Assembly (NCBI GenBank): GCA_903900705.1
Contig: CAIUOG010000064.1
Location: forward strand, 1 to 64,000
Length of the DNA: 64,000 bases
Origin: an uncultured Acidobacteriia bacterium
GTDB taxonomy: Bacteria; Acidobacteriota; Terriglobia; Bryobacterales; Bryobacteraceae
Direction of reading: 5' to 3'
Shown: positions 1-64,000 of the stretch, in pieces
How positions within the stretch are numbered: position 1 is the stretch's first letter
Layout of the letters: the number at the start of each line of letters is the position of its first letter
Position numbers and translations under genes: made by a program
Notes under the pieces: model-generated
What the model was told of the DNA's origin: nothing
What the model saw: only the letters and a program-made list of their open reading frames with translations
The model's database searches: none

Positions 1-351
1 CTCCCGCAGCACCAGTGGCCCCAGGAACAGCATGTAGAATGGCGCGGTCGACTGCAGAAACACCGCGTTCGCCGCCGTCGTCAGCTTATTGGCCGCCACA
101 AAGGAAATCAGCATGGCCGCATAGGCGGTTCCGGCGGCAAAGCTCCGCCACGTCCAGTTGCGGCGCGCTTCGGGCAGCAGCACCCACATCACCACCGCCG
201 CAATGCCGGACCGGAACCCGCCGATCTGCCAGCTGGTCATGCCGCAGCCCTTGATTGCCACGCCGCCCGTGGAAAAAAGCAAGGCCGACACCAGTAGCAG
301 CAGGCGGTTCAGGCCGGGGGATCGTGTCTTTGTTTGTGAATTTCCCTTCAT
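1..351 (-). CDS. EamA/DMT-family permease, N-terminal part (runs off the window)
   Basis: Reading leftwards from the ATG at 351, about 117 residues are in the window and the 3' end lies outside. After a short basic N-terminus come hydrophobic helices typical of drug/metabolite transporters: a segment with LLLLVSALLFSTGGVAIK, the family-typical WQIGGFRSGIAA, a third helix with AAMLISFVAANKLTTAANA, and the start of a fourth (FLQSTAPFYMLFLGPLVL). The AN.....AN.V.LQ...P pattern is characteristic of EamA repeats. It should be an inner-membrane exporter or importer of a small metabolite; the substrate cannot be read from the sequence. The family call is secure, the function is open. Confidence 0.8.
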   Translation of the reverse strand, partial: MKGNSQTKTRSPGLNRLLLLVSALLFSTGGVAIKGCGMTSWQIGGFRSGIAAVVMWVLLPEARRNWTWRSFAAGTAYAAMLISFVAANKLTTAANAVFLQSTAPFYMLFLGPLVLRE

Positions 352-429
352 CCGGGTACTTAACGGCAAATTTCCACGGTATCGCGGATACCATAAAAGA
401 AGCAGCAATTTTTCAGGGAGTCAGGTTCA

Positions 430-1398
430 TTGCGGATCGTGATTGAAGGGCCGGGAAGTACTCGTTCAGCGAACAGCGCGACCGCGCCGGAGACCGCCCC
501 GGAGACTGCCCCGGAGACTGCCCCGGAGACTGCCCCGTATGTTCCGTCTCCCGCATCATTCAACTTCTCCGGGCGCGTCTCCGGCTGGCGTCCTACCATC
601 GACTACCTTTCGCAGACCGAAGTGCACGTCTACGGTCTTGCCATCGCGGCCAGCGTGCTTCTCAGCTTTTTTCCCTTCCTGATCGTCATGCTCACCCTGC
701 TGCGGGATGTTTTCCATTTCCCCGCCGCGGAACGCGCTCTGGTGCTGGCGCTCGGCGACTATTTCCCGGGCGATCTGGGCGTCTTCATCGTCCGCAACCT
801 GACCAAGGTGAACCACGGCCGGTTCCAGCTGACGTCCATCGTCCTGCTGCTCTTCACGGCCAACGGCATCTTTGAGCCGCTGGAAGTGGCGCTCAACCGC
901 GCCTGGGGCGTCACCAAAAACCGCAGCTACTTCCGGAACCAGATTCTGAGCCTGTTCCTGATTCTGCTGTGCGGTGGCCTCGCGCTGGGTTCGGTACTGC
1001 TGACCGCCGTGAACGAACGCTACATCGCGAATCAGTACGGGCTCCACGTGATGCCCGCCTGGCTCTCGCTCACCATCTTCAAGCTGGCGGCCATCCCGGT
1101 CACGATCCTCTCCCTGTTTCTCAGCTACTGGATTCTGCCGAACCGCCGCGTGCCCGTGCGTCGTGTGATTCCGGTGGCGGCCATGGTCGGTGTGGGGATT
1201 GAAGCCCTGAAGTATCTGTTTCTGTTCGCGTGGCCGTGGCTGAACCGGAAGTTCCAGAACGAGTACGGGCCGTTTTCCTACTCGGTCTCCATCATGGTCT
1301 TCGCGATGGGGACGTCACTTCTGGTGCTGGCTGGCGCGGAATGGTCCTCGCGGACGCCGGCCGGCGAGTCGGACGGCGACGAAGTTCCTCAGGAATAG
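430..1398 (+). CDS. YihY/BrkB-family inner-membrane protein
   Basis: This 322-residue polytopic membrane protein starts at TTG 430, which has a GGGAG Shine-Dalgarno eight bases upstream. The region from about residue 50 carries the YihY/BrkB core: a first hydrophobic helix (LAIAASVLLSFFPFLIVMLTLL), the conserved NGIFEPLEVALNRAWGV segment, and four further helices. The cytoplasmic N-terminus contains a TAPE repeat encoded by four 12-bp units at 487-534. BrkB/YihY proteins were once thought to be RNase BN; their true role is unknown. It is convergent with the ATPase at 1408-2253, with only 9 bp between them. Confidence 0.85.
   Translation: MRIVIEGPGSTRSANSATAPETAPETAPETAPETAPYVPSPASFNFSGRVSGWRPTIDYLSQTEVHVYGLAIAASVLLSFFPFLIVMLTLLRDVFHFPAAERALVLALGDYFPGDLGVFIVRNLTKVNHGRFQLTSIVLLLFTANGIFEPLEVALNRAWGVTKNRSYFRNQILSLFLILLCGGLALGSVLLTAVNERYIANQYGLHVMPAWLSLTIFKLAAIPVTILSLFLSYWILPNRRVPVRRVIPVAAMVGVGIEALKYLFLFAWPWLNRKFQNEYGPFSYSVSIMVFAMGTSLLVLAGAEWSSRTPAGESDGDEVPQE
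487..534 (+). repeat. Four tandem 12-bp units inside the yihY-like gene
   Basis: The unit ccggagactgcc is repeated four times (first copy with one change, accgcc) and encodes a TAPE tetrapeptide repeat in the cytoplasmic N-terminal tail of the YihY/BrkB protein. In-frame 12-bp units can expand or contract without a frameshift, so copy number may vary between strains. Confidence 0.9.
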
Positions 1399-1407
1399 GA
1401 AAAGCGG

Positions 1408-2253
1408 CTAAAGCCGGACTTCAGCCGGTGTTTCCGGCAGCGCCCATTGCAACTGCAGATCGGCGGAAACCTCTTCCAGCATCTCCGTCGTCGTGACGCG
1501 CTTTTCCATGGCGAAGGCCGTGAGCAGCAGGTTATCGCAGACGGAATTGATCAGGCGGGGGATTCCCTGCGTGCGCCGGTGAATGTCTTCCAGCACGTCC
1601 GCCGGGAAAACATGCTGCTCGCGCAGTCCGGCGCGAGCGAGTCGCGTGGCAATGTACTGAGCGGTCTCCGCCGCGTTGAAGGGCCGCAGCCGGCACCGCA
1701 GCGCGATCCGCTGCCGAAGTTGCCGGTACTCGGTCTGTTCCAGTTTCTGGTCGAGTTCGGGCTGCCCGGCGAGAATGATTTGCAGCAGCTTGCCGCGCCG
1801 GTTCTCCAGATTCCCCAGCAGGCGGATCTCCTCCAGCACATCCCAGTCCAGATTCTGCGCCTCGTCCACAATCAGGACCGTGGTCCGGTTATGGTTGGCC
1901 CGGTCGATCAGCAGATTGTTCAGGGCAAACAGAACTTCGGTCTTCGACTTCCGCGAGCAGGGCAGATCCAGATCGTACGCGATCATTTCGAAAAACTGAT
2001 CCGGCGTCAGGCGCGAGTTAAAAACGAAGGCAAACGGGGTCTGGTGCGCGTCCAGATGATCGCGCAGACATTCAAGCATCGTCGTCTTGCCGGTGCCCAC
2101 CTCGCCGGTCAGGACGATAAAGCCCTTTCGGCTCTGCACGCCATAAATCAGATTGGCGAGTGCCTCTTCGTGGTGCGGACTCCGGAAAAGAAATGCGGGG
2201 TCCGGACTCAGATTGAACGGGTTCGAGATTAAACCAAAAAACGCCTTATACAT
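1408..2253 (-). CDS. ExeA/MshM-type AAA+ ATPase
   Basis: The 281-residue protein starts at MYKAFFGL (2253); an in-frame ATG three codons upstream is possible. The order is typical for ExeA-like secretion ATPases: N-terminal FGL..NPF.LSPDP segment, Walker A GEVGTGKTT near residue 52, Walker B VLIVDEAQN near residue 130, sensor region ILAGQPEL, then LRQRI and a C-terminal lid. These ATPases assist type II secretion, MSHA pili or PEP-CTERM/exosortase exopolysaccharide systems. None of those operons is adjacent, although a PEP-CTERM protein (41490) and a secretin-like protein (57550) lie elsewhere in the window. Family certain, pathway inferred. Confidence 0.85.
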   Translation of the reverse strand: MYKAFFGLISNPFNLSPDPAFLFRSPHHEEALANLIYGVQSRKGFIVLTGEVGTGKTTMLECLRDHLDAHQTPFAFVFNSRLTPDQFFEMIAYDLDLPCSRKSKTEVLFALNNLLIDRANHNRTTVLIVDEAQNLDWDVLEEIRLLGNLENRRGKLLQIILAGQPELDQKLEQTEYRQLRQRIALRCRLRPFNAAETAQYIATRLARAGLREQHVFPADVLEDIHRRTQGIPRLINSVCDNLLLTAFAMEKRVTTTEMLEEVSADLQLQWALPETPAEVRL

Positions 2254-2380
2254 GGGCCGCAATTCAACGTTAGCACGCAGGGAGGATAGCAGGAGGGAGT
2301 GCGGGTACTGTTACCGGGCCGTCTGTTTCGGGACGGAATTCACCACCGGACGGGCTTTCCAGCTAAACTATGAGAGTCGT

Positions 2381-3436
2381 ATGGCTTATAATTCCGGTTC
2401 CGCCCGTCGTTCTGCCGCTTCCGCGCCTGCCGCCGCGCCGATCCTTATCGCTCTTCTCAGTGCGCTTATCCTCAACCCGTCGGTCCGGGCGCAGGAGCCC
2501 ATCCGCGTCACGGTGAATGACGTCATTGTTCCCGTCACGGTCACGGACAGCAAGGGCAAGTTTGTCTCGAACCTTGAAAAGAAGGATTTCCATCTCTTCG
2601 ACGAGGGCCGCGAGCAGAACATCAGCTACTTCAGCCACACGCAGGCCCAGCCCATCGTGATCGGCTTCCTGCTCGATCAGAGCAATGGGATGAAGATCCA
2701 CTGGGACAAGTACAAGGAAGCCGCCACCGAGCTGATGCTCAATCTGCTGCCGCTCGAAAAGAAGTACAGCGGTTACCTGATCACCTACGGCAACGAGGCC
2801 GAACTGGTGGCCGATACCAACGCGGATTCCGAAAAGATGGTGGAGAAGCTCCGTAAAATGAAGCCTGGCGGCGGTTCCGCCCTCTTCGATGCCATCTACA
2901 TGGCCTGCACCAGCCGCCGGACCATCAAAGGCGAGCCGTATGAGCCGCGTCGCGTGGTTGTGATCATCGGCGACGGGCATGACACCTCCAGCAAAAAGAG
3001 CCTGAAGGAAGTCATTGAGATCGCGCAGCGGAATCTTGTCACCATCTACGCGCTGAGCACCGTGGCGTTCGGGTTCCATACCGAGTCGGAAGACAACCTG
3101 GTACAGCTCACCGAGCAGACCGGCGGACGCGTGGTCACGCCGCTCAACGACATCTATAAGGATATTTCCGGCTACCTTTCCACTCCGTCGGATGACGGCA
3201 ACTACGCCATCGCGGTGGGTACGGGCGGCTATACCGCTCAGATTTCGAGCGCGATCTTCCGCGCGATTGCCGATCTGGAAGGCGAGATCACCACCCAGTA
3301 CGTGATGCGCTACACGCCCGATGTGGCGGAAAAAGGCAATAACCGGCAGTTCCGCCGGATTCGCGTCGGGGTGGATCTCCAGAACGTCACGGTTCGTTAT
3401 CGCAGCGGCTACTACCCGTTTGCTCCACCACAGTAG
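2381..3436 (+). CDS. Secreted VWFA-domain protein (acidobacterial TIGR03436 type)
   Basis: The 351-residue protein begins at ATG 2381. An N-terminal export signal (hydrophobic PILIALLSALIL, then SVRAQ) precedes a short beta domain (VNDVIVPVTVTDSKGKFVSNL..DFHLFDEG) and a von Willebrand A fold. The MIDAS-like motif is degenerate (GFLLDQSNGM, where DxSxS is usual), and VVVIIGDGHDTSS supplies the later acidic loop. It ends with ITTQYVMRYTP and a YRSGYYPF terminus, the hallmark of a family expanded in Acidobacteria. Members are probably periplasmic or surface-exposed; their ligands are unknown. Confidence 0.85.
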   Translation: MAYNSGSARRSAASAPAAAPILIALLSALILNPSVRAQEPIRVTVNDVIVPVTVTDSKGKFVSNLEKKDFHLFDEGREQNISYFSHTQAQPIVIGFLLDQSNGMKIHWDKYKEAATELMLNLLPLEKKYSGYLITYGNEAELVADTNADSEKMVEKLRKMKPGGGSALFDAIYMACTSRRTIKGEPYEPRRVVVIIGDGHDTSSKKSLKEVIEIAQRNLVTIYALSTVAFGFHTESEDNLVQLTEQTGGRVVTPLNDIYKDISGYLSTPSDDGNYAIAVGTGGYTAQISSAIFRAIADLEGEITTQYVMRYTPDVAEKGNNRQFRRIRVGVDLQNVTVRYRSGYYPFAPPQ

Positions 3437-3519
3437 TGCCGGACAAGTAATAGCCCCTCTTTATCCCATTGAGGGATTTCGTTCCACTTCGGTACTCTGT
3501 ACCATGAAGGTATTCCCCT

Positions 3520-4347
3520 ATGGGCGCGGCCGTCATCTCCATCAGCGACCTCAAACGCCGGACCCGGCAGGCCACCTGGTCCCTGTTGGAAGTCGCGCGC
3601 CCGGGTGAGTCTCCGGTTCCCTACGGCATCCTGTTGGTGGATTCGGAAACCGACGGGCTGACTCTTCGCTTCCGGGGCGGGCTTCCGGGGGCGGATCTGG
3701 AAGAACAGGAGGTGGATATCCTCGATGTTCTCGCGTCCGATCTGCGTTCCAAAGCCACCGAAAACGGCGCTTCCGCTCTGCTGCTGTCGCTCGAAGACTC
3801 ACTTTCGAACTGGCTGCGCATCTCCGACCGGACCGCGATCTCCTATTCCGGCAATCCACAAATCACGGCGGACCGTCTGTTTGAACGGTACGTGGATGCG
3901 GAGGTCCGCCCGTGGGAGACGCACCTTCCGCTCTATGGACTGCGGGCCGCGGCAACCAAATTCGGCGATGGCATGGCGGCGGAACAGGAAGCCTGGCTCC
4001 GCGCGCCGGAGCATCTGCGGCTCACCCCTGGCATGTTCGTCGCCCATGTGGTGGGTAAATCCATGGAGCCGCTGATTCCGGATGACAGCCTCTGCATCTT
4101 CCGGAGCAACGTGACCGGTACCCGGAATGGCCGGTATGTGCTGATCGAAAAGTACGGGGAGAGCGACTTCGCCAGCCGGTACACGGTGAAGCGCTACACG
4201 AGCCGGAAGGCAGCTACCGAAGACGGCGAGTGGGAACATGTCCGCATCCGGCTGGAACCGCGCAATCCGGACTTTGAGGCCTTCGAACTGTATCCGGATG
4301 AGTTTCGGGTGGTCGCGGAATTCGTTGAGGTGCTCGGGCCTGCCTGA
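3520..4347 (+). CDS. S24-family peptidase-domain protein (LexA/UmuD-like fold)
   Basis: The 275-residue protein begins at ATG 3520. The last 120 residues form an S24 domain: GKSMEPLIPDDSLCIF with the serine nucleophile of the SMEP motif, then GRYVLIEKYGE and YTVKRY, which supply the catalytic lysine. The first 150 residues show no obvious helix-turn-helix and resemble a small alpha/beta domain (GILLVDSETDGLTLRFRGG). It is therefore not a classic LexA or CI repressor; it may be a self-cleaving or degenerate S24 protein with an unknown N-terminal partner domain. Its 3' end overlaps the probable mutY start. Confidence 0.7.
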   Translation: MGAAVISISDLKRRTRQATWSLLEVARPGESPVPYGILLVDSETDGLTLRFRGGLPGADLEEQEVDILDVLASDLRSKATENGASALLLSLEDSLSNWLRISDRTAISYSGNPQITADRLFERYVDAEVRPWETHLPLYGLRAAATKFGDGMAAEQEAWLRAPEHLRLTPGMFVAHVVGKSMEPLIPDDSLCIFRSNVTGTRNGRYVLIEKYGESDFASRYTVKRYTSRKAATEDGEWEHVRIRLEPRNPDFEAFELYPDEFRVVAEFVEVLGPA

Positions 4348-5365
4348 GCCCGCGGCAAGCAAACCGGTCGCCTTCCGGCGCGCGCTGCTCGGGTGGTATG
4401 AAGCCGTCCGGCGCGATCTGCCATGGAGGGAATCGACCGACTTCTATACGGTCTGGATCTCCGAAATCATGCTCCAGCAGACCCGCGTGGAGGCCGTGAT
4501 CCCCTATTATCAACGGTTTCTGGAGCGCTTCCCGGATCTTGCCGCGCTCGCCGCCGCCCCGGAACAGGATGTTCTCGCCGCCTGGAGCGGGCTCGGCTAT
4601 TACAGCCGCGCCCGCAATCTGCAGCGTGCCGCGAAACAGGTGGTGGCCGAAGGCATGCCCGCCACCCATGAAGAGATTCTGCGGCTGCCCGGAATCGGCG
4701 TCTACACGGCGGCGGCGGTCGCCAGCATTTCCCTGAATCTTCCCTATGCCGCAGTCGACGGGAACGTGATCCGGGTGGTCAGCCGGCTAACGAATGACGC
4801 TTCGGAGAGTTCGGCGCCGGCGGCGAGGCGGCGATTCGCGGAGACGGCGCAGTTGCTGCTCGATGCGCGGCGTCCGGGTGATTTCAATCAGGCCATGATG
4901 GAACTCGGCGCAACCATCTGCAAACCGGCAAATCCGCTCTGCGGCGAGTGCCCGGTGGCGCGCTTCTGCGCCGCCCGCGAAGCAGGTACGGAACGCGAAC
5001 TTCCCGTGAAGCTCCGGAAACAGCAGACCCGCGAGGTTCCTCTGCATTTGCTGCTGTTGCGCCGCGAGGGAGAACTTTTCCTCATCCAGCGCCAGAGCGC
5101 CGCGCGCCGCCTGGCTGACTTCTGGGAATTGCCGGAGCTCCCGGCGGCGCCCTCCACCCGCCGCCATCGCCTGGTTGCCGGCTTCTCCCACCAGATTGTG
5201 AATGATCGCTTCCGGGTGAGCGTCTGGGAACCTCCGTCGGACGCGCCGCCCGAAGGGGGCCGCTGGGTTCCGGAGGCGGAACTCGCCACCCTGCCTCTCA
5301 CCACTATCACCCGCAAGGCCCTCTCGCTCAGCCAACGGAACCCGCAAAGCGTTGTTCCCGTCTGA
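4325..5365 (+). CDS. mutY: A/G-specific adenine DNA glycosylase MutY
   Basis: The enzyme removes adenine mispaired with 8-oxoguanine. The start is uncertain: TTG 4325 fits the family N-terminus and overlaps the S24 gene by 23 bp. Seen are the catalytic glutamate in SEIMLQQTRVE, the helix-hairpin-helix LPGIGVYTAAAVAS, the catalytic aspartate in AAVDGNVIRVVSRL, the 4Fe-4S cluster pattern C-x6-C-x2-C-x5-C (CKPANPLCGECPVARFC), and a C-terminal NUDIX-like domain that reads the 8-oxoG strand. At about 346 residues it has normal MutY length. Confidence 0.92.
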   Translation: MRCSGLPEPAASKPVAFRRALLGWYEAVRRDLPWRESTDFYTVWISEIMLQQTRVEAVIPYYQRFLERFPDLAALAAAPEQDVLAAWSGLGYYSRARNLQRAAKQVVAEGMPATHEEILRLPGIGVYTAAAVASISLNLPYAAVDGNVIRVVSRLTNDASESSAPAARRRFAETAQLLLDARRPGDFNQAMMELGATICKPANPLCGECPVARFCAAREAGTERELPVKLRKQQTREVPLHLLLLRREGELFLIQRQSAARRLADFWELPELPAAPSTRRHRLVAGFSHQIVNDRFRVSVWEPPSDAPPEGGRWVPEAELATLPLTTITRKALSLSQRNPQSVVPV

Positions 5366-5459
5366 CACGCAGGATGGTCAACCCGTATGGGATCGTATCG
5401 GGCAAATCTGTTCCGACCCGGGCCGAACCGAAAACAGGATACAATCCAGAAACCAGCTA

Positions 5460-5480
5460 CTTCCCGCAAGTAGCGGGAAG
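5460..5480. other. Perfect 8-bp hairpin in the leader of the TIGR03437 gene
   Basis: CTTCCCGC and GCGGGAAG face each other across the 5-nt loop AAGTA, 30 nt before the start codon at 5510. No T-run follows, so it is not an intrinsic terminator. It could be an mRNA-stabilising or regulatory 5'-UTR structure. Confidence 0.5.
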
Positions 5481-5509
5481 ACTGCTCACATTTAAGGGAT
5501 TTCAGCACA

Positions 5510-6862
5510 ATGACAAAAAACAGATTTATAATCGGTCGGATCGCCCTGATTCTTGCCGCGCTCCCCTTTGTACTCTCCGCCTACGAAACGGGCCCCGACC
5601 CTTTCCGTACAGGAGCCCCCGGAGATTCCGGCACCTGTCTGGGAAGTGGCTGCCATTCCGGCTCGCTGAATCCCACCGTCGGGAGCGTGAAGATTATCAT
5701 GCCAAACGGCAATACTTATACGCCGGGTGGCGGCAAGATCCGCATCATGGTCCAGATCCTCGACTCCACGCGCCAGAAATTCGGCTTCGAAATGACGGCG
5801 CGTCCGGCGAGCAATATCCAAAACGGCCAGGCTGGTGGTTTTACGAACTCGGACGGCTTTACCCAGGTGATCTGCGCCGATGGCGGCAACAAAACCGGTA
5901 CGGGCTGCCCCGCGAAATTCGCCCAGGAGTTTGTGGAGCAGACCTTCTCCGGCTACCAGGCCTCCACTTCCGGCGGCTACACCTACCAGTTTGACTGGAC
6001 ACCCCCGGCGACCAACGTCGGCAACGTGAACCTTTATGTGGCGGCCAACGCCGGCCCCGCCGGTTCGCCCGTCCAGACCAATTCCGACGTCTACACGGCC
6101 AACCTGACCCTGACTCCCGCCGCGGCCAACCCGAACGCACCCGCGGTTTCACCGGGTGGGGTGGTTCCTGTTTACAGTTCCTCAACCACCGTCCAGCCGG
6201 GTTCCTGGTTTTCCATTTATGGGACGAACCTGGCCGCCGCCACCACGATCTGGAATGGTGACTTCCCCCAAACCCTGGGCGGAACCACCGTAACTGTCAA
6301 CGGTAAGAATGCCTACCTCTGGTTTGTGAGCGCCGGCCAGATCAACGCGCAGGCCCCGGATGACACCGCGACCGGCACCGTTCCCGTGGTTGTGACCACC
6401 GCCAACGGCAGCAGTATGACAACCATCACTCTGGCGAAGGCTGGCCCCTCCTTCCTTCTGCTGGGCGACGCCAAACATGCCACCGGCATCATTCTGACCC
6501 CCGACGGTTCCGGTTCCCAGGCTGGCGGTGTCTATGATCTGCTGGGACCCTCCAGCACCGGCGCGGGTTTCCGTGCGGCGAAAAAGGGCGAAAATATCGC
6601 CATCTACGGCGTCGGTTTCGGTCCCACCGCCACCGCCGTGCCTGCCGGTAAAGTCTACTCCGGCGCGGCCGCGGTGACGACGCTGCCGACGGTGACGCTG
6701 GGCGGAGTTCCGGTTACCGTGGATTTTGCGGGCATCGTCGGCGCCGGTCTCTATCAGCTGAACTTCAAGATCCCGGCGAATGTGGGCAGCGGTGATCTGG
6801 CGCTGCAGGCGCTGGTGAACGGCGTGATGACGCAGGCCAACATCGTGATCCCTGTTCAGTAG
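5510..6862 (+). CDS. Secreted protein: choice-of-anchor V-like domain plus TIGR03437 C-terminal domain
   Basis: The 450-residue protein has an AAGGGA ribosome-binding site upstream and an N-terminal signal (IALILAALPFVLSA). Residues ~28-200 begin with GAPGDSGTCLGSGCHSG, a C-x4-C-H pattern resembling the choice-of-anchor V/reelin-like family; it is not the C-x2-C-H haem motif. The second half (from about residue 213) is the beta-rich domain typical of Solibacter exported proteins: PGSWFSIYGTNLA, LPTVTLGGVPVTVDFAG and GLYQLNFKIPANV. That domain is thought to be an extracellular adhesion or carbohydrate-related module. A strong terminator follows. Confidence 0.8.
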   Translation: MTKNRFIIGRIALILAALPFVLSAYETGPDPFRTGAPGDSGTCLGSGCHSGSLNPTVGSVKIIMPNGNTYTPGGGKIRIMVQILDSTRQKFGFEMTARPASNIQNGQAGGFTNSDGFTQVICADGGNKTGTGCPAKFAQEFVEQTFSGYQASTSGGYTYQFDWTPPATNVGNVNLYVAANAGPAGSPVQTNSDVYTANLTLTPAAANPNAPAVSPGGVVPVYSSSTTVQPGSWFSIYGTNLAAATTIWNGDFPQTLGGTTVTVNGKNAYLWFVSAGQINAQAPDDTATGTVPVVVTTANGSSMTTITLAKAGPSFLLLGDAKHATGIILTPDGSGSQAGGVYDLLGPSSTGAGFRAAKKGENIAIYGVGFGPTATAVPAGKVYSGAAAVTTLPTVTLGGVPVTVDFAGIVGAGLYQLNFKIPANVGSGDLALQALVNGVMTQANIVIPVQ

Positions 6863-6889
6863 TCACCCGTTACAAGCCGCTCAAACGCG

Positions 6890-6928
6890 AAAAAGGCGCC
6901 GGTCCCGTGAGGGGTTGGCGCCTTTTTT
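6890..6928. terminator. Bidirectional intrinsic terminator
   Basis: AAAAAGGCGCC (6890-6900) pairs with GGCGCCTTTTT (6917-6927), followed by one more T. It lies between the convergent genes ending at 6862 and 6960. Because both flanks carry A and T runs, it can end transcription from either side. Confidence 0.9.
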
Positions 6929-6959
6929 GCCGTGTTGCTTTCGGCGGCTGGATCGGTGC

Positions 6960-9900
6960 TTAGAAGGACAATCGAAGATTCGCTTCGATTCTCCGGTTAC
7001 CGGCCGCCGAACCGCCGCCACCGAAGCCGCCACCACCGCCGTTCGCGATGTTCGTGGACTGGCCGAAGAACGTCGAGGTCAGATTGCCGTTGGGCGCACC
7101 GAGGTTCACGTGGTTCAGAGCGTTGCGGGCATTCAGGGAGAGCGTCAGGCTGTACTTCTTGCCGCTGGCTCCGCCGCCGCCCATACCGCCGCGACCGCCA
7201 CCCATGCCGCCGGCGAAACCGCCACCGCCGCCACGACCGCCACCGCCGCCACCACCACGGGGGCCACCACCGCCGCCGCCCATACCGCCACGACCGCCGC
7301 CGTCAGGACCGCCCGGACCACCATCGGCGCCGGGAGGCAGGCCATTGGGAGATGCCTTTTCACCCCAGCCCCAGGTGCGGCTGACGCGAAGGTTCACCGT
7401 GAAATTGCCCGGTCCCTCACCGTAATTGACAGGGATCAGGGTCGCGCCGGCCGGAGGATTCAGATCGAAAGTGCCCCAGGGGGTGACCCGGGTTTTCGTT
7501 GAAGTGCTGGTGGCAAGCGCCGGTCGCAGGTTGAAGATGCCGTCGCCATTGTACTGGCCACCGGTGGTGATGTTGAAGGGTCCGCCCGAAGCGATTGTGA
7601 CGAACGGAGAGGCGCTGATCGCATACGGCAGCGTGATCGAACCGCCCACAAAACCGCGATGGCGGGTGTCGAACTGTGCACGGCCCCAGTCGAGCCGCGT
7701 ATTGTACTGATCCATCGGCAGGCCGTTCGCGTTGCTGTGAGCAAAGCCCAGCGCGTAGTAGCCTTGCAGGGAGAACCGGCGGTTAAACCGCGTGTTCATG
7801 TTGACGATTGCCTGCGTCTGCTTATAGATGCCCGTCGTTTCGTACTGATAAATCGGGCCAAGGCTCGGATAGGGGAGCTGACCTTTCGGATATGCGACCG
7901 TACCGAAAGTGCCTTCAAGCGGCGCGTTTACGTCGCGGGTGCGAAGCGTGTGGACGCCGCGCGAGTTCACCAGGTTGACGGAGAGCGAAGTCCGGGCCGG
8001 GAGCGCGCGTTCCACGCTGATGGCGGACTGCATCATGTAAGGTGCCCGCACCGCGGGGTCTACACGATACAGAATGTTCTGCTGCACAACACTGGCCGTC
8101 AGCACGGAGGGCGGCGCCACGTTCGGGTAGAACGTCAGCGGCACATTGGTGGAGGTCAGCTGATAGCTCTGCTGCAGTGTTCCGTTAAACCGCAGGGCCT
8201 GCAGTGAGTTGCTTTCGTCAAAGCGGTCATAGAACATGCCCCAACCGGTTCGAATCACGGTCTTGGAGGTGGCGCCCTTTTTCCCCGCGCCGGGCGCCCA
8301 TGCGAGGGCGATACGAGGGGCCACGTCGTGCTTGTCGGAGATGTTGGTCTGTGCTTCCCAGCGGAGACCGGTACTGATCGTCAGGTTTGGCCGGAATCTC
8401 CAGTCGTCCTGCACGAACATGCCGATGTCGAACTGGCTGATTTTGGCGAGCGGCGTGCCGGCCGTCTGGGTGTACTGCGTCGGGCCGCAGCCCTGGGCCA
8501 CAATCGTCGCGATCGGAACTCCCTGTGACAGTTCCAGTTGCGTCTGCTTGTACAGATCCAGTGAAGTGGGGTTCGTATAGCCGGCGAGGCAGGCCGGAGT
8601 TCCCTGCGCCGCGTTCAGGCTGAACGAGTACGAGCCGTTGTAGTTGGAGGTTGAGTAGCTGGTGACCTGACCTTCACGGAAACGGGCGCCGGCCTTGATG
8701 GCATGCGCGCCCTGCGACATGGTCACAACTTCGTGCAGTTCATACGCCTTGTTCCAGTTGTAGTTGGAAACGAACGGCGAGCCGCCGGAGTTGAAAGAAC
8801 CGGAGACGTCGAGACCCGGGATGGAGGGGTCGCCAAACGCGCTCTGGTTGGTGTGCTGGTCGCGGAACTGGAAGCGGGTTTCCACCACGGCTTTGGTGCC
8901 CACGATCATGGTTTCGGTTGCCTGCACCTGATTGGTTTTGCCGAACGACTTGGTGGCCTGCGACGGCAGCGCAAAGTTGCCCACGCCGTTGACATTGCTC
9001 GAATCGGAGTGCTCGTAGCGCAAGACCAGGGTGTTGGTCGCGTTGATCTGATAATCGAGGCGCGGGTTGATTCTCCAGACCCGGTTCGGCGTCGCGAAAG
9101 CGTTCACATAGGGAACTTCCGCGAAGCTGCTGTTCAGGACGGTGGCGTTGATCAGGTTATTTTCGTTGATCTGACGCTTGTTGGCGTCCAGGAAGAACGA
9201 CATCTTCTTCTTCATCAGCGGGCCGCCCACGTTGAACGAGAACATTTTCGTGCTGTAACCGGGAGGCGTGCCGGTCACAAACGGGTTGCGGGTATCCAGA
9301 ACCCGGTCGCCGTAGTTGAACGATGCGCTGCCATGGTAGGCGTCCGTACCCGGCTTGGTGAGGATTTCAATGCGTCCAAAACCCGGGCGGTCAAACTCGG
9401 ACGAGAAGGGGTTGGAGTTGATGCGGATTTCGCGGATCGAACTTTTCGGGGGCAACTGGCCGCCACTGAAGCCGTCGACAAAGAACTGCGCGCCGTTCGG
9501 ACCCGCTGACGGACCCGCCATCGCCTGCAGGTCGGCCTGCAGATCGTCCGGATCGTCCGGAAGCTGTTCGAGGTCTTCGTTTTTCAGTACAAGAGCGCCG
9601 ACGTTCTGGGAGGGATCTGTGTTCACCTGTCCGGCTGCCTGGTCGCTGACCTGCACTTCCTGCGCTTCGGCTGCAATCTGCAGCGCGATGTCGAGCGGTG
9701 TAACCTGCCCGGCGGAGACCGCCAGACCCTGCTGATTGAAGGTCACAAAACCTTTGGCGTCGGCCCGGACTACGTAGGTTCCGGGAGGTAACGTGGCGGT
9801 GAATTTTCCGGTACCGTCGGACTTCACGCTGCGTGTGACGCCGTTACCACTGATCTGAATCGTTGCGTTGGGAATCAGCGCGGCGGAAGGATCCGTAACC

Positions 9901-10010
9901 GTCCCGCGGACTGTACCCGCGTTCTGGGCGCTAACCTGTTGATTTGCCGACACTAAAAAGACAAAGAGCGCGGCGAGTGAGACTACAAACCTCATAAACC
10001 TGTTTTGCAT
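6960..10010 (-). CDS. Oar-like TonB-dependent outer-membrane receptor with glycine-rich insert
   Basis: About 1016 residues from ATG 10010 (AAGG sits upstream; ATG 9995 is also possible). An N-terminal signal (VVSLAALFVFLVSANQQVSAQ) is followed by a carboxypeptidase-regulatory Ig-like domain (GTVRGTVTDPSAALIPNATI). A plug-like region (GAQFFVDGFSGGQ, FGRIEILTKPGT) and a long beta-barrel ending in LRLSF come next. Close to the C-terminus are two extreme glycine-rich stretches encoded around 7180-7340 and 6995-7045. Such receptors are expanded in Acidobacteria and take up large ligands or secrete proteins across the outer membrane. Substrate unknown. Confidence 0.85.
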   Translation of the reverse strand: MQNRFMRFVVSLAALFVFLVSANQQVSAQNAGTVRGTVTDPSAALIPNATIQISGNGVTRSVKSDGTGKFTATLPPGTYVVRADAKGFVTFNQQGLAVSAGQVTPLDIALQIAAEAQEVQVSDQAAGQVNTDPSQNVGALVLKNEDLEQLPDDPDDLQADLQAMAGPSAGPNGAQFFVDGFSGGQLPPKSSIREIRINSNPFSSEFDRPGFGRIEILTKPGTDAYHGSASFNYGDRVLDTRNPFVTGTPPGYSTKMFSFNVGGPLMKKKMSFFLDANKRQINENNLINATVLNSSFAEVPYVNAFATPNRVWRINPRLDYQINATNTLVLRYEHSDSSNVNGVGNFALPSQATKSFGKTNQVQATETMIVGTKAVVETRFQFRDQHTNQSAFGDPSIPGLDVSGSFNSGGSPFVSNYNWNKAYELHEVVTMSQGAHAIKAGARFREGQVTSYSTSNYNGSYSFSLNAAQGTPACLAGYTNPTSLDLYKQTQLELSQGVPIATIVAQGCGPTQYTQTAGTPLAKISQFDIGMFVQDDWRFRPNLTISTGLRWEAQTNISDKHDVAPRIALAWAPGAGKKGATSKTVIRTGWGMFYDRFDESNSLQALRFNGTLQQSYQLTSTNVPLTFYPNVAPPSVLTASVVQQNILYRVDPAVRAPYMMQSAISVERALPARTSLSVNLVNSRGVHTLRTRDVNAPLEGTFGTVAYPKGQLPYPSLGPIYQYETTGIYKQTQAIVNMNTRFNRRFSLQGYYALGFAHSNANGLPMDQYNTRLDWGRAQFDTRHRGFVGGSITLPYAISASPFVTIASGGPFNITTGGQYNGDGIFNLRPALATSTSTKTRVTPWGTFDLNPPAGATLIPVNYGEGPGNFTVNLRVSRTWGWGEKASPNGLPPGADGGPGGPDGGGRGGMGGGGGGPRGGGGGGGRGGGGGFAGGMGGGRGGMGGGGASGKKYSLTLSLNARNALNHVNLGAPNGNLTSTFFGQSTNIANGGGGGFGGGGSAAGNRRIEANLRLSF

Positions 10011-10116
10011 AGACCTTATTGTTCCGTCTCTCAAAAGACGACCCCACGTCTTGATTGTTACCGTTCAGGTCCGGCGGGAAACGTGATTATGTGTAAAGAA
10101 GGCAACGCGTTGGGGC

Positions 10117-10122
10117 TATCCT
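10117..10122 (+). promoter_or_regulatory. -10-like hexamer of a probable leaderless gene
   Basis: TATCCT is followed by exactly six bases (CAATAC) and the ATG at 10129. With the usual distance of about seven bases between -10 box and transcript start, the mRNA would begin at the start codon. No Shine-Dalgarno and no convincing -35 box are seen. Confidence 0.45.
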
Positions 10123-10128
10123 CAATAC

Positions 10129-10335
10129 ATGCCCAGGTTACTCGACGAGCTATACAGGGTACAAACAGAATTCACGGAACTGGACCCGCACGAAAAGCTG
10201 ATCCTGAAAATGTGTGCGAATCTTCTGGAAAGTCACCACGAGGTTCGCGATCCAAGGAATCGCCTGACCGAAGAAGAGTATTTTGCGGTTCCGGGGCGCT
10301 GGGAACTCTACGACGGAATGTTGCGGGATTGCTGA
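10129..10335 (+). CDS. Small hypothetical protein, 68 residues
   Basis: A hydrophilic, mostly helical small protein (LDELYRVQTEFTELDPHEK at its start, ending near WELYDGMLRDC) with no signal or membrane segment. Support comes from the TATCCT hexamer placed exactly six bases before the ATG and from a hairpin terminator right after the stop. No family is recognised. Confidence 0.5.
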   Translation: MPRLLDELYRVQTEFTELDPHEKLILKMCANLLESHHEVRDPRNRLTEEEYFAVPGRWELYDGMLRDC

Positions 10336-10370
10336 GCCGGGGCGGGCGAAACTGCCCCACCCCGGCTTTG
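10335..10370. terminator. Probable bidirectional terminator
   Basis: AGCCGGGG (10335-10342) pairs with CCCCGGCT (10360-10367), with an inner GGGC/GCCC stem and TTTG after it. It lies between the convergent small gene (stop 10335) and the flagellin gene (stop 10385). Confidence 0.75.
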
Positions 10371-10384
10371 TTCCGGGTTTACGC

Positions 10385-11899
10385 CTAGCCCTTGAGCAGG
10401 GACAGGACGGCCTGCGGGGCGGAATTCGCCTGTGCCAGCGCGGCGATGGAAGCCTGCTGGAGCACCTGCGCTTTGGTCAGATTGGCCGCTTCCGATGCCA
10501 CGTCGGCATCACGAATACCGGCCTGAGCAGCGGAGTAGTTGGTGATCTGGGACTGCGCCAGGTTCACCGCGTAGTTCAGCTTGTTCACGCCGGCGCCGAC
10601 CTTACCTTGCACCAGCCCCAGATTCGTGACTGCCGTCTGCAGAGAGGTAAGAGCGGCCAGAGCGTTACCGGTGTTCGAAGCGGTGTTCGAGGCAGCGGAA
10701 ACGGCCTGCGAACCCGTCGCGCCGAAGACGCTGCCGGTGCCACCGCCGGAGCCGGCCGTGAACGCGGTTTCGTTCACGCTGAAGGCGCTGGTGCTTTGCA
10801 GCGAAATGTCGGTGCCATTTGCCGCCTTCACCGCCGTGATGCCGGAGCCCGAAAGCGCGGTATTCAACGTCGCCAGCGTGTTGGTCAGCGTATCGGCGTT
10901 CGCCGAGGTCAGAGCGATGTTGTACGAGTTGCCACCGTTCTGAATGGTGAAGTTTTCCGTTGCCGCGGTGCCGCCGCCCGCCGCGAAGCTAGCGAAGGTA
11001 CCCGAAGTAATGGAGTAGTTGGCGCTGTTCACCGCGGTGCCGGTGCCGGTGGTGACGCCGTTGCCGCCCGATGCGGCCGCCGCGCTCACCGTGAACGCCG
11101 TCGCGCCGCCAAACTGCAGGGTGCCGGCGCTGCTGATGGAAGCGGTAATGCCGTAGGCCTGCAGCGAAGTGTTCAGATTGTCAATTACCTGCGTGCCGCT
11201 CAGTCCGTTGCTGCCACCGCTCAGGGTGGCGGTGACGTCCTGGTTGCCGGTGCCGGTGTTGAGGTGGAAAGTGAACGACTGTGTATTGCTGCCCGCCAGA
11301 AACGCGGTGGCCGCATTGTCCAGACGGACCGAGTTTCCGCTGATTCCGGTGCCGCCGCCCGCGATGCTGCTCGTCGCGATGCCCAAAGCGGTCGAGTCGA
11401 TCGCATTGTTGGAGCCGCTCAGATCCACCGAAACCTGGGCGTTCGAAGCATTGCTGCCGCCACCGACGTAGGTGACCAGGTTCGTGTTGTAAGTGCCGCC
11501 GGTGTTCAGCTTGATGTTGGACGCCTGGCGATTGATTTCCGTCAGCAACCCCTGGTATTCCGTGTTCAGGGTGCCGCGGTCTCCCGTGAATGTCGCCGAC
11601 GCCGACTCGGTAGCCAGCGTCCGAAGACGGTCGAGGATGTTGGATACGTTGTTCAGGCCGCCATCAACAATCTGCAATGCCGAGATGCCGTTGTTGGCGT
11701 TCAGGACGCCCTGCGTCAGTTCGGCCGTATCGCTCCGGTATTTGTTCGCAACGGCGAGACCGGCTGCGTCGTCGGCCGATGAGTTGATGCGGTAGCCGGA
11801 AGACAGCTTCTGGATGGTTTGGCTTTGAAAGTTACTGTTGACCCTGATGTTGTTCTGCGCCACAAGCGAGGCAACGTTGGTCTGGATCGATAACGACAT
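10385..11899 (-). CDS. fliC: Flagellin
   Basis: The structural subunit of the flagellar filament, 504 residues from ATG 11899 with AAGGA upstream. The N-terminal D0/D1 helices are textbook (MSLSIQTNVASLVAQNN, QKLSSGYRINSSADDAAGLA) and the C-terminal D0/D1 ends VLQQASIAALAQANSAP.AVLSLL. The central ~290 residues are a low-complexity Gly/Ser/Thr/Ala-rich variable D2/D3 region exposed on the filament surface. No other flagellar genes are nearby, so this is an isolated flagellin locus. It is exported by the flagellar type III apparatus and needs no signal peptide. Confidence 0.95.
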   Translation of the reverse strand: MSLSIQTNVASLVAQNNIRVNSNFQSQTIQKLSSGYRINSSADDAAGLAVANKYRSDTAELTQGVLNANNGISALQIVDGGLNNVSNILDRLRTLATESASATFTGDRGTLNTEYQGLLTEINRQASNIKLNTGGTYNTNLVTYVGGGSNASNAQVSVDLSGSNNAIDSTALGIATSSIAGGGTGISGNSVRLDNAATAFLAGSNTQSFTFHLNTGTGNQDVTATLSGGSNGLSGTQVIDNLNTSLQAYGITASISSAGTLQFGGATAFTVSAAAASGGNGVTTGTGTAVNSANYSITSGTFASFAAGGGTAATENFTIQNGGNSYNIALTSANADTLTNTLATLNTALSGSGITAVKAANGTDISLQSTSAFSVNETAFTAGSGGGTGSVFGATGSQAVSAASNTASNTGNALAALTSLQTAVTNLGLVQGKVGAGVNKLNYAVNLAQSQITNYSAAQAGIRDADVASEAANLTKAQVLQQASIAALAQANSAPQAVLSLLKG

Positions 11900-12048
11900 T
11901 CTTTTTCGTCCTTTGGCCCCCCTCCGCTCCGGAGAGAGAACCTTCGATACCTGCCCGTCGTCATGCCGGGTGCCGGTTCTCGCGGTGGTTTTCCATAATG
12001 ACTTCTCAGAATGGTTTCCCGCGATACCAGCTGTATCGTTCCGGGGAT

Positions 12049-12076
12049 TGATCGGCATTCCTGGCCTGGAACATTA
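12049..12076 (-). promoter_or_regulatory. Candidate sigma-28 (FliA) promoter of flagellin, in the 363-bp gap 11900-12262
   Basis: Read on the minus strand, TAAT (12076-12073), a 16-base spacer and GCCGATCA (12056-12049) match the flagellar consensus TAAA-N15-GCCGATAA with two base changes and one extra spacer base. It lies about 150 bp upstream of the flagellin start, which leaves a long leader. The rest of this divergent intergenic region shows no further gene or structure that I can support; the pfaD promoter must also lie here. Confidence 0.45.
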
Positions 12077-12262
12077 GGGCGGAAAATCGGGCTGTCCCGC
12101 TCCCAAACCCAACAAACTAATGACACGCGGCATTTGTATGAGTTTTGTCGCAAAGAAAAAACCCATGTAATCCTAAAGGGAAGTTGCGTCCGTGTCTTCG
12201 AACACGACTGGCGCAGATCCGAATTCGATACCTCAGGACTCCACGTTTTGCCGAAAAACGTT

Positions 12263-13840
12263 ATGCCGGAAACCGTTCTGCCCGCCCTGGCAGAGACAGA
12301 TGCTCTTTCCATGGCCAAATGGGCCATTGAGAACCCGTCTGTCGCCATCAATCTCATCCGTAAACCCAGCAACAGCAACGAAATCAGCGTCGCGCCCGCC
12401 GGGCAGCCCGACCCCGTGGCCATTCTGCCCGGATTCGGCCCCGCCAGCCTGGGCGATCCCTCGTTTCTGACCACCCACAACGTCCGCTTCCCCTATATCT
12501 GCGGCGAAATGGCGAACGGCATTGCCAGCGTTCCCATGGTCGTGGCGATGGCGAAAGCCGGAATGCTGGGCTTCTTCGGCGCAGCCGGGTTGCCGCTGGC
12601 CGAAATCGAGCGCGCCGTCGCCACGCTGAAGAAGGAGTGCGGCGACGCCTCCTGGGGCTCCAACCTGATCCACTCGCCGCAGGATCCGGAACTCGAAGAG
12701 CGTTCGGTGGATCTCTACCTGCGTGAGGGCGTGACCCGCGTTTCCGCTTCCGCGTTCATGGCGCTGCGGCCCAGCGTTGTCCGTTACGCCTTCACCGGCA
12801 TCCGCACCGCGCCGGATGGTTCCATCATCCGCCGCAACCACGTTTTCGCCAAGATCTCGCGCGTGGAAGTCGCCAAACAGTTCCTTTCGCCCGCCCCGGA
12901 CAACATGCTGGCGGCTCTGGGTGAAAAAGGTTTGCTCACGGCTGAGGAAATTGCTCTCGCGCGCCGCCTCCCGGTCGCGGAAGACTTCACCGTCGAGGCC
13001 GATTCCGGCGGGCATACCGACAACCGTCCGTTTACCGTCCTGCTCCCCGCCATCCTGCACCTTCGCGACGAAATGGCGCGGAAGTACGGCTGGACCCACC
13101 CGATCCGCATCGGCGCGGCCGGCGGCATCGGCACGCCCGGTTCGGTCGCCGCCGCGTTCTCCATCGGCGCGGCCTACGTGCTCACCGGTTCCGTGAACCA
13201 GTCCGCCATCGAAAGCGCGCTTTCGCCCGCCGGCAAAAAACTTCTCACACAGGCGGCCGCGACGGACGTCATGATGGCCCCCGCGGCCGACATGTTCGAA
13301 CTGGGCGTCAAGGTGCAGGTTCTGAAACGCGCCACCTTCTTCGCCGCCCGCGCCTCGAAGCTGTACGAACTCTACATCCGGCACGATTCGCTGGAACAAA
13401 TTCCGGCGGACACCATGAAGACCCTCGAACGCGACGTCTTCAAGCGGCCCGTGGCCGAAATCTGGGCGGAAACCGAGAAGTTTTTTCAGGTCCGCATGCC
13501 CCATGAAATGGAGCGCGCCGCCCGCGAGCCAAAACACCGCATGGCGCTCGTCTTCCGCTGGTACCTGCATTTTTCCAGCCGCTGGGCCATTTCCGGCGAG
13601 CCCACCCGTCAGGTCGATTACCAGATCTGGTGCGGCCCCGCCATGGGCGTTTTCAACCAGTGGGTGGCCGGAACCTTCCTCGAAAAGGCCGAAAACCGGA
13701 CCGTTGTCCAAATCGCTTTAAATATGATGCACGGGGCGGCTTCCATCGTCCGTGCCAACCAGCTTCGTACTTTCGGCGTGAACGTTCCCGCCGAGCTCTT
13801 TAACTACGCCCCCCGCGTTCTCGACGAAAGCCGGGGTTAA
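12263..13840 (+). CDS. pfaD: PfaD-type trans-acting enoyl reductase
   Basis: A 525-residue FMN-dependent TIM-barrel enzyme of the nitropropane-dioxygenase/PfaD family. In Pfa systems it reduces the enoyl intermediate on the megasynthase ACPs. Family segments are YICGEMANGIASVPMV, GMLGFFGAAGLPL, WGSNLIHSPQDPELEE, EADSGGHTDNRPF (His251), IRIGAAGGIGTPGSVAAAF and YVLTGSVNQSAIE, followed by MAPAADMFELGVKVQVLKR. ATG 12263 lacks a good ribosome-binding site; TTG 12248, with AGGA nine bases upstream, is an alternative that adds five residues. It is the first gene of the cluster, 39 bp before pfaA, the position seen in myxobacterial pfa clusters. Confidence 0.93.
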   Translation: MPETVLPALAETDALSMAKWAIENPSVAINLIRKPSNSNEISVAPAGQPDPVAILPGFGPASLGDPSFLTTHNVRFPYICGEMANGIASVPMVVAMAKAGMLGFFGAAGLPLAEIERAVATLKKECGDASWGSNLIHSPQDPELEERSVDLYLREGVTRVSASAFMALRPSVVRYAFTGIRTAPDGSIIRRNHVFAKISRVEVAKQFLSPAPDNMLAALGEKGLLTAEEIALARRLPVAEDFTVEADSGGHTDNRPFTVLLPAILHLRDEMARKYGWTHPIRIGAAGGIGTPGSVAAAFSIGAAYVLTGSVNQSAIESALSPAGKKLLTQAAATDVMMAPAADMFELGVKVQVLKRATFFAARASKLYELYIRHDSLEQIPADTMKTLERDVFKRPVAEIWAETEKFFQVRMPHEMERAAREPKHRMALVFRWYLHFSSRWAISGEPTRQVDYQIWCGPAMGVFNQWVAGTFLEKAENRTVVQIALNMMHGAASIVRANQLRTFGVNVPAELFNYAPRVLDESRG

Positions 13841-13879
13841 GCAACAACGTGCGCAATTCCATTTACCGGACGGACTTCT

Positions 13880-16800
13880 ATGCCCTCTGACTTCAAACCC
13901 ATCGCCGTAACCGGTGTGAGCGCCATCTTTCCGGGCTCCACCGACGCTCACGGCTTCTGGCGCGATATTCTTGCCGGCCGCGATCTCATCACCGACGTCC
14001 CGGAGTCCCGCTGGCTGCTGGCCGATCATTACGATCCCGACCCCAGGGCCGACGACAAGACCTACTGTAAGCGGGGATCTTTCCTGGGTGACATCGACTT
14101 CGACCCGATCGAATTCGGTGTGCAGCCCGCCGCCATCGCCGCCACCGATACCTGCCAGTTGCTCGCTCTGATCGCCGCCCGCCAGGTGCTGGATGACGCG
14201 ATGAAGAACCAGTTCCGCGAGATTGACCGGGAGCGCGCCAGCGTCATCCTGGGCGTCACCTCCGGCCAGCAGCTCTTCCTCAATGTGACCTGCCGCCTGC
14301 AGCGCGGCGTCTGGATGAAGGCGCTTCGGGAATCCGGTGTGGACGAGGCGCAGTCGGCTGAAATCTGCGACCGCATCACGAATTCCTACGTGCCGTGGCA
14401 GGAAAACACCTTCCCCGGCCTGCTGGGCAATGTGGTGGCCGGGCGCATCGCCAACCGCTTTAATCTGGGCGGCACCAACTGCGTGATCGACGCGGCCTGC
14501 GCCAGTTCCCTCTCCGCGCTCGCCATGGCCATCGACGAACTGCACCTGGGCCATTCCGATCTCGTGATCACCGGCGGCGCCGACACGTTTAACGACGCCC
14601 CGATGTTTGTGGCGTTCTCCAAAACCCCGGCGCTATCGAAATCCGGCGACTGCCGCCCGTTCTCCGATAAAGCCGACGGCACCATTCTCGGCGAAGGCGT
14701 GTCACTGTTCGCCCTGCGCCGCCTCGAAGACGCCGAGCGCGATGGCAACCGGATCTACGCGGTCATCCGCGGCCTCGGCAGTTCTTCCGATGGCCGTTCG
14801 AAGAGCATCTATGCGCCCGTGCCGGAAGGCCAGGCCAAGGCGCTGCGCCGCTGCTACCAGGCGGCCGGTTATGGTCCCGACACCGTTGGCATGGTGGAAG
14901 CGCACGGCACCGGCACGGTCGCCGGGGATGCCGCCGAGTTTGAAGGGCTTCGCCAGGTCTTCACCGAATCGCAGCACCTGAAGGCGGATGACGAGAAGCA
15001 CCAGTGGTGCGCGCTCGGCTCCGTCAAGTCGCAGATCGGCCACGCGAAAGCGGCGGCGGGCGCGGCGAATCTCTTCAAGGCCACCATGGCCCTGCACCAC
15101 AAGGTTCTGCCGCCCACCATTAAGGTGGACCGGCCGAATCCGAAGCTCAATATTGAGACCAGCCCGTTCTACCTGAACACGCAGGCGCGCCCGTGGGTCC
15201 GCCCGGCCAATGTCCCCCGCCGCGCGTCGCTCAGTTCGTTTGGCTTCGGCGGCACGAACTTCCACATTGCGATGGAAGAGTACGAAGGTTCCGGCGTGAA
15301 GCCGCCCCGGCACTGGAATGCCGCGAGCGAGCTGATTGTGCTCTCCGCCGCCACGCCGGAGGCGCTCAACACCCGCTGCGCCGAGCTGATCGGGCAGGCC
15401 GGCAAAGATAACCTGGCCGAACTGGCGCGCGACTCGCAGTTGCAGTTCGACGCCTCGCAGCCCTGCCGCCTCGCCGCCGTCTGCGATTCCCTCGCGGACC
15501 TGAAAAAGAAGCTCGACCCCGCCAATCGCGCCATGCCCGGCGTCTATTCCGGCACGGGCAAGGCCGAAGGTCGCACCGCGTTCATGTTCCCCGGCCAGGG
15601 CAGCCAGTACGTCGGCATGACCGCCGATGTCGCCATGGCCTTTGACGAAGCCCGCGAAGCCTGGGACAGCGCTCCCTGGGTGGCCGATGCCGTCTTCCCG
15701 AAACCTGTGTTCTCCGATGAGGACCGAAAGACCCAGGCCGCGCGCCTGACGCAGACCGAGTGGGCCCAGCCCGCCATCGGCGCGGCCAGCGTGGCACTGC
15801 TGAATATTCTGAAGCGCCTCGAAGTCTCGCCCGATTGCGTGGGTGGCCACAGCTTCGGTGAGATCACCGCGCTCTACGCCTCCGGCGGCGCGGATTTCGA
15901 CACCATGGTGAACATCGCGCGCAGGCGCGGCGAACTCATGGCCGAAGCGTCCGACGTGCCGGGCGGTATGCTGTCCGTGCGCCACGGCGCTTCGCAGATT
16001 CAGGAGTGGATCTCTGAATCGGGCGTCGATGTCGCGGTGGCGAATCTGAACGGCCCGAACCAGACCGTGCTTTCGGGTTCACTCGTAGCGATTGAAGAAG
16101 CGGAAAACCTGCTCAAAAAGCGCGGGAACGGCGTGTTGCGCCTGCCCGTTTCGACAGCCTTCCACTCGCCTCTGGTGGCCGGCGCGGCCGGCGCCTTCCG
16201 GGAGCATCTGGAAGACTGCTACCTCACCGACAGCGCCCTGCCGTTCTATGCCAATTTCGATGGCGAACTGCACCCCGTTGATCCGGCCGCTCTGCGCGAC
16301 CGCCTGGCCGATCAGGTTTCGAGCTCCGTCCGCTTCCACGAGATGGTGGACCGGATGTATGCCGATGGCGTCCGGACGTTCGTCGAAGTCGGTCCCTCCG
16401 CCGTTTTGAGCGGCCTGGTGAAGAGCATTCTGGGCGACCGTCCGTTTTCAGCCATCCCGCTCGACCGTCAGGGCGCCAACGGCGTGACCGCGCTCTGGCA
16501 CGGCCTGGGACAACTGGCCGCGCAGGGCTTCCCCATGAACTGGGCCGCGCTTCGCGCCCAGCATGATATCCAGCCCGAACCGCGAGGCCAGGAAAAGAAG
16601 TTCATCGTCAAGATCAACGGCGGCAACTACGGTCGCCCGTATCCCGACCTGAGTGGTGCGCCGCCGAAGCCGGTGGCCGCGAAGGCGAAGGTGGCAGCGC
16701 CAAAGGTGGAAGCTCCGAAAGTGGAAGCGCCAAAGGCAGAAGCTCCGAAGGCAGTGGCCGCGGCTCCTGCCCCCGCGCCCGCGCCCGCACCGACACCGGC

Positions 16801-19800
16801 CCCCGCACCTGCGCCGGTGGCCGCAAAGCCCGTTGTTGTAGCCGTTCCCCCCACTCCCGTTACCGAAACTACTGTGAGCGAGACCACTGAACTTTACCGC
16901 GTCTTCCAGCAATCCATTGCCGAAGCGCACCAGGGCTGGCAGGCCAACCTTGCCAAGGGCCATGAAGACTATCTGAAGGCCATGGAAACGGCTTACTTCG
17001 CCGCGCTGGGCGCGCCCGCGCCGGCTGCCGCTCCGGTGGTCCGGACGCCAGCGCCCGCGCCGGCTTACACGCCGCCCCCGGCGCCGCCTGTGGTGGCCGC
17101 ACCCGTGGCTGTCGCGGCGCCTGTGGCTGTCGCCGCTCCGACCCCCGCGCCGAAGCCCGCTCCCGTCGCCGTTGCGCCGCCACCTCCCCCGGTCGCAAAG
17201 CCGGCGGCTCCGTCGGTCAACGTGCATGACGTTCTCTGGAACCTCGTCGCCGATAAGACCGGCTATCCGGCGGACATGCTGGAACCCGGCATGGCGCTCG
17301 AAGCCGATCTCGGCATCGACTCCATCAAGCGCGTGGAAATCTTCGCCGCCGTGCAGGATGCTCTGCCCGGCCTTCCTGAACTGCCGCACTCCGATATCGG
17401 CCGTCTGCGCACCCTTGAAGACATCGCCGTCTACCTGCAGGGGCATCTGGGCGCGGCCCCGGCCGCTGCCGTCGCCGCCAAACCCGCGGCCCCCACTTCC
17501 AGTGCCCCGGCGGTCGACATCAACGCCATCCTGCTTGCCGTGATTGCCGAGAAGACCGGGTACCCGCCGGAGATGCTGGAACCCACCATGGCGCTCGAAG
17601 CCGATCTCGGCATCGACTCCATCAAGCGCGTCGAGATCTTCGCCGCTGTCCAGGATGCGATTCCCGGCCTTCCCGAGTTGCCGCATTCCGACATCGGCCG
17701 CCTTCGCACGCTCGAAGACATCGCCGTCTACCTGCAGGGGCACATGGGCGCGGCCGCTCCCGCCGCCTCCCCTTCTGCCGCAACTCCCGCGGGTCCCGCG
17801 GTCGACATCAACGCCATCCTGCTCGCCGTGATTGCCGATAAGACCGGCTACCCCGCCGAAATGCTCTCGCCGGGCATGGCGCTCGAAGCCGATCTCGGCA
17901 TTGATTCCATCAAGCGCGTGGAAATCTTCGCCGCCGTGCAGGACGCCATCCCGGGCCTTCCCGAACTGCCGCACGCCGATATCGGACGTCTGCGCACGCT
18001 CGAAGAGATCGCCGACTATCTGCAGGGGCACATGGGTCCGGCTGTCGCCGCTCCCGCAACCCCTGCTTCAACCCCTGCTTCAACCCCCGGCGTCGATTTT
18101 CAGGCCATCCTGCTCGAAGTGATCGCCGAAAAGACCGGCTATCCGGTGGAGATGCTCACGCCCTCGATGGCGCTCGAAGCCGACCTCGGCATCGACTCCA
18201 TTAAGCGCGTGGAAATCTTCGCCGCCATGAGCGAACGCGTTCCTGGTATGAAGGAACCGGACATGGCCGAACTCGGACCGCTCAAGAGCATTGCCGACGT
18301 GGCCGCGTATCTCGCCGGTGGCGAAGGGTCTGCCCCGGCCACCGCCGCACCCGCTGCCGCCACTGCCAAAGCCGCGCCGAAGCAGACCGGCCTGCGCCAC
18401 GCCGTTACCGTGGTCCCGGCGCCTGCCACCTACAAATCCATCCTCAACGAAAACATCGGTTCCATTTCCATCACCGATGACGGGCTCGGCATTGCCGACG
18501 CGCTGAGCGAACTGCTCATCGTGCGTGGCTTTGAAGCCGCCGTTTCGTCGGATATTCCCGAAGGCGTCCACGCCGTCATCTGCCTCGCCGGGTTGCGGCA
18601 GTTCCCCACCCGGGCCGCCGCCGTCGCCGCCAATATCGCGGCCTTCGATGTGGCCCGCGCCGCCGCCAGCACCATTGCCGACAACGGCCTGTTCGTCACC
18701 GTGCAGGACACCGGCGGACGCTTTGAGCCGACCGACGAAATCCGCGCCTGGGCCGGCGGCCTGAGCGCCCTCGCCAAGACCGCGGCGCTCGAGTGGCCCC
18801 GGGCCGCCGTGAAAGCCATCGACATCGAGGTGGCCGGGCGCACGCCGCTGACCATCGCGCAGGCGATTCTCAACGAACTGCTGCAGGGCGGGCCGGAACT
18901 CGAAGTCGGTCTCAACGCCAAGGGGGACCGCGTGACGGTCCAAACCACCTCCGGCCCCGTGAACGGTACTCCGCTCACGCTCGGCCCGAACTCCGTAATT
19001 GTCGCCTCCGGCGGCGCGCGCGGCGTGACCGCGCAGTCGCTCATCAACCTCGCCAACCAGACCCACAGCCGCTTTGTTCTGCTGGGCCGCACGCCTCTCG
19101 CCGAGGAGCCCTCGTTCTGTCAGGGCGTTACCGGGGAGTCCGCTCTGCGCCAGGCGTTTATCGCGTTTGCGAAGGCGAAGGGCGAATCGGTGGCTCCGGC
19201 CGCGGTTGCGTCCCAGGCTGCGCAGGTGATTGCCACCCGCGAAGTGAATGACGTGCTCGCGCAGTTCCGGGCGGCGGGTTCGGAAGCCCGCTATGTGGCG
19301 GTCGATATCCGCAACCGGGAAGCCGTGGCCGCCGCGCTCACAGACGTTCGCTCGGTCTGGGGACCCATCGCCGGCATCGTGCACGGCGCCGGTGTGCTGG
19401 CCGATAAACTGATCGCCGAACTCACGCCCGGGAAGTTCGACGTGGTCTTCTCCACCAAGGTGGAAGGCCTCGAAGCGCTGCTCGAAGCCACGCAGGCGGA
19501 CCCGCTGCAGTTCATCTGCCTGTTCTCTTCGGTCGCCGCGCGCAACGGCAATCCGGGTCAGGCGGCATACGCCATGGCCAATGAGGTGATGAACCGCGTG
19601 GCTCATGCCGAAGCGGCCCGCCGCCCGTCTGTCCGCGTGAAGAGCCTCAACTGGGGACCGTGGGACGGCGGCATGGTGACGGCCGCGCTGCGCCGCCACT
19701 TTGAATCGAACGGCATCGGCATGCTGGGAATTGAAGAGGGTACGAACCTCTTTACCGATGAAATTCTGCGCGGATCGGATAGCGAGATCGAAATCGTTCT

Positions 19801-19825
19801 CGGCCATCCCCTCACGGCTGCATGA
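13880..19825 (+). CDS. pfaA: PfaA-like multidomain synthase: KS-MAT-ACPx4-KR
   Basis: The 1981-residue iterative synthase has a ketosynthase at ~5-460 with Cys207 (DAACASS), His342 (EAHGTGT) and His388 (IGHAKAA). The malonyl-acyltransferase is at ~565-870 with Ser658 (GGHSFGE), Arg683 (RRRGELM, the malonate-binding position) and His762. An Ala/Pro linker with a helical insert at 1005-1043 follows. Four acyl carrier proteins carry pantetheine serines 1148, 1247, 1343 and 1440 in LGIDSIKRVEI. The C-terminal ketoreductase has the NADPH motif SGGARGVT near 1710 and Tyr1897 in AAYAMAN. No dehydratase follows the KR. The stop overlaps the next start as ATGA, indicating coupled translation. Confidence 0.95.
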   Translation: MPSDFKPIAVTGVSAIFPGSTDAHGFWRDILAGRDLITDVPESRWLLADHYDPDPRADDKTYCKRGSFLGDIDFDPIEFGVQPAAIAATDTCQLLALIAARQVLDDAMKNQFREIDRERASVILGVTSGQQLFLNVTCRLQRGVWMKALRESGVDEAQSAEICDRITNSYVPWQENTFPGLLGNVVAGRIANRFNLGGTNCVIDAACASSLSALAMAIDELHLGHSDLVITGGADTFNDAPMFVAFSKTPALSKSGDCRPFSDKADGTILGEGVSLFALRRLEDAERDGNRIYAVIRGLGSSSDGRSKSIYAPVPEGQAKALRRCYQAAGYGPDTVGMVEAHGTGTVAGDAAEFEGLRQVFTESQHLKADDEKHQWCALGSVKSQIGHAKAAAGAANLFKATMALHHKVLPPTIKVDRPNPKLNIETSPFYLNTQARPWVRPANVPRRASLSSFGFGGTNFHIAMEEYEGSGVKPPRHWNAASELIVLSAATPEALNTRCAELIGQAGKDNLAELARDSQLQFDASQPCRLAAVCDSLADLKKKLDPANRAMPGVYSGTGKAEGRTAFMFPGQGSQYVGMTADVAMAFDEAREAWDSAPWVADAVFPKPVFSDEDRKTQAARLTQTEWAQPAIGAASVALLNILKRLEVSPDCVGGHSFGEITALYASGGADFDTMVNIARRRGELMAEASDVPGGMLSVRHGASQIQEWISESGVDVAVANLNGPNQTVLSGSLVAIEEAENLLKKRGNGVLRLPVSTAFHSPLVAGAAGAFREHLEDCYLTDSALPFYANFDGELHPVDPAALRDRLADQVSSSVRFHEMVDRMYADGVRTFVEVGPSAVLSGLVKSILGDRPFSAIPLDRQGANGVTALWHGLGQLAAQGFPMNWAALRAQHDIQPEPRGQEKKFIVKINGGNYGRPYPDLSGAPPKPVAAKAKVAAPKVEAPKVEAPKAEAPKAVAAAPAPAPAPAPTPAPAPAPVAAKPVVVAVPPTPVTETTVSETTELYRVFQQSIAEAHQGWQANLAKGHEDYLKAMETAYFAALGAPAPAAAPVVRTPAPAPAYTPPPAPPVVAAPVAVAAPVAVAAPTPAPKPAPVAVAPPPPPVAKPAAPSVNVHDVLWNLVADKTGYPADMLEPGMALEADLGIDSIKRVEIFAAVQDALPGLPELPHSDIGRLRTLEDIAVYLQGHLGAAPAAAVAAKPAAPTSSAPAVDINAILLAVIAEKTGYPPEMLEPTMALEADLGIDSIKRVEIFAAVQDAIPGLPELPHSDIGRLRTLEDIAVYLQGHMGAAAPAASPSAATPAGPAVDINAILLAVIADKTGYPAEMLSPGMALEADLGIDSIKRVEIFAAVQDAIPGLPELPHADIGRLRTLEEIADYLQGHMGPAVAAPATPASTPASTPGVDFQAILLEVIAEKTGYPVEMLTPSMALEADLGIDSIKRVEIFAAMSERVPGMKEPDMAELGPLKSIADVAAYLAGGEGSAPATAAPAAATAKAAPKQTGLRHAVTVVPAPATYKSILNENIGSISITDDGLGIADALSELLIVRGFEAAVSSDIPEGVHAVICLAGLRQFPTRAAAVAANIAAFDVARAAASTIADNGLFVTVQDTGGRFEPTDEIRAWAGGLSALAKTAALEWPRAAVKAIDIEVAGRTPLTIAQAILNELLQGGPELEVGLNAKGDRVTVQTTSGPVNGTPLTLGPNSVIVASGGARGVTAQSLINLANQTHSRFVLLGRTPLAEEPSFCQGVTGESALRQAFIAFAKAKGESVAPAAVASQAAQVIATREVNDVLAQFRAAGSEARYVAVDIRNREAVAAALTDVRSVWGPIAGIVHGAGVLADKLIAELTPGKFDVVFSTKVEGLEALLEATQADPLQFICLFSSVAARNGNPGQAAYAMANEVMNRVAHAEAARRPSVRVKSLNWGPWDGGMVTAALRRHFESNGIGMLGIEEGTNLFTDEILRGSDSEIEIVLGHPLTAA
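17216..18320 (+). repeat. Four tandem ACP-coding repeats in pfaA
   Basis: Acyl carrier protein units begin at 17216, 17513, 17801 and 18092, a period of 288-297 bp including Ala/Pro linkers. The first three are nearly identical (GRLRTLE[DE]IA.YLQGH); the fourth has diverged (AELGPLKSIADVAAYLAGG). Tandem ACPs act in parallel and raise product yield in known Pfa systems. Confidence 0.95.
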
Positions 19826-22800
19826 GCACTTTCGAGCCGATTGCCATCGTAGGGCGTGGCTGCGTCTTTCCCGGCGCAGTCACCCCTGCTGAATTCTGGG
19901 ACCTGATCGTTAACGGCCGCAATGCCGTCAGCAGCTGTCCGGAGGATCGCTGGCGGATTCCCGTCGCGAGCGTGCTGGGCAAAGGCCCGGAAAAGAGCTT
20001 CACCGATAAGGGCGGCTACGTCACCGGCTTTACGCCCGCAGCCGACTCCCGTCTCGACCAGTTAAACCAGTGGCTGCTTTACTGCGCGCGGGAAGCGCTC
20101 CAAGAGGCGGGCATCCGCCAGACGCCGCCTCGTACCGGCGCCGTAGCGGGCGTTCTGGGACTGCCTTCGGAAAGCCTCGCGCAATACGCTGAGAATATCT
20201 GGCTCGAAAAAGCGAACCCAATTGCCCCCGAAAATCGGTTTATGGCGGGCTATGCGGTGCACCATCTGGCCCGCGAACTGCAACTCGACCTCGGCGCTTA
20301 CGCTCTCGACGGCGCCTGCGCTTCTTCCATCTACGCCATCAAACTCGCCTGCGACGCACTGCACGATCGTCGCGCCGATCTGATGCTGGCCGGCGCTGTC
20401 AATCGGTCTGACGATCTCTACCTCCACATCGGTTTCAGTACTCTCAAAGCCGTCAGCCCCACCGGCCAGAGCCGCCCGTTCCACACGGACGCCGATGGTC
20501 TGCTGCCCTGCGAAGGGGCGGGTTTCGTGGTGCTGAAACGCCTGGCGGATGCCGAAGCCGCGGGGGACCGCGTGCTGGCCGTGATCCGCGGCGTCGGAAT
20601 CAGTAATGATGGCCGCACGGCCGGCTTGCTCACGCCCTCCGAACTCGGGCAGGAACAGGCGATCCGGGCCGCTTATGAAGTTTCGGGCGTCTCGCCCTCT
20701 CAGATTTCATTGCTCGAATGCCATGCGACCGGCACGCCGATTGGCGATGCGACGGAAATCCGCAGCACCGGGCGCGTCTACGCCGGTCTGCGGGATGTGC
20801 CGATTGGTTCGGTGAAATCGAACCTGGGCCATCCGATTACCGCTGCGGGCATGGCCGGGTTGTTCAAGATCATCGGCGCGATGCATGCGGGGATTCGCCC
20901 CGCGACCCTCCACGTGGATTCAGCCACGCTGAATCCGGCCATCGCCGCGTCGCCGTTCCGCGTGCTGCGGAAGAATGAACCCTGGGAATGCGAGGGTCCG
21001 CGCCGTGCTTCGCTGAGCGCGTTTGGTTTCGGCGGCAATAACGGGCACCTGATTGTGGAAGAGGCCGGACATGCGCTTCCGCCGGGCACCTCCGCCAAAT
21101 CAGCGGTCAGGATCGCGGTCGTCGCCGCCCGGCAGGTGAAGGACGGCCCGATTACTCTCGAACTGCAGGGCCTGGGCTTCCCGCCCGCCGACCTGCAACA
21201 GAGCCTGCCGCAGCAGTTGATGGCGCTCGAAGCGGCGTCTGACGCCATCGCGCAGGTGCGCTCGCTGCCGCATGCCCGAACCGGGGTGTACGCCGGCATG
21301 GGCATCGATGCGGAAGTAGCGCGCTACGGGCTCCGCTGGCGCACGGGCAATCCGGTCTGCCCGGAACTCACTCCCGCGGCCGTCATCGGGCGGCTCGCCA
21401 ACATCGTCGCGAACAGAATTTCCAGCCGCTTTGACCTGCGGGGACCCAGTTTTGCGGTCCTGTCCGAAGAGATTTCCGGTCTGGTCGCGCTGCGCCTCGC
21501 CGCCCGCGCTCTGCGCCATGGTGAGATTGATGCCGCCATCGCAGGAGCCGTGGAACTGGGTAATGAGCCGGTGAACCAGGCGGCGCGCAAGGCGCTCGGA
21601 ATTAACGAACCGACTTCGGATTATGCCGCCTTCTTTGTGCTGAAACGTCTGGATGACGCGGTGGCGCAGGGGGAGACGATTCTCTCGGTGCTCGACGATG
21701 CCGACGCGCTGCCTTCGCAGCCCGCCGTCAACATGGAGCAGGTGGCGGAAGCGATTCTTGCGGGGAGCAAAGCCACGCTTCGTATGCAGGCCATCGGCGC
21801 GGCGCAGGCCGCGATTTCGGTCACGCCGTATCCGGCTCGAAATAAGATCAATAAATTCAATGGCTTAACGATCCGGAAGACGCCGCTCGCCGGCGAAATT
21901 GGCTTCGTTTTTGCGGGTGCGGCGGCCGCCTATCCTGGCATGGGCGAGACCTTCTTCCGTGCTTTTCCGGAACTGGTGGAAGCCGTCACGAAGCGCATGC
22001 CGCGCGTGGCGGCTTCCGCCCAATGGATCTTTGACGGCAGCAGGCCCAACCCTTACCAGACCCTCTGGGCGAGTTCGTTTCTCAGTCAGGTGCATGCCGA
22101 ATTCACTCTCCGGCTGCTGGGGCTGAAGCCCGCCGCGGCCATCGGCATCAGTTCGGGCGAGACCAATGCCATCGCCGCCTTCGGCGCGTGGACCGATCTC
22201 GATGACTTCCACGAAGAGTTCGAGGCCGCGAATCTGTTCGGTCAGATGGAGGAATCCGGCTGGCAGACCTGGCGTCTGGCGGTGCCGGAACCCGAACTCC
22301 GCGAACTTCTCGCCGCCAACCCCGGTCTGCGTCTCACGGCGATTCACTCGCCAGGCGAATACATTGTGGCGGGCATCGCGGAAAATCTGCCGAAAGCCCG
22401 CGCCCAGCGGATTCATTACGATCTGGTGGTCCACTGCCCGGAATTCGCGCCGTGGAAGGACGAATGGCAGCGGCTGCACTCCCGCAAAACCTCCGCTCCC
22501 GCCGGCGTGCGGTTCTACTCGCTGGCCGGGAATAAGTCCGACAAGCTTTCGAAGAAGAGCATCGCCGAAGCCCTCACCAAACAGGCCCTGAACACGCTGG
22601 ATTTCCCGGCGGTGATTGAGCAGGCTTACGCCGATGGCGTCCGGATCTTCGTGGAGCATGGCCCGCAGGGTGGTTGTACGGCGTCCATTCGCCGGATTCT
22701 GGGGGATCGCGAGCACCTCGCTGTCTCGCTCGATCTGCAGTCGGCCGATTCGCTGACTCAGGTTGCGAACGCGGTGGCGCAACTGATTGCGGCGGGCGTG

Positions 22801-25584
22801 GTCAACCCGGAAGCCGCCCGTGTATTTGAGCGTTTTGAACCGAAGCAGGAAGTACCGCAGGGGAAACGGCTGACATTTGCCACCCATGCGCCGCCCGTAG
22901 AGATAAAAAAACCAGTGACAACTCCTGTGCCAGAACCAAAACCGACGCCGGTGGCTGCCGCCGCTCCCGTCGCCACACCCGTTGCTGTTCCAGCCCCCGC
23001 GCCTGTGACGCCCCGCGCTTCCGCGTCGTCGCACCTGTTCCAGGAATACGCCGCCGCGCTCAGGCAGGCGCACGACACGTTCCTCGGCTCATCGGGAGCG
23101 GGCGTGCATGAGCGGTTCCTTGCTCTTTCGCAGCGCGCGTTCCTCTCGGCGATGCCGACCGGACAGGCTGTGACAGCACCTGTTCCACCGGCTTCCATCG
23201 CTCCTGTGCCGGCGCCAGTGCCCATGGCGGTTCCCGCACCTGCGCCCGTGGCGGCCCTGGCTCCGGCTCCGAAGAAAGCCTGGCTCTCCCGCGAAGATCT
23301 GGAGCGCATTGCCTCCGGCCCCATCTCCGCGCTGTTCGGCCCGGAATTCGCGCCCATCGACAACAACCGCCGGCTGGTACGCATGCCGATGCCGCCGCTG
23401 CTCCTCGCCGACCGCGCCATGTCCATCGACGCGACGCCGCGCAGCATGGGCATCGGCGCCATCCACACCGAAACCGACATCACGCGTGACTCCTGGTATG
23501 TCTTCCGCGACAAAATCCCGGCCGGGATTCTGGTGGAATCCGGCCAGGCTGATCTGCTGCTGATCTCCTGGCTTGGCGTCGATTTCGAGATGAAGGGCGA
23601 GCGCGTTTACCGCCTGCTCGGCTGCGAACTGACCTTTCATGGCGGCGCGCCCCAGGTGGGCGATACGCTCTGCCATGAGATCCATATCGACCGGCACGCC
23701 AAGCAGGGCCCGGTGCGCCTGTTCTTCTTCCACTCCGATACGCGGGTGAACGGCGAGGTCCGCCTGTCGGTCCGCAACGGTCAGGCAGGGTTCTTCACCG
23801 ATGAGGAACTCGCCGGTTCGAACGGAGTTCTGTGGGATGCGCTCACCACGCCCGGTACGCCGGACATCAAAGCGCCGAAGCCGAAGGTTGCGAATGTTCC
23901 TGCCAGCTTCACGGCCGCGCAGATTCGCGAGGCCGCGCTCGGCGGCGCGTGGCAGTGCTTTGGCAAAGGTTTTGAATTCGCGGGCGCGCACCAGCGCGGA
24001 CCCGGATTTGCGAAGCCCGACCTGGTTCTGTTTGACAGCGTTTCGAAGCTCGATCTCACCGGTGGTCCGTGGAAGCGCGGCTATCTGAAAGCGGAGCTTC
24101 CCATCAACCCGGCACAGTGGTTCTTCGCGCCGCACTTCAAAGACGACCCGTGCATGCCCGGCACGCTCATGGTGGATGGCTGCATCCAGACCATGGCTTT
24201 CTACATGCAGGCGCTGGGTCTGACGATCGACAAAGACGGCTGGCGTTTTGAAGTGGTGCAGGACACCACGTATCAGCTGCGCTGCCGCGGTCAGGTGATC
24301 CCGTCCTCGAAGCTGCTCGAATACGAGTTGTTTGTGGATGAACTGGTGGAGGGCGACGAGCCGATTCTCTGGGCCGACGTGCTCTGCACCGTCGATGGCC
24401 TGAAGGCGTTCCACTGCAAGCGTCTGGGCCTGAAGCTGGTTCCGGGCTTCCCTCATGACGACGATCCGGAATACATGAACATTCCGCCGGACCCGACGCC
24501 GGTGGCCTACATGAATGGCATCCGGCAGGACTACACGGCGCTGCTGCATTGCGCGGTGGGTCCGCCGAGCCTGGCGATGGGCGCTCCGTTTGCAAAGTTC
24601 GACGCGGGCAAGGGTCTGCCGCGCCTGCCCTCTCCGCCGTATCACCTGGTGACGCGCGTCACCAGCGTGGATGGCGAGTTCGGGGTGGAAAAGCCGGGCA
24701 CGTCGTTCACTTCGGAGCTCGATATTGATGGTTCCGAGTGGTATTACAAACAGAACGGTTCGCCGGTGCTGCCGTTCGGTGTGCTGGTGGAATCGGTGCT
24801 GCAGCCCTGTGGCTGGCTCGGTTCGTATTGCGGCACGGCGCTGCGTTCGAATGTGCGGGTGTTCTTCCGCAATCTGGATGGCACGGCCACGATTCACGGG
24901 CCGATTCCGGCGGAAAAATGCACCCTCAAAACCCGGTCGACCATGACCAAGGTTTCCACCTCCGGCGGCATGACGATTCAGTTCTTCGAAGTGCACACCA
25001 CGCTCAACGGCAAACCGCTGCTCGACGCTGTGACCAGCTTCGGGTACTTCCGTTCCGAACATCTGGCGCGCCAGGTGGGCCTGCCCGCCAACGAGCAGGA
25101 AATGGCCATCCACACCGCGCCCTCTGATTTCCAGCTGGACCTGCGCGCCGCCCGCACCCGCCTGCTGCCGTGGGGCGATCTGCTCATGATCGACCGCATT
25201 ACGGGCCTGTGGGACAAACGCATCCGCGCCGAGAAGACTGTCAGCCCCACCGACTGGTTCTTCCGCGCGCACTTCTATCAGGACCCGGTGCAGCCGGGCT
25301 CGCTCGGCCTCGAAGCCATCATGCAGACGCTGCAGTATTACGCGGTGCACAACAACTTCGATGAGGGCCTGGTGAATCCGCATTTCGAGTACGTGGAAGA
25401 GATCGACTTTAAGTACCGCGGCATGGTGTTCCCCACCACGAAACGGATGGAGACGGAAGTCGAGATCAAAGAAGTGGTGCGGGATGCCAACGGCGTGACG
25501 ATTCGCGCCGAGGCTTCGCTCTGGGCGGACGGGCTGCGGATTTATAAGATGGACCGGGTCGCGCTGCGCATCGCGGGTAGCTGA
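19822..25584 (+). CDS. pfaC: PfaC-like multidomain synthase: KS-CLF-AT-DH-DH
   Basis: The 1920-residue protein has a KS at ~1-420 with Cys166 (LDGACASS), ECHATGT and SNLGHPITAAG. The chain-length-factor-like domain at ~430-650 has Glu550 where the KS cysteine would be (GPSFAVLSEE). An acyltransferase at ~690-1010 has Ser777 in GISSGE but no recognisable malonate-binding Arg. A linker with a helical insert at 1072-1111 follows. Four hot-dog folds form two FabA-like pseudodimers; the second and fourth carry the catalytic His (His1438 in APHFKDDPCMPG; His1817 in RAHFYQDPVQPG). An AT between CLF and DH is a feature of terrestrial myxobacterial Pfa3 and absent from marine PfaC. Start and stop are both coupled to the neighbours. 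Confidence 0.93.
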   Translation: MSTFEPIAIVGRGCVFPGAVTPAEFWDLIVNGRNAVSSCPEDRWRIPVASVLGKGPEKSFTDKGGYVTGFTPAADSRLDQLNQWLLYCAREALQEAGIRQTPPRTGAVAGVLGLPSESLAQYAENIWLEKANPIAPENRFMAGYAVHHLARELQLDLGAYALDGACASSIYAIKLACDALHDRRADLMLAGAVNRSDDLYLHIGFSTLKAVSPTGQSRPFHTDADGLLPCEGAGFVVLKRLADAEAAGDRVLAVIRGVGISNDGRTAGLLTPSELGQEQAIRAAYEVSGVSPSQISLLECHATGTPIGDATEIRSTGRVYAGLRDVPIGSVKSNLGHPITAAGMAGLFKIIGAMHAGIRPATLHVDSATLNPAIAASPFRVLRKNEPWECEGPRRASLSAFGFGGNNGHLIVEEAGHALPPGTSAKSAVRIAVVAARQVKDGPITLELQGLGFPPADLQQSLPQQLMALEAASDAIAQVRSLPHARTGVYAGMGIDAEVARYGLRWRTGNPVCPELTPAAVIGRLANIVANRISSRFDLRGPSFAVLSEEISGLVALRLAARALRHGEIDAAIAGAVELGNEPVNQAARKALGINEPTSDYAAFFVLKRLDDAVAQGETILSVLDDADALPSQPAVNMEQVAEAILAGSKATLRMQAIGAAQAAISVTPYPARNKINKFNGLTIRKTPLAGEIGFVFAGAAAAYPGMGETFFRAFPELVEAVTKRMPRVAASAQWIFDGSRPNPYQTLWASSFLSQVHAEFTLRLLGLKPAAAIGISSGETNAIAAFGAWTDLDDFHEEFEAANLFGQMEESGWQTWRLAVPEPELRELLAANPGLRLTAIHSPGEYIVAGIAENLPKARAQRIHYDLVVHCPEFAPWKDEWQRLHSRKTSAPAGVRFYSLAGNKSDKLSKKSIAEALTKQALNTLDFPAVIEQAYADGVRIFVEHGPQGGCTASIRRILGDREHLAVSLDLQSADSLTQVANAVAQLIAAGVVNPEAARVFERFEPKQEVPQGKRLTFATHAPPVEIKKPVTTPVPEPKPTPVAAAAPVATPVAVPAPAPVTPRASASSHLFQEYAAALRQAHDTFLGSSGAGVHERFLALSQRAFLSAMPTGQAVTAPVPPASIAPVPAPVPMAVPAPAPVAALAPAPKKAWLSREDLERIASGPISALFGPEFAPIDNNRRLVRMPMPPLLLADRAMSIDATPRSMGIGAIHTETDITRDSWYVFRDKIPAGILVESGQADLLLISWLGVDFEMKGERVYRLLGCELTFHGGAPQVGDTLCHEIHIDRHAKQGPVRLFFFHSDTRVNGEVRLSVRNGQAGFFTDEELAGSNGVLWDALTTPGTPDIKAPKPKVANVPASFTAAQIREAALGGAWQCFGKGFEFAGAHQRGPGFAKPDLVLFDSVSKLDLTGGPWKRGYLKAELPINPAQWFFAPHFKDDPCMPGTLMVDGCIQTMAFYMQALGLTIDKDGWRFEVVQDTTYQLRCRGQVIPSSKLLEYELFVDELVEGDEPILWADVLCTVDGLKAFHCKRLGLKLVPGFPHDDDPEYMNIPPDPTPVAYMNGIRQDYTALLHCAVGPPSLAMGAPFAKFDAGKGLPRLPSPPYHLVTRVTSVDGEFGVEKPGTSFTSELDIDGSEWYYKQNGSPVLPFGVLVESVLQPCGWLGSYCGTALRSNVRVFFRNLDGTATIHGPIPAEKCTLKTRSTMTKVSTSGGMTIQFFEVHTTLNGKPLLDAVTSFGYFRSEHLARQVGLPANEQEMAIHTAPSDFQLDLRAARTRLLPWGDLLMIDRITGLWDKRIRAEKTVSPTDWFFRAHFYQDPVQPGSLGLEAIMQTLQYYAVHNNFDEGLVNPHFEYVEEIDFKYRGMVFPTTKRMETEVEIKEVVRDANGVTIRAEASLWADGLRIYKMDRVALRIAGS

Positions 25585-27062
25585 TGGATTTCGAAGAGGC
25601 CTCCAGACGGTTCTTCGCCGGTGAGGTGAATCCGGACCTCGAACTGTATTACCGGTATTTGCCGGAAGGTCCGTCGCGGCATACGGCGAGGCCGTGGCTG
25701 GGCGCGCCGCCCCTTGCATCGCCGGCGGAACGCAACATTCGTTCCACGTTTCCGTTCCGGGCGCTGCAGCTGTATCCGTTCACGGGTGAAGGCGTGGCGG
25801 AAATTCTGGAAAAGCTGGATAAACCGGTGGATTTCGCGGTGGATTTCGCGGTGGATCCGGCCGCGCCTCTGGCGGCCTGCCTGCTGGCGCGTTCGCCGGA
25901 AGAACTGGAGCGCGAGATCGCGGCGGCAAAGGCGGACATTCCGCGGGCTGTAAAGGCAGGGGTGGAGTGGAAGACGCCCGGTGGCAGCAGCTTTGTTGCC
26001 ACACCGCTGGGGGCGGACGGGGTGGCGTTTGTCTATCCTGGCATTGCGAGTCCGTATCCGGGGCTGGGGAGCGATCTTTTCACGCTGTCACCGCCGCTGC
26101 TGGATCGTTTTGAAACGCTCGCGCGGGGCAAAGCGGCGCACTATCTGCACGTGGATGAGATGTATCCGGTGACGCCCGTGGATGAAGCGCCGTTCTATCG
26201 CGACGTGGTGATGCTGGGGCAGTGCGCCATCAGCACGAGCCTGATTTTCACCTGGCTGCTGCGCGAGATGTTCGGCATCCAGCCTTCGGCGGCCTGCGGC
26301 TACAGCTTCGGCGAGGCGATCATGCTGACGTGCCTCGGCGTCTGGCCGGATCCGAACGAACTGGCGGATAACCTGGACCGCATTCCGACCTACCGGACGC
26401 GCTTGCAGGGTCCGATGGATTCGATTCGCGAGCAGTGGAATCTGCCGGTCGGCGTGCCGGTGGGCTGGGATTCCTGGACTGTGCGCACCACCGCCGCCGC
26501 CGCTTTTGCGGCTATTCGCCCGGAAAAGAACGTGTTTTTGTGCAATATCAACACTCCGGGGGAAGTGGTGATCGCCGGGGAACGCGAGGGCTGTAAGCGC
26601 GCGCTCGAACGCATCGGCGCGTCTGTGGCGAGCCCGGTGCCGATTCCCGTGACCATGCACTGCGAGGCCACGCGCGGCGAGTATCAGAATCTGGTGGACA
26701 TTCATACGCTCACCACCGCGAGCGTGACAGACATACAGTTTTACTCTTCCGCCACGTGCCGGCCGATGGATTTCACGGTGGAATCCCCCGCGCACACCAC
26801 GGCGGAGTCTTACTGCCGCGTGGTGGATTTCCCGCGCCTGATTCGCAATGTTTATGCGGGTGGCCCGAAGATTTTCATTGAAGCGGGCGGGCGGCGGAAC
26901 TGCTGCACGTGGATTGAGAAGATTCTGCGCGACCGTCCCCATGCGGCGATTCCGTGTGACCTGAAGGGCCAGGGCAGTGACCGGGCGATGCTGCGGGCGC
27001 TGGCGCGCCTGGTTTCGCACCGTGTGCCGGTAAACCTGACGAGCCTCTCCGAAATCCGCTGA
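25584..27062 (+). CDS. pfaB: PfaB-like acyltransferase
   Basis: A 492-residue protein whose ATG shares a base with the pfaC stop (TGATG). Residues ~150-470 form an acyltransferase fold: VAFVYPGIASPYPGLG, nucleophile Ser241 in CGYSFGEA, VVIAGERE, a candidate His in VTMHCEATRGE, and FIEAGGRRNC near the end. The first 150 residues match no catalytic domain I can name and fit the shorter N-terminal extension of PfaB-type proteins. In marine systems PfaB influences chain length and release of the product. The conserved malonate-binding Arg is not evident, so a non-malonyl acyl group or a hydrolytic role is likely. Confidence 0.85.
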   Translation: MDFEEASRRFFAGEVNPDLELYYRYLPEGPSRHTARPWLGAPPLASPAERNIRSTFPFRALQLYPFTGEGVAEILEKLDKPVDFAVDFAVDPAAPLAACLLARSPEELEREIAAAKADIPRAVKAGVEWKTPGGSSFVATPLGADGVAFVYPGIASPYPGLGSDLFTLSPPLLDRFETLARGKAAHYLHVDEMYPVTPVDEAPFYRDVVMLGQCAISTSLIFTWLLREMFGIQPSAACGYSFGEAIMLTCLGVWPDPNELADNLDRIPTYRTRLQGPMDSIREQWNLPVGVPVGWDSWTVRTTAAAAFAAIRPEKNVFLCNINTPGEVVIAGEREGCKRALERIGASVASPVPIPVTMHCEATRGEYQNLVDIHTLTTASVTDIQFYSSATCRPMDFTVESPAHTTAESYCRVVDFPRLIRNVYAGGPKIFIEAGGRRNCCTWIEKILRDRPHAAIPCDLKGQGSDRAMLRALARLVSHRVPVNLTSLSEIR

Positions 27063-27081
27063 ACGAAATCCCCGGAAGCGC

Positions 27082-27810
27082 TTAAGATCGCAGCCGGTCG
27101 AGTTCCGCGGCCATCCTGTCGCGGACGTTGTCGCGCAGTTCCGGCGCCTGTCTGGCATTCCAGCCTTCTGTGGACACGGGCGGCAGCACAGTCAGATACA
27201 ACGGCTTTTTGGGCTGAAACAGGGCGGCGTTCTTCCCGAGGTTGATACCGGTTCCGTCGATGACGACCGGCAGCACGGGAACGCCCTGGCGGATGGCGAG
27301 CTGGAACGGGCCCTCGGCGAAGGGAAGCAGTGCGCCGTCCGCGCTGCGGGTCCCTTCGGCGTAAATCAGAATCGAACAGCCACCCTTCAGGAAACGCACG
27401 CATTGCAGCATGGCGCGGGCCGCGTTGCGGGGGTCTTTGCGGTCGATGGGGACCTCTTTCGAAAGCCGCAGCACCCAGCCGGCGAACGGGACGCGGAAGA
27501 GATTCTCGCGGGCCATGCACTTCATGTCGACCGGCACATAGGAAATCAGCGGGATGTCGATGAAAGACTGGTGATTGGCCACCAGGACGTAGGTCTGTCC
27601 GGCCTTGATATTCCCGAGTCCGGTGAGGTGCAGTTCGGGCAGATGCACCTGGATCAGCATGCGGCCGAAGACGCGCAGCATGCGACCGGTGCGCAGGGCG
27701 AGGGGGTCGCGATCAAAGAGACGGACTATTGCCAGAGTGGGTACCCAGACCAGAAAGAGCAGCGCCGAGATACTCCAGATCCAGATGGACCGCAGATAGC
27801 GGAGGATCAT
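27082..27810 (-). CDS. 1-acylglycerol-3-phosphate O-acyltransferase (PlsC/AGPAT family)
   Basis: A 242-residue membrane-bound enzyme that would acylate lysophosphatidic acid. An N-terminal membrane segment (SIWIWSISALLFLVWVP) precedes motif I NHQSFID (HxxxxD), a FRVPFAGWVL block, motif III EGTRS and VPVLPVVIDGTG. It faces the Pfa operon with 19 bp between stops. In myxobacterial Pfa3 an AGPAT domain is fused to the megasynthase C-terminus; here the same activity sits next door as a free gene. This suggests that it loads the Pfa product into phospholipid, but a general plsC role is equally possible. Confidence 0.88.
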   Translation of the reverse strand: MILRYLRSIWIWSISALLFLVWVPTLAIVRLFDRDPLALRTGRMLRVFGRMLIQVHLPELHLTGLGNIKAGQTYVLVANHQSFIDIPLISYVPVDMKCMARENLFRVPFAGWVLRLSKEVPIDRKDPRNAARAMLQCVRFLKGGCSILIYAEGTRSADGALLPFAEGPFQLAIRQGVPVLPVVIDGTGINLGKNAALFQPKKPLYLTVLPPVSTEGWNARQAPELRDNVRDRMAAELDRLRS

Positions 27811-27910
27811 GCGATGTTGCTCAGACTGAGGTAGAGAGACATAGATCCTTACTGAGAAAGCCCCGGGCGGAGAAGGCCCTGGGCGATAATTAGATCACAC
27901 ACCCAACATC

Positions 27911-30061
27911 ATGCGGGAAGTCAGTTATCAGACGCCTCACGGAATACACGTGTCGCGCGTCACCTCCAGGTTACCCTATCGCCAGGGTTTGAGCCGTTTC
28001 CTGCGCGAACTCGACAGGCATCGCGGCATCTATCTTTCTTCGGGATATGAGTTTCCGGGGCGGTATTCACGATGGGATATTGTGGCGGTGCGGCCTCCGG
28101 TGGAACTGGTCAGCTTTCAGGGTGACGTAACGTTTCGCCCGTTGAATGAGCGCGGTATCGCCATCAACCGGATGCTGGCGAACGCGCTGCGGGAGCATCC
28201 GCACTGGGAAGAATTCCGGGAAGAAAATGGCGTGATTCACGGGCGTCTGAAGCCCATGGCGGCCTTCTTTTCGGAAGAAGAACGCAGCAAGCAGCCCTCG
28301 GTATTTTCCGTGCTGCGCGCGCTGACACACGAATTCCGCAATGAAAACGACGACAAGCTGGCGCTGGCCGGCGCGTTCGGTTTCGACCTGATTTATCAGT
28401 TTGAGCCGATTCCCCTGCGCCTCGAACGCCGCATGAAGAAAGACCTGCACCTGTTCCTGTGCGATGAAATCATCTACATGGACCGCAAGCGGGAAGTGAT
28501 TGAGCGGTTTTCCTACGAGTTTTCTCAGGGTGAGCTTTCCACGCGCGGTCTGCCACGCACCGCGGAAGCCGTGCCGCAGGCTCCGAAGCGCAAGCCCGGG
28601 CCGATTACTTCCGATCACACGGTGGAGGAGTACAAGGCCAACGTGGAGACTGTCCGCGAAGGTATGCGGCGGGGTGATTATTACGAAGTCGTGCTGCGGC
28701 AGACGTTCCAGACGCCGTATTCCGGCAAGGCCTCGGAGCTTTTCGAGAAAATGCAGCGGGCCAATCCGAGCCCGTATGAATTCCTGATCCAGTTTGGCGA
28801 GGAGCAATTGGTGGGCGCTTCGCCGGAAATGTTTGTGCGGGTGGAAGGGCCCCGCGTGGAAACCTGTCCGATCTCCGGCACGGCGCGGCGCACGGGCGAC
28901 CCGCTGCAGGATGCGCGGAATATTCAGGACCTGCTGAATTCCACCAAGGAAGAGTCCGAGCTCACGATGTGCACGGACGTGGACCGCAACGATAAGAGTC
29001 GCGTTTGTGTGCCGGGAACCGTGAAGGTGATCGGACGGCGGCTGATCGAGTCTTACGCGGGTCTGTTCCACACGGTGGACCACGTGGAGGGGATTCTCGA
29101 AGAGGGGTTCGATTCGCTCGACGCGTTTCTGAGTCACATGTGGGCGGTGACGCTGATTGGCGCGCCGAAGAAGGCCGCGTCGGTGGCGATTGAAGCGCTG
29201 GAGAAGACGGCGCGCGACTGGTACGGCGGGGCCATCGGGATGCTGTCGCTGAATGGCGATATCAACACCGGCATCGCGATCCGCACCACGTATCTGCGGG
29301 ACGGGTACGCCACCTATCCGGCGGGAGCGACGCTGCTGTACGATTCCGACCCCGCGGCCGAGGAAGCGGAGACGAGGCTGAAGGCGACCGGGTTCTTCCG
29401 TTTGTTGGGCGAGCAGGGCAAAAAGCCCGCGGGCGAGGCGGAGGCCGAACCGCTGCGGATGAAGTTGCTGCTGGTGGACAACGACGATTGCTTCATTCAC
29501 ACGCTGGCGAATTATGCGCGGCAGGCGGGCGCCGAGGTGGTGACTTATCGCGCCGGGATGCCGCTGGAGATTCTGGCGCAGGTGAAGCCGGATCTGATTC
29601 TGATCTCGCCGGGCCCGGGGCGTCCGGAGGATTTCGGCGTGCCGGCGCTGGTTCGCCACGCGGCGCAGGCCGGGATTCCCGTGTTTGGCGTTTGCCTGGG
29701 GCTGCAGGGGATTGTGGAGGCGTTCGGCGGTGAGCTGGGCGTGCTGCCGTATCCGATGCACGGCAAGCCGTCGAAGATCGACCACTACGGTCTGGGCGCC
29801 TTCGAAGGACTCCCGGCGGAACTGACGGTGGGCCGCTACCATTCGCTCTACGCGATTCCGGAGAAGCTGCCGGCGGAGCTGGAAGTGACGGCGCGGACCG
29901 CGGACGGCGTGATTATGGGCGTGCGGCACCGGACGCTGCCGATTGAGGCGGTGCAGTTCCATCCGGAATCGATTCTGTCGGCGCAGGGCGAGACGGGCCT
30001 GAAGCTGATGCGGAATGCGATGCGGATTGCGAAATCGGCGGGCGTGAAGACCGCGGTTTAG
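27911..30061 (+). CDS. trpE(G): Fused anthranilate synthase TrpE(G)
   Basis: A 716-residue fusion of both subunits that makes anthranilate from chorismate and glutamine, the first step of tryptophan synthesis. The TrpE part (1-515) begins with YQTPHGIHVSR and contains SGYEFPGRYSRWD, the feedback-site region, and SELTMCTDVDRNDKSR. The TrpG glutaminase part (from ~518) has the nucleophile Cys595 in FGVCLGLQG and the His/Glu pair in VQFHPES. This TrpE(G) layout is known from Rhizobiales. No leader peptide rich in Trp codons is visible in the 100 bp upstream, and no other trp genes are nearby. Confidence 0.95.
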   Translation: MREVSYQTPHGIHVSRVTSRLPYRQGLSRFLRELDRHRGIYLSSGYEFPGRYSRWDIVAVRPPVELVSFQGDVTFRPLNERGIAINRMLANALREHPHWEEFREENGVIHGRLKPMAAFFSEEERSKQPSVFSVLRALTHEFRNENDDKLALAGAFGFDLIYQFEPIPLRLERRMKKDLHLFLCDEIIYMDRKREVIERFSYEFSQGELSTRGLPRTAEAVPQAPKRKPGPITSDHTVEEYKANVETVREGMRRGDYYEVVLRQTFQTPYSGKASELFEKMQRANPSPYEFLIQFGEEQLVGASPEMFVRVEGPRVETCPISGTARRTGDPLQDARNIQDLLNSTKEESELTMCTDVDRNDKSRVCVPGTVKVIGRRLIESYAGLFHTVDHVEGILEEGFDSLDAFLSHMWAVTLIGAPKKAASVAIEALEKTARDWYGGAIGMLSLNGDINTGIAIRTTYLRDGYATYPAGATLLYDSDPAAEEAETRLKATGFFRLLGEQGKKPAGEAEAEPLRMKLLLVDNDDCFIHTLANYARQAGAEVVTYRAGMPLEILAQVKPDLILISPGPGRPEDFGVPALVRHAAQAGIPVFGVCLGLQGIVEAFGGELGVLPYPMHGKPSKIDHYGLGAFEGLPAELTVGRYHSLYAIPEKLPAELEVTARTADGVIMGVRHRTLPIEAVQFHPESILSAQGETGLKLMRNAMRIAKSAGVKTAV

Positions 30062-30202
30062 TCCGGGGACTTTTCCGCGCGGACAGTTATTTTCCGCAAC
30101 CAAACCCCCGCTGCGACTATCAGTTAAAGGTGTGGTCTGCGAGCAGGCCACCCGTGCGCCGTCCGGCCGCGATCCACTTTGCCCTACAATGGTACTTTAA
30201 AC

Positions 30203-31663
30203 ATGCGAACTCTGTTTCTGAACCCACCTTCTTTCGAAGGCTTTGACGGTGGTGCGAGCTCACGCTGGCCTGCCTCCCGGGAAATCGAGTCGTATTGGTA
30301 TCCGGTCTGGCTTTGCTACCCCGCGGGAATGCTGCCGGACAGCAAGGTTGTCGATGCGCCTCCGCACAAAATCTCCATCGAACAGACGGTGGAGATGGCG
30401 AAGGATTTTGATCTTCTGGTGCTGTTCACGTCCACCCCTGGGTTTGACGTCGATTGCAAGATCTCGGAGATGATGAAGGCTTCGAATCCCGGCATGAAGG
30501 TCTGTTTCGTGGGGCCGCCGGTGACGGTGGAACCCGAGAAGTCCCTGAATGCCAGCCAGGCGATCGACTTCGTGATCCGCCGGGAGTTCGACCATCAGAT
30601 TGTGGCCTACGCGAACGGCACGCCGCTCGAGGAAATCCCGGGCGCGAGCTTCCGCAAAGACGGAAAAATCGTCAACAACCCCGAAGCGCCGATGATCGAA
30701 GATCTGGATTCGTTGCCGTGGGTTTCGAAGATCTATAAGCGCGATCTCGACGTGCGGAACTACAACGTTCCGTTTCTGCTGAATCCGTTCATTTCGATGT
30801 ACACCTCGCGCGGCTGTCCGGCGATGTGCACGTTCTGCCTGTGGCCCCAGACGCATTCCGGCCATCGCTGGCGTCTGCGTTCGAGCGACGACATCGTGGC
30901 CGAAGTGCAGTGGGTGATGGAGAACTTCCCGGAAGTGAAGGAAATCTTCTTCGACGACGATACCTTCAACTACCGCAAGGAACGCACCATCGAACTCTGT
31001 TCGAAGCTGAAGAAGCTCAACTTCACGTGGAGCTGCACGTCGCGCGTCACCACCGATTTCGACACGCTGAAGGCGATGAAGGAAGCGGGCTGCCGTCTGC
31101 TGATTGTCGGCTATGAATCGGGCGATCCGCAGATTCTGAAGAACATCAAGAAGGGCGCGACCATCGATATGGCCGAGCGCTTCACGGCCAACTGCAAGAA
31201 GCTGGGTCTGGTGATTCACGGCGACTTTATTGTGGGGCTGCCGGGCGAGACCCGCGAGAGCATCCGCAAGACCATCGATTTCGCGAAGAAGCTGGATAAC
31301 GAAACCATTCAGGTTTCGATTGCTCATCCCTATCCCGGCACGGAGTTCTATTCGTACGCCGAGAAGAACAACCTGATCTCCATCGGCAACATTGTGGATG
31401 ATCGCGGCAACCAGCTTCCGAAGGTGGTTTACGAGAACCTGAACGAAGCCGAGCTGATGGACTGGGTGGAGAAGTTCTACAGCGAGTATTATTTCCGTCC
31501 CAAGGTGGTGTGGCGCATGATCAGCAAGGTGCTGTTCAACTCTCACGAGCGCAAACGCCTGACCAAGGAAGCGAAGGAGTACATGGCTCTGCGCGCACGC
31601 CGCCGCAAGTTTATTGCGGAACAACGGCAGCAGGCCACTGTTTCCGCCAATGCCGGTGACTGA
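30203..31663 (+). CDS. hpnJ: Hopanoid-associated B12-binding radical SAM protein HpnJ
   Basis: A 486-residue enzyme starting MRTLFLNPPSFEGFDGG, the family signature. Domains are an N-terminal cobalamin-binding-type domain (1-150), then a radical SAM core with the 4Fe-4S motif SRGCPAMCTFCLWPQ (C-x3-C-x2-C) near residue 200, EIFFDDDTFN and HGDFIVGLPGETRESI. HpnJ-family proteins convert the bacteriohopanetetrol side chain towards the cyclitol ether head group. A TACAAT box ends 12 bases before the ATG. First gene of a coupled set of four. Confidence 0.92.
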   Translation: MRTLFLNPPSFEGFDGGASSRWPASREIESYWYPVWLCYPAGMLPDSKVVDAPPHKISIEQTVEMAKDFDLLVLFTSTPGFDVDCKISEMMKASNPGMKVCFVGPPVTVEPEKSLNASQAIDFVIRREFDHQIVAYANGTPLEEIPGASFRKDGKIVNNPEAPMIEDLDSLPWVSKIYKRDLDVRNYNVPFLLNPFISMYTSRGCPAMCTFCLWPQTHSGHRWRLRSSDDIVAEVQWVMENFPEVKEIFFDDDTFNYRKERTIELCSKLKKLNFTWSCTSRVTTDFDTLKAMKEAGCRLLIVGYESGDPQILKNIKKGATIDMAERFTANCKKLGLVIHGDFIVGLPGETRESIRKTIDFAKKLDNETIQVSIAHPYPGTEFYSYAEKNNLISIGNIVDDRGNQLPKVVYENLNEAELMDWVEKFYSEYYFRPKVVWRMISKVLFNSHERKRLTKEAKEYMALRARRRKFIAEQRQQATVSANAGD

Positions 31664-32063
31664 CGTTCGCCGGAAGACGCAGCTTTTCGCGATCATTTCG
31701 GTACTGAGCAACGTCGCCGGGAATTCGGCGCTGACGCATGGGATGACGCAGCTGGGGCAGGTGGGCAATACGCCGCTCGATCTGATTCTGGCGCTGTTTC
31801 ATCCATGGGTGGCGCTGGGCGTGGGTGGGCTGATTGTCTGGACCTTCGCGCACATGGCGCTGCTCAGCTGGGCTGACCTGAGTTATGTGATGCCGGTGAC
31901 GGCTATCGGCTATGTGGTGACCGCGTTCGCGGGGAAGTTCTTCCTGGGAGAGACGGTGTCGCCGATGCGCTGGGTGGGAATTGTCCTCATCACCGCCGGC
32001 GTAACGCTGGTGGGCCGCACGGCGCCGGCATCCTCCACTCTCGACGGGAACCCGCACGAATGA
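31650..32063 (+). CDS. SMR/EamA-type small permease subunit 1
   Basis: A 137-residue protein with four hydrophobic helices, whose ATG 31650 lies inside the end of hpnJ (14-bp overlap). Visible are a first helix with a glycine/asparagine face (LFAIISVLSNVAGNSALTHG), ALLSWADLSYVMPVTAIGYV and a C-terminal helix MRWVGIVLITAGVTLVG. Size and topology match one half of an EamA transporter, like ArnE/ArnF, which work as a pair. It ends in ATGA with the next subunit. The position between two hopanoid head-group genes suggests hopanoid movement across the inner membrane; that is inference. Confidence 0.8.
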   Translation: MPVTDVRRKTQLFAIISVLSNVAGNSALTHGMTQLGQVGNTPLDLILALFHPWVALGVGGLIVWTFAHMALLSWADLSYVMPVTAIGYVVTAFAGKFFLGETVSPMRWVGIVLITAGVTLVGRTAPASSTLDGNPHE

Positions 32064-32422
32064 AGTGGTTACTGGTGGGGCTGTGCGTGACTTCCACCGT
32101 GGTGGGAGATGTTTTCCGTTCGCTCGGCATGCGTCACCACGGCGCGATTAACGACTTCCGCCCCGGCGCGCTGGGCAGCGCGATGGGCGCAATTGCCCGC
32201 AACTGGATGGTGATCGTTTCCACCTGCGCGATGGCAGTCTCTTTCTTCAGCTTCATGAAACTGGTTTCCATTGTGCCGATGAGCTTCGCGGTGCCGGTTT
32301 CCGCCATTACCTTTATCCCCGAAACACTGCTCGCGAAGTTCCTGCTGAAGGAACAGGTGGACTGGCGGCGCTGGATCGGCATCGGGCTGATTCTGGCGGG
32401 CGTGATATTCATTTCTCAGTGA
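32060..32422 (+). CDS. SMR/EamA-type small permease subunit 2
   Basis: A 120-residue, four-helix partner of the preceding protein, coupled through an ATGA overlap. It contains WLLVGLCVTSTVVGDVFRSLGM, the mid-membrane segment SIVPMSFAVPVSAITFI.ET and a final helix RRWIGIGLILAGVIFIS, the usual end of EamA repeats. With subunit 1 it would form a heterodimer of ArnE/ArnF type. The stop overlaps the GTG start of hpnI, so all four genes should be translated as a unit. Confidence 0.8.
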   Translation: MKWLLVGLCVTSTVVGDVFRSLGMRHHGAINDFRPGALGSAMGAIARNWMVIVSTCAMAVSFFSFMKLVSIVPMSFAVPVSAITFIPETLLAKFLLKEQVDWRRWIGIGLILAGVIFISQ

Positions 32423-33552
32423 TAACGACCGGGTCAGTTCTGTGCGGCGTGGTTGCCTGCGGCATCGCGTATAACCTGCTCGCGGTGGCGGGGGCGCTGC
32501 GTTTCCGCCGGCGGCGGAATCCGGATACGGGGTATCGCCCGCCGGTATCGATTCTGAAGCCGGTGAAGGGGCGGGATCCGGCTTTCTATGAGGCCATCCG
32601 TTCGCACGCCCTGCAGGCGTATCCGGAGTTCGAGATGTTATTTGCCGTGGCGGATGCGGATGACCCGGCGCTGCTTGATATTGCGCGACTTCAGGCCGAA
32701 TTCCCGGCGCTCCCGATTCGGGTGATTCCTTCCGCCAATGACGCGCCGAACCGCAAGGCGGGCTCCCTCGAAATTCTGGCGCGGGAAGCAAAGTACGACG
32801 TGCTGCTGGTGAATGACGGCGACATTCTGGTGGAGCCGGATTACCTGGCGAGGGTGGTCGGGCTGCTGCGGGATGAAACTGTGGGGCTGGTGACCTGCCT
32901 GTACCGGGGGCGTGGCGGGTCTGTGGCGGCGAAGGCGGAGGCGCTGGGGATTGCGACGGAGTTCGCGCCGAGTGTGCTGGTGGCCCGGCTGCTTTCTTCG
33001 AGTGGGTTCGCGCTGGGGTCCACCATGGCGTTCCGACGGCGGGAACTGGAGGCGATTGGGGGATTTGCGGCCATCCGCGAGTATCTGGCGGACGACTTCC
33101 AGCTGGGCGCGCGGATTTCCGCACTGGGCCGGCGCGTTGCGATGGCGGATAGCGTGGTGGAGACGAATCTGGGTGCGGGTGACTGGGAGTCGGTGTGGAA
33201 ACACCAGTTGCGGTGGTCGCGCACGATTCGGGTTTCACAGACGGCCGGGTATTTCGGTTATCTGGTCACACAGGCCACGTTTTGGTGTCTGGTAGTCGCG
33301 GTGGCCGGATACCCGGAGGTTGCGCTGCCAGGCCTGCTGGTGAGGCTGCTGGCGGCCGCGGCGGCGATGTGGGCGCTCGGTGGTGATGGTTATGGCGGAT
33401 TGGTGTGGGTGCCGCTACGGGATCTGTTCGGTTTCGCGGTCTGGTGCGGGGCTTTGAGCGGGAATACGGTGGAGTGGCGGGGAGAGCGGTTCCGGCTGCT
33501 GAAAGATGGCCGGATCGTCAGTGCCGCGGAGACGGAACGCCTGCAACCATAG
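32419..33552 (+). CDS. hpnI: Hopanoid-associated glycosyltransferase HpnI (GT2)
   Basis: A 377-residue membrane-associated family-2 glycosyltransferase, GTG start. It has an N-terminal anchor helix, PPVSILKPVKGRDP, the nucleotide-sugar-binding VNDGDILVEPDYL, the acceptor-side AIREYLADDFQLGARI and the processivity motif QLRWSRTIR, then C-terminal hydrophobic helices. The layout matches ceramide-glucosyltransferase-like HpnI, which adds GlcNAc to bacteriohopanetetrol. HpnK, the usual deacetylase partner, is not in the window. The last 35 bp overlap the convergent ytxJ-like gene. Confidence 0.88.
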   Translation: MITTGSVLCGVVACGIAYNLLAVAGALRFRRRRNPDTGYRPPVSILKPVKGRDPAFYEAIRSHALQAYPEFEMLFAVADADDPALLDIARLQAEFPALPIRVIPSANDAPNRKAGSLEILAREAKYDVLLVNDGDILVEPDYLARVVGLLRDETVGLVTCLYRGRGGSVAAKAEALGIATEFAPSVLVARLLSSSGFALGSTMAFRRRELEAIGGFAAIREYLADDFQLGARISALGRRVAMADSVVETNLGAGDWESVWKHQLRWSRTIRVSQTAGYFGYLVTQATFWCLVVAVAGYPEVALPGLLVRLLAAAAAMWALGGDGYGGLVWVPLRDLFGFAVWCGALSGNTVEWRGERFRLLKDGRIVSAAETERLQP

Positions 33553-33904
33553 CGGCCAGATTTGCTTCCGTGATACTGCCGTGGGAGGCGGAAGTGAGCA
33601 CCGCGCCATCGCGGATAATGATCACCTGCGGCGATTCGTGGCGGATGCCGGTGAGTTCGGCAATCTTCAGGGAGACCGGTCGGTCTTTGATGACGTTGAC
33701 CATGTGGACGGGGACGTCTGGATAGCTGGCGCGGAAGCGGTTCACCTGCGAGTTTGCCGCCCAGCTGACCGGGCAGGCGGTGCTGTGTTTGAAGATCACC
33801 AGGAGGTCTTTGCGAAGCAGGCCGCGGAGGTCTGTACAGCCGCCAATTACCGGCATTTCGCTCCCGGCGGCGCACGCTGTCTTCCGTTTCAACCAGTCAA
33901 ACAT
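33518..33904 (-). CDS. YtxJ-like bacillithiol-system/monothiol thioredoxin-fold protein
   Basis: A 128-residue thioredoxin-fold protein (DUF2847 class). The single active-site cysteine lies in IFKHSTACPVS, followed by VPVHMVNVIKDRPVS and the cis-proline region RHESPQVIIIRDG. The family is linked to bacillithiol-dependent redox reactions in Firmicutes; in other phyla the thiol partner is uncertain. Its C-terminus is encoded inside the convergent end of hpnI. Confidence 0.85.
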   Translation of the reverse strand: MFDWLKRKTACAAGSEMPVIGGCTDLRGLLRKDLLVIFKHSTACPVSWAANSQVNRFRASYPDVPVHMVNVIKDRPVSLKIAELTGIRHESPQVIIIRDGAVLTSASHGSITEANLAAMVAGVPSPRH

Positions 33905-33959
33905 TCGCTTCTCTGAAATACCAGATTAACTCCGACGCGAATACGATTCGACAGTTGTA

Positions 33960-35090
33960 TTAAAAGTTCTTAAACGTTATCGTCACGGCGCTTAAATTGG
34001 GGATCGGCGGTCCGACCGGGGCCAGTCGGCCGGTTTCGGGGGCCATCCTGAAGGCAGTTACCGTATCCCCCTGCTCGTTGGTGGAATAGAGGAAGCGGCC
34101 GCCGGGTTCAAAACCGATAGAGCGGGGGACTTTGCCCCTGGCGGGAGTCCAGCCCGCGGGCGCGAGCAGTCCTGTCCCGGGATGGATGCGAAAGGCGGCT
34201 ATGCTGTCGTGTCCGCGGTTCGAAGCATAGACGAAGTGGGCGTAGGCGGAGACGGCAATTTCGGCGGCCGTACTGTTGCCGGTGAATTCCGGCGGCAGCG
34301 TGGGCAGGATCTGCAGGGGTTTCAGTGTTCCGGTTTGGTCATCCCACGCGCAGGTGGTGATGCTGCTGTTGAGTTCATTGACGATCCAGACGATGGGGAG
34401 CTTAGGGTGAAAGGCCAGATGCCGGGGACCGGCTGCCGAGCGTGTTTCGAGGGAAGAGGCGGGCGTCAGGTGGCCGGTCGCCGGGTCGAAGCGGAATACG
34501 AAGACGCGGTCAAGTCCTTTATCGGGAACCAGTACGAAATGGCCGGTGGGATCGAAAACGATGTGGTGGGGGTGGGAAGCAGCCTGTTCCACGCGATTCG
34601 GCCCCGGGGTACCTTCGAGGGGCACGAGTTGGATCTGATCTTCCAGTCTGCCATCTTCGCGAACGGGAAGAACGGCGACCGTCCCGGATCCGTAGTTGGC
34701 CACCACGAGGAATCTGCCATGGTTGCTGAGGGCCTGGTGGACGCCATTGGCGCCGCCGGTATCCGCCTGATTGATGACAGAAAGACGCCCGGTGGCGGGG
34801 TCCACGGAGAATGCGGTGGCGTAATGCTGATCGCCATGCACGGAATAGACGAAGTTTGCGGCAGGGTTCGCGATCAGAAAAGAAGGGTTTACCAAGCCGT
34901 CAAGAAGCTGAACGTGAGTCAACTCGCCGGTCTCAGGATGCACCCGATAGACGTGAATCCCTGCTCCCCGGCCGTGTCGCAGCTCCGTCGTATAGCAACC
35001 GACATACGCGTACAATGCGCGGACCCCGGGGGGCGTGGCCGCTGCCGGCCAGGCGAGCAACGCCGTCTGAAGAAAACTCCGGCGCCGCAC
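33960..35090 (-). CDS. Exported lactonase-family seven-bladed beta-propeller (6-phosphogluconolactonase-like)
   Basis: A 376-residue protein, GTG start, whose N-terminus MRRRSFLQTALLAWPAAA looks like a twin-arginine signal. The mature part has repeating propeller blades: YAYVGCYTTE, VHPETGELTHVQ, NPSFLIANPAANFVYSVH, GPRHLAFHP, RSIGFEPGGRFLYSTNEQ, the pattern of the Pgl/lactonase family. Cytoplasmic Pgl acts in the pentose-phosphate pathway; an exported version is more likely to act on other lactones or to have a structural role. Confidence 0.85.
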   Translation of the reverse strand: MRRRSFLQTALLAWPAAATPPGVRALYAYVGCYTTELRHGRGAGIHVYRVHPETGELTHVQLLDGLVNPSFLIANPAANFVYSVHGDQHYATAFSVDPATGRLSVINQADTGGANGVHQALSNHGRFLVVANYGSGTVAVLPVREDGRLEDQIQLVPLEGTPGPNRVEQAASHPHHIVFDPTGHFVLVPDKGLDRVFVFRFDPATGHLTPASSLETRSAAGPRHLAFHPKLPIVWIVNELNSSITTCAWDDQTGTLKPLQILPTLPPEFTGNSTAAEIAVSAYAHFVYASNRGHDSIAAFRIHPGTGLLAPAGWTPARGKVPRSIGFEPGGRFLYSTNEQGDTVTAFRMAPETGRLAPVGPPIPNLSAVTITFKNF

Positions 35091-35096
35091 CGTAAC

Positions 35097-35336
35097 CTAT
35101 TGATTCCGCTTGCTTACCAGGTATTCCGCCGCCGCGTCAATGCCCTGCGATTTGCGAATTTCGTGGAACTTATCGAGGGCATTACTTGCAGCTTTGGTGC
35201 GCTCGACAGTGGCGCTGGTTTTGCGCTTTTTCTCAGGAGCCGGCGTATTCTGCACGCGCTCATTGATCTCGCGATTCTTCGCAATGCGGGTTGCGAGTCT
35301 TTCCGCGGGGGTCATCTCATGGTACGGCTTGGTCAT
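35097..35336 (-). CDS. Small basic helical hypothetical protein
   Basis: A 79-residue protein starting at ATG 35336 with a perfect AAGGAG six bases upstream; an in-frame ATG 18 bp earlier has no such site. The sequence is hydrophilic and rich in Lys, Arg, Glu and Ala (MTPAERLATRIAKNREINER, then SQGIDAAAEYLVSKR). Probably an alpha-helical cytoplasmic protein. No family recognised. Confidence 0.65.
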   Translation of the reverse strand: MTKPYHEMTPAERLATRIAKNREINERVQNTPAPEKKRKTSATVERTKAASNALDKFHEIRKSQGIDAAAEYLVSKRNQ

Positions 35337-35378
35337 TTCTGACTCCTTCGGCATACTACCAGTCTAGCGGTTCGGTTG

Positions 35379-35414
35379 TTGTAACGCCGGAAATGTGTGG
35401 TTAGAATGCAAACA
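35379..35414 (+). promoter_or_regulatory. Sigma-70-type promoter of the glutathione peroxidase gene, predicted leaderless
   Basis: TTGTAA (35379-35384), a 17-base spacer and TAGAAT (35402-35407) make a good sigma-70 promoter. Six bases later is the ATG at 35414, so the transcript should start at or next to the start codon. No Shine-Dalgarno is present. Confidence 0.65.
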
Positions 35415-35941
35415 TGCTCAAAACCGCGCTTCTTGCGATGACGATGGCGGGCGCTCTGTTCGGTGCGACAGGCGCTTATGACTTCACGATGAACTCGATT
35501 GACGGCAAAGCGACTCCGCTTGCGACCTTCCAGGGGAAAGTCACGCTGATTGTGAACGTTGCGAGTCAATGCGGTTACACGCCGCAGTATGCCGCGCTCG
35601 AAGCGGTGTACGAAAAGTATCGCGACAAGGGGTTTGTGATCGCCGGTTTCCCGGCCAACAATTTCGGCGGGCAAGAGCCGGGTTCGAACGAGGAGATCAA
35701 GCAGTTCTGCAGCCGGAAGTACAGCGTGAAGTTTCCGATGTTCTCCAAGATCTCCGTGGCGGGCGGGGATAAAGCTCCCCTGTACCAGTTCCTGACGGGC
35801 ACCATGGGCGGCGAAGTGCAGTGGAATTTCACCAAGTTCCTGGTGGATAAGAACGGCAAGGTGATCCAGCGGTTCGATTCGGCTGTGGAGCCGGATGCGC
35901 CGGAGGTTCTGGCGGCCATTGAGGCGGCGCTGAAAAAGTAG
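35414..35941 (+). CDS. Exported glutathione/thiol peroxidase
   Basis: A 175-residue peroxidase that reduces hydroperoxides. A short N-terminal export signal (LLAMTMAGALFGATG) suggests a periplasmic location. Family motifs are VNVASQCGYTPQY with a cysteine in the selenocysteine position, GFPANNFGGQEPGSNEEI and WNFTKFLVDKNG. The catalytic Cys, Gln, Trp and Asn are present. Bacterial Cys-type enzymes generally use thioredoxin instead of glutathione. Confidence 0.93.
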   Translation: MLKTALLAMTMAGALFGATGAYDFTMNSIDGKATPLATFQGKVTLIVNVASQCGYTPQYAALEAVYEKYRDKGFVIAGFPANNFGGQEPGSNEEIKQFCSRKYSVKFPMFSKISVAGGDKAPLYQFLTGTMGGEVQWNFTKFLVDKNGKVIQRFDSAVEPDAPEVLAAIEAALKK

Positions 35942-35953
35942 AGGGGCGTCTAT

Positions 35954-35989
35954 CCGGCCCGCGGGGTTCTTACCGCGGGACGGTTTTTT
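35954..35989 (+). terminator. Intrinsic terminator after the peroxidase gene
   Basis: CCGGCCCGCGG (35954-35964) pairs with CCGCGGGACGG (35973-35983) with one mismatch, followed by six T. The 3' arm and T-run lie within the last codons of the convergent purine nucleoside permease gene. Confidence 0.75.
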
Positions 35990-37013
35990 CGCAGTCGGCC
36001 CAGTGTTCGAGCAGATAATGGACGACCTTGCCGCCCACCAGCTGGGCGGCGTCGAGCGACGGCATGTAGGCGGAATACACCCCGCCCACCAGACCCTTGA
36101 TGCTCTCGGCCGGCGTTGAGCCGGGGGCTTCGCGGTCGAAGTTGCTGACGGTGCGGAGCACCAGGACGCGGTTCAGGTCCACGCGGCCCGCGTTCTTCAG
36201 GAACGTGAGCGACTGCATGGTGCCGGTGTCTTCCATGGCGGAAATCATGTAGTTGCCGGCGCCCGCCGTGTAGTACTTCACCCAGTCGTTCGCCCACGCG
36301 TCCATGCGAGCACCGTGCCAGAAGGTGCTGCCGGAGATGGTGTCGCCTTTCGCCACGAAGGGCGGCTTCAGAGCATTCGGGAAGCCTTCGAAACGCGCGC
36401 GCGACCGGCGGATCTGCTCGGTATCGGCCAGCTTCATATCGCGGGTCAGGCGGTAGGCCCAATCAACGAACGGCAGGTTGAGGGTGTAGAGCTCGCCTTC
36501 GAGATCCTTCTTCAGCGGCTGCTCGTAAGGGGTCTCCTTGCGCAGCGGGATCATGCCAGTGGACCAGTCGCGGGGGATGTCGCGCGCGTCCACTTCATAC
36601 GCCAGGTCGCCATCCAGCACGTGTTCGGCCCAGACCGCGGAGCCGAGCGAGACATCGGCCGGGTCGCCGCCGCCGATTCCCGCCACGAGGAAGTAGGCTT
36701 TCGAGAGGTCGAACCGGGGATCGAGCCCGAGCGCCATCACGGAGGCCGCGGCTTTGGCCGTGCCGACGCCGGTGACCATGCCCAGCACGCCATCCTTGTT
36801 CATCCGGACGTGGCGGTAGCCGGAGGGCATGGGGATGATCTGGTCGAGGTGTTCGCGCTCCACCCAGAGCTGGTACTCGCCGGGCGTGTCCCCGGTGTCC
36901 TCGCCGCGTTCGAACATGGCGATCACCACGACTTTCACGGGAATCGGCGCGGGTTTGGTCTGTGCGACGAGCGTCAGGGTAGAGGCGGCGAGCAGCAGGA
37001 GTGCTTTATTCAT
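35970..37013 (-). CDS. Purine nucleoside permease (NUP) family protein, exported
   Basis: A 347-residue protein from ATG 37013 with an N-terminal signal (NKALLLLAASTLTLVAQ) and no further clear membrane helices. It matches the NUP family: VKVVVIAMFERGEDTGDTPGE, GVLGMVTGVGTAKAAASVMAL, FLVAGIGGGDPADVSLGS, NYMISAMEDTGT and NRVLVLRTVSNFD. NUP proteins were named for nucleoside uptake in yeast, but the fold resembles nucleoside phosphorylases. Here a periplasmic nucleoside-binding or phosphorylase-like role is plausible. It overlaps the end of the adenosine deaminase gene by 8 bp, a clear operon. Confidence 0.85.
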   Translation of the reverse strand: MNKALLLLAASTLTLVAQTKPAPIPVKVVVIAMFERGEDTGDTPGEYQLWVEREHLDQIIPMPSGYRHVRMNKDGVLGMVTGVGTAKAAASVMALGLDPRFDLSKAYFLVAGIGGGDPADVSLGSAVWAEHVLDGDLAYEVDARDIPRDWSTGMIPLRKETPYEQPLKKDLEGELYTLNLPFVDWAYRLTRDMKLADTEQIRRSRARFEGFPNALKPPFVAKGDTISGSTFWHGARMDAWANDWVKYYTAGAGNYMISAMEDTGTMQSLTFLKNAGRVDLNRVLVLRTVSNFDREAPGSTPAESIKGLVGGVYSAYMPSLDAAQLVGGKVVHYLLEHWADCEKTVPR

Positions 37014-38400
37014 GGAATCCCCAGGTTCTTTCGGCGTAGCCCGAGACGACGGGCCGGAGGTGTTGCACGGCGGTCTTCCATTCGGGTGAGCTGAAGCGGC
37101 GTTCAAAGCCGGCCAGCGCGGCGTCGTATTCGCGGAGCATACGCTCTTTGAGCGGCGCTTCGGCAAAGGAATAGGTCAGGCTGTTGCGCCCCAGCTCCAC
37201 CATCTCTTTCCAGGTCAGATGGAAGTTGGTGACGGCGGTGTAGTATTCGTCGGTCATGTCGGAATCCCAGGAGCCGCGGTCGTCGGTATTGAGGCAGACG
37301 GGAATGCCGAAGCGCAGGTATTCGGGAAACGGGTGCTTTGAGGTGTCCGGCACGTAATCGAGGACGCGGTTGGAGACCAGATTGATCTCGACCAGGTACT
37401 TGTTGTTGCGCATGAGCAGCATGGTGTCCGGATCGGTGATGAGGTTGACGCCGTGGCCGATGCGGGAAGCGCCCAGCAGCAGGGTGTCGCGCACCTCGTG
37501 GCCGGGGCTGTCCTTCTCGCCGGCGTGGATGGAAAGCGGAATGTTGCTATAGGTGCGCCGCATTTTCCGGTAGGTTTCGAGGAAGCGCAGCGCGTAGCCC
37601 TTGTCGTTATCTTCCCGGCCCGCCATGTTGATGCCCACCCAGCGGTCGCGGTGGGCGGCGACCCAGGCGTACATGCTTTCGAGGCTCTGCTCGGCAGTGG
37701 GCGTGTAGCGGATGATCACGCCCTGGAACCGGAGGTTGACGCCGGTGGCTGTGGCGTCGCCCTGCTTCAGGCGGTCATTGATGATCCTGAAGGCTTCTTC
37801 GGAGGTGAGGGCTTTCCCGGTGGCGTCGATGTAACCGTTGATGCCGGCCTGCGATTCGATGTAGCGGACGCCCTCCGCGCCGAAGAGCTTCATGTTTTCC
37901 ACGATGACGTCGGCGGTGAGCCAGGGGTCGTGCGAGAGGTCTCCGAAACGGGGGACGATGCGCTCGAAGAACTCGTCGCGCGCCTCGCCGGGCTTATCGA
38001 GGATGAGGGAGGAGAGCCAGGCGGCTTTGGTTTCGGGGGAAAGGTCAGTGAGCGGCTGGTAGAGGGCCTTCCGGCAGTCACTGAGGGCTTCGAAATGGGC
38101 TTTCTGGATGGTGTAAAAGCGGGGCTGGGTGTCGATGGTGTCGGGGCAGTTGCCGAGGCGGGTCATCGTGTAAAACGAGTTGCGGGCCAGGGTTTTGGCG
38201 GAGGTCGCCTGGGCGTACCAGACTTTGGCCCAGGCGGCGAGGCCGTTGTGGTGGTGCAGGTCGCCACCCTTGGGCAGGGCGTAGAGGAAGGCGTAGAGTT
38301 CCGCAGGCGTGGCGGACTTCTTTATTTCCTCAAAGCGCGCGGAAAAGTCGGCGGCGGCGAGGCCGAGCGACGCCAATAACAGGAGGGTAATCGTCTTCAT
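37006..38400 (-). CDS. Exported adenosine deaminase
   Basis: A 464-residue metallo-deaminase starting MKTITLLLLASLGLAAADF, a signal peptide that bacterial cytosolic Add lacks. Catalytic features are the zinc-binding KGGDLHHHNG, SIHAGE, the RIGHGVNL motif and CLNTDDRGSW with the metal-binding aspartate. It should convert adenosine to inosine outside the inner membrane. Together with the co-transcribed NUP protein it forms a purine-scavenging pair. Confidence 0.88.
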   Translation of the reverse strand: MKTITLLLLASLGLAAADFSARFEEIKKSATPAELYAFLYALPKGGDLHHHNGLAAWAKVWYAQATSAKTLARNSFYTMTRLGNCPDTIDTQPRFYTIQKAHFEALSDCRKALYQPLTDLSPETKAAWLSSLILDKPGEARDEFFERIVPRFGDLSHDPWLTADVIVENMKLFGAEGVRYIESQAGINGYIDATGKALTSEEAFRIINDRLKQGDATATGVNLRFQGVIIRYTPTAEQSLESMYAWVAAHRDRWVGINMAGREDNDKGYALRFLETYRKMRRTYSNIPLSIHAGEKDSPGHEVRDTLLLGASRIGHGVNLITDPDTMLLMRNNKYLVEINLVSNRVLDYVPDTSKHPFPEYLRFGIPVCLNTDDRGSWDSDMTDEYYTAVTNFHLTWKEMVELGRNSLTYSFAEAPLKERMLREYDAALAGFERRFSSPEWKTAVQHLRPVVSGYAERTWGFHE

Positions 38401-38449
38401 GGCGCAAAACACTATTAATGCACGGTGCGCCGGATGTTGCGGCGATCGC

Positions 38450-40756
38450 TCAGTTCCGGAGCGGCTTGCCGGTCTTGAGCATGTGCTGCATCCTGGCCTG
38501 CGTTTCCCGGCGTCCGCACAGGCTGAGGAAGGCCTCGCGCTCGAGGTCGAGCAGATACTGCTCGGAAACCTGGGGTGAGCCGGTGAGACGGCCGCCACTC
38601 AGAACGTGTGCCAGTTTCTCGCCAATCACGGCGTCGTACTCGGAAATATAGCCGCCCTGGCGGGCCATCCAGACGCCCATCTTCATGAGCGCGTAGCCTT
38701 CTTCGCCGGAGACGGTGACGTCGGTGCGGGGCGCGCCGGGAGCGTGGGTCGGCACAAGCGAAAGCGCGAGTTGTTTGGCGTCTTCGATGAGGCGCTCCGG
38801 GTTCATGGAAATGCCGTCGCCATCGCGCAGATAGTTGAACTGGCGGGCTTCCGCGGCGCTGGTGGAGACCTTGCCGAAGCCGATCTGCTCGAAGATGTTC
38901 TTCACGTCGCGCGTGCGGGCGAGCATCTCCTTACAACCGCCACCGCCCGGAATCACGCCCACGCCGACTTCCACCAGCCCCATGTAGAGTTCCGCCGAAG
39001 CCTGAATCCGCGTGCAGTGCAGGGGCGTTTCGCAGCCGCCGCCGAGGGACATGCCGAACGGCGCGGCGACCACGGGTTTCGGCGCATACTTCAGGGCCAT
39101 GTTGAGCTGCTGGTAGCGATGGATGGCGAGATTCAGCTCATCCCACTCCTCTTCCTGGGCGGCCAGCAGCACCATCATCAGGTTTGCGCCCACGGAGAAG
39201 TTGTCGCCCTGGTTCCCGATCACCAGGGCGTCGAAATTGGTTTCGAGTTCGGCAAGCCCTGCGCGCATCATCTGCATGACGTCGTCACCCAGCGAATTCA
39301 TTTTGCTGTGGAATTCGCAGCAGAGGACGCCGTCGCCGAGGTCGATCAGGGAAGCTCCGGGGTTTGTTTTCACCACGCCGCGGGCGCGCTTCAGGTTGGA
39401 AAGAACCGTGATGCCGGGGCGCGGCGCGAGTTCCGCGTAGCCCGCGCCGTTGAGGTCGAAATACTCGGTTTTCGGCTGGCCGCCGGAATCGGCATCCCGA
39501 TAGAAAGATTTCGCGCCGGCCGAGCGCATCCGCTGGATATTTTCGGGCAGCGCGAAGCCATCCACTTCGAGGCGCTGCGCGGTCAGTTCGAAGCCCAGGG
39601 CGTCCCAAAGTTCAAACGGGCCCATCGTGTTGGCGTAGCCCCAGCGCATCGCCTGATCCACTTCCACGATGCGGTCTGAGATTTCCGGCACCCTGTGGGC
39701 GGCGTAGAGAACGTGGGTGCTGAGCAGCTGCCAGAGGAAGCGGCCCGCCTTGTCGTCGAGCGCGACCAGGGCTTTGAGCCGGTCGGCAAGTGGTTCGATT
39801 TTGCGGACGTGTTCGAGCGACGGGATGCGGGGCTTGTCTGCCGGGTGGTATTCCAGGGTCTTCCAGTTGAGCGCGTGAATCTCGCGATCCTTACCGACCC
39901 GTTTGTAGCAGCCCTGGCCACGCTTGTCGCCCAGCCAGCCGCGGCGGATCATGTCCATCAGGAAGGGCTGCATGGTGAAGTGGTGGCGGAACGGGTCGTC
40001 CGGCACGGCTTCGTAGAGGTTCTTCGTCACGTGGGCCCAGACGTCCAGGCCGACGATATCGAGCAGCCGGTAGCTGGCGCTCTTCGGGAGGCCGATCAGC
40101 TGGCCGGTGAGCAGATCCACTTCCTCAATCGTGAGGTCGTGTTCCACCGTCAGTTGCTGTACGCGCGAGCCGAAGAAGGAGCCAATGCGGTTGGCGATGA
40201 AGTTCGGCGTGTCTTTGCAGGGCACCACGCCCTTGCCAAGGTGCAGATCACAGAAGTGGCTGACGGCGGCGAGGATGTCCGGGCGTGTGGCCGGGCCGGG
40301 AATCACCTCGGCCAGGTGCAGGTAGCGGGGCGGATTGAAAAAGTGGGTGCCGAGGAAGTGCTCGCGGAATTCCGCGGGGAAGCCTTCCACAATCTGGCGG
40401 AGCGGGATGCCGCTGGTATTGCTGGAAACGATTGCGCCTGGGGCGCGGCGCCGCTGCACGCGTTCGTAGAGGGAGCGTTTGATTTCGAGGTTCTCGGAAA
40501 CGGCCTCGATGATCCAGTCGCAGTCCTTGATCTTTTCGAGATCGGCGTCGAAGCTGCCGGGGGTAATGAGGCGAACTCCGTCGGCGACGAAGAAGCCGCC
40601 GGGCCGGCTTTTGAGCGCGGAGTCCACCCCGGCGCGGGCGGCCGCGAGGTCAAGATCCAGCAGGACGGACGGAATCCGGGCGTTGGCGAACTGGGCGGCG
40701 ATGCGAGAACCCATGGTCCCCGCTCCGAGGACAGCGACACGGCGAATTGATTTCAT
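38450..40756 (-). CDS. FadN-like 3-hydroxyacyl-CoA dehydrogenase/enoyl-CoA hydratase
   Basis: A 768-residue beta-oxidation fusion in the FadN order, dehydrogenase first: NAD-binding GAGTMGSRIAAQFAN at the N-terminus, SNTSGIPL, EHFLGTHFFNPPRYLHLAE, and the C-terminal 3HCDH region. The enoyl-CoA hydratase part from ~480 contains NSLGDDVMQMM and GMSLGGGCETPLHCTRIQ. The usual fadA/fadE partners are not adjacent. It could degrade fatty acids, including unsaturated ones, but no link to the Pfa cluster can be shown. Confidence 0.9.
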   Translation of the reverse strand: MKSIRRVAVLGAGTMGSRIAAQFANARIPSVLLDLDLAAARAGVDSALKSRPGGFFVADGVRLITPGSFDADLEKIKDCDWIIEAVSENLEIKRSLYERVQRRRAPGAIVSSNTSGIPLRQIVEGFPAEFREHFLGTHFFNPPRYLHLAEVIPGPATRPDILAAVSHFCDLHLGKGVVPCKDTPNFIANRIGSFFGSRVQQLTVEHDLTIEEVDLLTGQLIGLPKSASYRLLDIVGLDVWAHVTKNLYEAVPDDPFRHHFTMQPFLMDMIRRGWLGDKRGQGCYKRVGKDREIHALNWKTLEYHPADKPRIPSLEHVRKIEPLADRLKALVALDDKAGRFLWQLLSTHVLYAAHRVPEISDRIVEVDQAMRWGYANTMGPFELWDALGFELTAQRLEVDGFALPENIQRMRSAGAKSFYRDADSGGQPKTEYFDLNGAGYAELAPRPGITVLSNLKRARGVVKTNPGASLIDLGDGVLCCEFHSKMNSLGDDVMQMMRAGLAELETNFDALVIGNQGDNFSVGANLMMVLLAAQEEEWDELNLAIHRYQQLNMALKYAPKPVVAAPFGMSLGGGCETPLHCTRIQASAELYMGLVEVGVGVIPGGGGCKEMLARTRDVKNIFEQIGFGKVSTSAAEARQFNYLRDGDGISMNPERLIEDAKQLALSLVPTHAPGAPRTDVTVSGEEGYALMKMGVWMARQGGYISEYDAVIGEKLAHVLSGGRLTGSPQVSEQYLLDLEREAFLSLCGRRETQARMQHMLKTGKPLRN

Positions 40757-40816
40757 CGGGAATCCCGTTTCGCAGTGTATCGAATCCCGCAGTATGAGCC
40801 CGGCGGTGTGAGAAGA

Positions 40817-41383
40817 CTACTGCTGCATGCGGCGCAGAAGCCAGGCGTGGGCGACGCGGATCTCGCGACCGATGGTGGCGACGGAAATATCCATGAGGTC
40901 GGCGATCTCCTGCGCGGTCATGCCGCCGAAGTAACGCATTTCCACAATTTTGGCTTTGCGGGCGTCCTGGAGGGCGAGAGCCTCCAGCGCATCGTGCAGC
41001 ATCAGGATCTCGACGGCGCTTTCGGGCGCGGCAGCGAGATCATCACGCAGGGTGACGGGGACGCCACCGCCGCCGCGCTTGGCGGCCGCCTTGCTGCGGG
41101 CGTGATCCACCAGAATGGTTCGCATCACCTGAGCAGCGAGGCCGAAGAACTGGGCGCGGTTCTGGAATTCAAGGCTTTCCTGGTCGGCGAGCTTGAGGTA
41201 GGCCTCGTGGACGAGGGCTGTCGGCTGGATGGTCTCTGAGCCGAAACCGCGCCGCAGGTGCGCGGCCGCGAGACGGCGCAGTTCGTCGTAAAGGATCGGG
41301 GTCAGGCTATCCAGCGCCGCCCGGTCGCCCTTGCTCCAGGACATCAACAACTGCGTGACTTCGTGTTTTTCCACCAGTAACAT
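40817..41383 (-). CDS. ECF-type RNA polymerase sigma factor (SigG/TIGR02999-like)
   Basis: A 188-residue sigma factor with region 2 (LYDELRRLAAAHLRRG, ALVHEAYLKLAD, FFGLAAQVMRTILVDHAR) and region 4 (MRYFGGMTAQEIADLMDISVATI.REI). The VHEAYLKL and ILVDHAR blocks identify the ECF_SigG group common in Acidobacteria and Planctomycetes. No anti-sigma gene is adjacent. The PEP-CTERM gene lies upstream on the same strand, 106 bp away, but a common function is not shown. Confidence 0.92.
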   Translation of the reverse strand: MLLVEKHEVTQLLMSWSKGDRAALDSLTPILYDELRRLAAAHLRRGFGSETIQPTALVHEAYLKLADQESLEFQNRAQFFGLAAQVMRTILVDHARSKAAAKRGGGGVPVTLRDDLAAAPESAVEILMLHDALEALALQDARKAKIVEMRYFGGMTAQEIADLMDISVATIGREIRVAHAWLLRRMQQ

Positions 41384-41489
41384 CCCGAGTTTACCCCCGA
41401 CAGAATCTGTCCCACCATGTAAAACGAAAAGGCGGGAGCAAATTGCTCATTCGGTCAGGGGTCCCCGGGACGTTTTTTGGAGTTTAGCC

Positions 41490-44459
41490 TCAAAACCGGC
41501 GTCGTTTGTACGCAAAAGCACCGGCCAGAAGAGTTGTCAGGCCGAAGAGCACCAGGGTTCCGGGTTCCGGCGCCTGGCTACCGTTCACGACTTCCAGCTG
41601 GATGTTTGAGGCGTTCACGATTTCGAGGAACGTGAGTCCGTTGCCGAAGGTGGGAAAGACAAAAGTGCTGAAGTTCCCGGTCAGGTTGCCGCCCCACGAC
41701 AGAATCGTGAACAGATCGCCGAGGGTGGGGATATAGCCGTTGATCAGATCGACTGCGAGAGTGCCGTCGAGCGAGACATTCCCGCCCACGGTGACCTGAT
41801 CATATTGATCGGGCGCGAGGCCGGCGAACTGGAGTTCCATCATGCCGGCGAAGTGCTGGGTGAGGTCGCCGGTGATCTGGAGGATGGCCGGGTCGCCCGG
41901 GGCGATGGTGCCGGCGTCGTTCACCACATTGCCATCGTAGGCGCCGCCGCCGCTGATGGACCCGCCTTCCAGTTCGATGGTGGCGGCGGAAAGCGTTCCG
42001 CCGGTATCCACGAATGTGGTTCCCCCGGTTTGGGTGTAGGCAACGCCGAGACCGGCAAGGACAGCCCCGTTGGCCACCAGAACCTGGCCCTGATTGGTGA
42101 ATTCTCCGCGCACAATCAGCGTGTCACCGCCGGTCAGATCGATGACGCCGGTGCTGCCGTTGGTGACGTCACCGGTGATATCCAGGGTGTTGCCCCCGTA
42201 GCCATCGCTGAAGATCAGGCCGTTGTTGACGAGGCCGGTACCGGTGGATATGGCGGAATAGGCCACGTAGTTCAGCAGGTTGTTGTTGGTGAGGCTGCCG
42301 GTGGTGGAGATGGAGGCGCTGCCGACAGAGGAGTCCATCCAGACAGAGCCGTTGTTCACCAGGGAGCCGGTCAGATAAATGGCGCCACCGCCCCAGTTCG
42401 TGTTGACGTTCAGGGCGCCGGTGTTGGCTACTGTCAGAATGCCGGAGAGCGGCGCGGCGTTCAGCACCGCGTTGCCCGCCACGCCGAAGGTGCCGCGAAT
42501 GTCCTGCAACTGGCCCAGGGCGTCCGTGCCCGCCGCGCCGTAGGAGATCTGCGCGAAACTTGCTTCGAGGCTGATGCTCTGGCCCTCATTCACGAGGCGG
42601 ATATGGCCGTCGCCGCCGCCGGGCGGGTCAAACAAAAGCTGGCCACCGATGTGGTAGTCGCCGCCGATGAGGGAACTCGTCGCAGCGTCGTAATTGGTGA
42701 GCGCGCCGCCGCGAAAATCCATGGTGGTTCCGAAGTCGGAGGTAATCACGCCGTAGTTGGTGAGGCCTTTCGCGGTGACGACGCCGCCGTAGAAAGAAGA
42801 GAGATAGACGTTGTTATCCGTGGGCGAGCCGAGCGTCATGGACCCGCCGATGGTGAGCGTGCTGCCGCCGTTGACGGTGGTGCTGGAACCGCTCCAGGAA
42901 GAACCGCCCTGCTGGTAGTTGCCGGTGACATTCAGGGTGCCGGAGTACAGTCCAACCGAACTGTAGGCGAACGGGGAGGCGGGCGCGGGGGCTGACAGGT
43001 TGCCGTTGATGGTGAGGGATGAATAGTCCTGCACCGTGATGCCGGTACTGGTGTTGCCGTCGGCGGTGGTCAGCGTCAGCGTGCCGCCGTCGGGCTGCAC
43101 ATAAAGGGTAGCCATGCCATCGAGCTTGAGCTGACTGCCATCAATGGAGGCGAGTTTCGTCAGCCCGTTGGTCGCGCCCGGGCCGTAGGACATGGATGCG
43201 GAACCGGTCAGGATGACGTCTGCGTTCTGCAGCCCCAGGATGTCTCCGCCGTGGACGCCGGCGCTCGGGTCATAAAGGAGGGCTCCATTCAGCTGCCAGG
43301 CTCCGCCGTTCAGAATGCCGGTTGCGGAGTCAAGATTTGTGAACGTACCTGTGCCACCGGAGCGGAAGTCAGCAATGCTGTTCGCCTCCACACTGATGTT
43401 GCCGTTGTTCGTGAGGCCCCGGGCTGTGATCGAGCCGCCGATGCCGGAGTCCTTAATGAACAGGTAGGAGTTGTCGATGTTGACAGTGCCGTCGACGGCG
43501 GCGGAGGCGCCGGAAACCGTTACAAACGTGCTGTTGGCCAGGGTCAGGACGCCGGCGTCCGGGTGCAGCGTGCGGGTTGCGATGCTGTCCAGAACAAGCT
43601 GGGAATGGGAGAGGCTGGAGAGTGTTCCGAGCGGGTCTGACTGAGCGCCGTTGGGTCCGTACAGCAATGCCGCGCCGCCGCCCGAAAGTGTCAGTTTGGT
43701 GTTGACGAAGTTATGAATATCGCCGCCGAAGCTGCCTGCGCCGGCGTCATAGAGCAACTGGCTGTTCGTGAGGTTGAGCAAGCCACCGGTCAGCGTGCCG
43801 TTGGTGCTGTCAAGATTCGTGAAGGCCCCGCCACGGAAATCGGCAACGCCGTTGGCGCCGTAGAGATAGCCGCCGGTGTTGTTGAAGCCTTTGGCGCTGA
43901 GCAGTGCGCCGCTGTAGACGGTGACGAAGCCGCCGCTGTTGTTGAAGCTGGAGGAGGCCGTCAGTTGCGACATGTTCTGCAGGCTCACGCTGCTGGAGTT
44001 GACCAGCGTGCCGCCGACGCTCACGACGGAACTGTTATCCAGACTGAGGAGCCGGGTATTGCTGAGGTTGCCACCAACGGAACCCATGGACTGGTTGCTG
44101 AACTGGAGGCGGCCCGCCGAGGTCACATCGCCTGCGACGGTGAGCGTTTTCCCGGCATTGGAATTCACAATGGATGAGGCGCCGAGGTTGAGAGTGTTGA
44201 TGGAGGCGGTGACGTCGAGAGCCAGCACGTTGGATGAGCCGGGCCCGATGGTGACATCCTCGACGCCGGAACCGGGGTAATGGACGACGCCCGTCCAGTT
44301 GGAGTCGCTCCAGTTCCCCGCGCCTCCGTTCCACGTGACCGTCCCGGCAACAGCCGGTGGCGGGGCGGCAAGCAGGCTCACGAGCAGGCACAGCAGCGTC
44401 TGGCGCAGCGGGCGCGAAAGCCGGAAGCCGGCACTCGAATTCGATCGGAAAGTTGTCAT
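41490..44459 (-). CDS. PEP-CTERM surface protein with autotransporter-like beta repeats
   Basis: A 989-residue exported protein with a basic N-terminus and the signal LLCLLVSLLAAPPPAVAG. The body is a Gly/Asn/Ser/Thr-rich series of right-handed beta-helix-like repeats (GLTNNGNISVEANS, FTNLDSATGILNGG, LTNYGVITSDFG). The C-terminus carries the PEP-CTERM sorting signal APEPGTLVLFGL, a transmembrane helix and KRRRF, so it should be processed by an exosortase and displayed on the surface. The exosortase is not in this window. Confidence 0.88.
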   Translation of the reverse strand: MTTFRSNSSAGFRLSRPLRQTLLCLLVSLLAAPPPAVAGTVTWNGGAGNWSDSNWTGVVHYPGSGVEDVTIGPGSSNVLALDVTASINTLNLGASSIVNSNAGKTLTVAGDVTSAGRLQFSNQSMGSVGGNLSNTRLLSLDNSSVVSVGGTLVNSSSVSLQNMSQLTASSSFNNSGGFVTVYSGALLSAKGFNNTGGYLYGANGVADFRGGAFTNLDSTNGTLTGGLLNLTNSQLLYDAGAGSFGGDIHNFVNTKLTLSGGGAALLYGPNGAQSDPLGTLSSLSHSQLVLDSIATRTLHPDAGVLTLANSTFVTVSGASAAVDGTVNIDNSYLFIKDSGIGGSITARGLTNNGNISVEANSIADFRSGGTGTFTNLDSATGILNGGAWQLNGALLYDPSAGVHGGDILGLQNADVILTGSASMSYGPGATNGLTKLASIDGSQLKLDGMATLYVQPDGGTLTLTTADGNTSTGITVQDYSSLTINGNLSAPAPASPFAYSSVGLYSGTLNVTGNYQQGGSSWSGSSTTVNGGSTLTIGGSMTLGSPTDNNVYLSSFYGGVVTAKGLTNYGVITSDFGTTMDFRGGALTNYDAATSSLIGGDYHIGGQLLFDPPGGGDGHIRLVNEGQSISLEASFAQISYGAAGTDALGQLQDIRGTFGVAGNAVLNAAPLSGILTVANTGALNVNTNWGGGAIYLTGSLVNNGSVWMDSSVGSASISTTGSLTNNNLLNYVAYSAISTGTGLVNNGLIFSDGYGGNTLDITGDVTNGSTGVIDLTGGDTLIVRGEFTNQGQVLVANGAVLAGLGVAYTQTGGTTFVDTGGTLSAATIELEGGSISGGGAYDGNVVNDAGTIAPGDPAILQITGDLTQHFAGMMELQFAGLAPDQYDQVTVGGNVSLDGTLAVDLINGYIPTLGDLFTILSWGGNLTGNFSTFVFPTFGNGLTFLEIVNASNIQLEVVNGSQAPEPGTLVLFGLTTLLAGAFAYKRRRF

Positions 44460-44629
44460 GGTGGAAATCCTGGGATAGGGCTACCTGCACATGCGCGGAA
44501 CAATCGTGAAACGGCTCACAGTTTTTTTGCGTATTTTCACTGAGGTCAGCAGGCGACCGGGCGGGAAGGGATTTCGCCCCCGTGTGATAACCTTGAGTTT
44601 CCATCCCATTTTCAGGAGTCGTCATCAGC

Positions 44630-45148
44630 ATGTTTCGTTCTCTGGCAATCCGTGCGGGCTTACTTTGCCTCGCTCTCACCCCGTTTGTGACCACTGCGGC
44701 CGCGCAGGTCAAAGTCGCCGTCGTCAATACGCAGAAGGCAATGGCGGACACGGACGAGTTGAAGAAGGCCTCGGCCGCCGTGGAAGCGAAGTACAAGCCG
44801 AAGCAGGATGAGCTGGCCAAGCTGCAGGCGGATCTCCAGTCCATTGAACAGCAACTGAACAGCGGCAAGCTGAATCAGCAGGGCACGGCTGAGTTGCAGG
44901 CCCAGGGCCAGCGGAAGCAGCGCGATGCGCAGCGCATCTCGGACGACCTGCAGGCGGATTTCGAGCGGGACCGCACGGAAATCCTCGGCAAGGCTTCGCA
45001 GAAGATGCAGAGCGTGATCACCAAGCTGGCCGAAGAGAAGGGTGTGGACGTGATTATCGACGCCGCGCAGACCCTTTACTTCAAGCCCGCGCTGGAACTC
45101 ACGGCGGAAGCGACCGCGGCATATAATAAAGCCAACCCCGCAAAGTAA
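44630..45148 (+). CDS. skp: Skp/OmpH periplasmic chaperone
   Basis: A 172-residue protein with a CAGGAG ribosome-binding site and a signal peptide (LCLALTPFVTTAAAQ). The start of the mature protein VKVAVVNTQKAMADTDELKKA is typical for Skp, which shields unfolded outer-membrane proteins on the way to BamA. The long central alpha-helical part (~40-140, rich in Lys, Gln and Glu) gives the tentacles of the trimer. bamA is not adjacent. Length fits the family. Confidence 0.9.
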   Translation: MFRSLAIRAGLLCLALTPFVTTAAAQVKVAVVNTQKAMADTDELKKASAAVEAKYKPKQDELAKLQADLQSIEQQLNSGKLNQQGTAELQAQGQRKQRDAQRISDDLQADFERDRTEILGKASQKMQSVITKLAEEKGVDVIIDAAQTLYFKPALELTAEATAAYNKANPAK

Positions 45149-45172
45149 GCTGTCGGGGTACTCCGGTATTCA

Positions 45173-45721
45173 ATGCCGAACGAGGATCAAGACATGCGTC
45201 CGGGTTACCTCGATCAGTACGGCGCTGGCGAAGAACAGCGAAATAAGATCATTTTCCGGCTGGTAGTGGCTGCCCTCACCATCACGGTGGTGGGCAGCCT
45301 CTCCTGGTACCTCTTCAAAAATCACCACCAGGAAGGCGTCGTCAAGTCGTTCGTGGCCGCCGTGCGCGCTGGCGACTACCAGAGCGCCTACAAAATCTGG
45401 GGTTGCGCCTCCGATAAAGCCTGCTCAGGCTACTCCTACGAAAAATTCATGGGCGACTGGGGTCTGCAGAAGGGTCTCCCGCAGGCCAATCCGGACGGCC
45501 CGCCCGATTTGTCCGTGCTTTCCATTACCGACAGCGAATCCTGTAATAATGGCGTGCTGGTCACCGTCCATGTAAATCAGGCGCGAACGGAAAAGCTCTG
45601 GGTGGAGAAGTCGGGCGACGCGATTGCGTATGCCCCCTACCCCATTTGCCCCCATAAAAACCCGTGGGCGATCATGTTACATCGCACGGTGGGCAAGCTG
45701 CGCAAGCCATTTCTCAACTGA
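45173..45721 (+). CDS. Single-pass membrane protein of unknown function
   Basis: A 182-residue protein with a 25-residue cytoplasmic N-terminus, one transmembrane helix (IIFRLVVAALTITVVGSLSWYLF) and an extracytoplasmic domain of about 125 residues. The domain contains VVKSFVAAVRAGDYQSAYKIWG, similar to DUF4878/NTF2-like export domains, and four cysteines (GCAS..AC; SCNN; ICPH) that could form disulphides. It follows skp by 24 bp and may share its transcript. No firm family call. Confidence 0.7.
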   Translation: MPNEDQDMRPGYLDQYGAGEEQRNKIIFRLVVAALTITVVGSLSWYLFKNHHQEGVVKSFVAAVRAGDYQSAYKIWGCASDKACSGYSYEKFMGDWGLQKGLPQANPDGPPDLSVLSITDSESCNNGVLVTVHVNQARTEKLWVEKSGDAIAYAPYPICPHKNPWAIMLHRTVGKLRKPFLN

Positions 45722-45765
45722 CCCGTTTGTCAAAACAGGGTCTGAAATAGACTAGAGGTAACCAC

Positions 45766-46896
45766 ATGAGCACGACTACCACAACAGGCGCTGGACTGGA
45801 AGGCGTTGTCGCCGGCGAATCAGAGATTTGTTACATCGATGGGTACGAAGGAATACTCAGCTACCGTGGATACAACATCCACACTCTGGCTGAGAATGCC
45901 ACCTTTGAGGAAGTGATCTGGCTCTTGTGGAAGGGTTCGCTTCCCAAGGCCGACGAACTGGCGCAGCTGAAGGCTGACCTGTTTGCCAACGCCGGGATTC
46001 CGGCGGATGTGGAGGCCTTCCTCGCCAGCCATCTGAAGTCGTCTCCCATGGACGTGCTGCGCACGGCGGTCTCGATGCTCAGCCTCTACGACGCGTCCGC
46101 GAAGGACATGTCGCCGGAAGCAAATCTGCTGAAGGCCATCAAGCTGATGGCGCAGACTTCCACCATCGTCAGCTCATTTGGCCGTCTCCGCACGGGCCAG
46201 GCTGTGCTTGCGCCGCTTGCCGAGCTCAGCTTTGCCGGCAACTTCCTCTATTGCCTGACCGGCAACAAGCCCGACCAGATCATGGAACACACGTTCGACG
46301 TCGCGCTGACGCTGCATGCCGACCACGAACTGAACGCTTCCACCTTTGCCGCCCGCGTGACCGCGGCGACGCTCTCCGATATTTACTCCGCCGTCACCTC
46401 CGGCATCGGCGCCCTCAAGGGACCGCTGCACGGCGGCGCGAACGAAGAAGTGATCCGCATGCTGCTCGAAGTCGGCACCTCCGATAAGGCGATTGAACGC
46501 GTGCATGAGATGTTGGCGAAGAAGATCAAGATCCCGGGCTTCGGCCATCGGGTGTACCGCACGGAAGATCCGCGCGCCACGCACCTCCGGATCATGTCTG
46601 AGGAACTGGGCAAGAGCACGGGGCACGAAGATCTGTACCTGATGTCGAGCCGCGTGGAAGAGACCGTGAAGGGCGAGAAGAAGCTCAATCCGAACGTGGA
46701 TTTCTACTCGGCTTCCGCCTACTACTCGCTCGGGATTCCGATCGACCTGTTCACGCCGATTTTCGCGGTTTCGCGCATGTCCGGCTGGACGGCTCACGTT
46801 CTGGAGCAGTACCACAACAACCGCCTGATCCGTCCGCGCGCCGAATACAAGGGCAACCCCGACGGCATGGCCTGGATTCCGATGGCGGACCGGTAA
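45766..46896 (+). CDS. gltA: Citrate synthase
   Basis: A 376-residue enzyme of the TCA cycle joining acetyl-CoA and oxaloacetate. The ribosome-binding site is AGAGGT. It begins GLEGVVAGESEICYIDG and contains the catalytic residues in GPLHGGANEEV, PGFGHRVYRTEDPRA and NVDFYSAS. Length and sequence match the dimeric Gram-positive/archaeal type; methylcitrate synthase activity cannot be excluded from sequence alone. Confidence 0.93.
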   Translation: MSTTTTTGAGLEGVVAGESEICYIDGYEGILSYRGYNIHTLAENATFEEVIWLLWKGSLPKADELAQLKADLFANAGIPADVEAFLASHLKSSPMDVLRTAVSMLSLYDASAKDMSPEANLLKAIKLMAQTSTIVSSFGRLRTGQAVLAPLAELSFAGNFLYCLTGNKPDQIMEHTFDVALTLHADHELNASTFAARVTAATLSDIYSAVTSGIGALKGPLHGGANEEVIRMLLEVGTSDKAIERVHEMLAKKIKIPGFGHRVYRTEDPRATHLRIMSEELGKSTGHEDLYLMSSRVEETVKGEKKLNPNVDFYSASAYYSLGIPIDLFTPIFAVSRMSGWTAHVLEQYHNNRLIRPRAEYKGNPDGMAWIPMADR

Positions 46897-46908
46897 AGCG
46901 GTACCGAC

Positions 46909-47181
46909 GTGGACGAGCGCGATTATTACACGGAGTCAAAGGCCGTCAAACCGGCAATGCTGAATTGTCCGTCGTGCCGGACGCAGGATAGCTACGACCT
47001 GAACTGGGTGGTGCGGACCAAGAAGGCCGTGCTGCCGCGGGGCGGTGACGAGCGGGATCGCGCGAAGTTTGCCAAAGCCCAGAGCTACATGGTGCTGATG
47101 GACACGCAGGCAATGTGCAAGAACCTGCGGTGCCGAAAGCGGTTTGAGATTTCGGGCGTGAAGACGATGGCGTTTATTTAG
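46909..47181 (+). CDS. Small putative zinc-ribbon protein
   Basis: A 90-residue cytoplasmic protein, GTG start, 12 bp after the citrate synthase stop and probably co-transcribed with it. Two cysteine pairs, LNCPSCRTQD near residue 19 and MCKNLRCRKRFE near residue 70, could bind one zinc. A strong terminator follows. No family is recognised. Confidence 0.65.
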   Translation: MDERDYYTESKAVKPAMLNCPSCRTQDSYDLNWVVRTKKAVLPRGGDERDRAKFAKAQSYMVLMDTQAMCKNLRCRKRFEISGVKTMAFI

Positions 47182-47204
47182 GCGCCGGGAGTTGCATTGG
47201 AACA

Positions 47205-47239
47205 AAAACGGGCGGGATCGAGGAGATCCCGCCCGTTTT
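47205..47239. terminator. Bidirectional intrinsic terminator
   Basis: A perfect 15-bp stem: AAAACGGGCGGGATC (47205-47219) with GATCCCGCCCGTTTT (47225-47239), 5-nt loop. It separates the citrate synthase transcript from the convergent DUF1624 gene. Confidence 0.92.
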
Positions 47240-47253
47240 CTTTTTGAGGCCGA

Positions 47254-48399
47254 TTAAAGGTAACTGAGCCACCAGTAGCGTCCGGTGGCCTTGACCTTCC
47301 CCCACCAGCGGCACAGCGGGTAGAGCGCGACCACCAGCGAGATCCAGACCAGGTAGGTCACCGGGAGGGGCCAGCCGAAGTCCGGAGGGAACAGTTCGGC
47401 GGGGCCGCCCAGAATCGGTGGCGGCACGAAGAAGTTTGCCAGCGCGGAATTGCCGTAGCGCGCCCAGGCCATCAGGTTCATGGTCAGGTGGATCAGGTAA
47501 AAGTGCACCACGAAGTAGAACAGGGGCACGCGCCCGAAGACGATCAGCGGATTGTTGTCGGACCATTTCCTGCTATCCAGCCAGCCCAGAAAAATCAGGG
47601 CGGGACCCAGCGTCATCAGCAGATAGTCGAGTGAGGGCGGGTATTTCCGGCAATTCAGGAACGAGAGCACCGTAAACAGAGGGGAATGCCGCGCGGTCCA
47701 TGGCGCCGGGTCGCCATACATGTTCAGGGCGCGGATGAGGACGAAGGCCAACGTGCAGATCAGGCCGATCCGGAAGGCCGGTTTGCGATGGAAGTGCGGC
47801 GCAAAGCAGAAGCCCGCCGCCATGACGGCAATCCACGCGAGGAGCGGGTAGCCGATCACCATGACCACGCCGGGCAGCACAATCGCCCCGCGTTCATGCA
47901 GGATGGTCCAGAGCGGCGCGAGCGCCCCGAACTGCTTCGCCTGCAGGGGGTCCAGCAGATTGTGCAGGCAGATGGTGAGGAGGCTGAGGACCGCCAGCAC
48001 GCGAGCCGGCACGTAGATGAGGCCGGCCAGCGCGACCATGCCCGCGCCCAGCGACCAGAAGACCAGCATGAGCACGGGATACTTCGCGTCCATCGTGAAG
48101 TAATAGCCGAAGCGCATGACGGTGACTTCGAGGAAGATCAGCCACAGACCGCGGGTGAGCAGGAAGCGGGAGAGTTCGGGTTTGGTGCGGCCAGGGCGCA
48201 GCAGCCAGAAGCCCGCGCCCATGCCGGCGGTGAGGGCGAAGACCGGGGCGCAGAAGTGGGTGATCCAGCGGGTGAAGAAGAAGAGGGCGTTGGTCTTTGT
48301 GAGGTCGTCCGGGGCGAAGAGCATGGCATCGTGGTTCATGAAGTCGCGCACGTGGTCGAGCGCCATGATGATCATGATTGCGCCGCGCAGGGCATCCAC
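47254..48399 (-). CDS. DUF1624/heparan-alpha-glucosaminide acetyltransferase-like membrane protein
   Basis: A 381-residue polytopic membrane protein beginning at GTG 48399 with DALRGAIMIIMALDHVRDF, the signature of the YeiB/DUF1624 acyltransferase superfamily; the His in DHVRDF is the likely functional residue. About ten hydrophobic helices follow (FCAPVFALTAGMGAGFWLL, VPLFYFVVHFYLIHLTM). The open frame extends 20 codons upstream without ATG, GTG or TTG. Such proteins transfer acyl groups across the inner membrane; the acceptor is unknown. Confidence 0.82.
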   Translation of the reverse strand: MDALRGAIMIIMALDHVRDFMNHDAMLFAPDDLTKTNALFFFTRWITHFCAPVFALTAGMGAGFWLLRPGRTKPELSRFLLTRGLWLIFLEVTVMRFGYYFTMDAKYPVLMLVFWSLGAGMVALAGLIYVPARVLAVLSLLTICLHNLLDPLQAKQFGALAPLWTILHERGAIVLPGVVMVIGYPLLAWIAVMAAGFCFAPHFHRKPAFRIGLICTLAFVLIRALNMYGDPAPWTARHSPLFTVLSFLNCRKYPPSLDYLLMTLGPALIFLGWLDSRKWSDNNPLIVFGRVPLFYFVVHFYLIHLTMNLMAWARYGNSALANFFVPPPILGGPAELFPPDFGWPLPVTYLVWISLVVALYPLCRWWGKVKATGRYWWLSYL

Positions 48400-48460
48400 G
48401 GATTGCAGCCGGTTTCGCAGGCTTCCATTGTAGATGCAACCGGTGTGGATGGCACACCAC

Positions 48461-48466
48461 TACAAT
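48461..48466 (+). promoter_or_regulatory. -10-like hexamer of a probable leaderless gene
   Basis: TACAAT (five of six consensus bases) is followed by CAAGTC and the ATG at 48473. The spacing of six bases equals that at 35407/35414. This favours 48473 over the upstream in-frame ATGs at 48434 and 48449 as the start of the mutase gene. Confidence 0.5.
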
Positions 48467-48472
48467 CAAGTC

Positions 48473-49972
48473 ATGGCGGCGGCAGCGGGCCAATTTCCTT
48501 ACACGCGCGGCATTCACGAAGGCATGTACCGGGACCGGCTCTGGACGATGCGCCAGTTTTCCGGTTTCTCCACGCCGGAAGAAACGAATCGCCGCTATCG
48601 CTATCTTCTGGAACAGGGGCAGACCGGACTTTCCGTCGCTTTCGACCTGCCGACGCTGATGGGCTACGATTCCGACGATCCGCTGGCGGCGGGCGAGGTG
48701 GGCAAGTGTGGCGCGCCCGTTTCGTCGCTCGAAGATATGGAGACGCTCTTTGCGGGGATTCCGCTGGGCGATGTGACGGTCTCCATGACCATCAATTCTC
48801 CGGCCGCCGTGATCTGGGCGATGTATCTGGTGGCGGCGGAAAAGCAGGGCGCGGACATCAGCCGGCTTTCGGGAACGTTGCAGAACGACATTCTGAAGGA
48901 ATACATCGCGCAGAAGGAATATATCTTTCCGCCGCGGCCCTCGCTGCGTCTGGTGACCGACACAATTGAGTTCGGCGCGCGCCACACGCCGCGGTTTAAT
49001 CCGATTTCGATCAGCGGGTATCACATCCGCGAGGCGGGGTCGACGGCGCTGCAGGAACTGGCGTTCACCCTGCGGGATGGTCTGGAATACGCGGACTGCG
49101 CTCTGGAACGCGGGCTCGGCATCGACGAATTCGCCCCCCGGTTCAGCTTCTTCTTTAATGCCCACAACGATTTCTTTGAAGAGATCGCCAAGTATCGCGC
49201 GGCGCGGCAACTCTGGGCCACGCTGCTGCGGGACCGCTATGGCGCGAAGGACGAGCGCAGTCTGAAATTGCGGTTCCATGCGCAGACGGCGGGTTGTTCG
49301 CTCACCTGGCAGCAGCCCTATAACAACGTGATCCGGACCACGCTGCAGGCCATGGCGGCGGTGCTGGGCGGCGCACAGTCGCTGCATACGAATTCTCTCG
49401 ATGAGGCCTTCGCGTTGCCGAGTGAGGATGCGGTGACGCTGGCGCTGCGCACGCAGCAGGTGATCGCGTATGAGAGCGGCATTACGGCGGAGCCCGATCC
49501 GTTCGGCGGCAGCTATCACGTGGAGGAACTGACGGCGAAGCTGGATGCCGGCGCGCGGGAGTACATTCGGAAGATCGACGCGATGGGCGGGATGGTCCCG
49601 GCCATTGAAGCCGGTTACCCGCAGGCGGAGATCGCGCAGGCCAGCTACGAGTTCCAGAAGAAGGTTGAGAGCGGCGAGGCCGTTGTGGTGGGCGTGAACC
49701 GGTTCCGGTCTGAAGAGGAACGGCCGCTTGAACTGCTGCGCATCGATGCCGCGGCGGAGGCGGCGCAGTGCGCGAAGCTCCGCCGTCTGCGCGGCAGCCG
49801 GAACAATGCCGCCGTGAGCAAGGCGCTGTCAGATCTCGCGCGGGAGGCGGAAGGCAGCGCGAATCTGATGCCCGCGTTGCTTGGCGCGGTGCGCGCCTAT
49901 GCGACGGTGGGAGAGATCTGCGCCACGGTGCGAAGCGTCTTCGGCTGCTGGCAGGAACGTCCAAATATTTGA
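48473..49972 (+). CDS. Methylmalonyl-CoA mutase-type acyl-CoA mutase, catalytic subunit
   Basis: The 499-residue TIM-barrel subunit of a two-subunit B12 mutase starts near [17 protein letters not shown]. Family blocks are [63 protein letters not shown] and the C-terminal [21 protein letters not shown]. It has Phe in RQFSGF where classic methylmalonyl-CoA mutase has Tyr, but keeps Arg in RPSLRLV, so substrate choice is not certain. The B12-binding subunit follows after one base. Confidence 0.88.
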
Positions 49973-49973
49973 T

Positions 49974-50372
49974 ATGAAGCCACCAATCAGAGTCCTTGTA
50001 GCGAAGCCCGGACTGGACGGTCACGACCGCGGCGCAAAGGTGATCGCGAGGGCCCTGCGCGACGCGGGCATGGAAGTCATTTATACTGGTTTACGTCAGA
50101 CTCCGGAAATGATTGTCAATGCGGCCCTGCAGGAAGATGTGCAGGTGATTGGACTGTCAATCCTCTCCGGCGCGCATAACGCCATCGTGCCTCGCGTGAT
50201 GGAACTCCTGCGTGAAAAAGAGATGGCCGACGTAAAAGTCGTAGTGGGCGGTATCATCCCGGACGATGACGCCCGGGAACTGGAGCGTCAAGGCGTTACC
50301 AGGGTTTTTCAGCCAGGCGCGTCGCTGGACACGATCGTTGCATGCGTCCGCGAGGCGGCCGGCCTGCAGTAA
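49974..50372 (+). CDS. Acyl-CoA mutase cobalamin-binding subunit
   Basis: A 132-residue Rossmann-fold subunit beginning [26 protein letters not shown] contains the DxHxxG motif whose His ligates cobalt. It continues with [23 protein letters not shown] and [11 protein letters not shown], then [10 protein letters not shown]. It completes the catalytic subunit, as in archaeal and many non-proteobacterial mutases. Confidence 0.93.
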
Positions 50373-50454
50373 AGGTGCACAGGAAAATTTGATCAACAGA
50401 AATGCGAGAGCCAATGCGTCGTTTTACGATGAAGTGGGCATCGCGAAGGTGAAC

Positions 50455-51849
50455 ATGGAAAAGCACCTCAAAATCGCGGTTTTTATAGATTTTGACAATA
50501 TTGAAATCGGCGTGAAGTCCACGCTGCAGCGTGAATTCGACGTTTCCGTGGTTCTGGAAGCGCTGAAGGAGCGCGGTGAGATTATCACCAAGATCGCCTA
50601 CGCCAACTGGGGCAAGCTGGAGAATTCCACCCGCCAGCTTTCGGAATACGCGGTGCAGATGGTGCAGCGCGACCCGTCCCCGCGCGGCGACAAGAACGGC
50701 GCGGATATCAACCTGGCGCTGGATGCGCTCGAACTCGCCTTTACTCACGACCACATCAATGCCTTCTGCATTGTGAGCGGCGACAGCGACTTCATCGCGC
50801 TGGTGAACAAGCTGAAGCAGTACGACAAGACGGTGTTCGTGGTGGGCGGCAAGGCCTTCACCAGCACAATTCTGCAGAAGAACTGTCATGAGTTCATCAG
50901 CTATGAATCGATGCTGGACGACAATTCGCGTCCCACGCGCCCGCAGCATCAACGGCACGACCGGCAAAAAGAGCACCAGGCCGCCGCGGCCGCGCTCAAT
51001 CTGCCCACGGGTGATCAGATTCCTCCCGCCACGCCGCGCCAGGAACGTCCGCCGCGCGAACAGGGTGGTGGTGGCCAGCAGCAGCGCCGTCCGGTGCTCG
51101 ATCTGCATCAGGCGATGCCTCTTGTGGAGCGCGCGCTGCAGGTGCTGGAGCGCCGCGAAGTGCGTCCGCAGCTGGGTCTGCTGAAATCGACCATGCTGCA
51201 GCTGGATTCGAGCTTCAGCGAACGCGCTTATGGCGCGGGTTCGTTCACCGATTTCATTGAGCGCCTCCGCAAGGCGGATCTCATTCTGGTGACCGGCGGC
51301 GAAGGCCGCTACATGATCCAGCGGAAGCGCAACGGCGCTCCGGAAAAGACGATCAAGCAGGAAGAGGCGCTGCCGTATCTGCGCGACGTGCTGGAAAACC
51401 ATCGTCTGGAGATGGAAGAGAGCGTGTCCGCCGAGGAACTGATGAACTGGGTGAAGGAAGAGTCGCCCGCGTTCGACTGGAAGAATTACGGTTTCCAGGA
51501 GTTCAGCGAGTTCCTCAACTACGCACAGGACAAGACGGTTGTGCGGGTGGAGCCGGATGAAACGCAGGGCCTGATTGTGCATCTGGGCGCTGAATTCCAT
51601 CCGCCGGCCATTCCGGAACCGGAGCCGCCGCCCATGCCGGAGATTTCGGACGAAGAGGAGATCGAAGAACCGCAGCCCGTGGTTCCCGGTCAGCCGACGG
51701 CCGGGTCGCCGCGGGTGAAGAAGGGTGGCCGCAAGACCGCCGCGACGCCGGGCCACGAGCCCAACGGCAACGTGGTGACCTCCGCCAAGCGAGCGCCCCG
51801 AAAAGCCGCCGCTCCGCGCAAGCGGAAGCCGGCTGCCTCCGCGAGCTAA
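50455..51849 (+). CDS. NYN nuclease-domain protein with LOTUS/OST-HTH domain
   Basis: A 464-residue protein from ATG 50455 (GAAGGTG upstream). The NYN/DUF88 domain (1-150) shows the acidic residues of a PIN-like metal site: AVFIDFDNIEIG, GADINLALDALELA, FCIVSGDSDFIALV. A low-complexity linker rich in Gln, Arg and Pro follows, then one or two LOTUS/OST-HTH segments (RREVRPQLGLLKSTMLQLDS, YGAGSFTDFIERL; and a second near NYGFQEFSEFLNYAQDK). The tail is Lys/Arg/Ala-rich and could bind nucleic acid. Probably an RNA-binding or RNA-cleaving protein. A terminator follows. Confidence 0.85.
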   Translation: MEKHLKIAVFIDFDNIEIGVKSTLQREFDVSVVLEALKERGEIITKIAYANWGKLENSTRQLSEYAVQMVQRDPSPRGDKNGADINLALDALELAFTHDHINAFCIVSGDSDFIALVNKLKQYDKTVFVVGGKAFTSTILQKNCHEFISYESMLDDNSRPTRPQHQRHDRQKEHQAAAAALNLPTGDQIPPATPRQERPPREQGGGGQQQRRPVLDLHQAMPLVERALQVLERREVRPQLGLLKSTMLQLDSSFSERAYGAGSFTDFIERLRKADLILVTGGEGRYMIQRKRNGAPEKTIKQEEALPYLRDVLENHRLEMEESVSAEELMNWVKEESPAFDWKNYGFQEFSEFLNYAQDKTVVRVEPDETQGLIVHLGAEFHPPAIPEPEPPPMPEISDEEEIEEPQPVVPGQPTAGSPRVKKGGRKTAATPGHEPNGNVVTSAKRAPRKAAAPRKRKPAASAS

Positions 51850-51877
51850 ATCCCGGTCATTCCCGTGGATGTGACGA

Positions 51878-51911
51878 CCGCTCCCTGATCTTCAGGGAGC
51901 GGTTTTCTTTT
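51878..51911 (+). terminator. Strong intrinsic terminator
   Basis: CCGCTCCCTGA (51878-51888), a 3-nt loop and TCAGGGAGCGG (51892-51902) form a perfect 11-bp stem, followed by TTTTCTTTT. It ends the mutase/NYN transcript. Confidence 0.95.
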
Positions 51912-51951
51912 GCCGCTAAAGTTCGAAAACGAAAGTACCGATACTAGCCAT

Positions 51952-52638
51952 GTGGTGGGAACTACCGAAGAGATTCTGGATCCGTCGCGATGTTCCACCG
52001 AAGAGGCGATTCGCGCCGCGCGTCAAAGAGCCGGCGAGGATCTTTCCTACGATCTTCAGATTGCCCAGTTCCTGAATACGCAGTGGATGAGCCGCCGGAT
52101 CAATATGCCGGTGATTGAGCGCGGTATGGAGGTCCTGGGGGCGATCGGCTCGCCCGGGCGGGTTTTCGGCGTATTGCGGACTGCGCTGGCTCAGACAGAT
52201 CCGGAACTGCGTTCCAAGGCGGCGCTGGCGTTAGGACGGAATGTCGACAGCATCCAGGTCCTGGAAAAACTGACGATTGACGAAGACTCCCGGGTTCGGG
52301 CCAACACCATTGAAGCGGTCTGGGGCCGGAAGGGGCCGGAGGTGGAGGCCCTGCTGCGGCGGGCACTCGACGACTGTCACCATCGCGTGGTTGCGAATGC
52401 GGCTTATGGGTTGTACCTGATTGATCCGGCGCGCCATGTGACGCAACTCGAAATGCTGATTCAGCATGCGGACCCGGCCCACCGGATGGCCGCAGCCTGG
52501 CTACTCCGAAAAATCGGAGACGGGCAGCATCTCTGCCTGCTGAAGCCGCTGGTGCGCGATCCGGATCCGGATGTCCGCAAAGCCGCCTTCCGAACATTAG
52601 GTGAGTTGCGCGGTACCGCTAAAGCTGCCTCTCCGTGA
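51952..52638 (+). CDS. HEAT-repeat protein
   Basis: A protein of about 228 residues built of HEAT/PBS-lyase-type helical repeats: LRSKAALALGRNV, SRVRANTIEAVWGRKG, HHRVVANAAYGLYLI, AHRMAAAWLLRKIGDG and PDVRKAAFRTLGEL. It is a likely protein-binding scaffold. The open frame reaches back to TTG 51910, but that codon lies in the T-run of the terminator. GTG 51952, six bases after GATACT, is a better start. The 3' end overlaps the convergent gene by 20 bp. Confidence 0.7.
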   Translation: MVGTTEEILDPSRCSTEEAIRAARQRAGEDLSYDLQIAQFLNTQWMSRRINMPVIERGMEVLGAIGSPGRVFGVLRTALAQTDPELRSKAALALGRNVDSIQVLEKLTIDEDSRVRANTIEAVWGRKGPEVEALLRRALDDCHHRVVANAAYGLYLIDPARHVTQLEMLIQHADPAHRMAAAWLLRKIGDGQHLCLLKPLVRDPDPDVRKAAFRTLGELRGTAKAASP

Positions 52639-53623
52639 TGGCGACCCGGTTCGCCAGGCGGAAGCGGATGATGGTTTCGCTCGCGATGCCGCCGGTCTTC
52701 GGTCGTGTGGCTGCGGCAGTGCCCGCTCCGAGGACGCCGCCCGCCCCGGCGCCGATCGCAGCGCCCTTCCCGCCCCCCGCGATGGCGCCAATGATGGCTC
52801 CCAGTGCCACGCCGCCGCCTACCTTTGCGATGTCCTGATTCCGGGAGGAGGTGTTCTGTTTGAGCCAGGGCTCGGTGGAGATCGCGATCTTCTGGCCATC
52901 GGCGGTTTCAAAGCTGGTCAGTGCCAGTTGAAGCTCTGAGGCTCCGCCCAGACGTCCCGCCGGGCGGGAATCGATAACGCGTCCCGAAGCGCGCGCGCCG
53001 CGTTCGCCGATGATGAAGCCGTCGACCACCAGAGGTTCCGCGAGCGAGGCCTGGAACGTATCGCCAGGGGACATGCGATCAGAGATGGTCTGATCAAGTC
53101 TCACTGCGATGAGGGTTCCCGGGCGGAGAGTAACCTGGGCGGGGGGGATCGCTGGGGTGAGGGCGGGCGCGGGGGCATCGGCCGTTTGCACAGGCTGCGG
53201 CGCCGGCACTGGTTGGGATTCCGGTACGGGCTGATAGGGAACGGGCGGTTTCACCGAAAGTTCCGACGGCGCAGGCTCGGCTTTCGGAGGCTCCACTTTG
53301 GTACCCGCCACCTCAATGGGAGCGGCGGGCGACTGTGGGGCTGGCTTTACCTGCACCCAGCGCGCGGCCACAACCGGTTTGGCCGGGCTGTGCTTTGGCG
53401 CCTCCTCCTGATAGACCGGCGGGGGAGCTGTGGTCGCGACGGGTTCCGTCACTGACGGTGGTGCGGAAACAGTGGGTATCGTGGCCGCGACAGGCGTCGC
53501 CGCCACCGGGTGCGCCATTTCATGAACGAACGGAGTCAACACCGGAGGTTGGGACATTTTCACCGCCAGGCCACCCGCGAGAGCGGCGCCAATCACCAGA
53601 AATCCGACATGCAAAGGTTTCAT
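52619..53623 (-). CDS. Proline-rich exported protein with glycine-zipper C-terminus
   Basis: A 334-residue protein with an N-terminal anchor or signal (VGFLVIGAALAGGLAV). A 120-residue Pro/Ala/Val-rich extended region (KPPVPYQPVPESQPVPAPQP) would span the periplasm. A beta-rich domain follows (RPGTLIAVRLDQTISD, GDTFQASLAEPLVV, ARASGRVIDSRPAGRLGG) and then a glycine-zipper helix pair (GGGVALGAIIGAIAGG). The C-terminal arrangement resembles acidobacterial envelope proteins of unknown role. Only 28 bp separate its start from that of dusB. Confidence 0.75.
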   Translation of the reverse strand: MKPLHVGFLVIGAALAGGLAVKMSQPPVLTPFVHEMAHPVAATPVAATIPTVSAPPSVTEPVATTAPPPVYQEEAPKHSPAKPVVAARWVQVKPAPQSPAAPIEVAGTKVEPPKAEPAPSELSVKPPVPYQPVPESQPVPAPQPVQTADAPAPALTPAIPPAQVTLRPGTLIAVRLDQTISDRMSPGDTFQASLAEPLVVDGFIIGERGARASGRVIDSRPAGRLGGASELQLALTSFETADGQKIAISTEPWLKQNTSSRNQDIAKVGGGVALGAIIGAIAGGGKGAAIGAGAGGVLGAGTAAATRPKTGGIASETIIRFRLANRVAITERQL

Positions 53624-53639
53624 CGCACTATCTGGACGC

Positions 53640-53645
53640 TAAACT
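53640..53645 (+). promoter_or_regulatory. -10-like hexamer of probable leaderless dusB
   Basis: TAAACT is followed by GGTAAC and GTG 53652, again a six-base gap. Since the divergent gene starts at 53623, there is no room for a normal leader with a ribosome-binding site. Confidence 0.45.
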
Positions 53646-53651
53646 GGTAAC

Positions 53652-54689
53652 GTGAGTTTCCCCGCGCAATTCAACATCGGAAACGTCACGATCGCGCCCG
53701 CGACTGTTCTCGCGCCCATGGCCGGCGTGACGGACACCGTTTTTCGCCGCTTTATCCGTAATCTGGGTGGCTGTGGTCTGATCATGACCGAGTTCACCAG
53801 TTCCCATGGCGTCAGCGCCCATCTGCGCGCCGAGGGCAAGGTGGCGAAGAAGCCCAATCGCACGTTGGCTCGCTACCTCGCTTTCGATCCGTCCGAACAC
53901 CCCATTTCCGCTCAGCTCTTTGGCGCGGACCCGGAGATTATGGCCGATGCCGCGCGCGTCTGCCAGGATCTTGGCTTCGATATTCTCGACATCAATTTCG
54001 GCTGTCCGGTGAACAAGGTTGTCAAATGCAATGGCGGTTCCGGCTTGCTGCGCGACCTGCCGCTGGTTGAAACGCTGCTGCGAACCGTCCGCAAGGCCAT
54101 CACGATTCCGTTCACCTGCAAGTTCCGCGCCGGCTGGAGCGACCAGGAACTCGTGATGGTGGAGATGGCAAAGCTCGCCGAAGACTGCGGTTTGCAGGCC
54201 ATCGCGCTGCATCCGCGGACGCGGGAGCAGGGCTATAGCGGCAAAGCCGACTGGAACCGTATTGCGGCCGTGAAGGACGCGGTGAAGATTCCGGTGATTG
54301 GCAATGGCGACATTATCACGCCACAGGATGCGGTCAAGATGATTGAACTGACGAAGTGCGATGCGGTGATGGTGGGGCGCACAGCGTCGTCAAATCCCTG
54401 GATTTTCCGGCAGATTGAGCAGTATCTTGCTACTGGCCGTTACGATGAACCGGCGCATCAGGACCGCTATCACATGATGCGGACGTATTACGAGATGCTG
54501 CTGGCCCGCAGTGAAGACGATTCCATCGGCAAAATGAAGCAGTTTGCGACTTACTTCACGCACGGAATCCGGGGCGGCGCGCCCCTGCGCGTCTCGATCT
54601 ATCGCGCGAAAGAACCAAACGAGATTCTCGATCTGGTGGACAATTTCTTTGCCGAGCCGGAGCCGGAACCCGAACTCACCACCGCCTGA
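53652..54689 (+). CDS. dusB: tRNA-dihydrouridine synthase B
   Basis: A 345-residue flavin enzyme that reduces uridines in the tRNA D-loop. It contains VLAPMAGVTDTVFRRF, the FMN-binding barrel, DINFGCPVNKVVKCNGGS with the catalytic cysteine, HPRTREQGYSGKADW and VIGNGDIITPQDA. The C-terminal helical domain ends near AKEPNEILDLVDNF. GTG start. The peptide cluster begins 72 bp downstream on the same strand and might receive read-through transcription. Confidence 0.93.
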   Translation: MSFPAQFNIGNVTIAPATVLAPMAGVTDTVFRRFIRNLGGCGLIMTEFTSSHGVSAHLRAEGKVAKKPNRTLARYLAFDPSEHPISAQLFGADPEIMADAARVCQDLGFDILDINFGCPVNKVVKCNGGSGLLRDLPLVETLLRTVRKAITIPFTCKFRAGWSDQELVMVEMAKLAEDCGLQAIALHPRTREQGYSGKADWNRIAAVKDAVKIPVIGNGDIITPQDAVKMIELTKCDAVMVGRTASSNPWIFRQIEQYLATGRYDEPAHQDRYHMMRTYYEMLLARSEDDSIGKMKQFATYFTHGIRGGAPLRVSIYRAKEPNEILDLVDNFFAEPEPEPELTTA

Positions 54690-54761
54690 CATTTCCCGTA
54701 AAAATTCCGGATGAGTATATTTCCGCCCCGTTTTCGTTCATACGGGTGAGGAAGCATTTTC

Positions 54762-54902
54762 ATGAGCGAAGAGCGAATCCGGGTAACCGATCAGGAAGGT
54801 GGAAACCCACTGGAACTGACGGAAGCGGAGCTGGATATCATCTCCGGCGGCGTCCTGGAGCAGTTGCACAAAGGGTTTAACGAGGAACAGGAGCAGAAAT
54901 GA
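54762..54902 (+). CDS. Putative RiPP precursor peptide 1, double-glycine leader
   Basis: A 46-residue peptide with a GAGG ribosome-binding site. It begins MSEERIRV and has the leader-type segment LELTEAELDIISGG, matching the double-glycine leader pattern (LTxxELxxIxGG) used by peptide-cleaving exporters. After GG there are 16 residues, VLEQLHKGFNEEQEQK. The same MSEERI start is present in the next two peptides. The stop overlaps the ATG of peptide 2 (ATGA). A precursor role is inferred from leader, repetition and the adjacent ATP-grasp gene. Confidence 0.75.
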   Translation: MSEERIRVTDQEGGNPLELTEAELDIISGGVLEQLHKGFNEEQEQK

Positions 54903-55015
54903 GCGAAGAAAGAATCGGTACGGAAGAAGAAGTGCGTGACGAAGTGGTTCTGACCCCGGAAGAGACCGAGCAGATCACCGGCGGCGTTGCCAGTAAAGAA
55001 GAGGCAAGGAAGTAA
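54899..55015 (+). CDS. Putative RiPP precursor peptide 2, double-glycine leader
   Basis: A 38-residue peptide: MSEERIGTEEEVRDEVV, then LTPEETEQITGG, then a nine-residue tail VASKEEARK. The AGGAG ribosome-binding site lies inside peptide 1. The tail keeps an x-[KN]-E-E pattern also seen in tails 1 (FNEEQ) and 3 (HNEEM). It contains Ser, Lys and Glu, which could form ester or amide cross-links. Confidence 0.75.
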   Translation: MSEERIGTEEEVRDEVVLTPEETEQITGGVASKEEARK

Positions 55016-55058
55016 CACTCACCCGCAGGCGCAGGTTCAGCGAAAAAGGAGTTGCCAA

Positions 55059-55187
55059 ATGAGCGAAGAAAGAATCAACACCAAAGACAACGAAGTACGT
55101 GAAGAAGTGGTTCTGACCCCGGAAGAGACCGAACAGATCGCCGGCGGCACCACGCACAACGAAGAGATGACCAAGCGCACGAACTAA
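55059..55187 (+). CDS. Putative RiPP precursor peptide 3, double-glycine leader
   Basis: A 42-residue peptide with an AAGGAG site eight bases upstream. The leader EVREEVVLTPEETEQIAGG is nearly identical to that of peptide 2 (53 of 57 bases in this stretch), while the 12-residue tail TTHNEEMTKRTN is unrelated apart from NEE. The stop overlaps the ligase start (TAATG), tying the peptide to the ATP-grasp enzyme. Confidence 0.78.
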   Translation: MSEERINTKDNEVREEVVLTPEETEQIAGGTTHNEEMTKRTN

Positions 55188-56101
55188 TGAAATTCTGTCT
55201 GGTTTCCGAGCAGAGCGTGCCGGAAGAAACCGTCCGCCTGCTTCGGGAGGCCTGCGCCCGCCGCAGTATTCCTTTTGAGCTGGTGACCGGTAAGACCTTC
55301 GAGTTCAATCCGGATCAGCGGCTGCGGGCGGGGGACATGCTTTACCGGGCGGCCGTGTCTATGGCGGCGACGCGCGCTGAGCAGTTTCTGGCTGCTCCGG
55401 GCGTCGCCACGTTTTACGCGCGCGAAGACCTGCTGTACTTCGCGGTGAATTCGCAGACGCTGTTGGTGCAGTCGGCGGGAGTTGCCACGCCCGCGACGGT
55501 GTATCTGGGCTCGGCCGATTCCTCGATGCTGCGGCGGCAGGTGGAGCGACTGGGCGGATTCCCGGTGGTGGTGAAGGTGCTCGGGCGGTCGTCGGGAGTC
55601 GGCGTGATGCTCGCCGAGTCGATGCTTTCGCTGAAGCCGATGGTCGATTTCGTGCTGGCGCAGGGACACAATCCGTTGCTGTGCCAGTTTATCGCCGATG
55701 CCCTTCACTGGCGCGTCATCGTGTTGGGCGACAGGGCGATTGCCTCGTACCGGAATAAACGGGTTCCGGATGATTTCCGCAGTACCGGCAGCAGCAGCCG
55801 TGAAGACTTCGACGCCGTTCCGCCGTCCGCCGTGGTCGACGCCGCGATTCGCGCCACGCGGGCAAGCGGACTCGAATTTGCCGGTGTGGACGTGCTGGAA
55901 GATCCGGCGGGCAATGCGTGGTTTCTGGAAGCAAACTTTCCCACCTACTATCCGCAGGCGCAGTTATACGGAGGCGTGGATATTGCGGGGCAGATGGTGG
56001 ACTACCTGGCGGCGAAGGCGGGCGCTTTGGCGATGAAGAAGGCCTTCGAGCCATCTTCGCCGGAAGCGAGTTCGGTCCAGCCGGAAAACGCAGCGCGGTA
56101 A
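55187..56101 (+). CDS. RimK-like ATP-grasp ligase, candidate peptide-modifying enzyme
   Basis: A 304-residue ATP-grasp protein. Motifs are FPVVVKVLGRSSGVGVML (ATP-binding Lys and Gly-rich loop), LLCQFIADALHWRVIVLGD, GLEFAGVDVLEDPAG and FLEANFPTYYPQ, where Glu and Asn bind magnesium. ATP-grasp enzymes activate carboxylates as acyl-phosphates and form amides or esters; graspetide ligases close Glu/Asp side chains onto Ser, Thr or Lys. The size and translational coupling to the three leader-bearing peptides fit this. The last ~33 codons, after the domain end, overlap the convergent methyltransferase gene by 100 bp. Confidence 0.85.
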   Translation: MKFCLVSEQSVPEETVRLLREACARRSIPFELVTGKTFEFNPDQRLRAGDMLYRAAVSMAATRAEQFLAAPGVATFYAREDLLYFAVNSQTLLVQSAGVATPATVYLGSADSSMLRRQVERLGGFPVVVKVLGRSSGVGVMLAESMLSLKPMVDFVLAQGHNPLLCQFIADALHWRVIVLGDRAIASYRNKRVPDDFRSTGSSSREDFDAVPPSAVVDAAIRATRASGLEFAGVDVLEDPAGNAWFLEANFPTYYPQAQLYGGVDIAGQMVDYLAAKAGALAMKKAFEPSSPEASSVQPENAAR

Positions 56102-56451
56102 TTGGCGAGCGAGGTGGCAAAACGCCCGCTGGTTTTGCCGGCCAGCGCGACCAGGCCCCCGGGTTTGACGCCGCGCGCGATGGCCGGCAACAGATCCTGC
56201 TGCCAGTAGAGCCAGCAGACAATCAGGTCCCAGGCGGCAGGTGTGACCTGCCACGTATGTTGTTCCAGATCCACCTGCACGAAGGTGACGCCGTTCAGTT
56301 GTTGCGGCAGCAGGTCGACCGCGGTCACTTCCCAGCCCCTCTCCGCCAGCCAGAGCGCATGACGGCCTGACCCACACGCGAGATCGAGAGCGCAGCCCGG
56401 CGGCAAGCCACCGGACGACAAATCTTCAAACAGCAGCGTCAGTTCCGTCAT
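56002..56451 (-). CDS. Small class I SAM-dependent methyltransferase
   Basis: A 149-residue methyltransferase with motif I ALDLACGSGRHALWLAERG, the acidic post-I end AVDLLPQQL, motif II AWDLIVCWLYWQQDLLP and KPGGLVALAG. It starts within the end of the mscS gene (ATGA on this strand), so both are one operon. Its 3' end overlaps the ATP-grasp gene by 100 bp. At this length it lacks a substrate-binding cap. The substrate is unknown. Confidence 0.8.
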   Translation of the reverse strand: MTELTLLFEDLSSGGLPPGCALDLACGSGRHALWLAERGWEVTAVDLLPQQLNGVTFVQVDLEQHTWQVTPAAWDLIVCWLYWQQDLLPAIARGVKPGGLVALAGKTSGRFATSLANYRAAFSGWTELASGEDGSKAFFIAKAPAFAAR

Positions 56452-57506
56452 GCGGGTTTCGTGGGTTCGAGGAGCACTGTGTGCGTGGGGTAAGGCAGCC
56501 CGATCCCCTCCTTCTGCAGCCGCTTATAGAGCAGTTTTCGCATCTCGCTCTGCACCAGAAACTGGTCAGAATACTTCGCCACGTTGAAGTTGATCTGGAA
56601 GACAAGCGACCAGTCGCCCGGGCCTGGGTTGAAGCGAATGGTGGGCTCCGGTTCGGCGATCAGCCCGGGAATCTTCCCCACAGCTAGTTTCGCTTCTTCC
56701 AGCAGCACGGCTTCCACGTGGTCAATGTCAGAGGAATAGCTGACGCCAAACGACACCGACATGCCCATGCGGGGCTCCGGCAGGAAATAGTTGGTGTAAA
56801 TCGCCTGGCCGAGCTTGCTGTTGGGGACCACGACCAGGTTGTAGCCGACGGTCCGCATGGTGGTGCACCGCCAGTTGATGTCGGTGACGTAGCCCTCTTC
56901 GCCCGAATTCAGCTTGATGTAGTCGCCAATCGACACCAGTCCGGAGATCGAAACCCAGAATCCGGCGAAAAGGTTGGAAAGCGTATCTTGCAATGCCAGG
57001 GCGACCGCGATGCCGCCGACGCCGAGAGTGGTCAGGATGGGCGTGAGGTTCAGGTCGAAAACCACCTTCATCATCCAGATGACGCCGATCACCACCACCA
57101 CGGCCTGCGCCAGTTTCTCCGTCAGGCTGGTAACGGATTGCCTGCCGGTGACGCGTTCGCCATACAAATGAATGGCCCGGCCCAGAAACCGGCTGGCGGC
57201 GGAGATCAGAGACCAGAGCCAGAGGACTTCGAGCGCGGTGTGGATGGGGCTCTGCAGTTTTACCGGAAGCGAAGAGTTCCCGGTGGCGACATGCAGGGCG
57301 AAGATGATGACCCAGAAAAGCGCCGGCCCGCGCAGGGTGGACGTCAGCAATTCGCCGAGTTTGCTGTCTGTGCGGCGGGACCAGCCCTGCAACGCGTGGA
57401 AAACGATCCGGCGGAGTAGCAGGCCGGCGGCCACCACTCCGAGGAACAGGAGCAGTGGGAGGACCAGCACCAGTGGATCGGCCGAAAGCTGCGTCAGCAG
57501 ATGCAT
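56448..57506 (-). CDS. MscS-family mechanosensitive channel
   Basis: A 352-residue inner-membrane channel with N-terminal helices (LVLVLPLLLFLGVVAAGLLL and two more) and the MscS core: pore helix LGVGGIAVALALQDTLSNLFAGF, then the beta domain VSIGDYIKLNSGEEGYVTDINWRCT (in blocks), VVPNSKL and a C-terminal alpha/beta domain. It opens under membrane tension to release solutes during hypo-osmotic shock. Operon with the small methyltransferase. Confidence 0.93.
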   Translation of the reverse strand: MHLLTQLSADPLVLVLPLLLFLGVVAAGLLLRRIVFHALQGWSRRTDSKLGELLTSTLRGPALFWVIIFALHVATGNSSLPVKLQSPIHTALEVLWLWSLISAASRFLGRAIHLYGERVTGRQSVTSLTEKLAQAVVVVIGVIWMMKVVFDLNLTPILTTLGVGGIAVALALQDTLSNLFAGFWVSISGLVSIGDYIKLNSGEEGYVTDINWRCTTMRTVGYNLVVVPNSKLGQAIYTNYFLPEPRMGMSVSFGVSYSSDIDHVEAVLLEEAKLAVGKIPGLIAEPEPTIRFNPGPGDWSLVFQINFNVAKYSDQFLVQSEMRKLLYKRLQKEGIGLPYPTHTVLLEPTKPA

Positions 57507-57549
57507 ACGATAAAGATGTTCTCACAGGGTTGGCGGACGGACTGCACGC

Positions 57550-59259
57550 GTGAGCCTCGCCGGGCGTCAGACAGTTTTGATCGTGCCTCGCCTTTTTCGC
57601 GCTGCAATGCCGGCTTTGCTGCTGCTGGTTGGGGCGGTTTGCGCGCAGGCGTCAGTCAATACCGCCGCGGATTCGCCCAAAGAGCTGGCTATGGCGCTGG
57701 CGCGGAAGGCCGCGCGTTCAGAAAAAGCCGGCAAGAACGCCGAAGCGTACATTTTTTATTCCGAGGCCGCCGCGCTGCAACCCCGGAATCGCCGCTACAA
57801 GTCGAAGATGACGCTGCTGCAGACGCGAGCGGCCCAGGAGTCGAAGCCGCGACCACGCCCGGAAAAGGCTGAGGTGGAAAAGAAAGTCGACACCACAGCC
57901 CCCGCCGATCAGCCCGGCCTGGGCATCGGCCCCGACGATGTTTTCGACAGCATGACTGAGCGGGAAATGGCCGACGCCCGCGAACTGAAAGGTCTGCCAA
58001 CCCTGGCCGCCCGGCGCGGACCGCAGGATTTTGACCTGAATGCCGACGCCCGAACCCTTTTCGACACCGTGGCCGAGCGGTTCGGCCTGCAGATCGTGTA
58101 CGACGGCGATTACCCGAAGGAAGCGCAGAAGATCGCCTTCCGGCTGAGCGGCGTGGATTACCGCGAGGCTCTGCATGGCCTCGAAGCGGCAACCGGCTCT
58201 TTTCTGATTCCGCTCTCCGCCCGCGTTCTGATGGTCGCGAAGGACACGCTGCAGAAACGGACTGACCTGGAGCAGACCATGGCCATCGCCATTCCGGTGC
58301 CCCAGGCGGTGACGACGCAGGAGCTGACGGAACTGGCACAGGTGCTGCGGCAAACGTCGGGCATCGAAAAGATCGCGTGGGACACCTCGCAGGCGAAGAT
58401 TGTGATGCGCGACCGCGTTTCCCGGGTGCTGCCCGCCGCGGCGTTGCTGCAGCAGTTGTTGTCCTACCGGCCGGAGGTGATGATCGAGCTGGAGTTCATT
58501 CAGGTGGCCACGTCGGACCTGGCGAACTACGGCCTCAGCGTGACGAACACGTTTTCCGGTGTCTACCTGGGCCACATTCTGAACAATGTGATTGCGACGC
58601 CGTCCGGGGTGACGAACCTGCTTACGTTCGGGGGCGGCAGGACGCTGATCGGGATCGGGATTGCGCAGGCGCAGGCGATGTTCAACGACTCGTTCACGAG
58701 TTCGAAGTCGCTCTACCAGGCGCAGATCCGTTCGGTGGCGGGTCAGCCGGCCAGCCTGCATGTGGGGGAGAAGTACCCGGTGATCACGGGCGGCTATTTT
58801 GGCAATACCTCCGGCCAGACCGGCACGGTCTATTCCCCGCCGCCATCCTTTCAGTTCGAAGATCTGGGGCTGACCATGAAGGTGACGCCGTTCGTGCACG
58901 GCTTGGGCGAGGTCACGCTGACGCTGGATACCAGTTTCGAAGTACTGACCGGTCAGGCGATCAATAATATCCCCGTGATCGGGAGGAGAAACCTGGTGTC
59001 CCAGGTGCGGCTGCGGAACGACGAGTGGGCCGTGATCGGCGGGCTGCTGAACACGACGAATTCGAAGGCGACGAGTGGTTTTTTGGGGCTGGCGGGTATT
59101 CCTTACTTCGGCTACCTGTTTCGGCAGATTTCGACGGATAAGGAAGAGAGCAATGTGCTGATCGGGATCCGGCCGCATCTGCTGTCGCTGCCGCCGGACC
59201 AGGTGGTTTCGAAGGCGCTGCGGGTGGGTACGGACCTGCGGCCCTATACGCCGCTTTAG
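57550..59259 (+). CDS. Secretin-family outer-membrane protein (GspD/PilQ-like)
   Basis: A 569-residue exported protein with signal LLLLVGAVCAQA, a TPR-like helical segment (ALARKAARSEKAGKNAEAY), a short STN/N0-like domain (FDTVAERFGLQIVYDGD), an N-domain and the C-terminal secretin barrel: PEVMIELEFIQV, LHVGEKYPVITGGY, FEDLGLTMKVTPFVH, EWAVIGGLLN and GIPYFGYLFRQ. Secretins form gated pores for type II secretion or type IV pili. No partner genes are adjacent; the ExeA-like ATPase at 1408 could belong to the same machine. GTG start. Confidence 0.88.
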   Translation: MSLAGRQTVLIVPRLFRAAMPALLLLVGAVCAQASVNTAADSPKELAMALARKAARSEKAGKNAEAYIFYSEAAALQPRNRRYKSKMTLLQTRAAQESKPRPRPEKAEVEKKVDTTAPADQPGLGIGPDDVFDSMTEREMADARELKGLPTLAARRGPQDFDLNADARTLFDTVAERFGLQIVYDGDYPKEAQKIAFRLSGVDYREALHGLEAATGSFLIPLSARVLMVAKDTLQKRTDLEQTMAIAIPVPQAVTTQELTELAQVLRQTSGIEKIAWDTSQAKIVMRDRVSRVLPAAALLQQLLSYRPEVMIELEFIQVATSDLANYGLSVTNTFSGVYLGHILNNVIATPSGVTNLLTFGGGRTLIGIGIAQAQAMFNDSFTSSKSLYQAQIRSVAGQPASLHVGEKYPVITGGYFGNTSGQTGTVYSPPPSFQFEDLGLTMKVTPFVHGLGEVTLTLDTSFEVLTGQAINNIPVIGRRNLVSQVRLRNDEWAVIGGLLNTTNSKATSGFLGLAGIPYFGYLFRQISTDKEESNVLIGIRPHLLSLPPDQVVSKALRVGTDLRPYTPL

Positions 59260-60023
59260 TCCCCGAGTCTTCCGTGAAAGACTTTGGTGCGGTAATCGAA
59301 CCGCACTTCCCCGCTGTTTTCGTAGCGGTGAAAGATGGCTTCAAGGTCCCGCGACATCTGGTCGTAGCGTGGGTCCCCCGCGTTCGGCAGGAACGAGCAG
59401 GAGGCGATCCGGCCGGTGAGCCCTTCGAGGCCAAACCGCTGGGAGTTCGGAAATTCGTCCAGCCGGAAGGCGGAGGGGGCGAAAAACGCGGGGATGCGGG
59501 AGCGGCCGGCTTCCCGGATGGAGCCGTCGCTATCCATCTCAGCGGCGTAGTGGTCGATGAGCGCTTCCACGTCGCGCATGAACGGGGTTTCGACATACCG
59601 TTCATTCCAGATGAGTGCCGCGACGCCGCCCGGCTGCAGAATCCGGACCCATTCCGCGCGGGCGCTCGGCACGTCAAACCAGTGGAAGGCCTGGCCCGCG
59701 ACGGCGAGCCGGAAGGTGTCACCCGGCAGATTGGTGGCTTCAGCGGCGCCTTCCACGCTGCGAAAGGCCGGGAACGCGGAAAGCAGTTGGTCGCCGGCCT
59801 GCCGCATTTCCCGGTTGGGCTCAACGCCGGTGACGGAGTACCCGGCTTCCAGAAAGACTTTGGCGAGAAGGCCGGTGCCGGAACCGATATCAGCAATGGC
59901 TGCGGCGGGGGTGAGGCCGGCTTCGCGGGCCAGAAGTTCCACGAGCGCGGGCGGATAGCCGGGGCGGAAGCGGACGTAGTTGGCGACGCGGGAACTGAAG
60001 CGGGTGGTGGAATTTGCGGGCAC
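59256..60023 (-). CDS. Class I SAM-dependent methyltransferase (UbiE/YcgJ-like)
   Basis: A 255-residue methyltransferase: RVANYVRFRPGYPPALVELL at the N-terminus, motif I IADIGSGTGLLAKVFLEAG, motif II FRLAVAGQAFHWFD and LQPGGVAALIWNER. The AFHWFD block is common in small-molecule methyltransferases. GTG start, preceded by GAGAAT six bases upstream and no ribosome-binding site. It overlaps the secretin stop by 4 bp. Confidence 0.85.
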   Translation of the reverse strand: MPANSTTRFSSRVANYVRFRPGYPPALVELLAREAGLTPAAAIADIGSGTGLLAKVFLEAGYSVTGVEPNREMRQAGDQLLSAFPAFRSVEGAAEATNLPGDTFRLAVAGQAFHWFDVPSARAEWVRILQPGGVAALIWNERYVETPFMRDVEALIDHYAAEMDSDGSIREAGRSRIPAFFAPSAFRLDEFPNSQRFGLEGLTGRIASCSFLPNAGDPRYDQMSRDLEAIFHRYENSGEVRFDYRTKVFHGRLGD

Positions 60024-60031
60024 GCCACTAT

Positions 60032-60075
60032 TCTCTACCGGCGCGTGTCTCTACCGGCGCGTGTCTCTACCGGCG
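60032..60075. repeat. Tandem 16-bp repeat, 2.75 copies
   Basis: The unit tctctaccggcgcgtg occurs at 60032, 60048 and, shortened, at 60064. It lies just upstream of the GTG of the methyltransferase gene (minus strand) and 75 bp before the tmRNA gene, so copy-number changes could affect the promoter spacing of either. No protein is encoded there. Confidence 0.9.
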
Positions 60076-60151
60076 GGCGGCAGGGAGGTCGGAACCCTTT
60101 TGTCATATTCCGCATCTGAAGAACTGATAGACTGAAGTTCTCCAAGGGTTT

Positions 60152-60509
60152 GGGGGCGCATTGGATTCGACGGGAATGAATCGCGATGCGGAGGCGTGCC
60201 GGGTTCCGAGCTCCCGTTAAACGATCGGAAAAACAAAACTGCCAATAACACGCAGTTTGCATACGCTGCTTAATTAAAAATTAAGTCAGTGCGCTCCGGC
60301 CAGTCAGCCCATGGGCTGGTTAGTGAGCGTCATATAGTGGGATAGGGAGCAGGCTTCTGTTCGGAGCCGAGACCCGAGATCAATCGGACTGGTCCTTTAC
60401 CATCTTGCCGGCTCTTCGGTAGAGGATAAGAAACAGAGTCAGGCTACGCACGTAGTCTCTTCATTTCGGGCTTTTTCGGACGGGGGTTCAACTCCCCCCG
60501 CCTCCACCA
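60152..60509 (+). ncRNA. ssrA: tmRNA (ssrA), tag peptide ANNTQFAYAA
   Basis: The 5' end GGGGGCG pairs with CGCCTCC before the encoded ACCA end, forming a seven-pair acceptor stem with one G-U. The characteristic 5' start ATTGGATTCGACGGG and the T-arm GGGGGTTCAACTCCCCCC are present. The resume frame GCC (60241) to TAA (60273) encodes ANNTQFAYAA, the degradation tag placed on stalled proteins; the reading-frame start could lie slightly upstream. About 358 nt, one-piece form. The partner smpB is not in the window. Confidence 0.97.
60486..60509 (+). other. Candidate attachment site (left) in the ssrA 3' end
   Basis: GTTCAACTCCCCCCGCCTCCACCA, the last 24 bases of ssrA, is matched imperfectly by 62412-62433. 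The 3' ends of tmRNA genes are common integrase targets. Between the two copies lie only DUF2971 and toxin-antitoxin genes. See the right copy. Confidence 0.45.
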
Positions 60510-60732
60510 AATTTAACGATTGTATAGTCACTCGCTTTTTCGGAGCCGAGAATAAGCTCGCTCTGCCAGTACGTGACCCATCCCCTGGTGCCAAATGATC
60601 TCGGGGTTTTGCATAGCCTCAGATCATGGCGTTTGCCATCCAGAAGCAATCAGCCTGGGCGCACTATCGAAATGGCAGCGACATGATGGATTGCGATGGC
60701 GTCATGGCGTTCGTGAGTCGCGAAGGCAGTGT
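60510..60732. other. Gap after ssrA: no gene supported
   Basis: 223 bp with visibly lower G+C than the core genes. TTCGGAGCCGAGA at 60539-60551 repeats 13 bases of the tmRNA (60360-60372). A 39-codon open frame (60626-60745) begins MAFAIQKQSAWAHYRNG but runs into the end of the opposite gene and has no ribosome-binding site; it may be a gene remnant. Confidence 0.4.
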
Positions 60733-61554
60733 TCATAACCGATAAGGAATTTCGCACCCGGAAACCGTCACTTCTGGATATCCGTATTTCTCCAGCATCC
60801 ATTTGACGACCGTTTGGGTTTCGGGGCGAACCGTTGGGCCGCATCTTACCGTCTTCAGGGGGAGTTTCCCCGAACGATGTCTAATCTGGACCGATGCCTT
60901 GATGCCTGAATAGCTGCTGTGAAAGGACATCTGGGAAACTGGCGGGGCAGGCACAAGCACTCGCCATTCTTTTTCTTCGGCGAATCCACCATGCTTGATC
61001 ATGTTTTCGAAGGCCCATTCAGCCCACATGTGGGCACCTGTCGCCATTGACTCGCCAAGCGACTTCGATCCTGCCTCTCCATAAAAGACCTTCACCGGTC
61101 GCGCGGCGTACTCGCCCGCCTTCATCTCGCTTCGGTCAAGCTCTGCCACTTGGGGGCCGTCAAATCCCAGGCAGTATCCGCCGCCCTGCGCCGAGTAGCA
61201 CCGCCACATACTCAAGAGGTCACCGTCTTCGCAAAAACAGGTTACGAACATGGATTCTGGAGCAGGCAAGGTCATGTAAAGAGGCGGGCGATGCCGCTCC
61301 CTTGACACGGCATCAGCATACTTCGAAACTATGGTCTTTCCAAACTCCCCTTCAGAAGAATCATTGAGACTCTTGCCAAAGGTAGCCCGCAAAGCGTTTT
61401 CTTTCGCGATACCCTGTAGACCCTCGAATGTGGTGTAGTGATACAGGGTCGCAGGAATAAGCTGAGGGTCGAAGACTTTCTCCCATTCTGATAGGCTGGC
61501 AAGTAGCTGTTCCAAACCACCGAGATCAGCGGAGGGCGTGGGAGTTTCGGGCAT
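60733..61554 (-). CDS. DUF2971-family protein
   Basis: A 273-residue cytoplasmic protein with the DUF2971 order: LYHYTTFEGLQGI, the LNDSSEGEFG block, VTCFCEDGDLLSMWRCYS, GGGYCLGFDG and EKEWRVL..., all conserved in the family. Its activity is unknown; members are frequent in mobile islands and defence neighbourhoods. Base composition is less G+C-rich than in the flanking genes. It is the first gene after ssrA, opposite in direction. Confidence 0.8.
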   Translation of the reverse strand: MPETPTPSADLGGLEQLLASLSEWEKVFDPQLIPATLYHYTTFEGLQGIAKENALRATFGKSLNDSSEGEFGKTIVSKYADAVSRERHRPPLYMTLPAPESMFVTCFCEDGDLLSMWRCYSAQGGGYCLGFDGPQVAELDRSEMKAGEYAARPVKVFYGEAGSKSLGESMATGAHMWAEWAFENMIKHGGFAEEKEWRVLVPAPPVSQMSFHSSYSGIKASVQIRHRSGKLPLKTVRCGPTVRPETQTVVKWMLEKYGYPEVTVSGCEIPYRL

Positions 61555-61699
61555 GGGGTTTCAGAAGAAGCCTGCCATATTTCCGGCTGCGGCCCGGACA
61601 GATCCGCCGCTTACGGCCCGGTCGTACGGCTGCGCTCGAGAATACGTCTGACTGACCGGCCCATGAAGGTTTGAGGGCTCCGAGATTCAACCATTTTCG

Positions 61700-61722
61700 A
61701 TTGTGTACAATGTGTACACAAT
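61700..61722. promoter_or_regulatory. Palindromic operator of the toxin-antitoxin pair
   Basis: ATTGTGTACA and TGTACACAAT form a perfect 10-bp inverted repeat around a 3-base centre, ending directly at the antitoxin ATG. This is the expected place and shape for binding by the dimeric antitoxin, giving autorepression. Confidence 0.8.
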
Positions 61723-62001
61723 ATGGAAGCGGAAAAGATCGGCATCCGCGAGTTTCGTGAGAACCTCGCAGGCTACCTCGAAGGCGGTCGCTCGCTGGCA
61801 ATCACCCGTCACGGCGAAACCCTGGGATTCTTCATTCCGACCCAAAAGCGAGATCGGAAGGTGGAAGTGGAGGCGATGCGTGCTGCCGCCAGAGAACTCG
61901 ACGCTATGATCGCTTCGTGGGGTGCTTCGGAAGACCAACTCATGGTTGAACTGAAGGAAATTCGGCAGGCATCCCGCGAGAAGAAACGGAATGCAAAATA
62001 G
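61723..62001 (+). CDS. Phd/YefM-type antitoxin
   Basis: A 92-residue protein with the Phd/YefM-like N-terminal DNA-binding fold IGIREFRENLAGYLEGG, then LAITRHGETLGFFIPT, and a charged helical C-terminus that would wrap around the toxin. The ATG abuts a palindromic operator and there is no separate ribosome-binding site. It overlaps the toxin start by 11 bp. Confidence 0.87.
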   Translation: MEAEKIGIREFRENLAGYLEGGRSLAITRHGETLGFFIPTQKRDRKVEVEAMRAAARELDAMIASWGASEDQLMVELKEIRQASREKKRNAK

Positions 62002-62410
62002 AGCACTTGTGCTCGATGCCAATATCCTGATTCGCGCGGTATTGGGCGTCCGGACCCGGCAGATCCTCGAACACTATGCTGCCGGCGCTTCGTTCTTTGT
62101 TCCTGAAGTAGCTCTGTCTGAAGCACAGGAACATCTCGCCACACTTGTCGCGAGGCGCGGAGGGGAGCCGGCAAAGGCCCTTCGCCTGCTAGCCGCTTTG
62201 GTGGGCCTTGTAGAAATGGTCGGCCCGGACATCTACGGTCACCACGAGACGGAAGCCAGAAAGCGGCTCGGAACCCGCGATCCGGATGATTGGCCGATTC
62301 TTGCATCGGCTCTCGCCCTCGGCTGCCCGATCTGGACTGAAGACACCGACTTCTTCGGATGTGGGGTTGCGACCTGGACATCGAAGAATGTCGAAATCTT
62401 TCTGGACTGA
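61991..62410 (+). CDS. PIN-domain toxin (VapC-like ribonuclease)
   Basis: A 139-residue PIN-domain protein. The acidic metal-binding residues appear in LVLDANILIRAVLG, in the central Glu of SEAQEHLAT, and in RDPDDWPILASALALG followed by IWTEDTDFFG. VapC-type toxins cleave tRNA or rRNA when the antitoxin is degraded. Overlapping gene order antitoxin-toxin is typical. Its stop lies one base before the degenerate ssrA copy. Confidence 0.88.
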   Translation: MQNRALVLDANILIRAVLGVRTRQILEHYAAGASFFVPEVALSEAQEHLATLVARRGGEPAKALRLLAALVGLVEMVGPDIYGHHETEARKRLGTRDPDDWPILASALALGCPIWTEDTDFFGCGVATWTSKNVEIFLD

Positions 62411-62411
62411 A

Positions 62412-62433
62412 GTTCAAATCCCCCGCCTTCAAA
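62412..62433 (+). other. Candidate right attachment site: degenerate copy of the ssrA 3' end
   Basis: GTTCAAATCCCCCGCCTTCAAA matches the ssrA terminus (60486 onwards) through GTTCAA, TCCCCC and GCCT.C, with substitutions and one missing C. It coincides with the end of the toxin gene and with the end of the old-yellow-enzyme gene, which is what an integration boundary would give. No integrase is present, so the element would be a remnant or mobilised in trans. Confidence 0.45.
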
Positions 62434-63490
62434 GCGCCGGGTAATCGATGTACCCCGCCGGACCCGGCATATAAAACGTCGACGCGTCCGCTTCCGCCAA
62501 CGCCGCCCCGTTTTCGAACCGCGCCACCAGGTCCGGGTTCGAGATATAGAACCGGCCGTAGGCCACGAAATCCGCGCCGCCTTCCCTCAGAATTTCATTG
62601 CCGGAGGCGAGGTCGAAGCCGCCGCCCGCGATGAAAGGACCGTTGAAGAGAGGCCGCAGAAGCCCCAGGATATTCGCCGGCTCCGCTGACCGCATCACAT
62701 GCAGGTACGCCAGGCCCAGCGGGGAAATCGCCTTCACCAGCTCGGTGTAGGTTTCCACCGGGTTGTCGTCCTGAATATCGTTGAACGCCATTCCCGGGCT
62801 CAGCTTGATTCCCACTTTCGACGCGCCGCCCGCCGCCGCGCTCATCGCCTGCAGCGTCTCCACCACGAAACGAATGCGATTTTCCACGCTGCCGCCGTAC
62901 TGATCGGTGCGGTGATTGCTGCCGGTGGAGAGGAACTGCATCGGCAGATAGCCTGAAGCGGCGTGCAGTTCCACGCCATCGAACCCGGCTTCGAGCGCAT
63001 TGCGCGTGGCCTGCGCGTACTCGGCGATCACGCCCGGAATCTCGGCCGTTTCGAGCGCCCGCGGCAGGTCGTTGTCCTGCATCATCTGCGTGTCCGTCCA
63101 CATCTTGCCGGCGGCCCGGATGGCGGAAGGGGCCACGGGCGCGTCCGGGATCGACCGGTTCGCCGAGTGCGCAATGCGGCCCACATGCATGATCTGAAGA
63201 AAAATTCGTCCGCCTTTGGCATGCACGCCGTCCGTGATTTTCTTCCACGCGGCAATCTGCTCCGCCGTGTAAATGCCCGGTGTACGCGCATAGCCAATGC
63301 CCATGGCGGATGGCGCGGTGCCTTCGGAAATAATGAGTCCCGCCGTCGCCCGCTGGCTGTAGTACTCAATCGCCAGTTCGGAGGGGACTTCGTTTGATGC
63401 GCGGCTGCGCGTCATGGGGGCCATCACGATCCGGTTCGGGGTTGCAAAGCCGTCAATCCGGCCAGCGCTGAAGAGATTGGTTGAGGACAT
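62429..63490 (-). CDS. Old-yellow-enzyme-family ene-reductase (NemA-like)
   Basis: A 353-residue FMN-dependent NAD(P)H oxidoreductase from ATG 63490 (MSSTNLFSAGRIDG). Family blocks are NRIVMAPMTRSRA, LIISEGTAPSAMG, FLQIMHVGRIAHSAN, GVELHAASGYLPMQFLS, NHRTDQYGGSVENR and ADFVAYGRFYISNPDLV. The pair in MHVGRIAHSAN/GVELHAASGYL fits the usual HxxN substrate-binding pattern only partly. It reduces activated C=C bonds or nitro groups. It ends at the normal family terminus GYIDYPAL. Confidence 0.92.
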   Translation of the reverse strand: MSSTNLFSAGRIDGFATPNRIVMAPMTRSRASNEVPSELAIEYYSQRATAGLIISEGTAPSAMGIGYARTPGIYTAEQIAAWKKITDGVHAKGGRIFLQIMHVGRIAHSANRSIPDAPVAPSAIRAAGKMWTDTQMMQDNDLPRALETAEIPGVIAEYAQATRNALEAGFDGVELHAASGYLPMQFLSTGSNHRTDQYGGSVENRIRFVVETLQAMSAAAGGASKVGIKLSPGMAFNDIQDDNPVETYTELVKAISPLGLAYLHVMRSAEPANILGLLRPLFNGPFIAGGGFDLASGNEILREGGADFVAYGRFYISNPDLVARFENGAALAEADASTFYMPGPAGYIDYPAL

Positions 63491-63620
63491 TCGTTTTGGT
63501 TGGATGTCCGGAGCGCCAGCCGGATTCATGTAACAAAGCTCTGGCCCGCCTGTAACGCGGTTCTAACATTGCGTTGCTACCGTGAGGGTTCAATCCGGAT
63601 TCCGGACCTTCCAAACACTT

Positions 63621-64000
63621 ATGCAAAAAAGACGAATCATCGCGGTGCTGGGCCTGGCGATGCTGCTGCCCGGCTTTGCCCCCGCACAGGGCTTACTTGG
63701 CACCATTCTCGGTAATGTGAGCGACGCTTCGGGCGCAGCGGTCGGCGACGTCAGCGTCACGGCAAAGAACCTGGCGACCAACCTCCAGGTGAACGCAACC
63801 ACGCAGAGCAACGGACTCTACCAGATTCCGAACCTGCCGATCGGCGCCTACTCGGTCTCCTTCAAAAAGACGGGTTTCGAAGTCGAAACGCACCCGCAGA
63901 TTCTGGTGCAGGCCGAACGCGCCGCGACGGTGAATGGCGCGCTGCGCGTGGGCGCGGTCAGCACAACCGTGGAAGTGACGGGAACCCCGCTGCTGAACGA
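63621..64000 (+). CDS. TonB-receptor-type protein, N-terminal part (runs off the window)
   Basis: The first 126 residues are in the window from ATG 63621. A signal peptide (IIAVLGLAMLLPGFAPAQ) precedes a carboxypeptidase-regulatory domain: GTILGNVSDASGAAVGDVSV, LYQIPNLPIGAYSVSF.KTGF and a segment leading to VEVTGTPLLNE, where the TonB-receptor plug usually begins. Same family as the gene at 6960-10010. A strong match to Oar-like acidobacterial receptors, though the barrel itself is outside the window. Confidence 0.83.
   Translation, partial: MQKRRIIAVLGLAMLLPGFAPAQGLLGTILGNVSDASGAAVGDVSVTAKNLATNLQVNATTQSNGLYQIPNLPIGAYSVSFKKTGFEVETHPQILVQAERAATVNGALRVGAVSTTVEVTGTPLLN

Follow-up and report, generated by a model that had tools for sequence, protein, structure and literature searches.

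The window, the whole 64,000-nucleotide stretch of DNA that was analysed, contains three small peptide genes and one ligase gene on the forward strand between two host genes. Peptide 1 (54762..54902, + strand, 46 aa) has the core VLEQLHKGFNEEQEQK with two Glu-x-x-x-Lys (ExxxK) motifs, EQLHK and EQEQK. Peptide 2 (54899..55015, + strand, 38 aa) has the core VASKEEARK with one such motif (EEARK), and peptide 3 (55059..55187, + strand, 42 aa) has the core TTHNEEMTKRTN, also with one (EEMTK). All three were assigned as GG-leader peptides from their ORFs and motifs. The fourth gene (55187..56101, + strand) encodes a RimK-like ATP-grasp ligase of 304 aa (PF08443), the native part of which ends near residue 283. 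As proposed in an earlier, sequence-only reading of this DNA, the ORFs and their translations showed that the three peptides share the start MSEERI, that their leaders end in the form L-T-x-x-E-x-x-x-I-x-G-G (LTEAELDIISGG, LTPEETEQITGG, and LTPEETEQIAGG before GG in peptides 1, 2, and 3, respectively), and that the tails past GG are 16, 9, and 12 residues long. When the window was searched in all six frames, L[ST]..E...[IV].GG, the strict form of this leader end, was found three times; 100 dinucleotide shuffles gave a mean of 0.01.

The leaders of peptides 2 and 3 were identical at 53 of 57 bases, again as read before, and their cores at 13 of the 27 compared base positions; the two peptides are recent paralogues. 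Peptides 1 and 2 overlap by ATGA, and peptide 3 and the ligase by TAATG, as also described previously. Each gene had been credited with its own ribosome-binding site; Shine-Dalgarno-like sequences were recognized by eye for peptides 1–3, but no clear one for the ligase, which seems to be translationally coupled to peptide 3. The cores contain no Cys and few Ser/Thr. The statement that they share only [KN]-E-E has to be corrected, as every core also carries the Glu-x-x-x-Lys motif. Peptide 1 gave weak NCBIfam matches to CTB and class IIb bacteriocin leaders, all under the cut-off, and scans for promoters and terminators yielded nothing above chance.

The upstream flanking gene is a host tRNA-dihydrouridine synthase (dus; 53652..54689, + strand, PF01207), which was present in all 25 genomes searched, including the source genome. 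The downstream flanking gene is a host TehB-like methyltransferase identified by Pfam (56002..56451, − strand), whose 3′ end overlaps the ligase. The inserted cassette occupies approximately 54690..56020, from the dus stop codon to the 3′ end of the methyltransferase. In the closest relative by dus (91% identical; G006, locus L056), dus and the TehB-like methyltransferase are placed tail to tail with a 14-base overlap, with neither peptides nor ligase. Fourteen same-genus dus loci, viewed with flanks of up to 1.5 kb, all lacked the cassette; there, dus and the methyltransferase were directly adjacent in six loci and separated by another gene in one, and dus had other neighbours or a contig end in the remaining seven. 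Most likely, the peptides and the ligase arrived together as one piece of about 1.3 kb. Residues 278–304 of the ligase match the antisense of the methyltransferase end in G006, i.e. the last ~25 ligase codons are an antisense reading of the methyltransferase, and the two ligase relatives described below stop at query residues 283–284. Hence, the ligase tail is most likely borrowed host sequence. The C-terminus of the methyltransferase was also changed, a new one having been gained.

The window ligase scored 56.5 bits on PF08443 (RimK-like ATP-grasp; cut-off 21), and its relatives 46.8 and 48.4 bits. The RimK family profile TIGR00768 (cut-off 143.4) was not reached by the window ligase (71 bits) or by the relatives (74.6 and 65.2 bits), and the score of the window ligase on TIGR04187 was 31.2 of 350 bits. 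No PF21068 match was found in the source genome. With home-made profiles, the window ligase scored 19 bits on graspetide synthetases (10 of 11 PF21068 loci, as one gave no ORF), 67 bits on phage ATP-grasp proteins (five proteins), and 98 bits on RimK-like proteins (29 proteins); the phage and RimK-like sets were chosen for their similarity to the window ligase, so that only the curated scores are independent. Among PDB chains, RimK-type enzymes matched with 58–70 bits, and the graspetide-type chains 9bou and 7drm with 38 and 24 bits, respectively. Two sequence motifs were absent from the window ligase: the N[SA]SPG loop present in 27 of the 29 RimK-like sequences, and NPxG[QE][WF], the motif of the 10-sequence graspetide set. 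Past the catalytic E-x-N it reads FPTYYPQAQ, and D235, E248, and N250 were kept in a seven-sequence alignment. The window ligase and its two relatives share the signature E[AS]NFP[CT]Y[FY], and the conservation among the three extends over their full length, including the N-terminal domain. A structure model was of poor quality (mean pLDDT 42.7), and a search to deepen its alignment found nothing.

On these profile scores, the ligase is RimK-like and lies outside the known graspetide-synthetase clades (MvdC, MvdD, TIGR04187, and PF21068), with the qualification that graspetide ligases are hard to distinguish from RimK without a phylogeny (PMC8939145). The label graspetide-like, which the sequence-only reading had attached to the locus, fits the proposed mode of action but not the enzyme clade, given the low TIGR04187 score, the lack of a PF21068 match, and 19 versus 98 bits on the home-made graspetide and RimK-like profiles.

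Full-length relatives of the ligase were sought in 257 genomes of the order. Two were identified, with 46% and 45% identity, and both were in a single genome (G575) of the same family as the source genome but of another genus. Other searches returned no further members: contigs of one genome per species gave only a 30% RimK-like match (this search used query 8-mers and would miss distant relatives), sixty relatives searched with the ligase gave a best E of 4e-7, a phylum sample of 396 contained, apart from the window, no match exceeding 83 bits or 38% identity, and a class sample of 399 contained no further family members at E 1e-20. The family so far thus comprises three ligases from two genera. 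It was not found in viral contigs, nor in plasmids when the ligase of locus L130 was used as the query at E 1e-12. A phage origin was rejected, as phage ATP-grasp genes match part of the C-terminal half only. One viral contig (L016:946-4262) encodes an ATP-grasp ligase that has the GNAWFLEAN stretch in common with the window ligase; after it come a gamma-glutamylcyclotransferase-like gene (PF06094) and two genes without Pfam match. In the open-licence literature searched by titles and abstract openings, the ligase family was undescribed among the matches listed. GG peptides near other acidobacterial RimK-like genes were also rejected: the pattern matches at the 29 best-ranked loci (flanks of up to 1.5 kb) were scattered and unconvincing, the nearest candidate being a 47-aa minus-strand ORF at L027.

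Each of the two G575 ligases is located tail to tail with one PEP-CTERM protein. These proteins, termed P129 (L129:7508-8158) and P130 (L130:10-786, possibly truncated where the contig begins), matched PEP-CTERM at about the Pfam cut-off (20.7 and 20.6 bits, respectively, versus 20.7), and may share ancestry. Upstream of P129 lies a PF13640 2OG-Fe(II) oxygenase gene (L129:6885-8158 spans both). The N-terminus of P129 has a weak winged-helix look, under the cut-off, and is a possible ligase-docking domain. No convincing GG peptide was found beside the G575 ligases, since the pattern-flagged ORFs were all antisense to other genes and judged spurious; a leader-profile search of G575, run without a positive control, also gave none. 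Conversely, the window contains no PEP-CTERM partner for its ligase. P129 was detected in one of 257 genomes, which is a weak test of co-occurrence because the same search missed P130 in G575.

Ligase homologues consistently lacking such peptides had been named beforehand as evidence against the pairing of ligase and peptides. The two G575 relatives do lack them; yet ExxxK-rich proteins adjoin both. The conserved partner of the ligase is therefore an ExxxK neighbour and not a GG peptide, and the pairing survives in this changed form. At the window locus itself, the coupling of leader/core peptides with an ATP-grasp ligase was borne out by the three paralogues, the gene overlaps, and the joint insertion, and is well supported.

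The ExxxK pattern was then compared with shuffled sequences; the motif had been picked after the sequences were inspected. The middle segment of P130 contained ExxxK 18 times versus 3.2 expected (z 9.5), and that of P129 seven times versus 1.1 expected (z 6.2), where short tandem repeats inflate the z-score and produce other spacings too. The window cores contained four versus 0.8 expected (shuffle p 0.002, for one of eight distances tried). No enrichment was observed for Lys-to-Glu at distance four, nor for Asp-Lys and Gln-Lys pairs at i,i+4. Smaller excesses were detected for Glu-to-Lys at three in P130 (8 versus 3.3, z 3.1; seven of the eight came from Glu-Glu pairs), Lys-to-Glu at five in P129 (4 versus 1.1), Asp-to-Lys at eight in P130 (5 versus 1.5), and Asp-to-Arg at four in P129 (2 versus 0.3), the last three each with z about 3.

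In the P129 and P130 middle segments, Glu preceded 25 of 30 Lys by four residues, compared with a single one of the 17 Arg (Fisher p 2e-7). The background, taken from the remaining 137 ORFs, was 137 of 1880 for Lys and 246 of 4335 for Arg. Counted over whole ORFs, Lys with Glu at −4 made up 18/23 in P130 and 7/12 in P129, the two highest shares of any ORF with seven or more Lys (139 ORFs compared); the next was 3/10. In the window cores, Glu at −4 was observed for four of five Lys, peptide 2 K33 being the core Lys that lacks it, and for one of two Arg. Over the whole window peptides, the corresponding values were 4/6 for Lys and 3/8 for Arg, with no contrast between the two residues. The pair E(i)-K(i+4) is favourable in helices. 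A salt bridge in a helix ought to work with Arg as well, so that the Glu/Lys pairing of the PEP-CTERM proteins points to a reaction involving both residues; a ligase of the ATP-grasp type, coupling carboxylate and amine by way of an acyl phosphate, would fit. The pattern suggests a side-chain ester or amide macrocycle that would be formed by the ATP-grasp ligase, and the earlier proposal of Glu and Lys as linkage partners is plausible.

We propose the following model for the locus. The three GG-leader precursors would be translated together with the RimK-like ligase, which would phosphorylate the side-chain carboxylate of a core Glu. The amine of the Lys four residues on would then attack the acyl phosphate, so that the two side chains are joined in a Glu(i)-Lys(i+4) lactam and 18 Da are lost for every ExxxK (peptide 1 has two, peptides 2 and 3 have one apiece). 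Cleavage after GG would remove the leader, and the short stapled core would leave through the genome's NHLM-type C39 transporter, the genes of which lie on another contig. In the second genus, the same ligase family would act on PEP-CTERM proteins with 7 and 18 ExxxK. We infer the substrate role of the peptides and PEP-CTERM proteins, the lactam, the cleavage, and the export from the sequences. As a reading of the window, a RiPP-type operon whose RimK-like ligase makes such lactams and whose cores are exported by the NHLM-type transporter is somewhat favoured. The broader proposal, that these enzymes are undescribed RimK-like staplers forming Glu(i)-Lys(i+4) lactams with a polarity opposite to that of usual graspetides, and fitted to both GG-leader mini-peptides and multi-site PEP-CTERM surface proteins, is put forward tentatively, at slightly less than even chances.

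Among the observations that run counter to a lactam, the ligase is nearer to RimK-like enzymes than to known graspetide synthetases, and Glu before Lys is the reverse of the usual graspetide order. That order typically places the nucleophile N-terminal to the acceptor, and swapping donor and acceptor resulted in no modification by ThfB (PMC12291112). The precursors do have, as graspetide precursors should, a conserved leader and a core with donor and acceptor residues, but the enriched order is Glu then Lys instead of a nucleophile (Ser/Thr/Lys) before Asp/Glu. The system is accordingly not filed as a graspetide, because both enzyme clade and polarity differ, though it would work like a graspetide system.

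Characterized RimK-like enzymes add an amino acid to a carboxylate, and the family's substrates include S6 and LysW. The ligase might likewise attach amino acids (a single one or several, for example Glu) to the peptides, either at a Glu side chain or at the C-terminus, and ExxxK would then serve for recognition only. This is unlikely, though the best placed of the alternatives: the top profile and PDB matches are RimK-family members, and two of the window cores end exactly in ExxxK. However, C-terminal tagging is improbable in the PEP-CTERM proteins, where ExxxK lies within the chain, in 7 and 18 copies, and the Lys preference (25/30 Lys versus 1/17 Arg) would be unexplained unless Lys reacts; the RimK-type N[SA]SPG loop is also missing.

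Alternatively, ExxxK could reflect helix-stabilizing salt bridges or low complexity, with the ligase and peptides as chance or loose neighbours. The helix-favourable spacing, the E-, K-, and A-rich segments, the tandem repeats of P129, and Glu at −4 of three of the eight Arg in the window peptides are all compatible with this explanation. It is nevertheless improbable, as Arg should serve equally well, yet has the motif in only 1/17 cases in the PEP-CTERM segments; as i,i+4 pairing of D or Q with K is unenriched, and the shuffles control for composition; and as ExxxK recurs beside this rare ligase in proteins of two unrelated kinds. A plain salt-bridge helix is thus weakened by the Lys/Arg contrast of the PEP-CTERM proteins, the window peptides being too few to show such a contrast. 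That the peptides are unmodified, NHLM-exported bacteriocin- or pheromone-like signals while the ligase acts elsewhere is very improbable, given the TAATG coupling, the joint insertion, and the ExxxK common to the ligase's other neighbours, although other short-tail GG peptides occur unlinked in the genome and one with a 5-residue tail adjoins NHLM exporter genes in G001.

Among known systems, corallotide (graspetide group 15; CorA/CorB/CorC) is the nearest precedent for an ATP-grasp carboxylate-amine link at i,i+4 as proposed here, with the order reversed. In corallotide, CorB forms isopeptides between Lys(i) and Asp(i+4) across five KxxxD repeats, after which the Lys is hydroxylated by a PF13640 oxygenase (PMC13097080). 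What the two systems have in common is an ATP-grasp ligase and a large precursor with repeats of an i,i+4 Lys-carboxylate motif, and a PF13640 2OG oxygenase also lies beside P129 at the locus of one G575 relative. They differ in that KxxxD has Lys first and Asp second, whereas ExxxK has Glu first and Lys second; in that CorB belongs to TIGR04187, whereas the window ligase is RimK-like and far under that cut-off; and in that the carriers here are PEP-CTERM or GG-leader proteins. With microviridins and other graspetides, the window shares an ATP-grasp ligase beside short leader-core precursors, possible Glu/Lys partners, and a GG motif, but its ligase lacks both an MvdD-type pre-ATP-grasp domain and an NPxG[QE][WF]-type motif. 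Compared with the RimK family (S6-glutamate ligase and LysX), it has the PF08443 domain and the best profile and PDB matches in common; in contrast, it falls under the TIGR00768 cut-off, lacks N[SA]SPG, has its own N-terminal domain, and is adjoined by peptides instead of S6 or LysW. The leader ends of the window peptides match motif 2 (ELSDEQLDAVAGG-like) of the NHLP/Nif11 leaders described in Haft 2010 (PMC2887384), and an NHLM set is present in the genome. Unlike those leaders, the window leaders are about 30 aa long and have no nitrile-hydratase or Nif11 domain, and TIGR03793 and TIGR03798 had no match in the three window peptides at E up to 1.

Glu-Lys i,i+4 lactams are staples that are put in by chemical synthesis to lock helices. 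If the proposed reaction is true, the ligase would be a genetically encoded enzyme for this lactam, with minimal substrates of 9–16 residues and natural proteins with up to 18 sites. It would also mean that graspetide-like chemistry exists in a second, independent branch of ATP-grasp enzymes, and that a peptide-modifying enzyme has moved between two settings, export of RiPPs (GG/NHLM) and anchoring at the surface (PEP-CTERM).

A peptidase-transporter elsewhere in the genome had been predicted from the GG leaders, and the sole C39 match of the source genome was indeed an NHLM export system on another contig, where TIGR03794, TIGR03796, and TIGR03797 were all over the cut-off. NHLM transporters co-occur with several graspetide groups (PMC13097080). 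Export of the window peptides by the NHLM system is supported as a candidate route. In the same-genus relative G001, the NHLM genes scored 1028 bits over a cut-off of 853 on TIGR03796 and, for a second ABC gene, 585 of 709 bits on TIGR03797. The GG peptide beside these exporter genes (L108:5200-7065, contig C36) has the 5-residue tail FYVLL, and is followed by a long ORF in which 12 repeats built around L[KR]PDE..xVAGA precede NHNQ-type stretches; interrupted by one stop codon, this ORF looks like a multi-core precursor.

Additional GG peptides were observed in the source genome. A short one with the core FLKLKI (L053:230-1614, contig C33) overlaps a gene for a methyltransferase that carries a PF10119 regulatory domain, and the two are possibly a second peptide-modification pair of the same genome. 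More short, unlinked peptides were located at L052, L054, L101, and L100 (contigs C60, C15, C46, and C23), with the leader ends LTAAETEQVAGG, LTEQETAEISGG, LNTDELEQIAGA, and a weaker LTAAETDELSAAG, respectively; the core of the L054 peptide, PTAVESPAKQPHF, also has ExxxK. In another same-genus relative (G009, contig C225), two GG/GAG peptides with the same leader type lie a few kb apart (L109:4248-4379 and 8762-8941).
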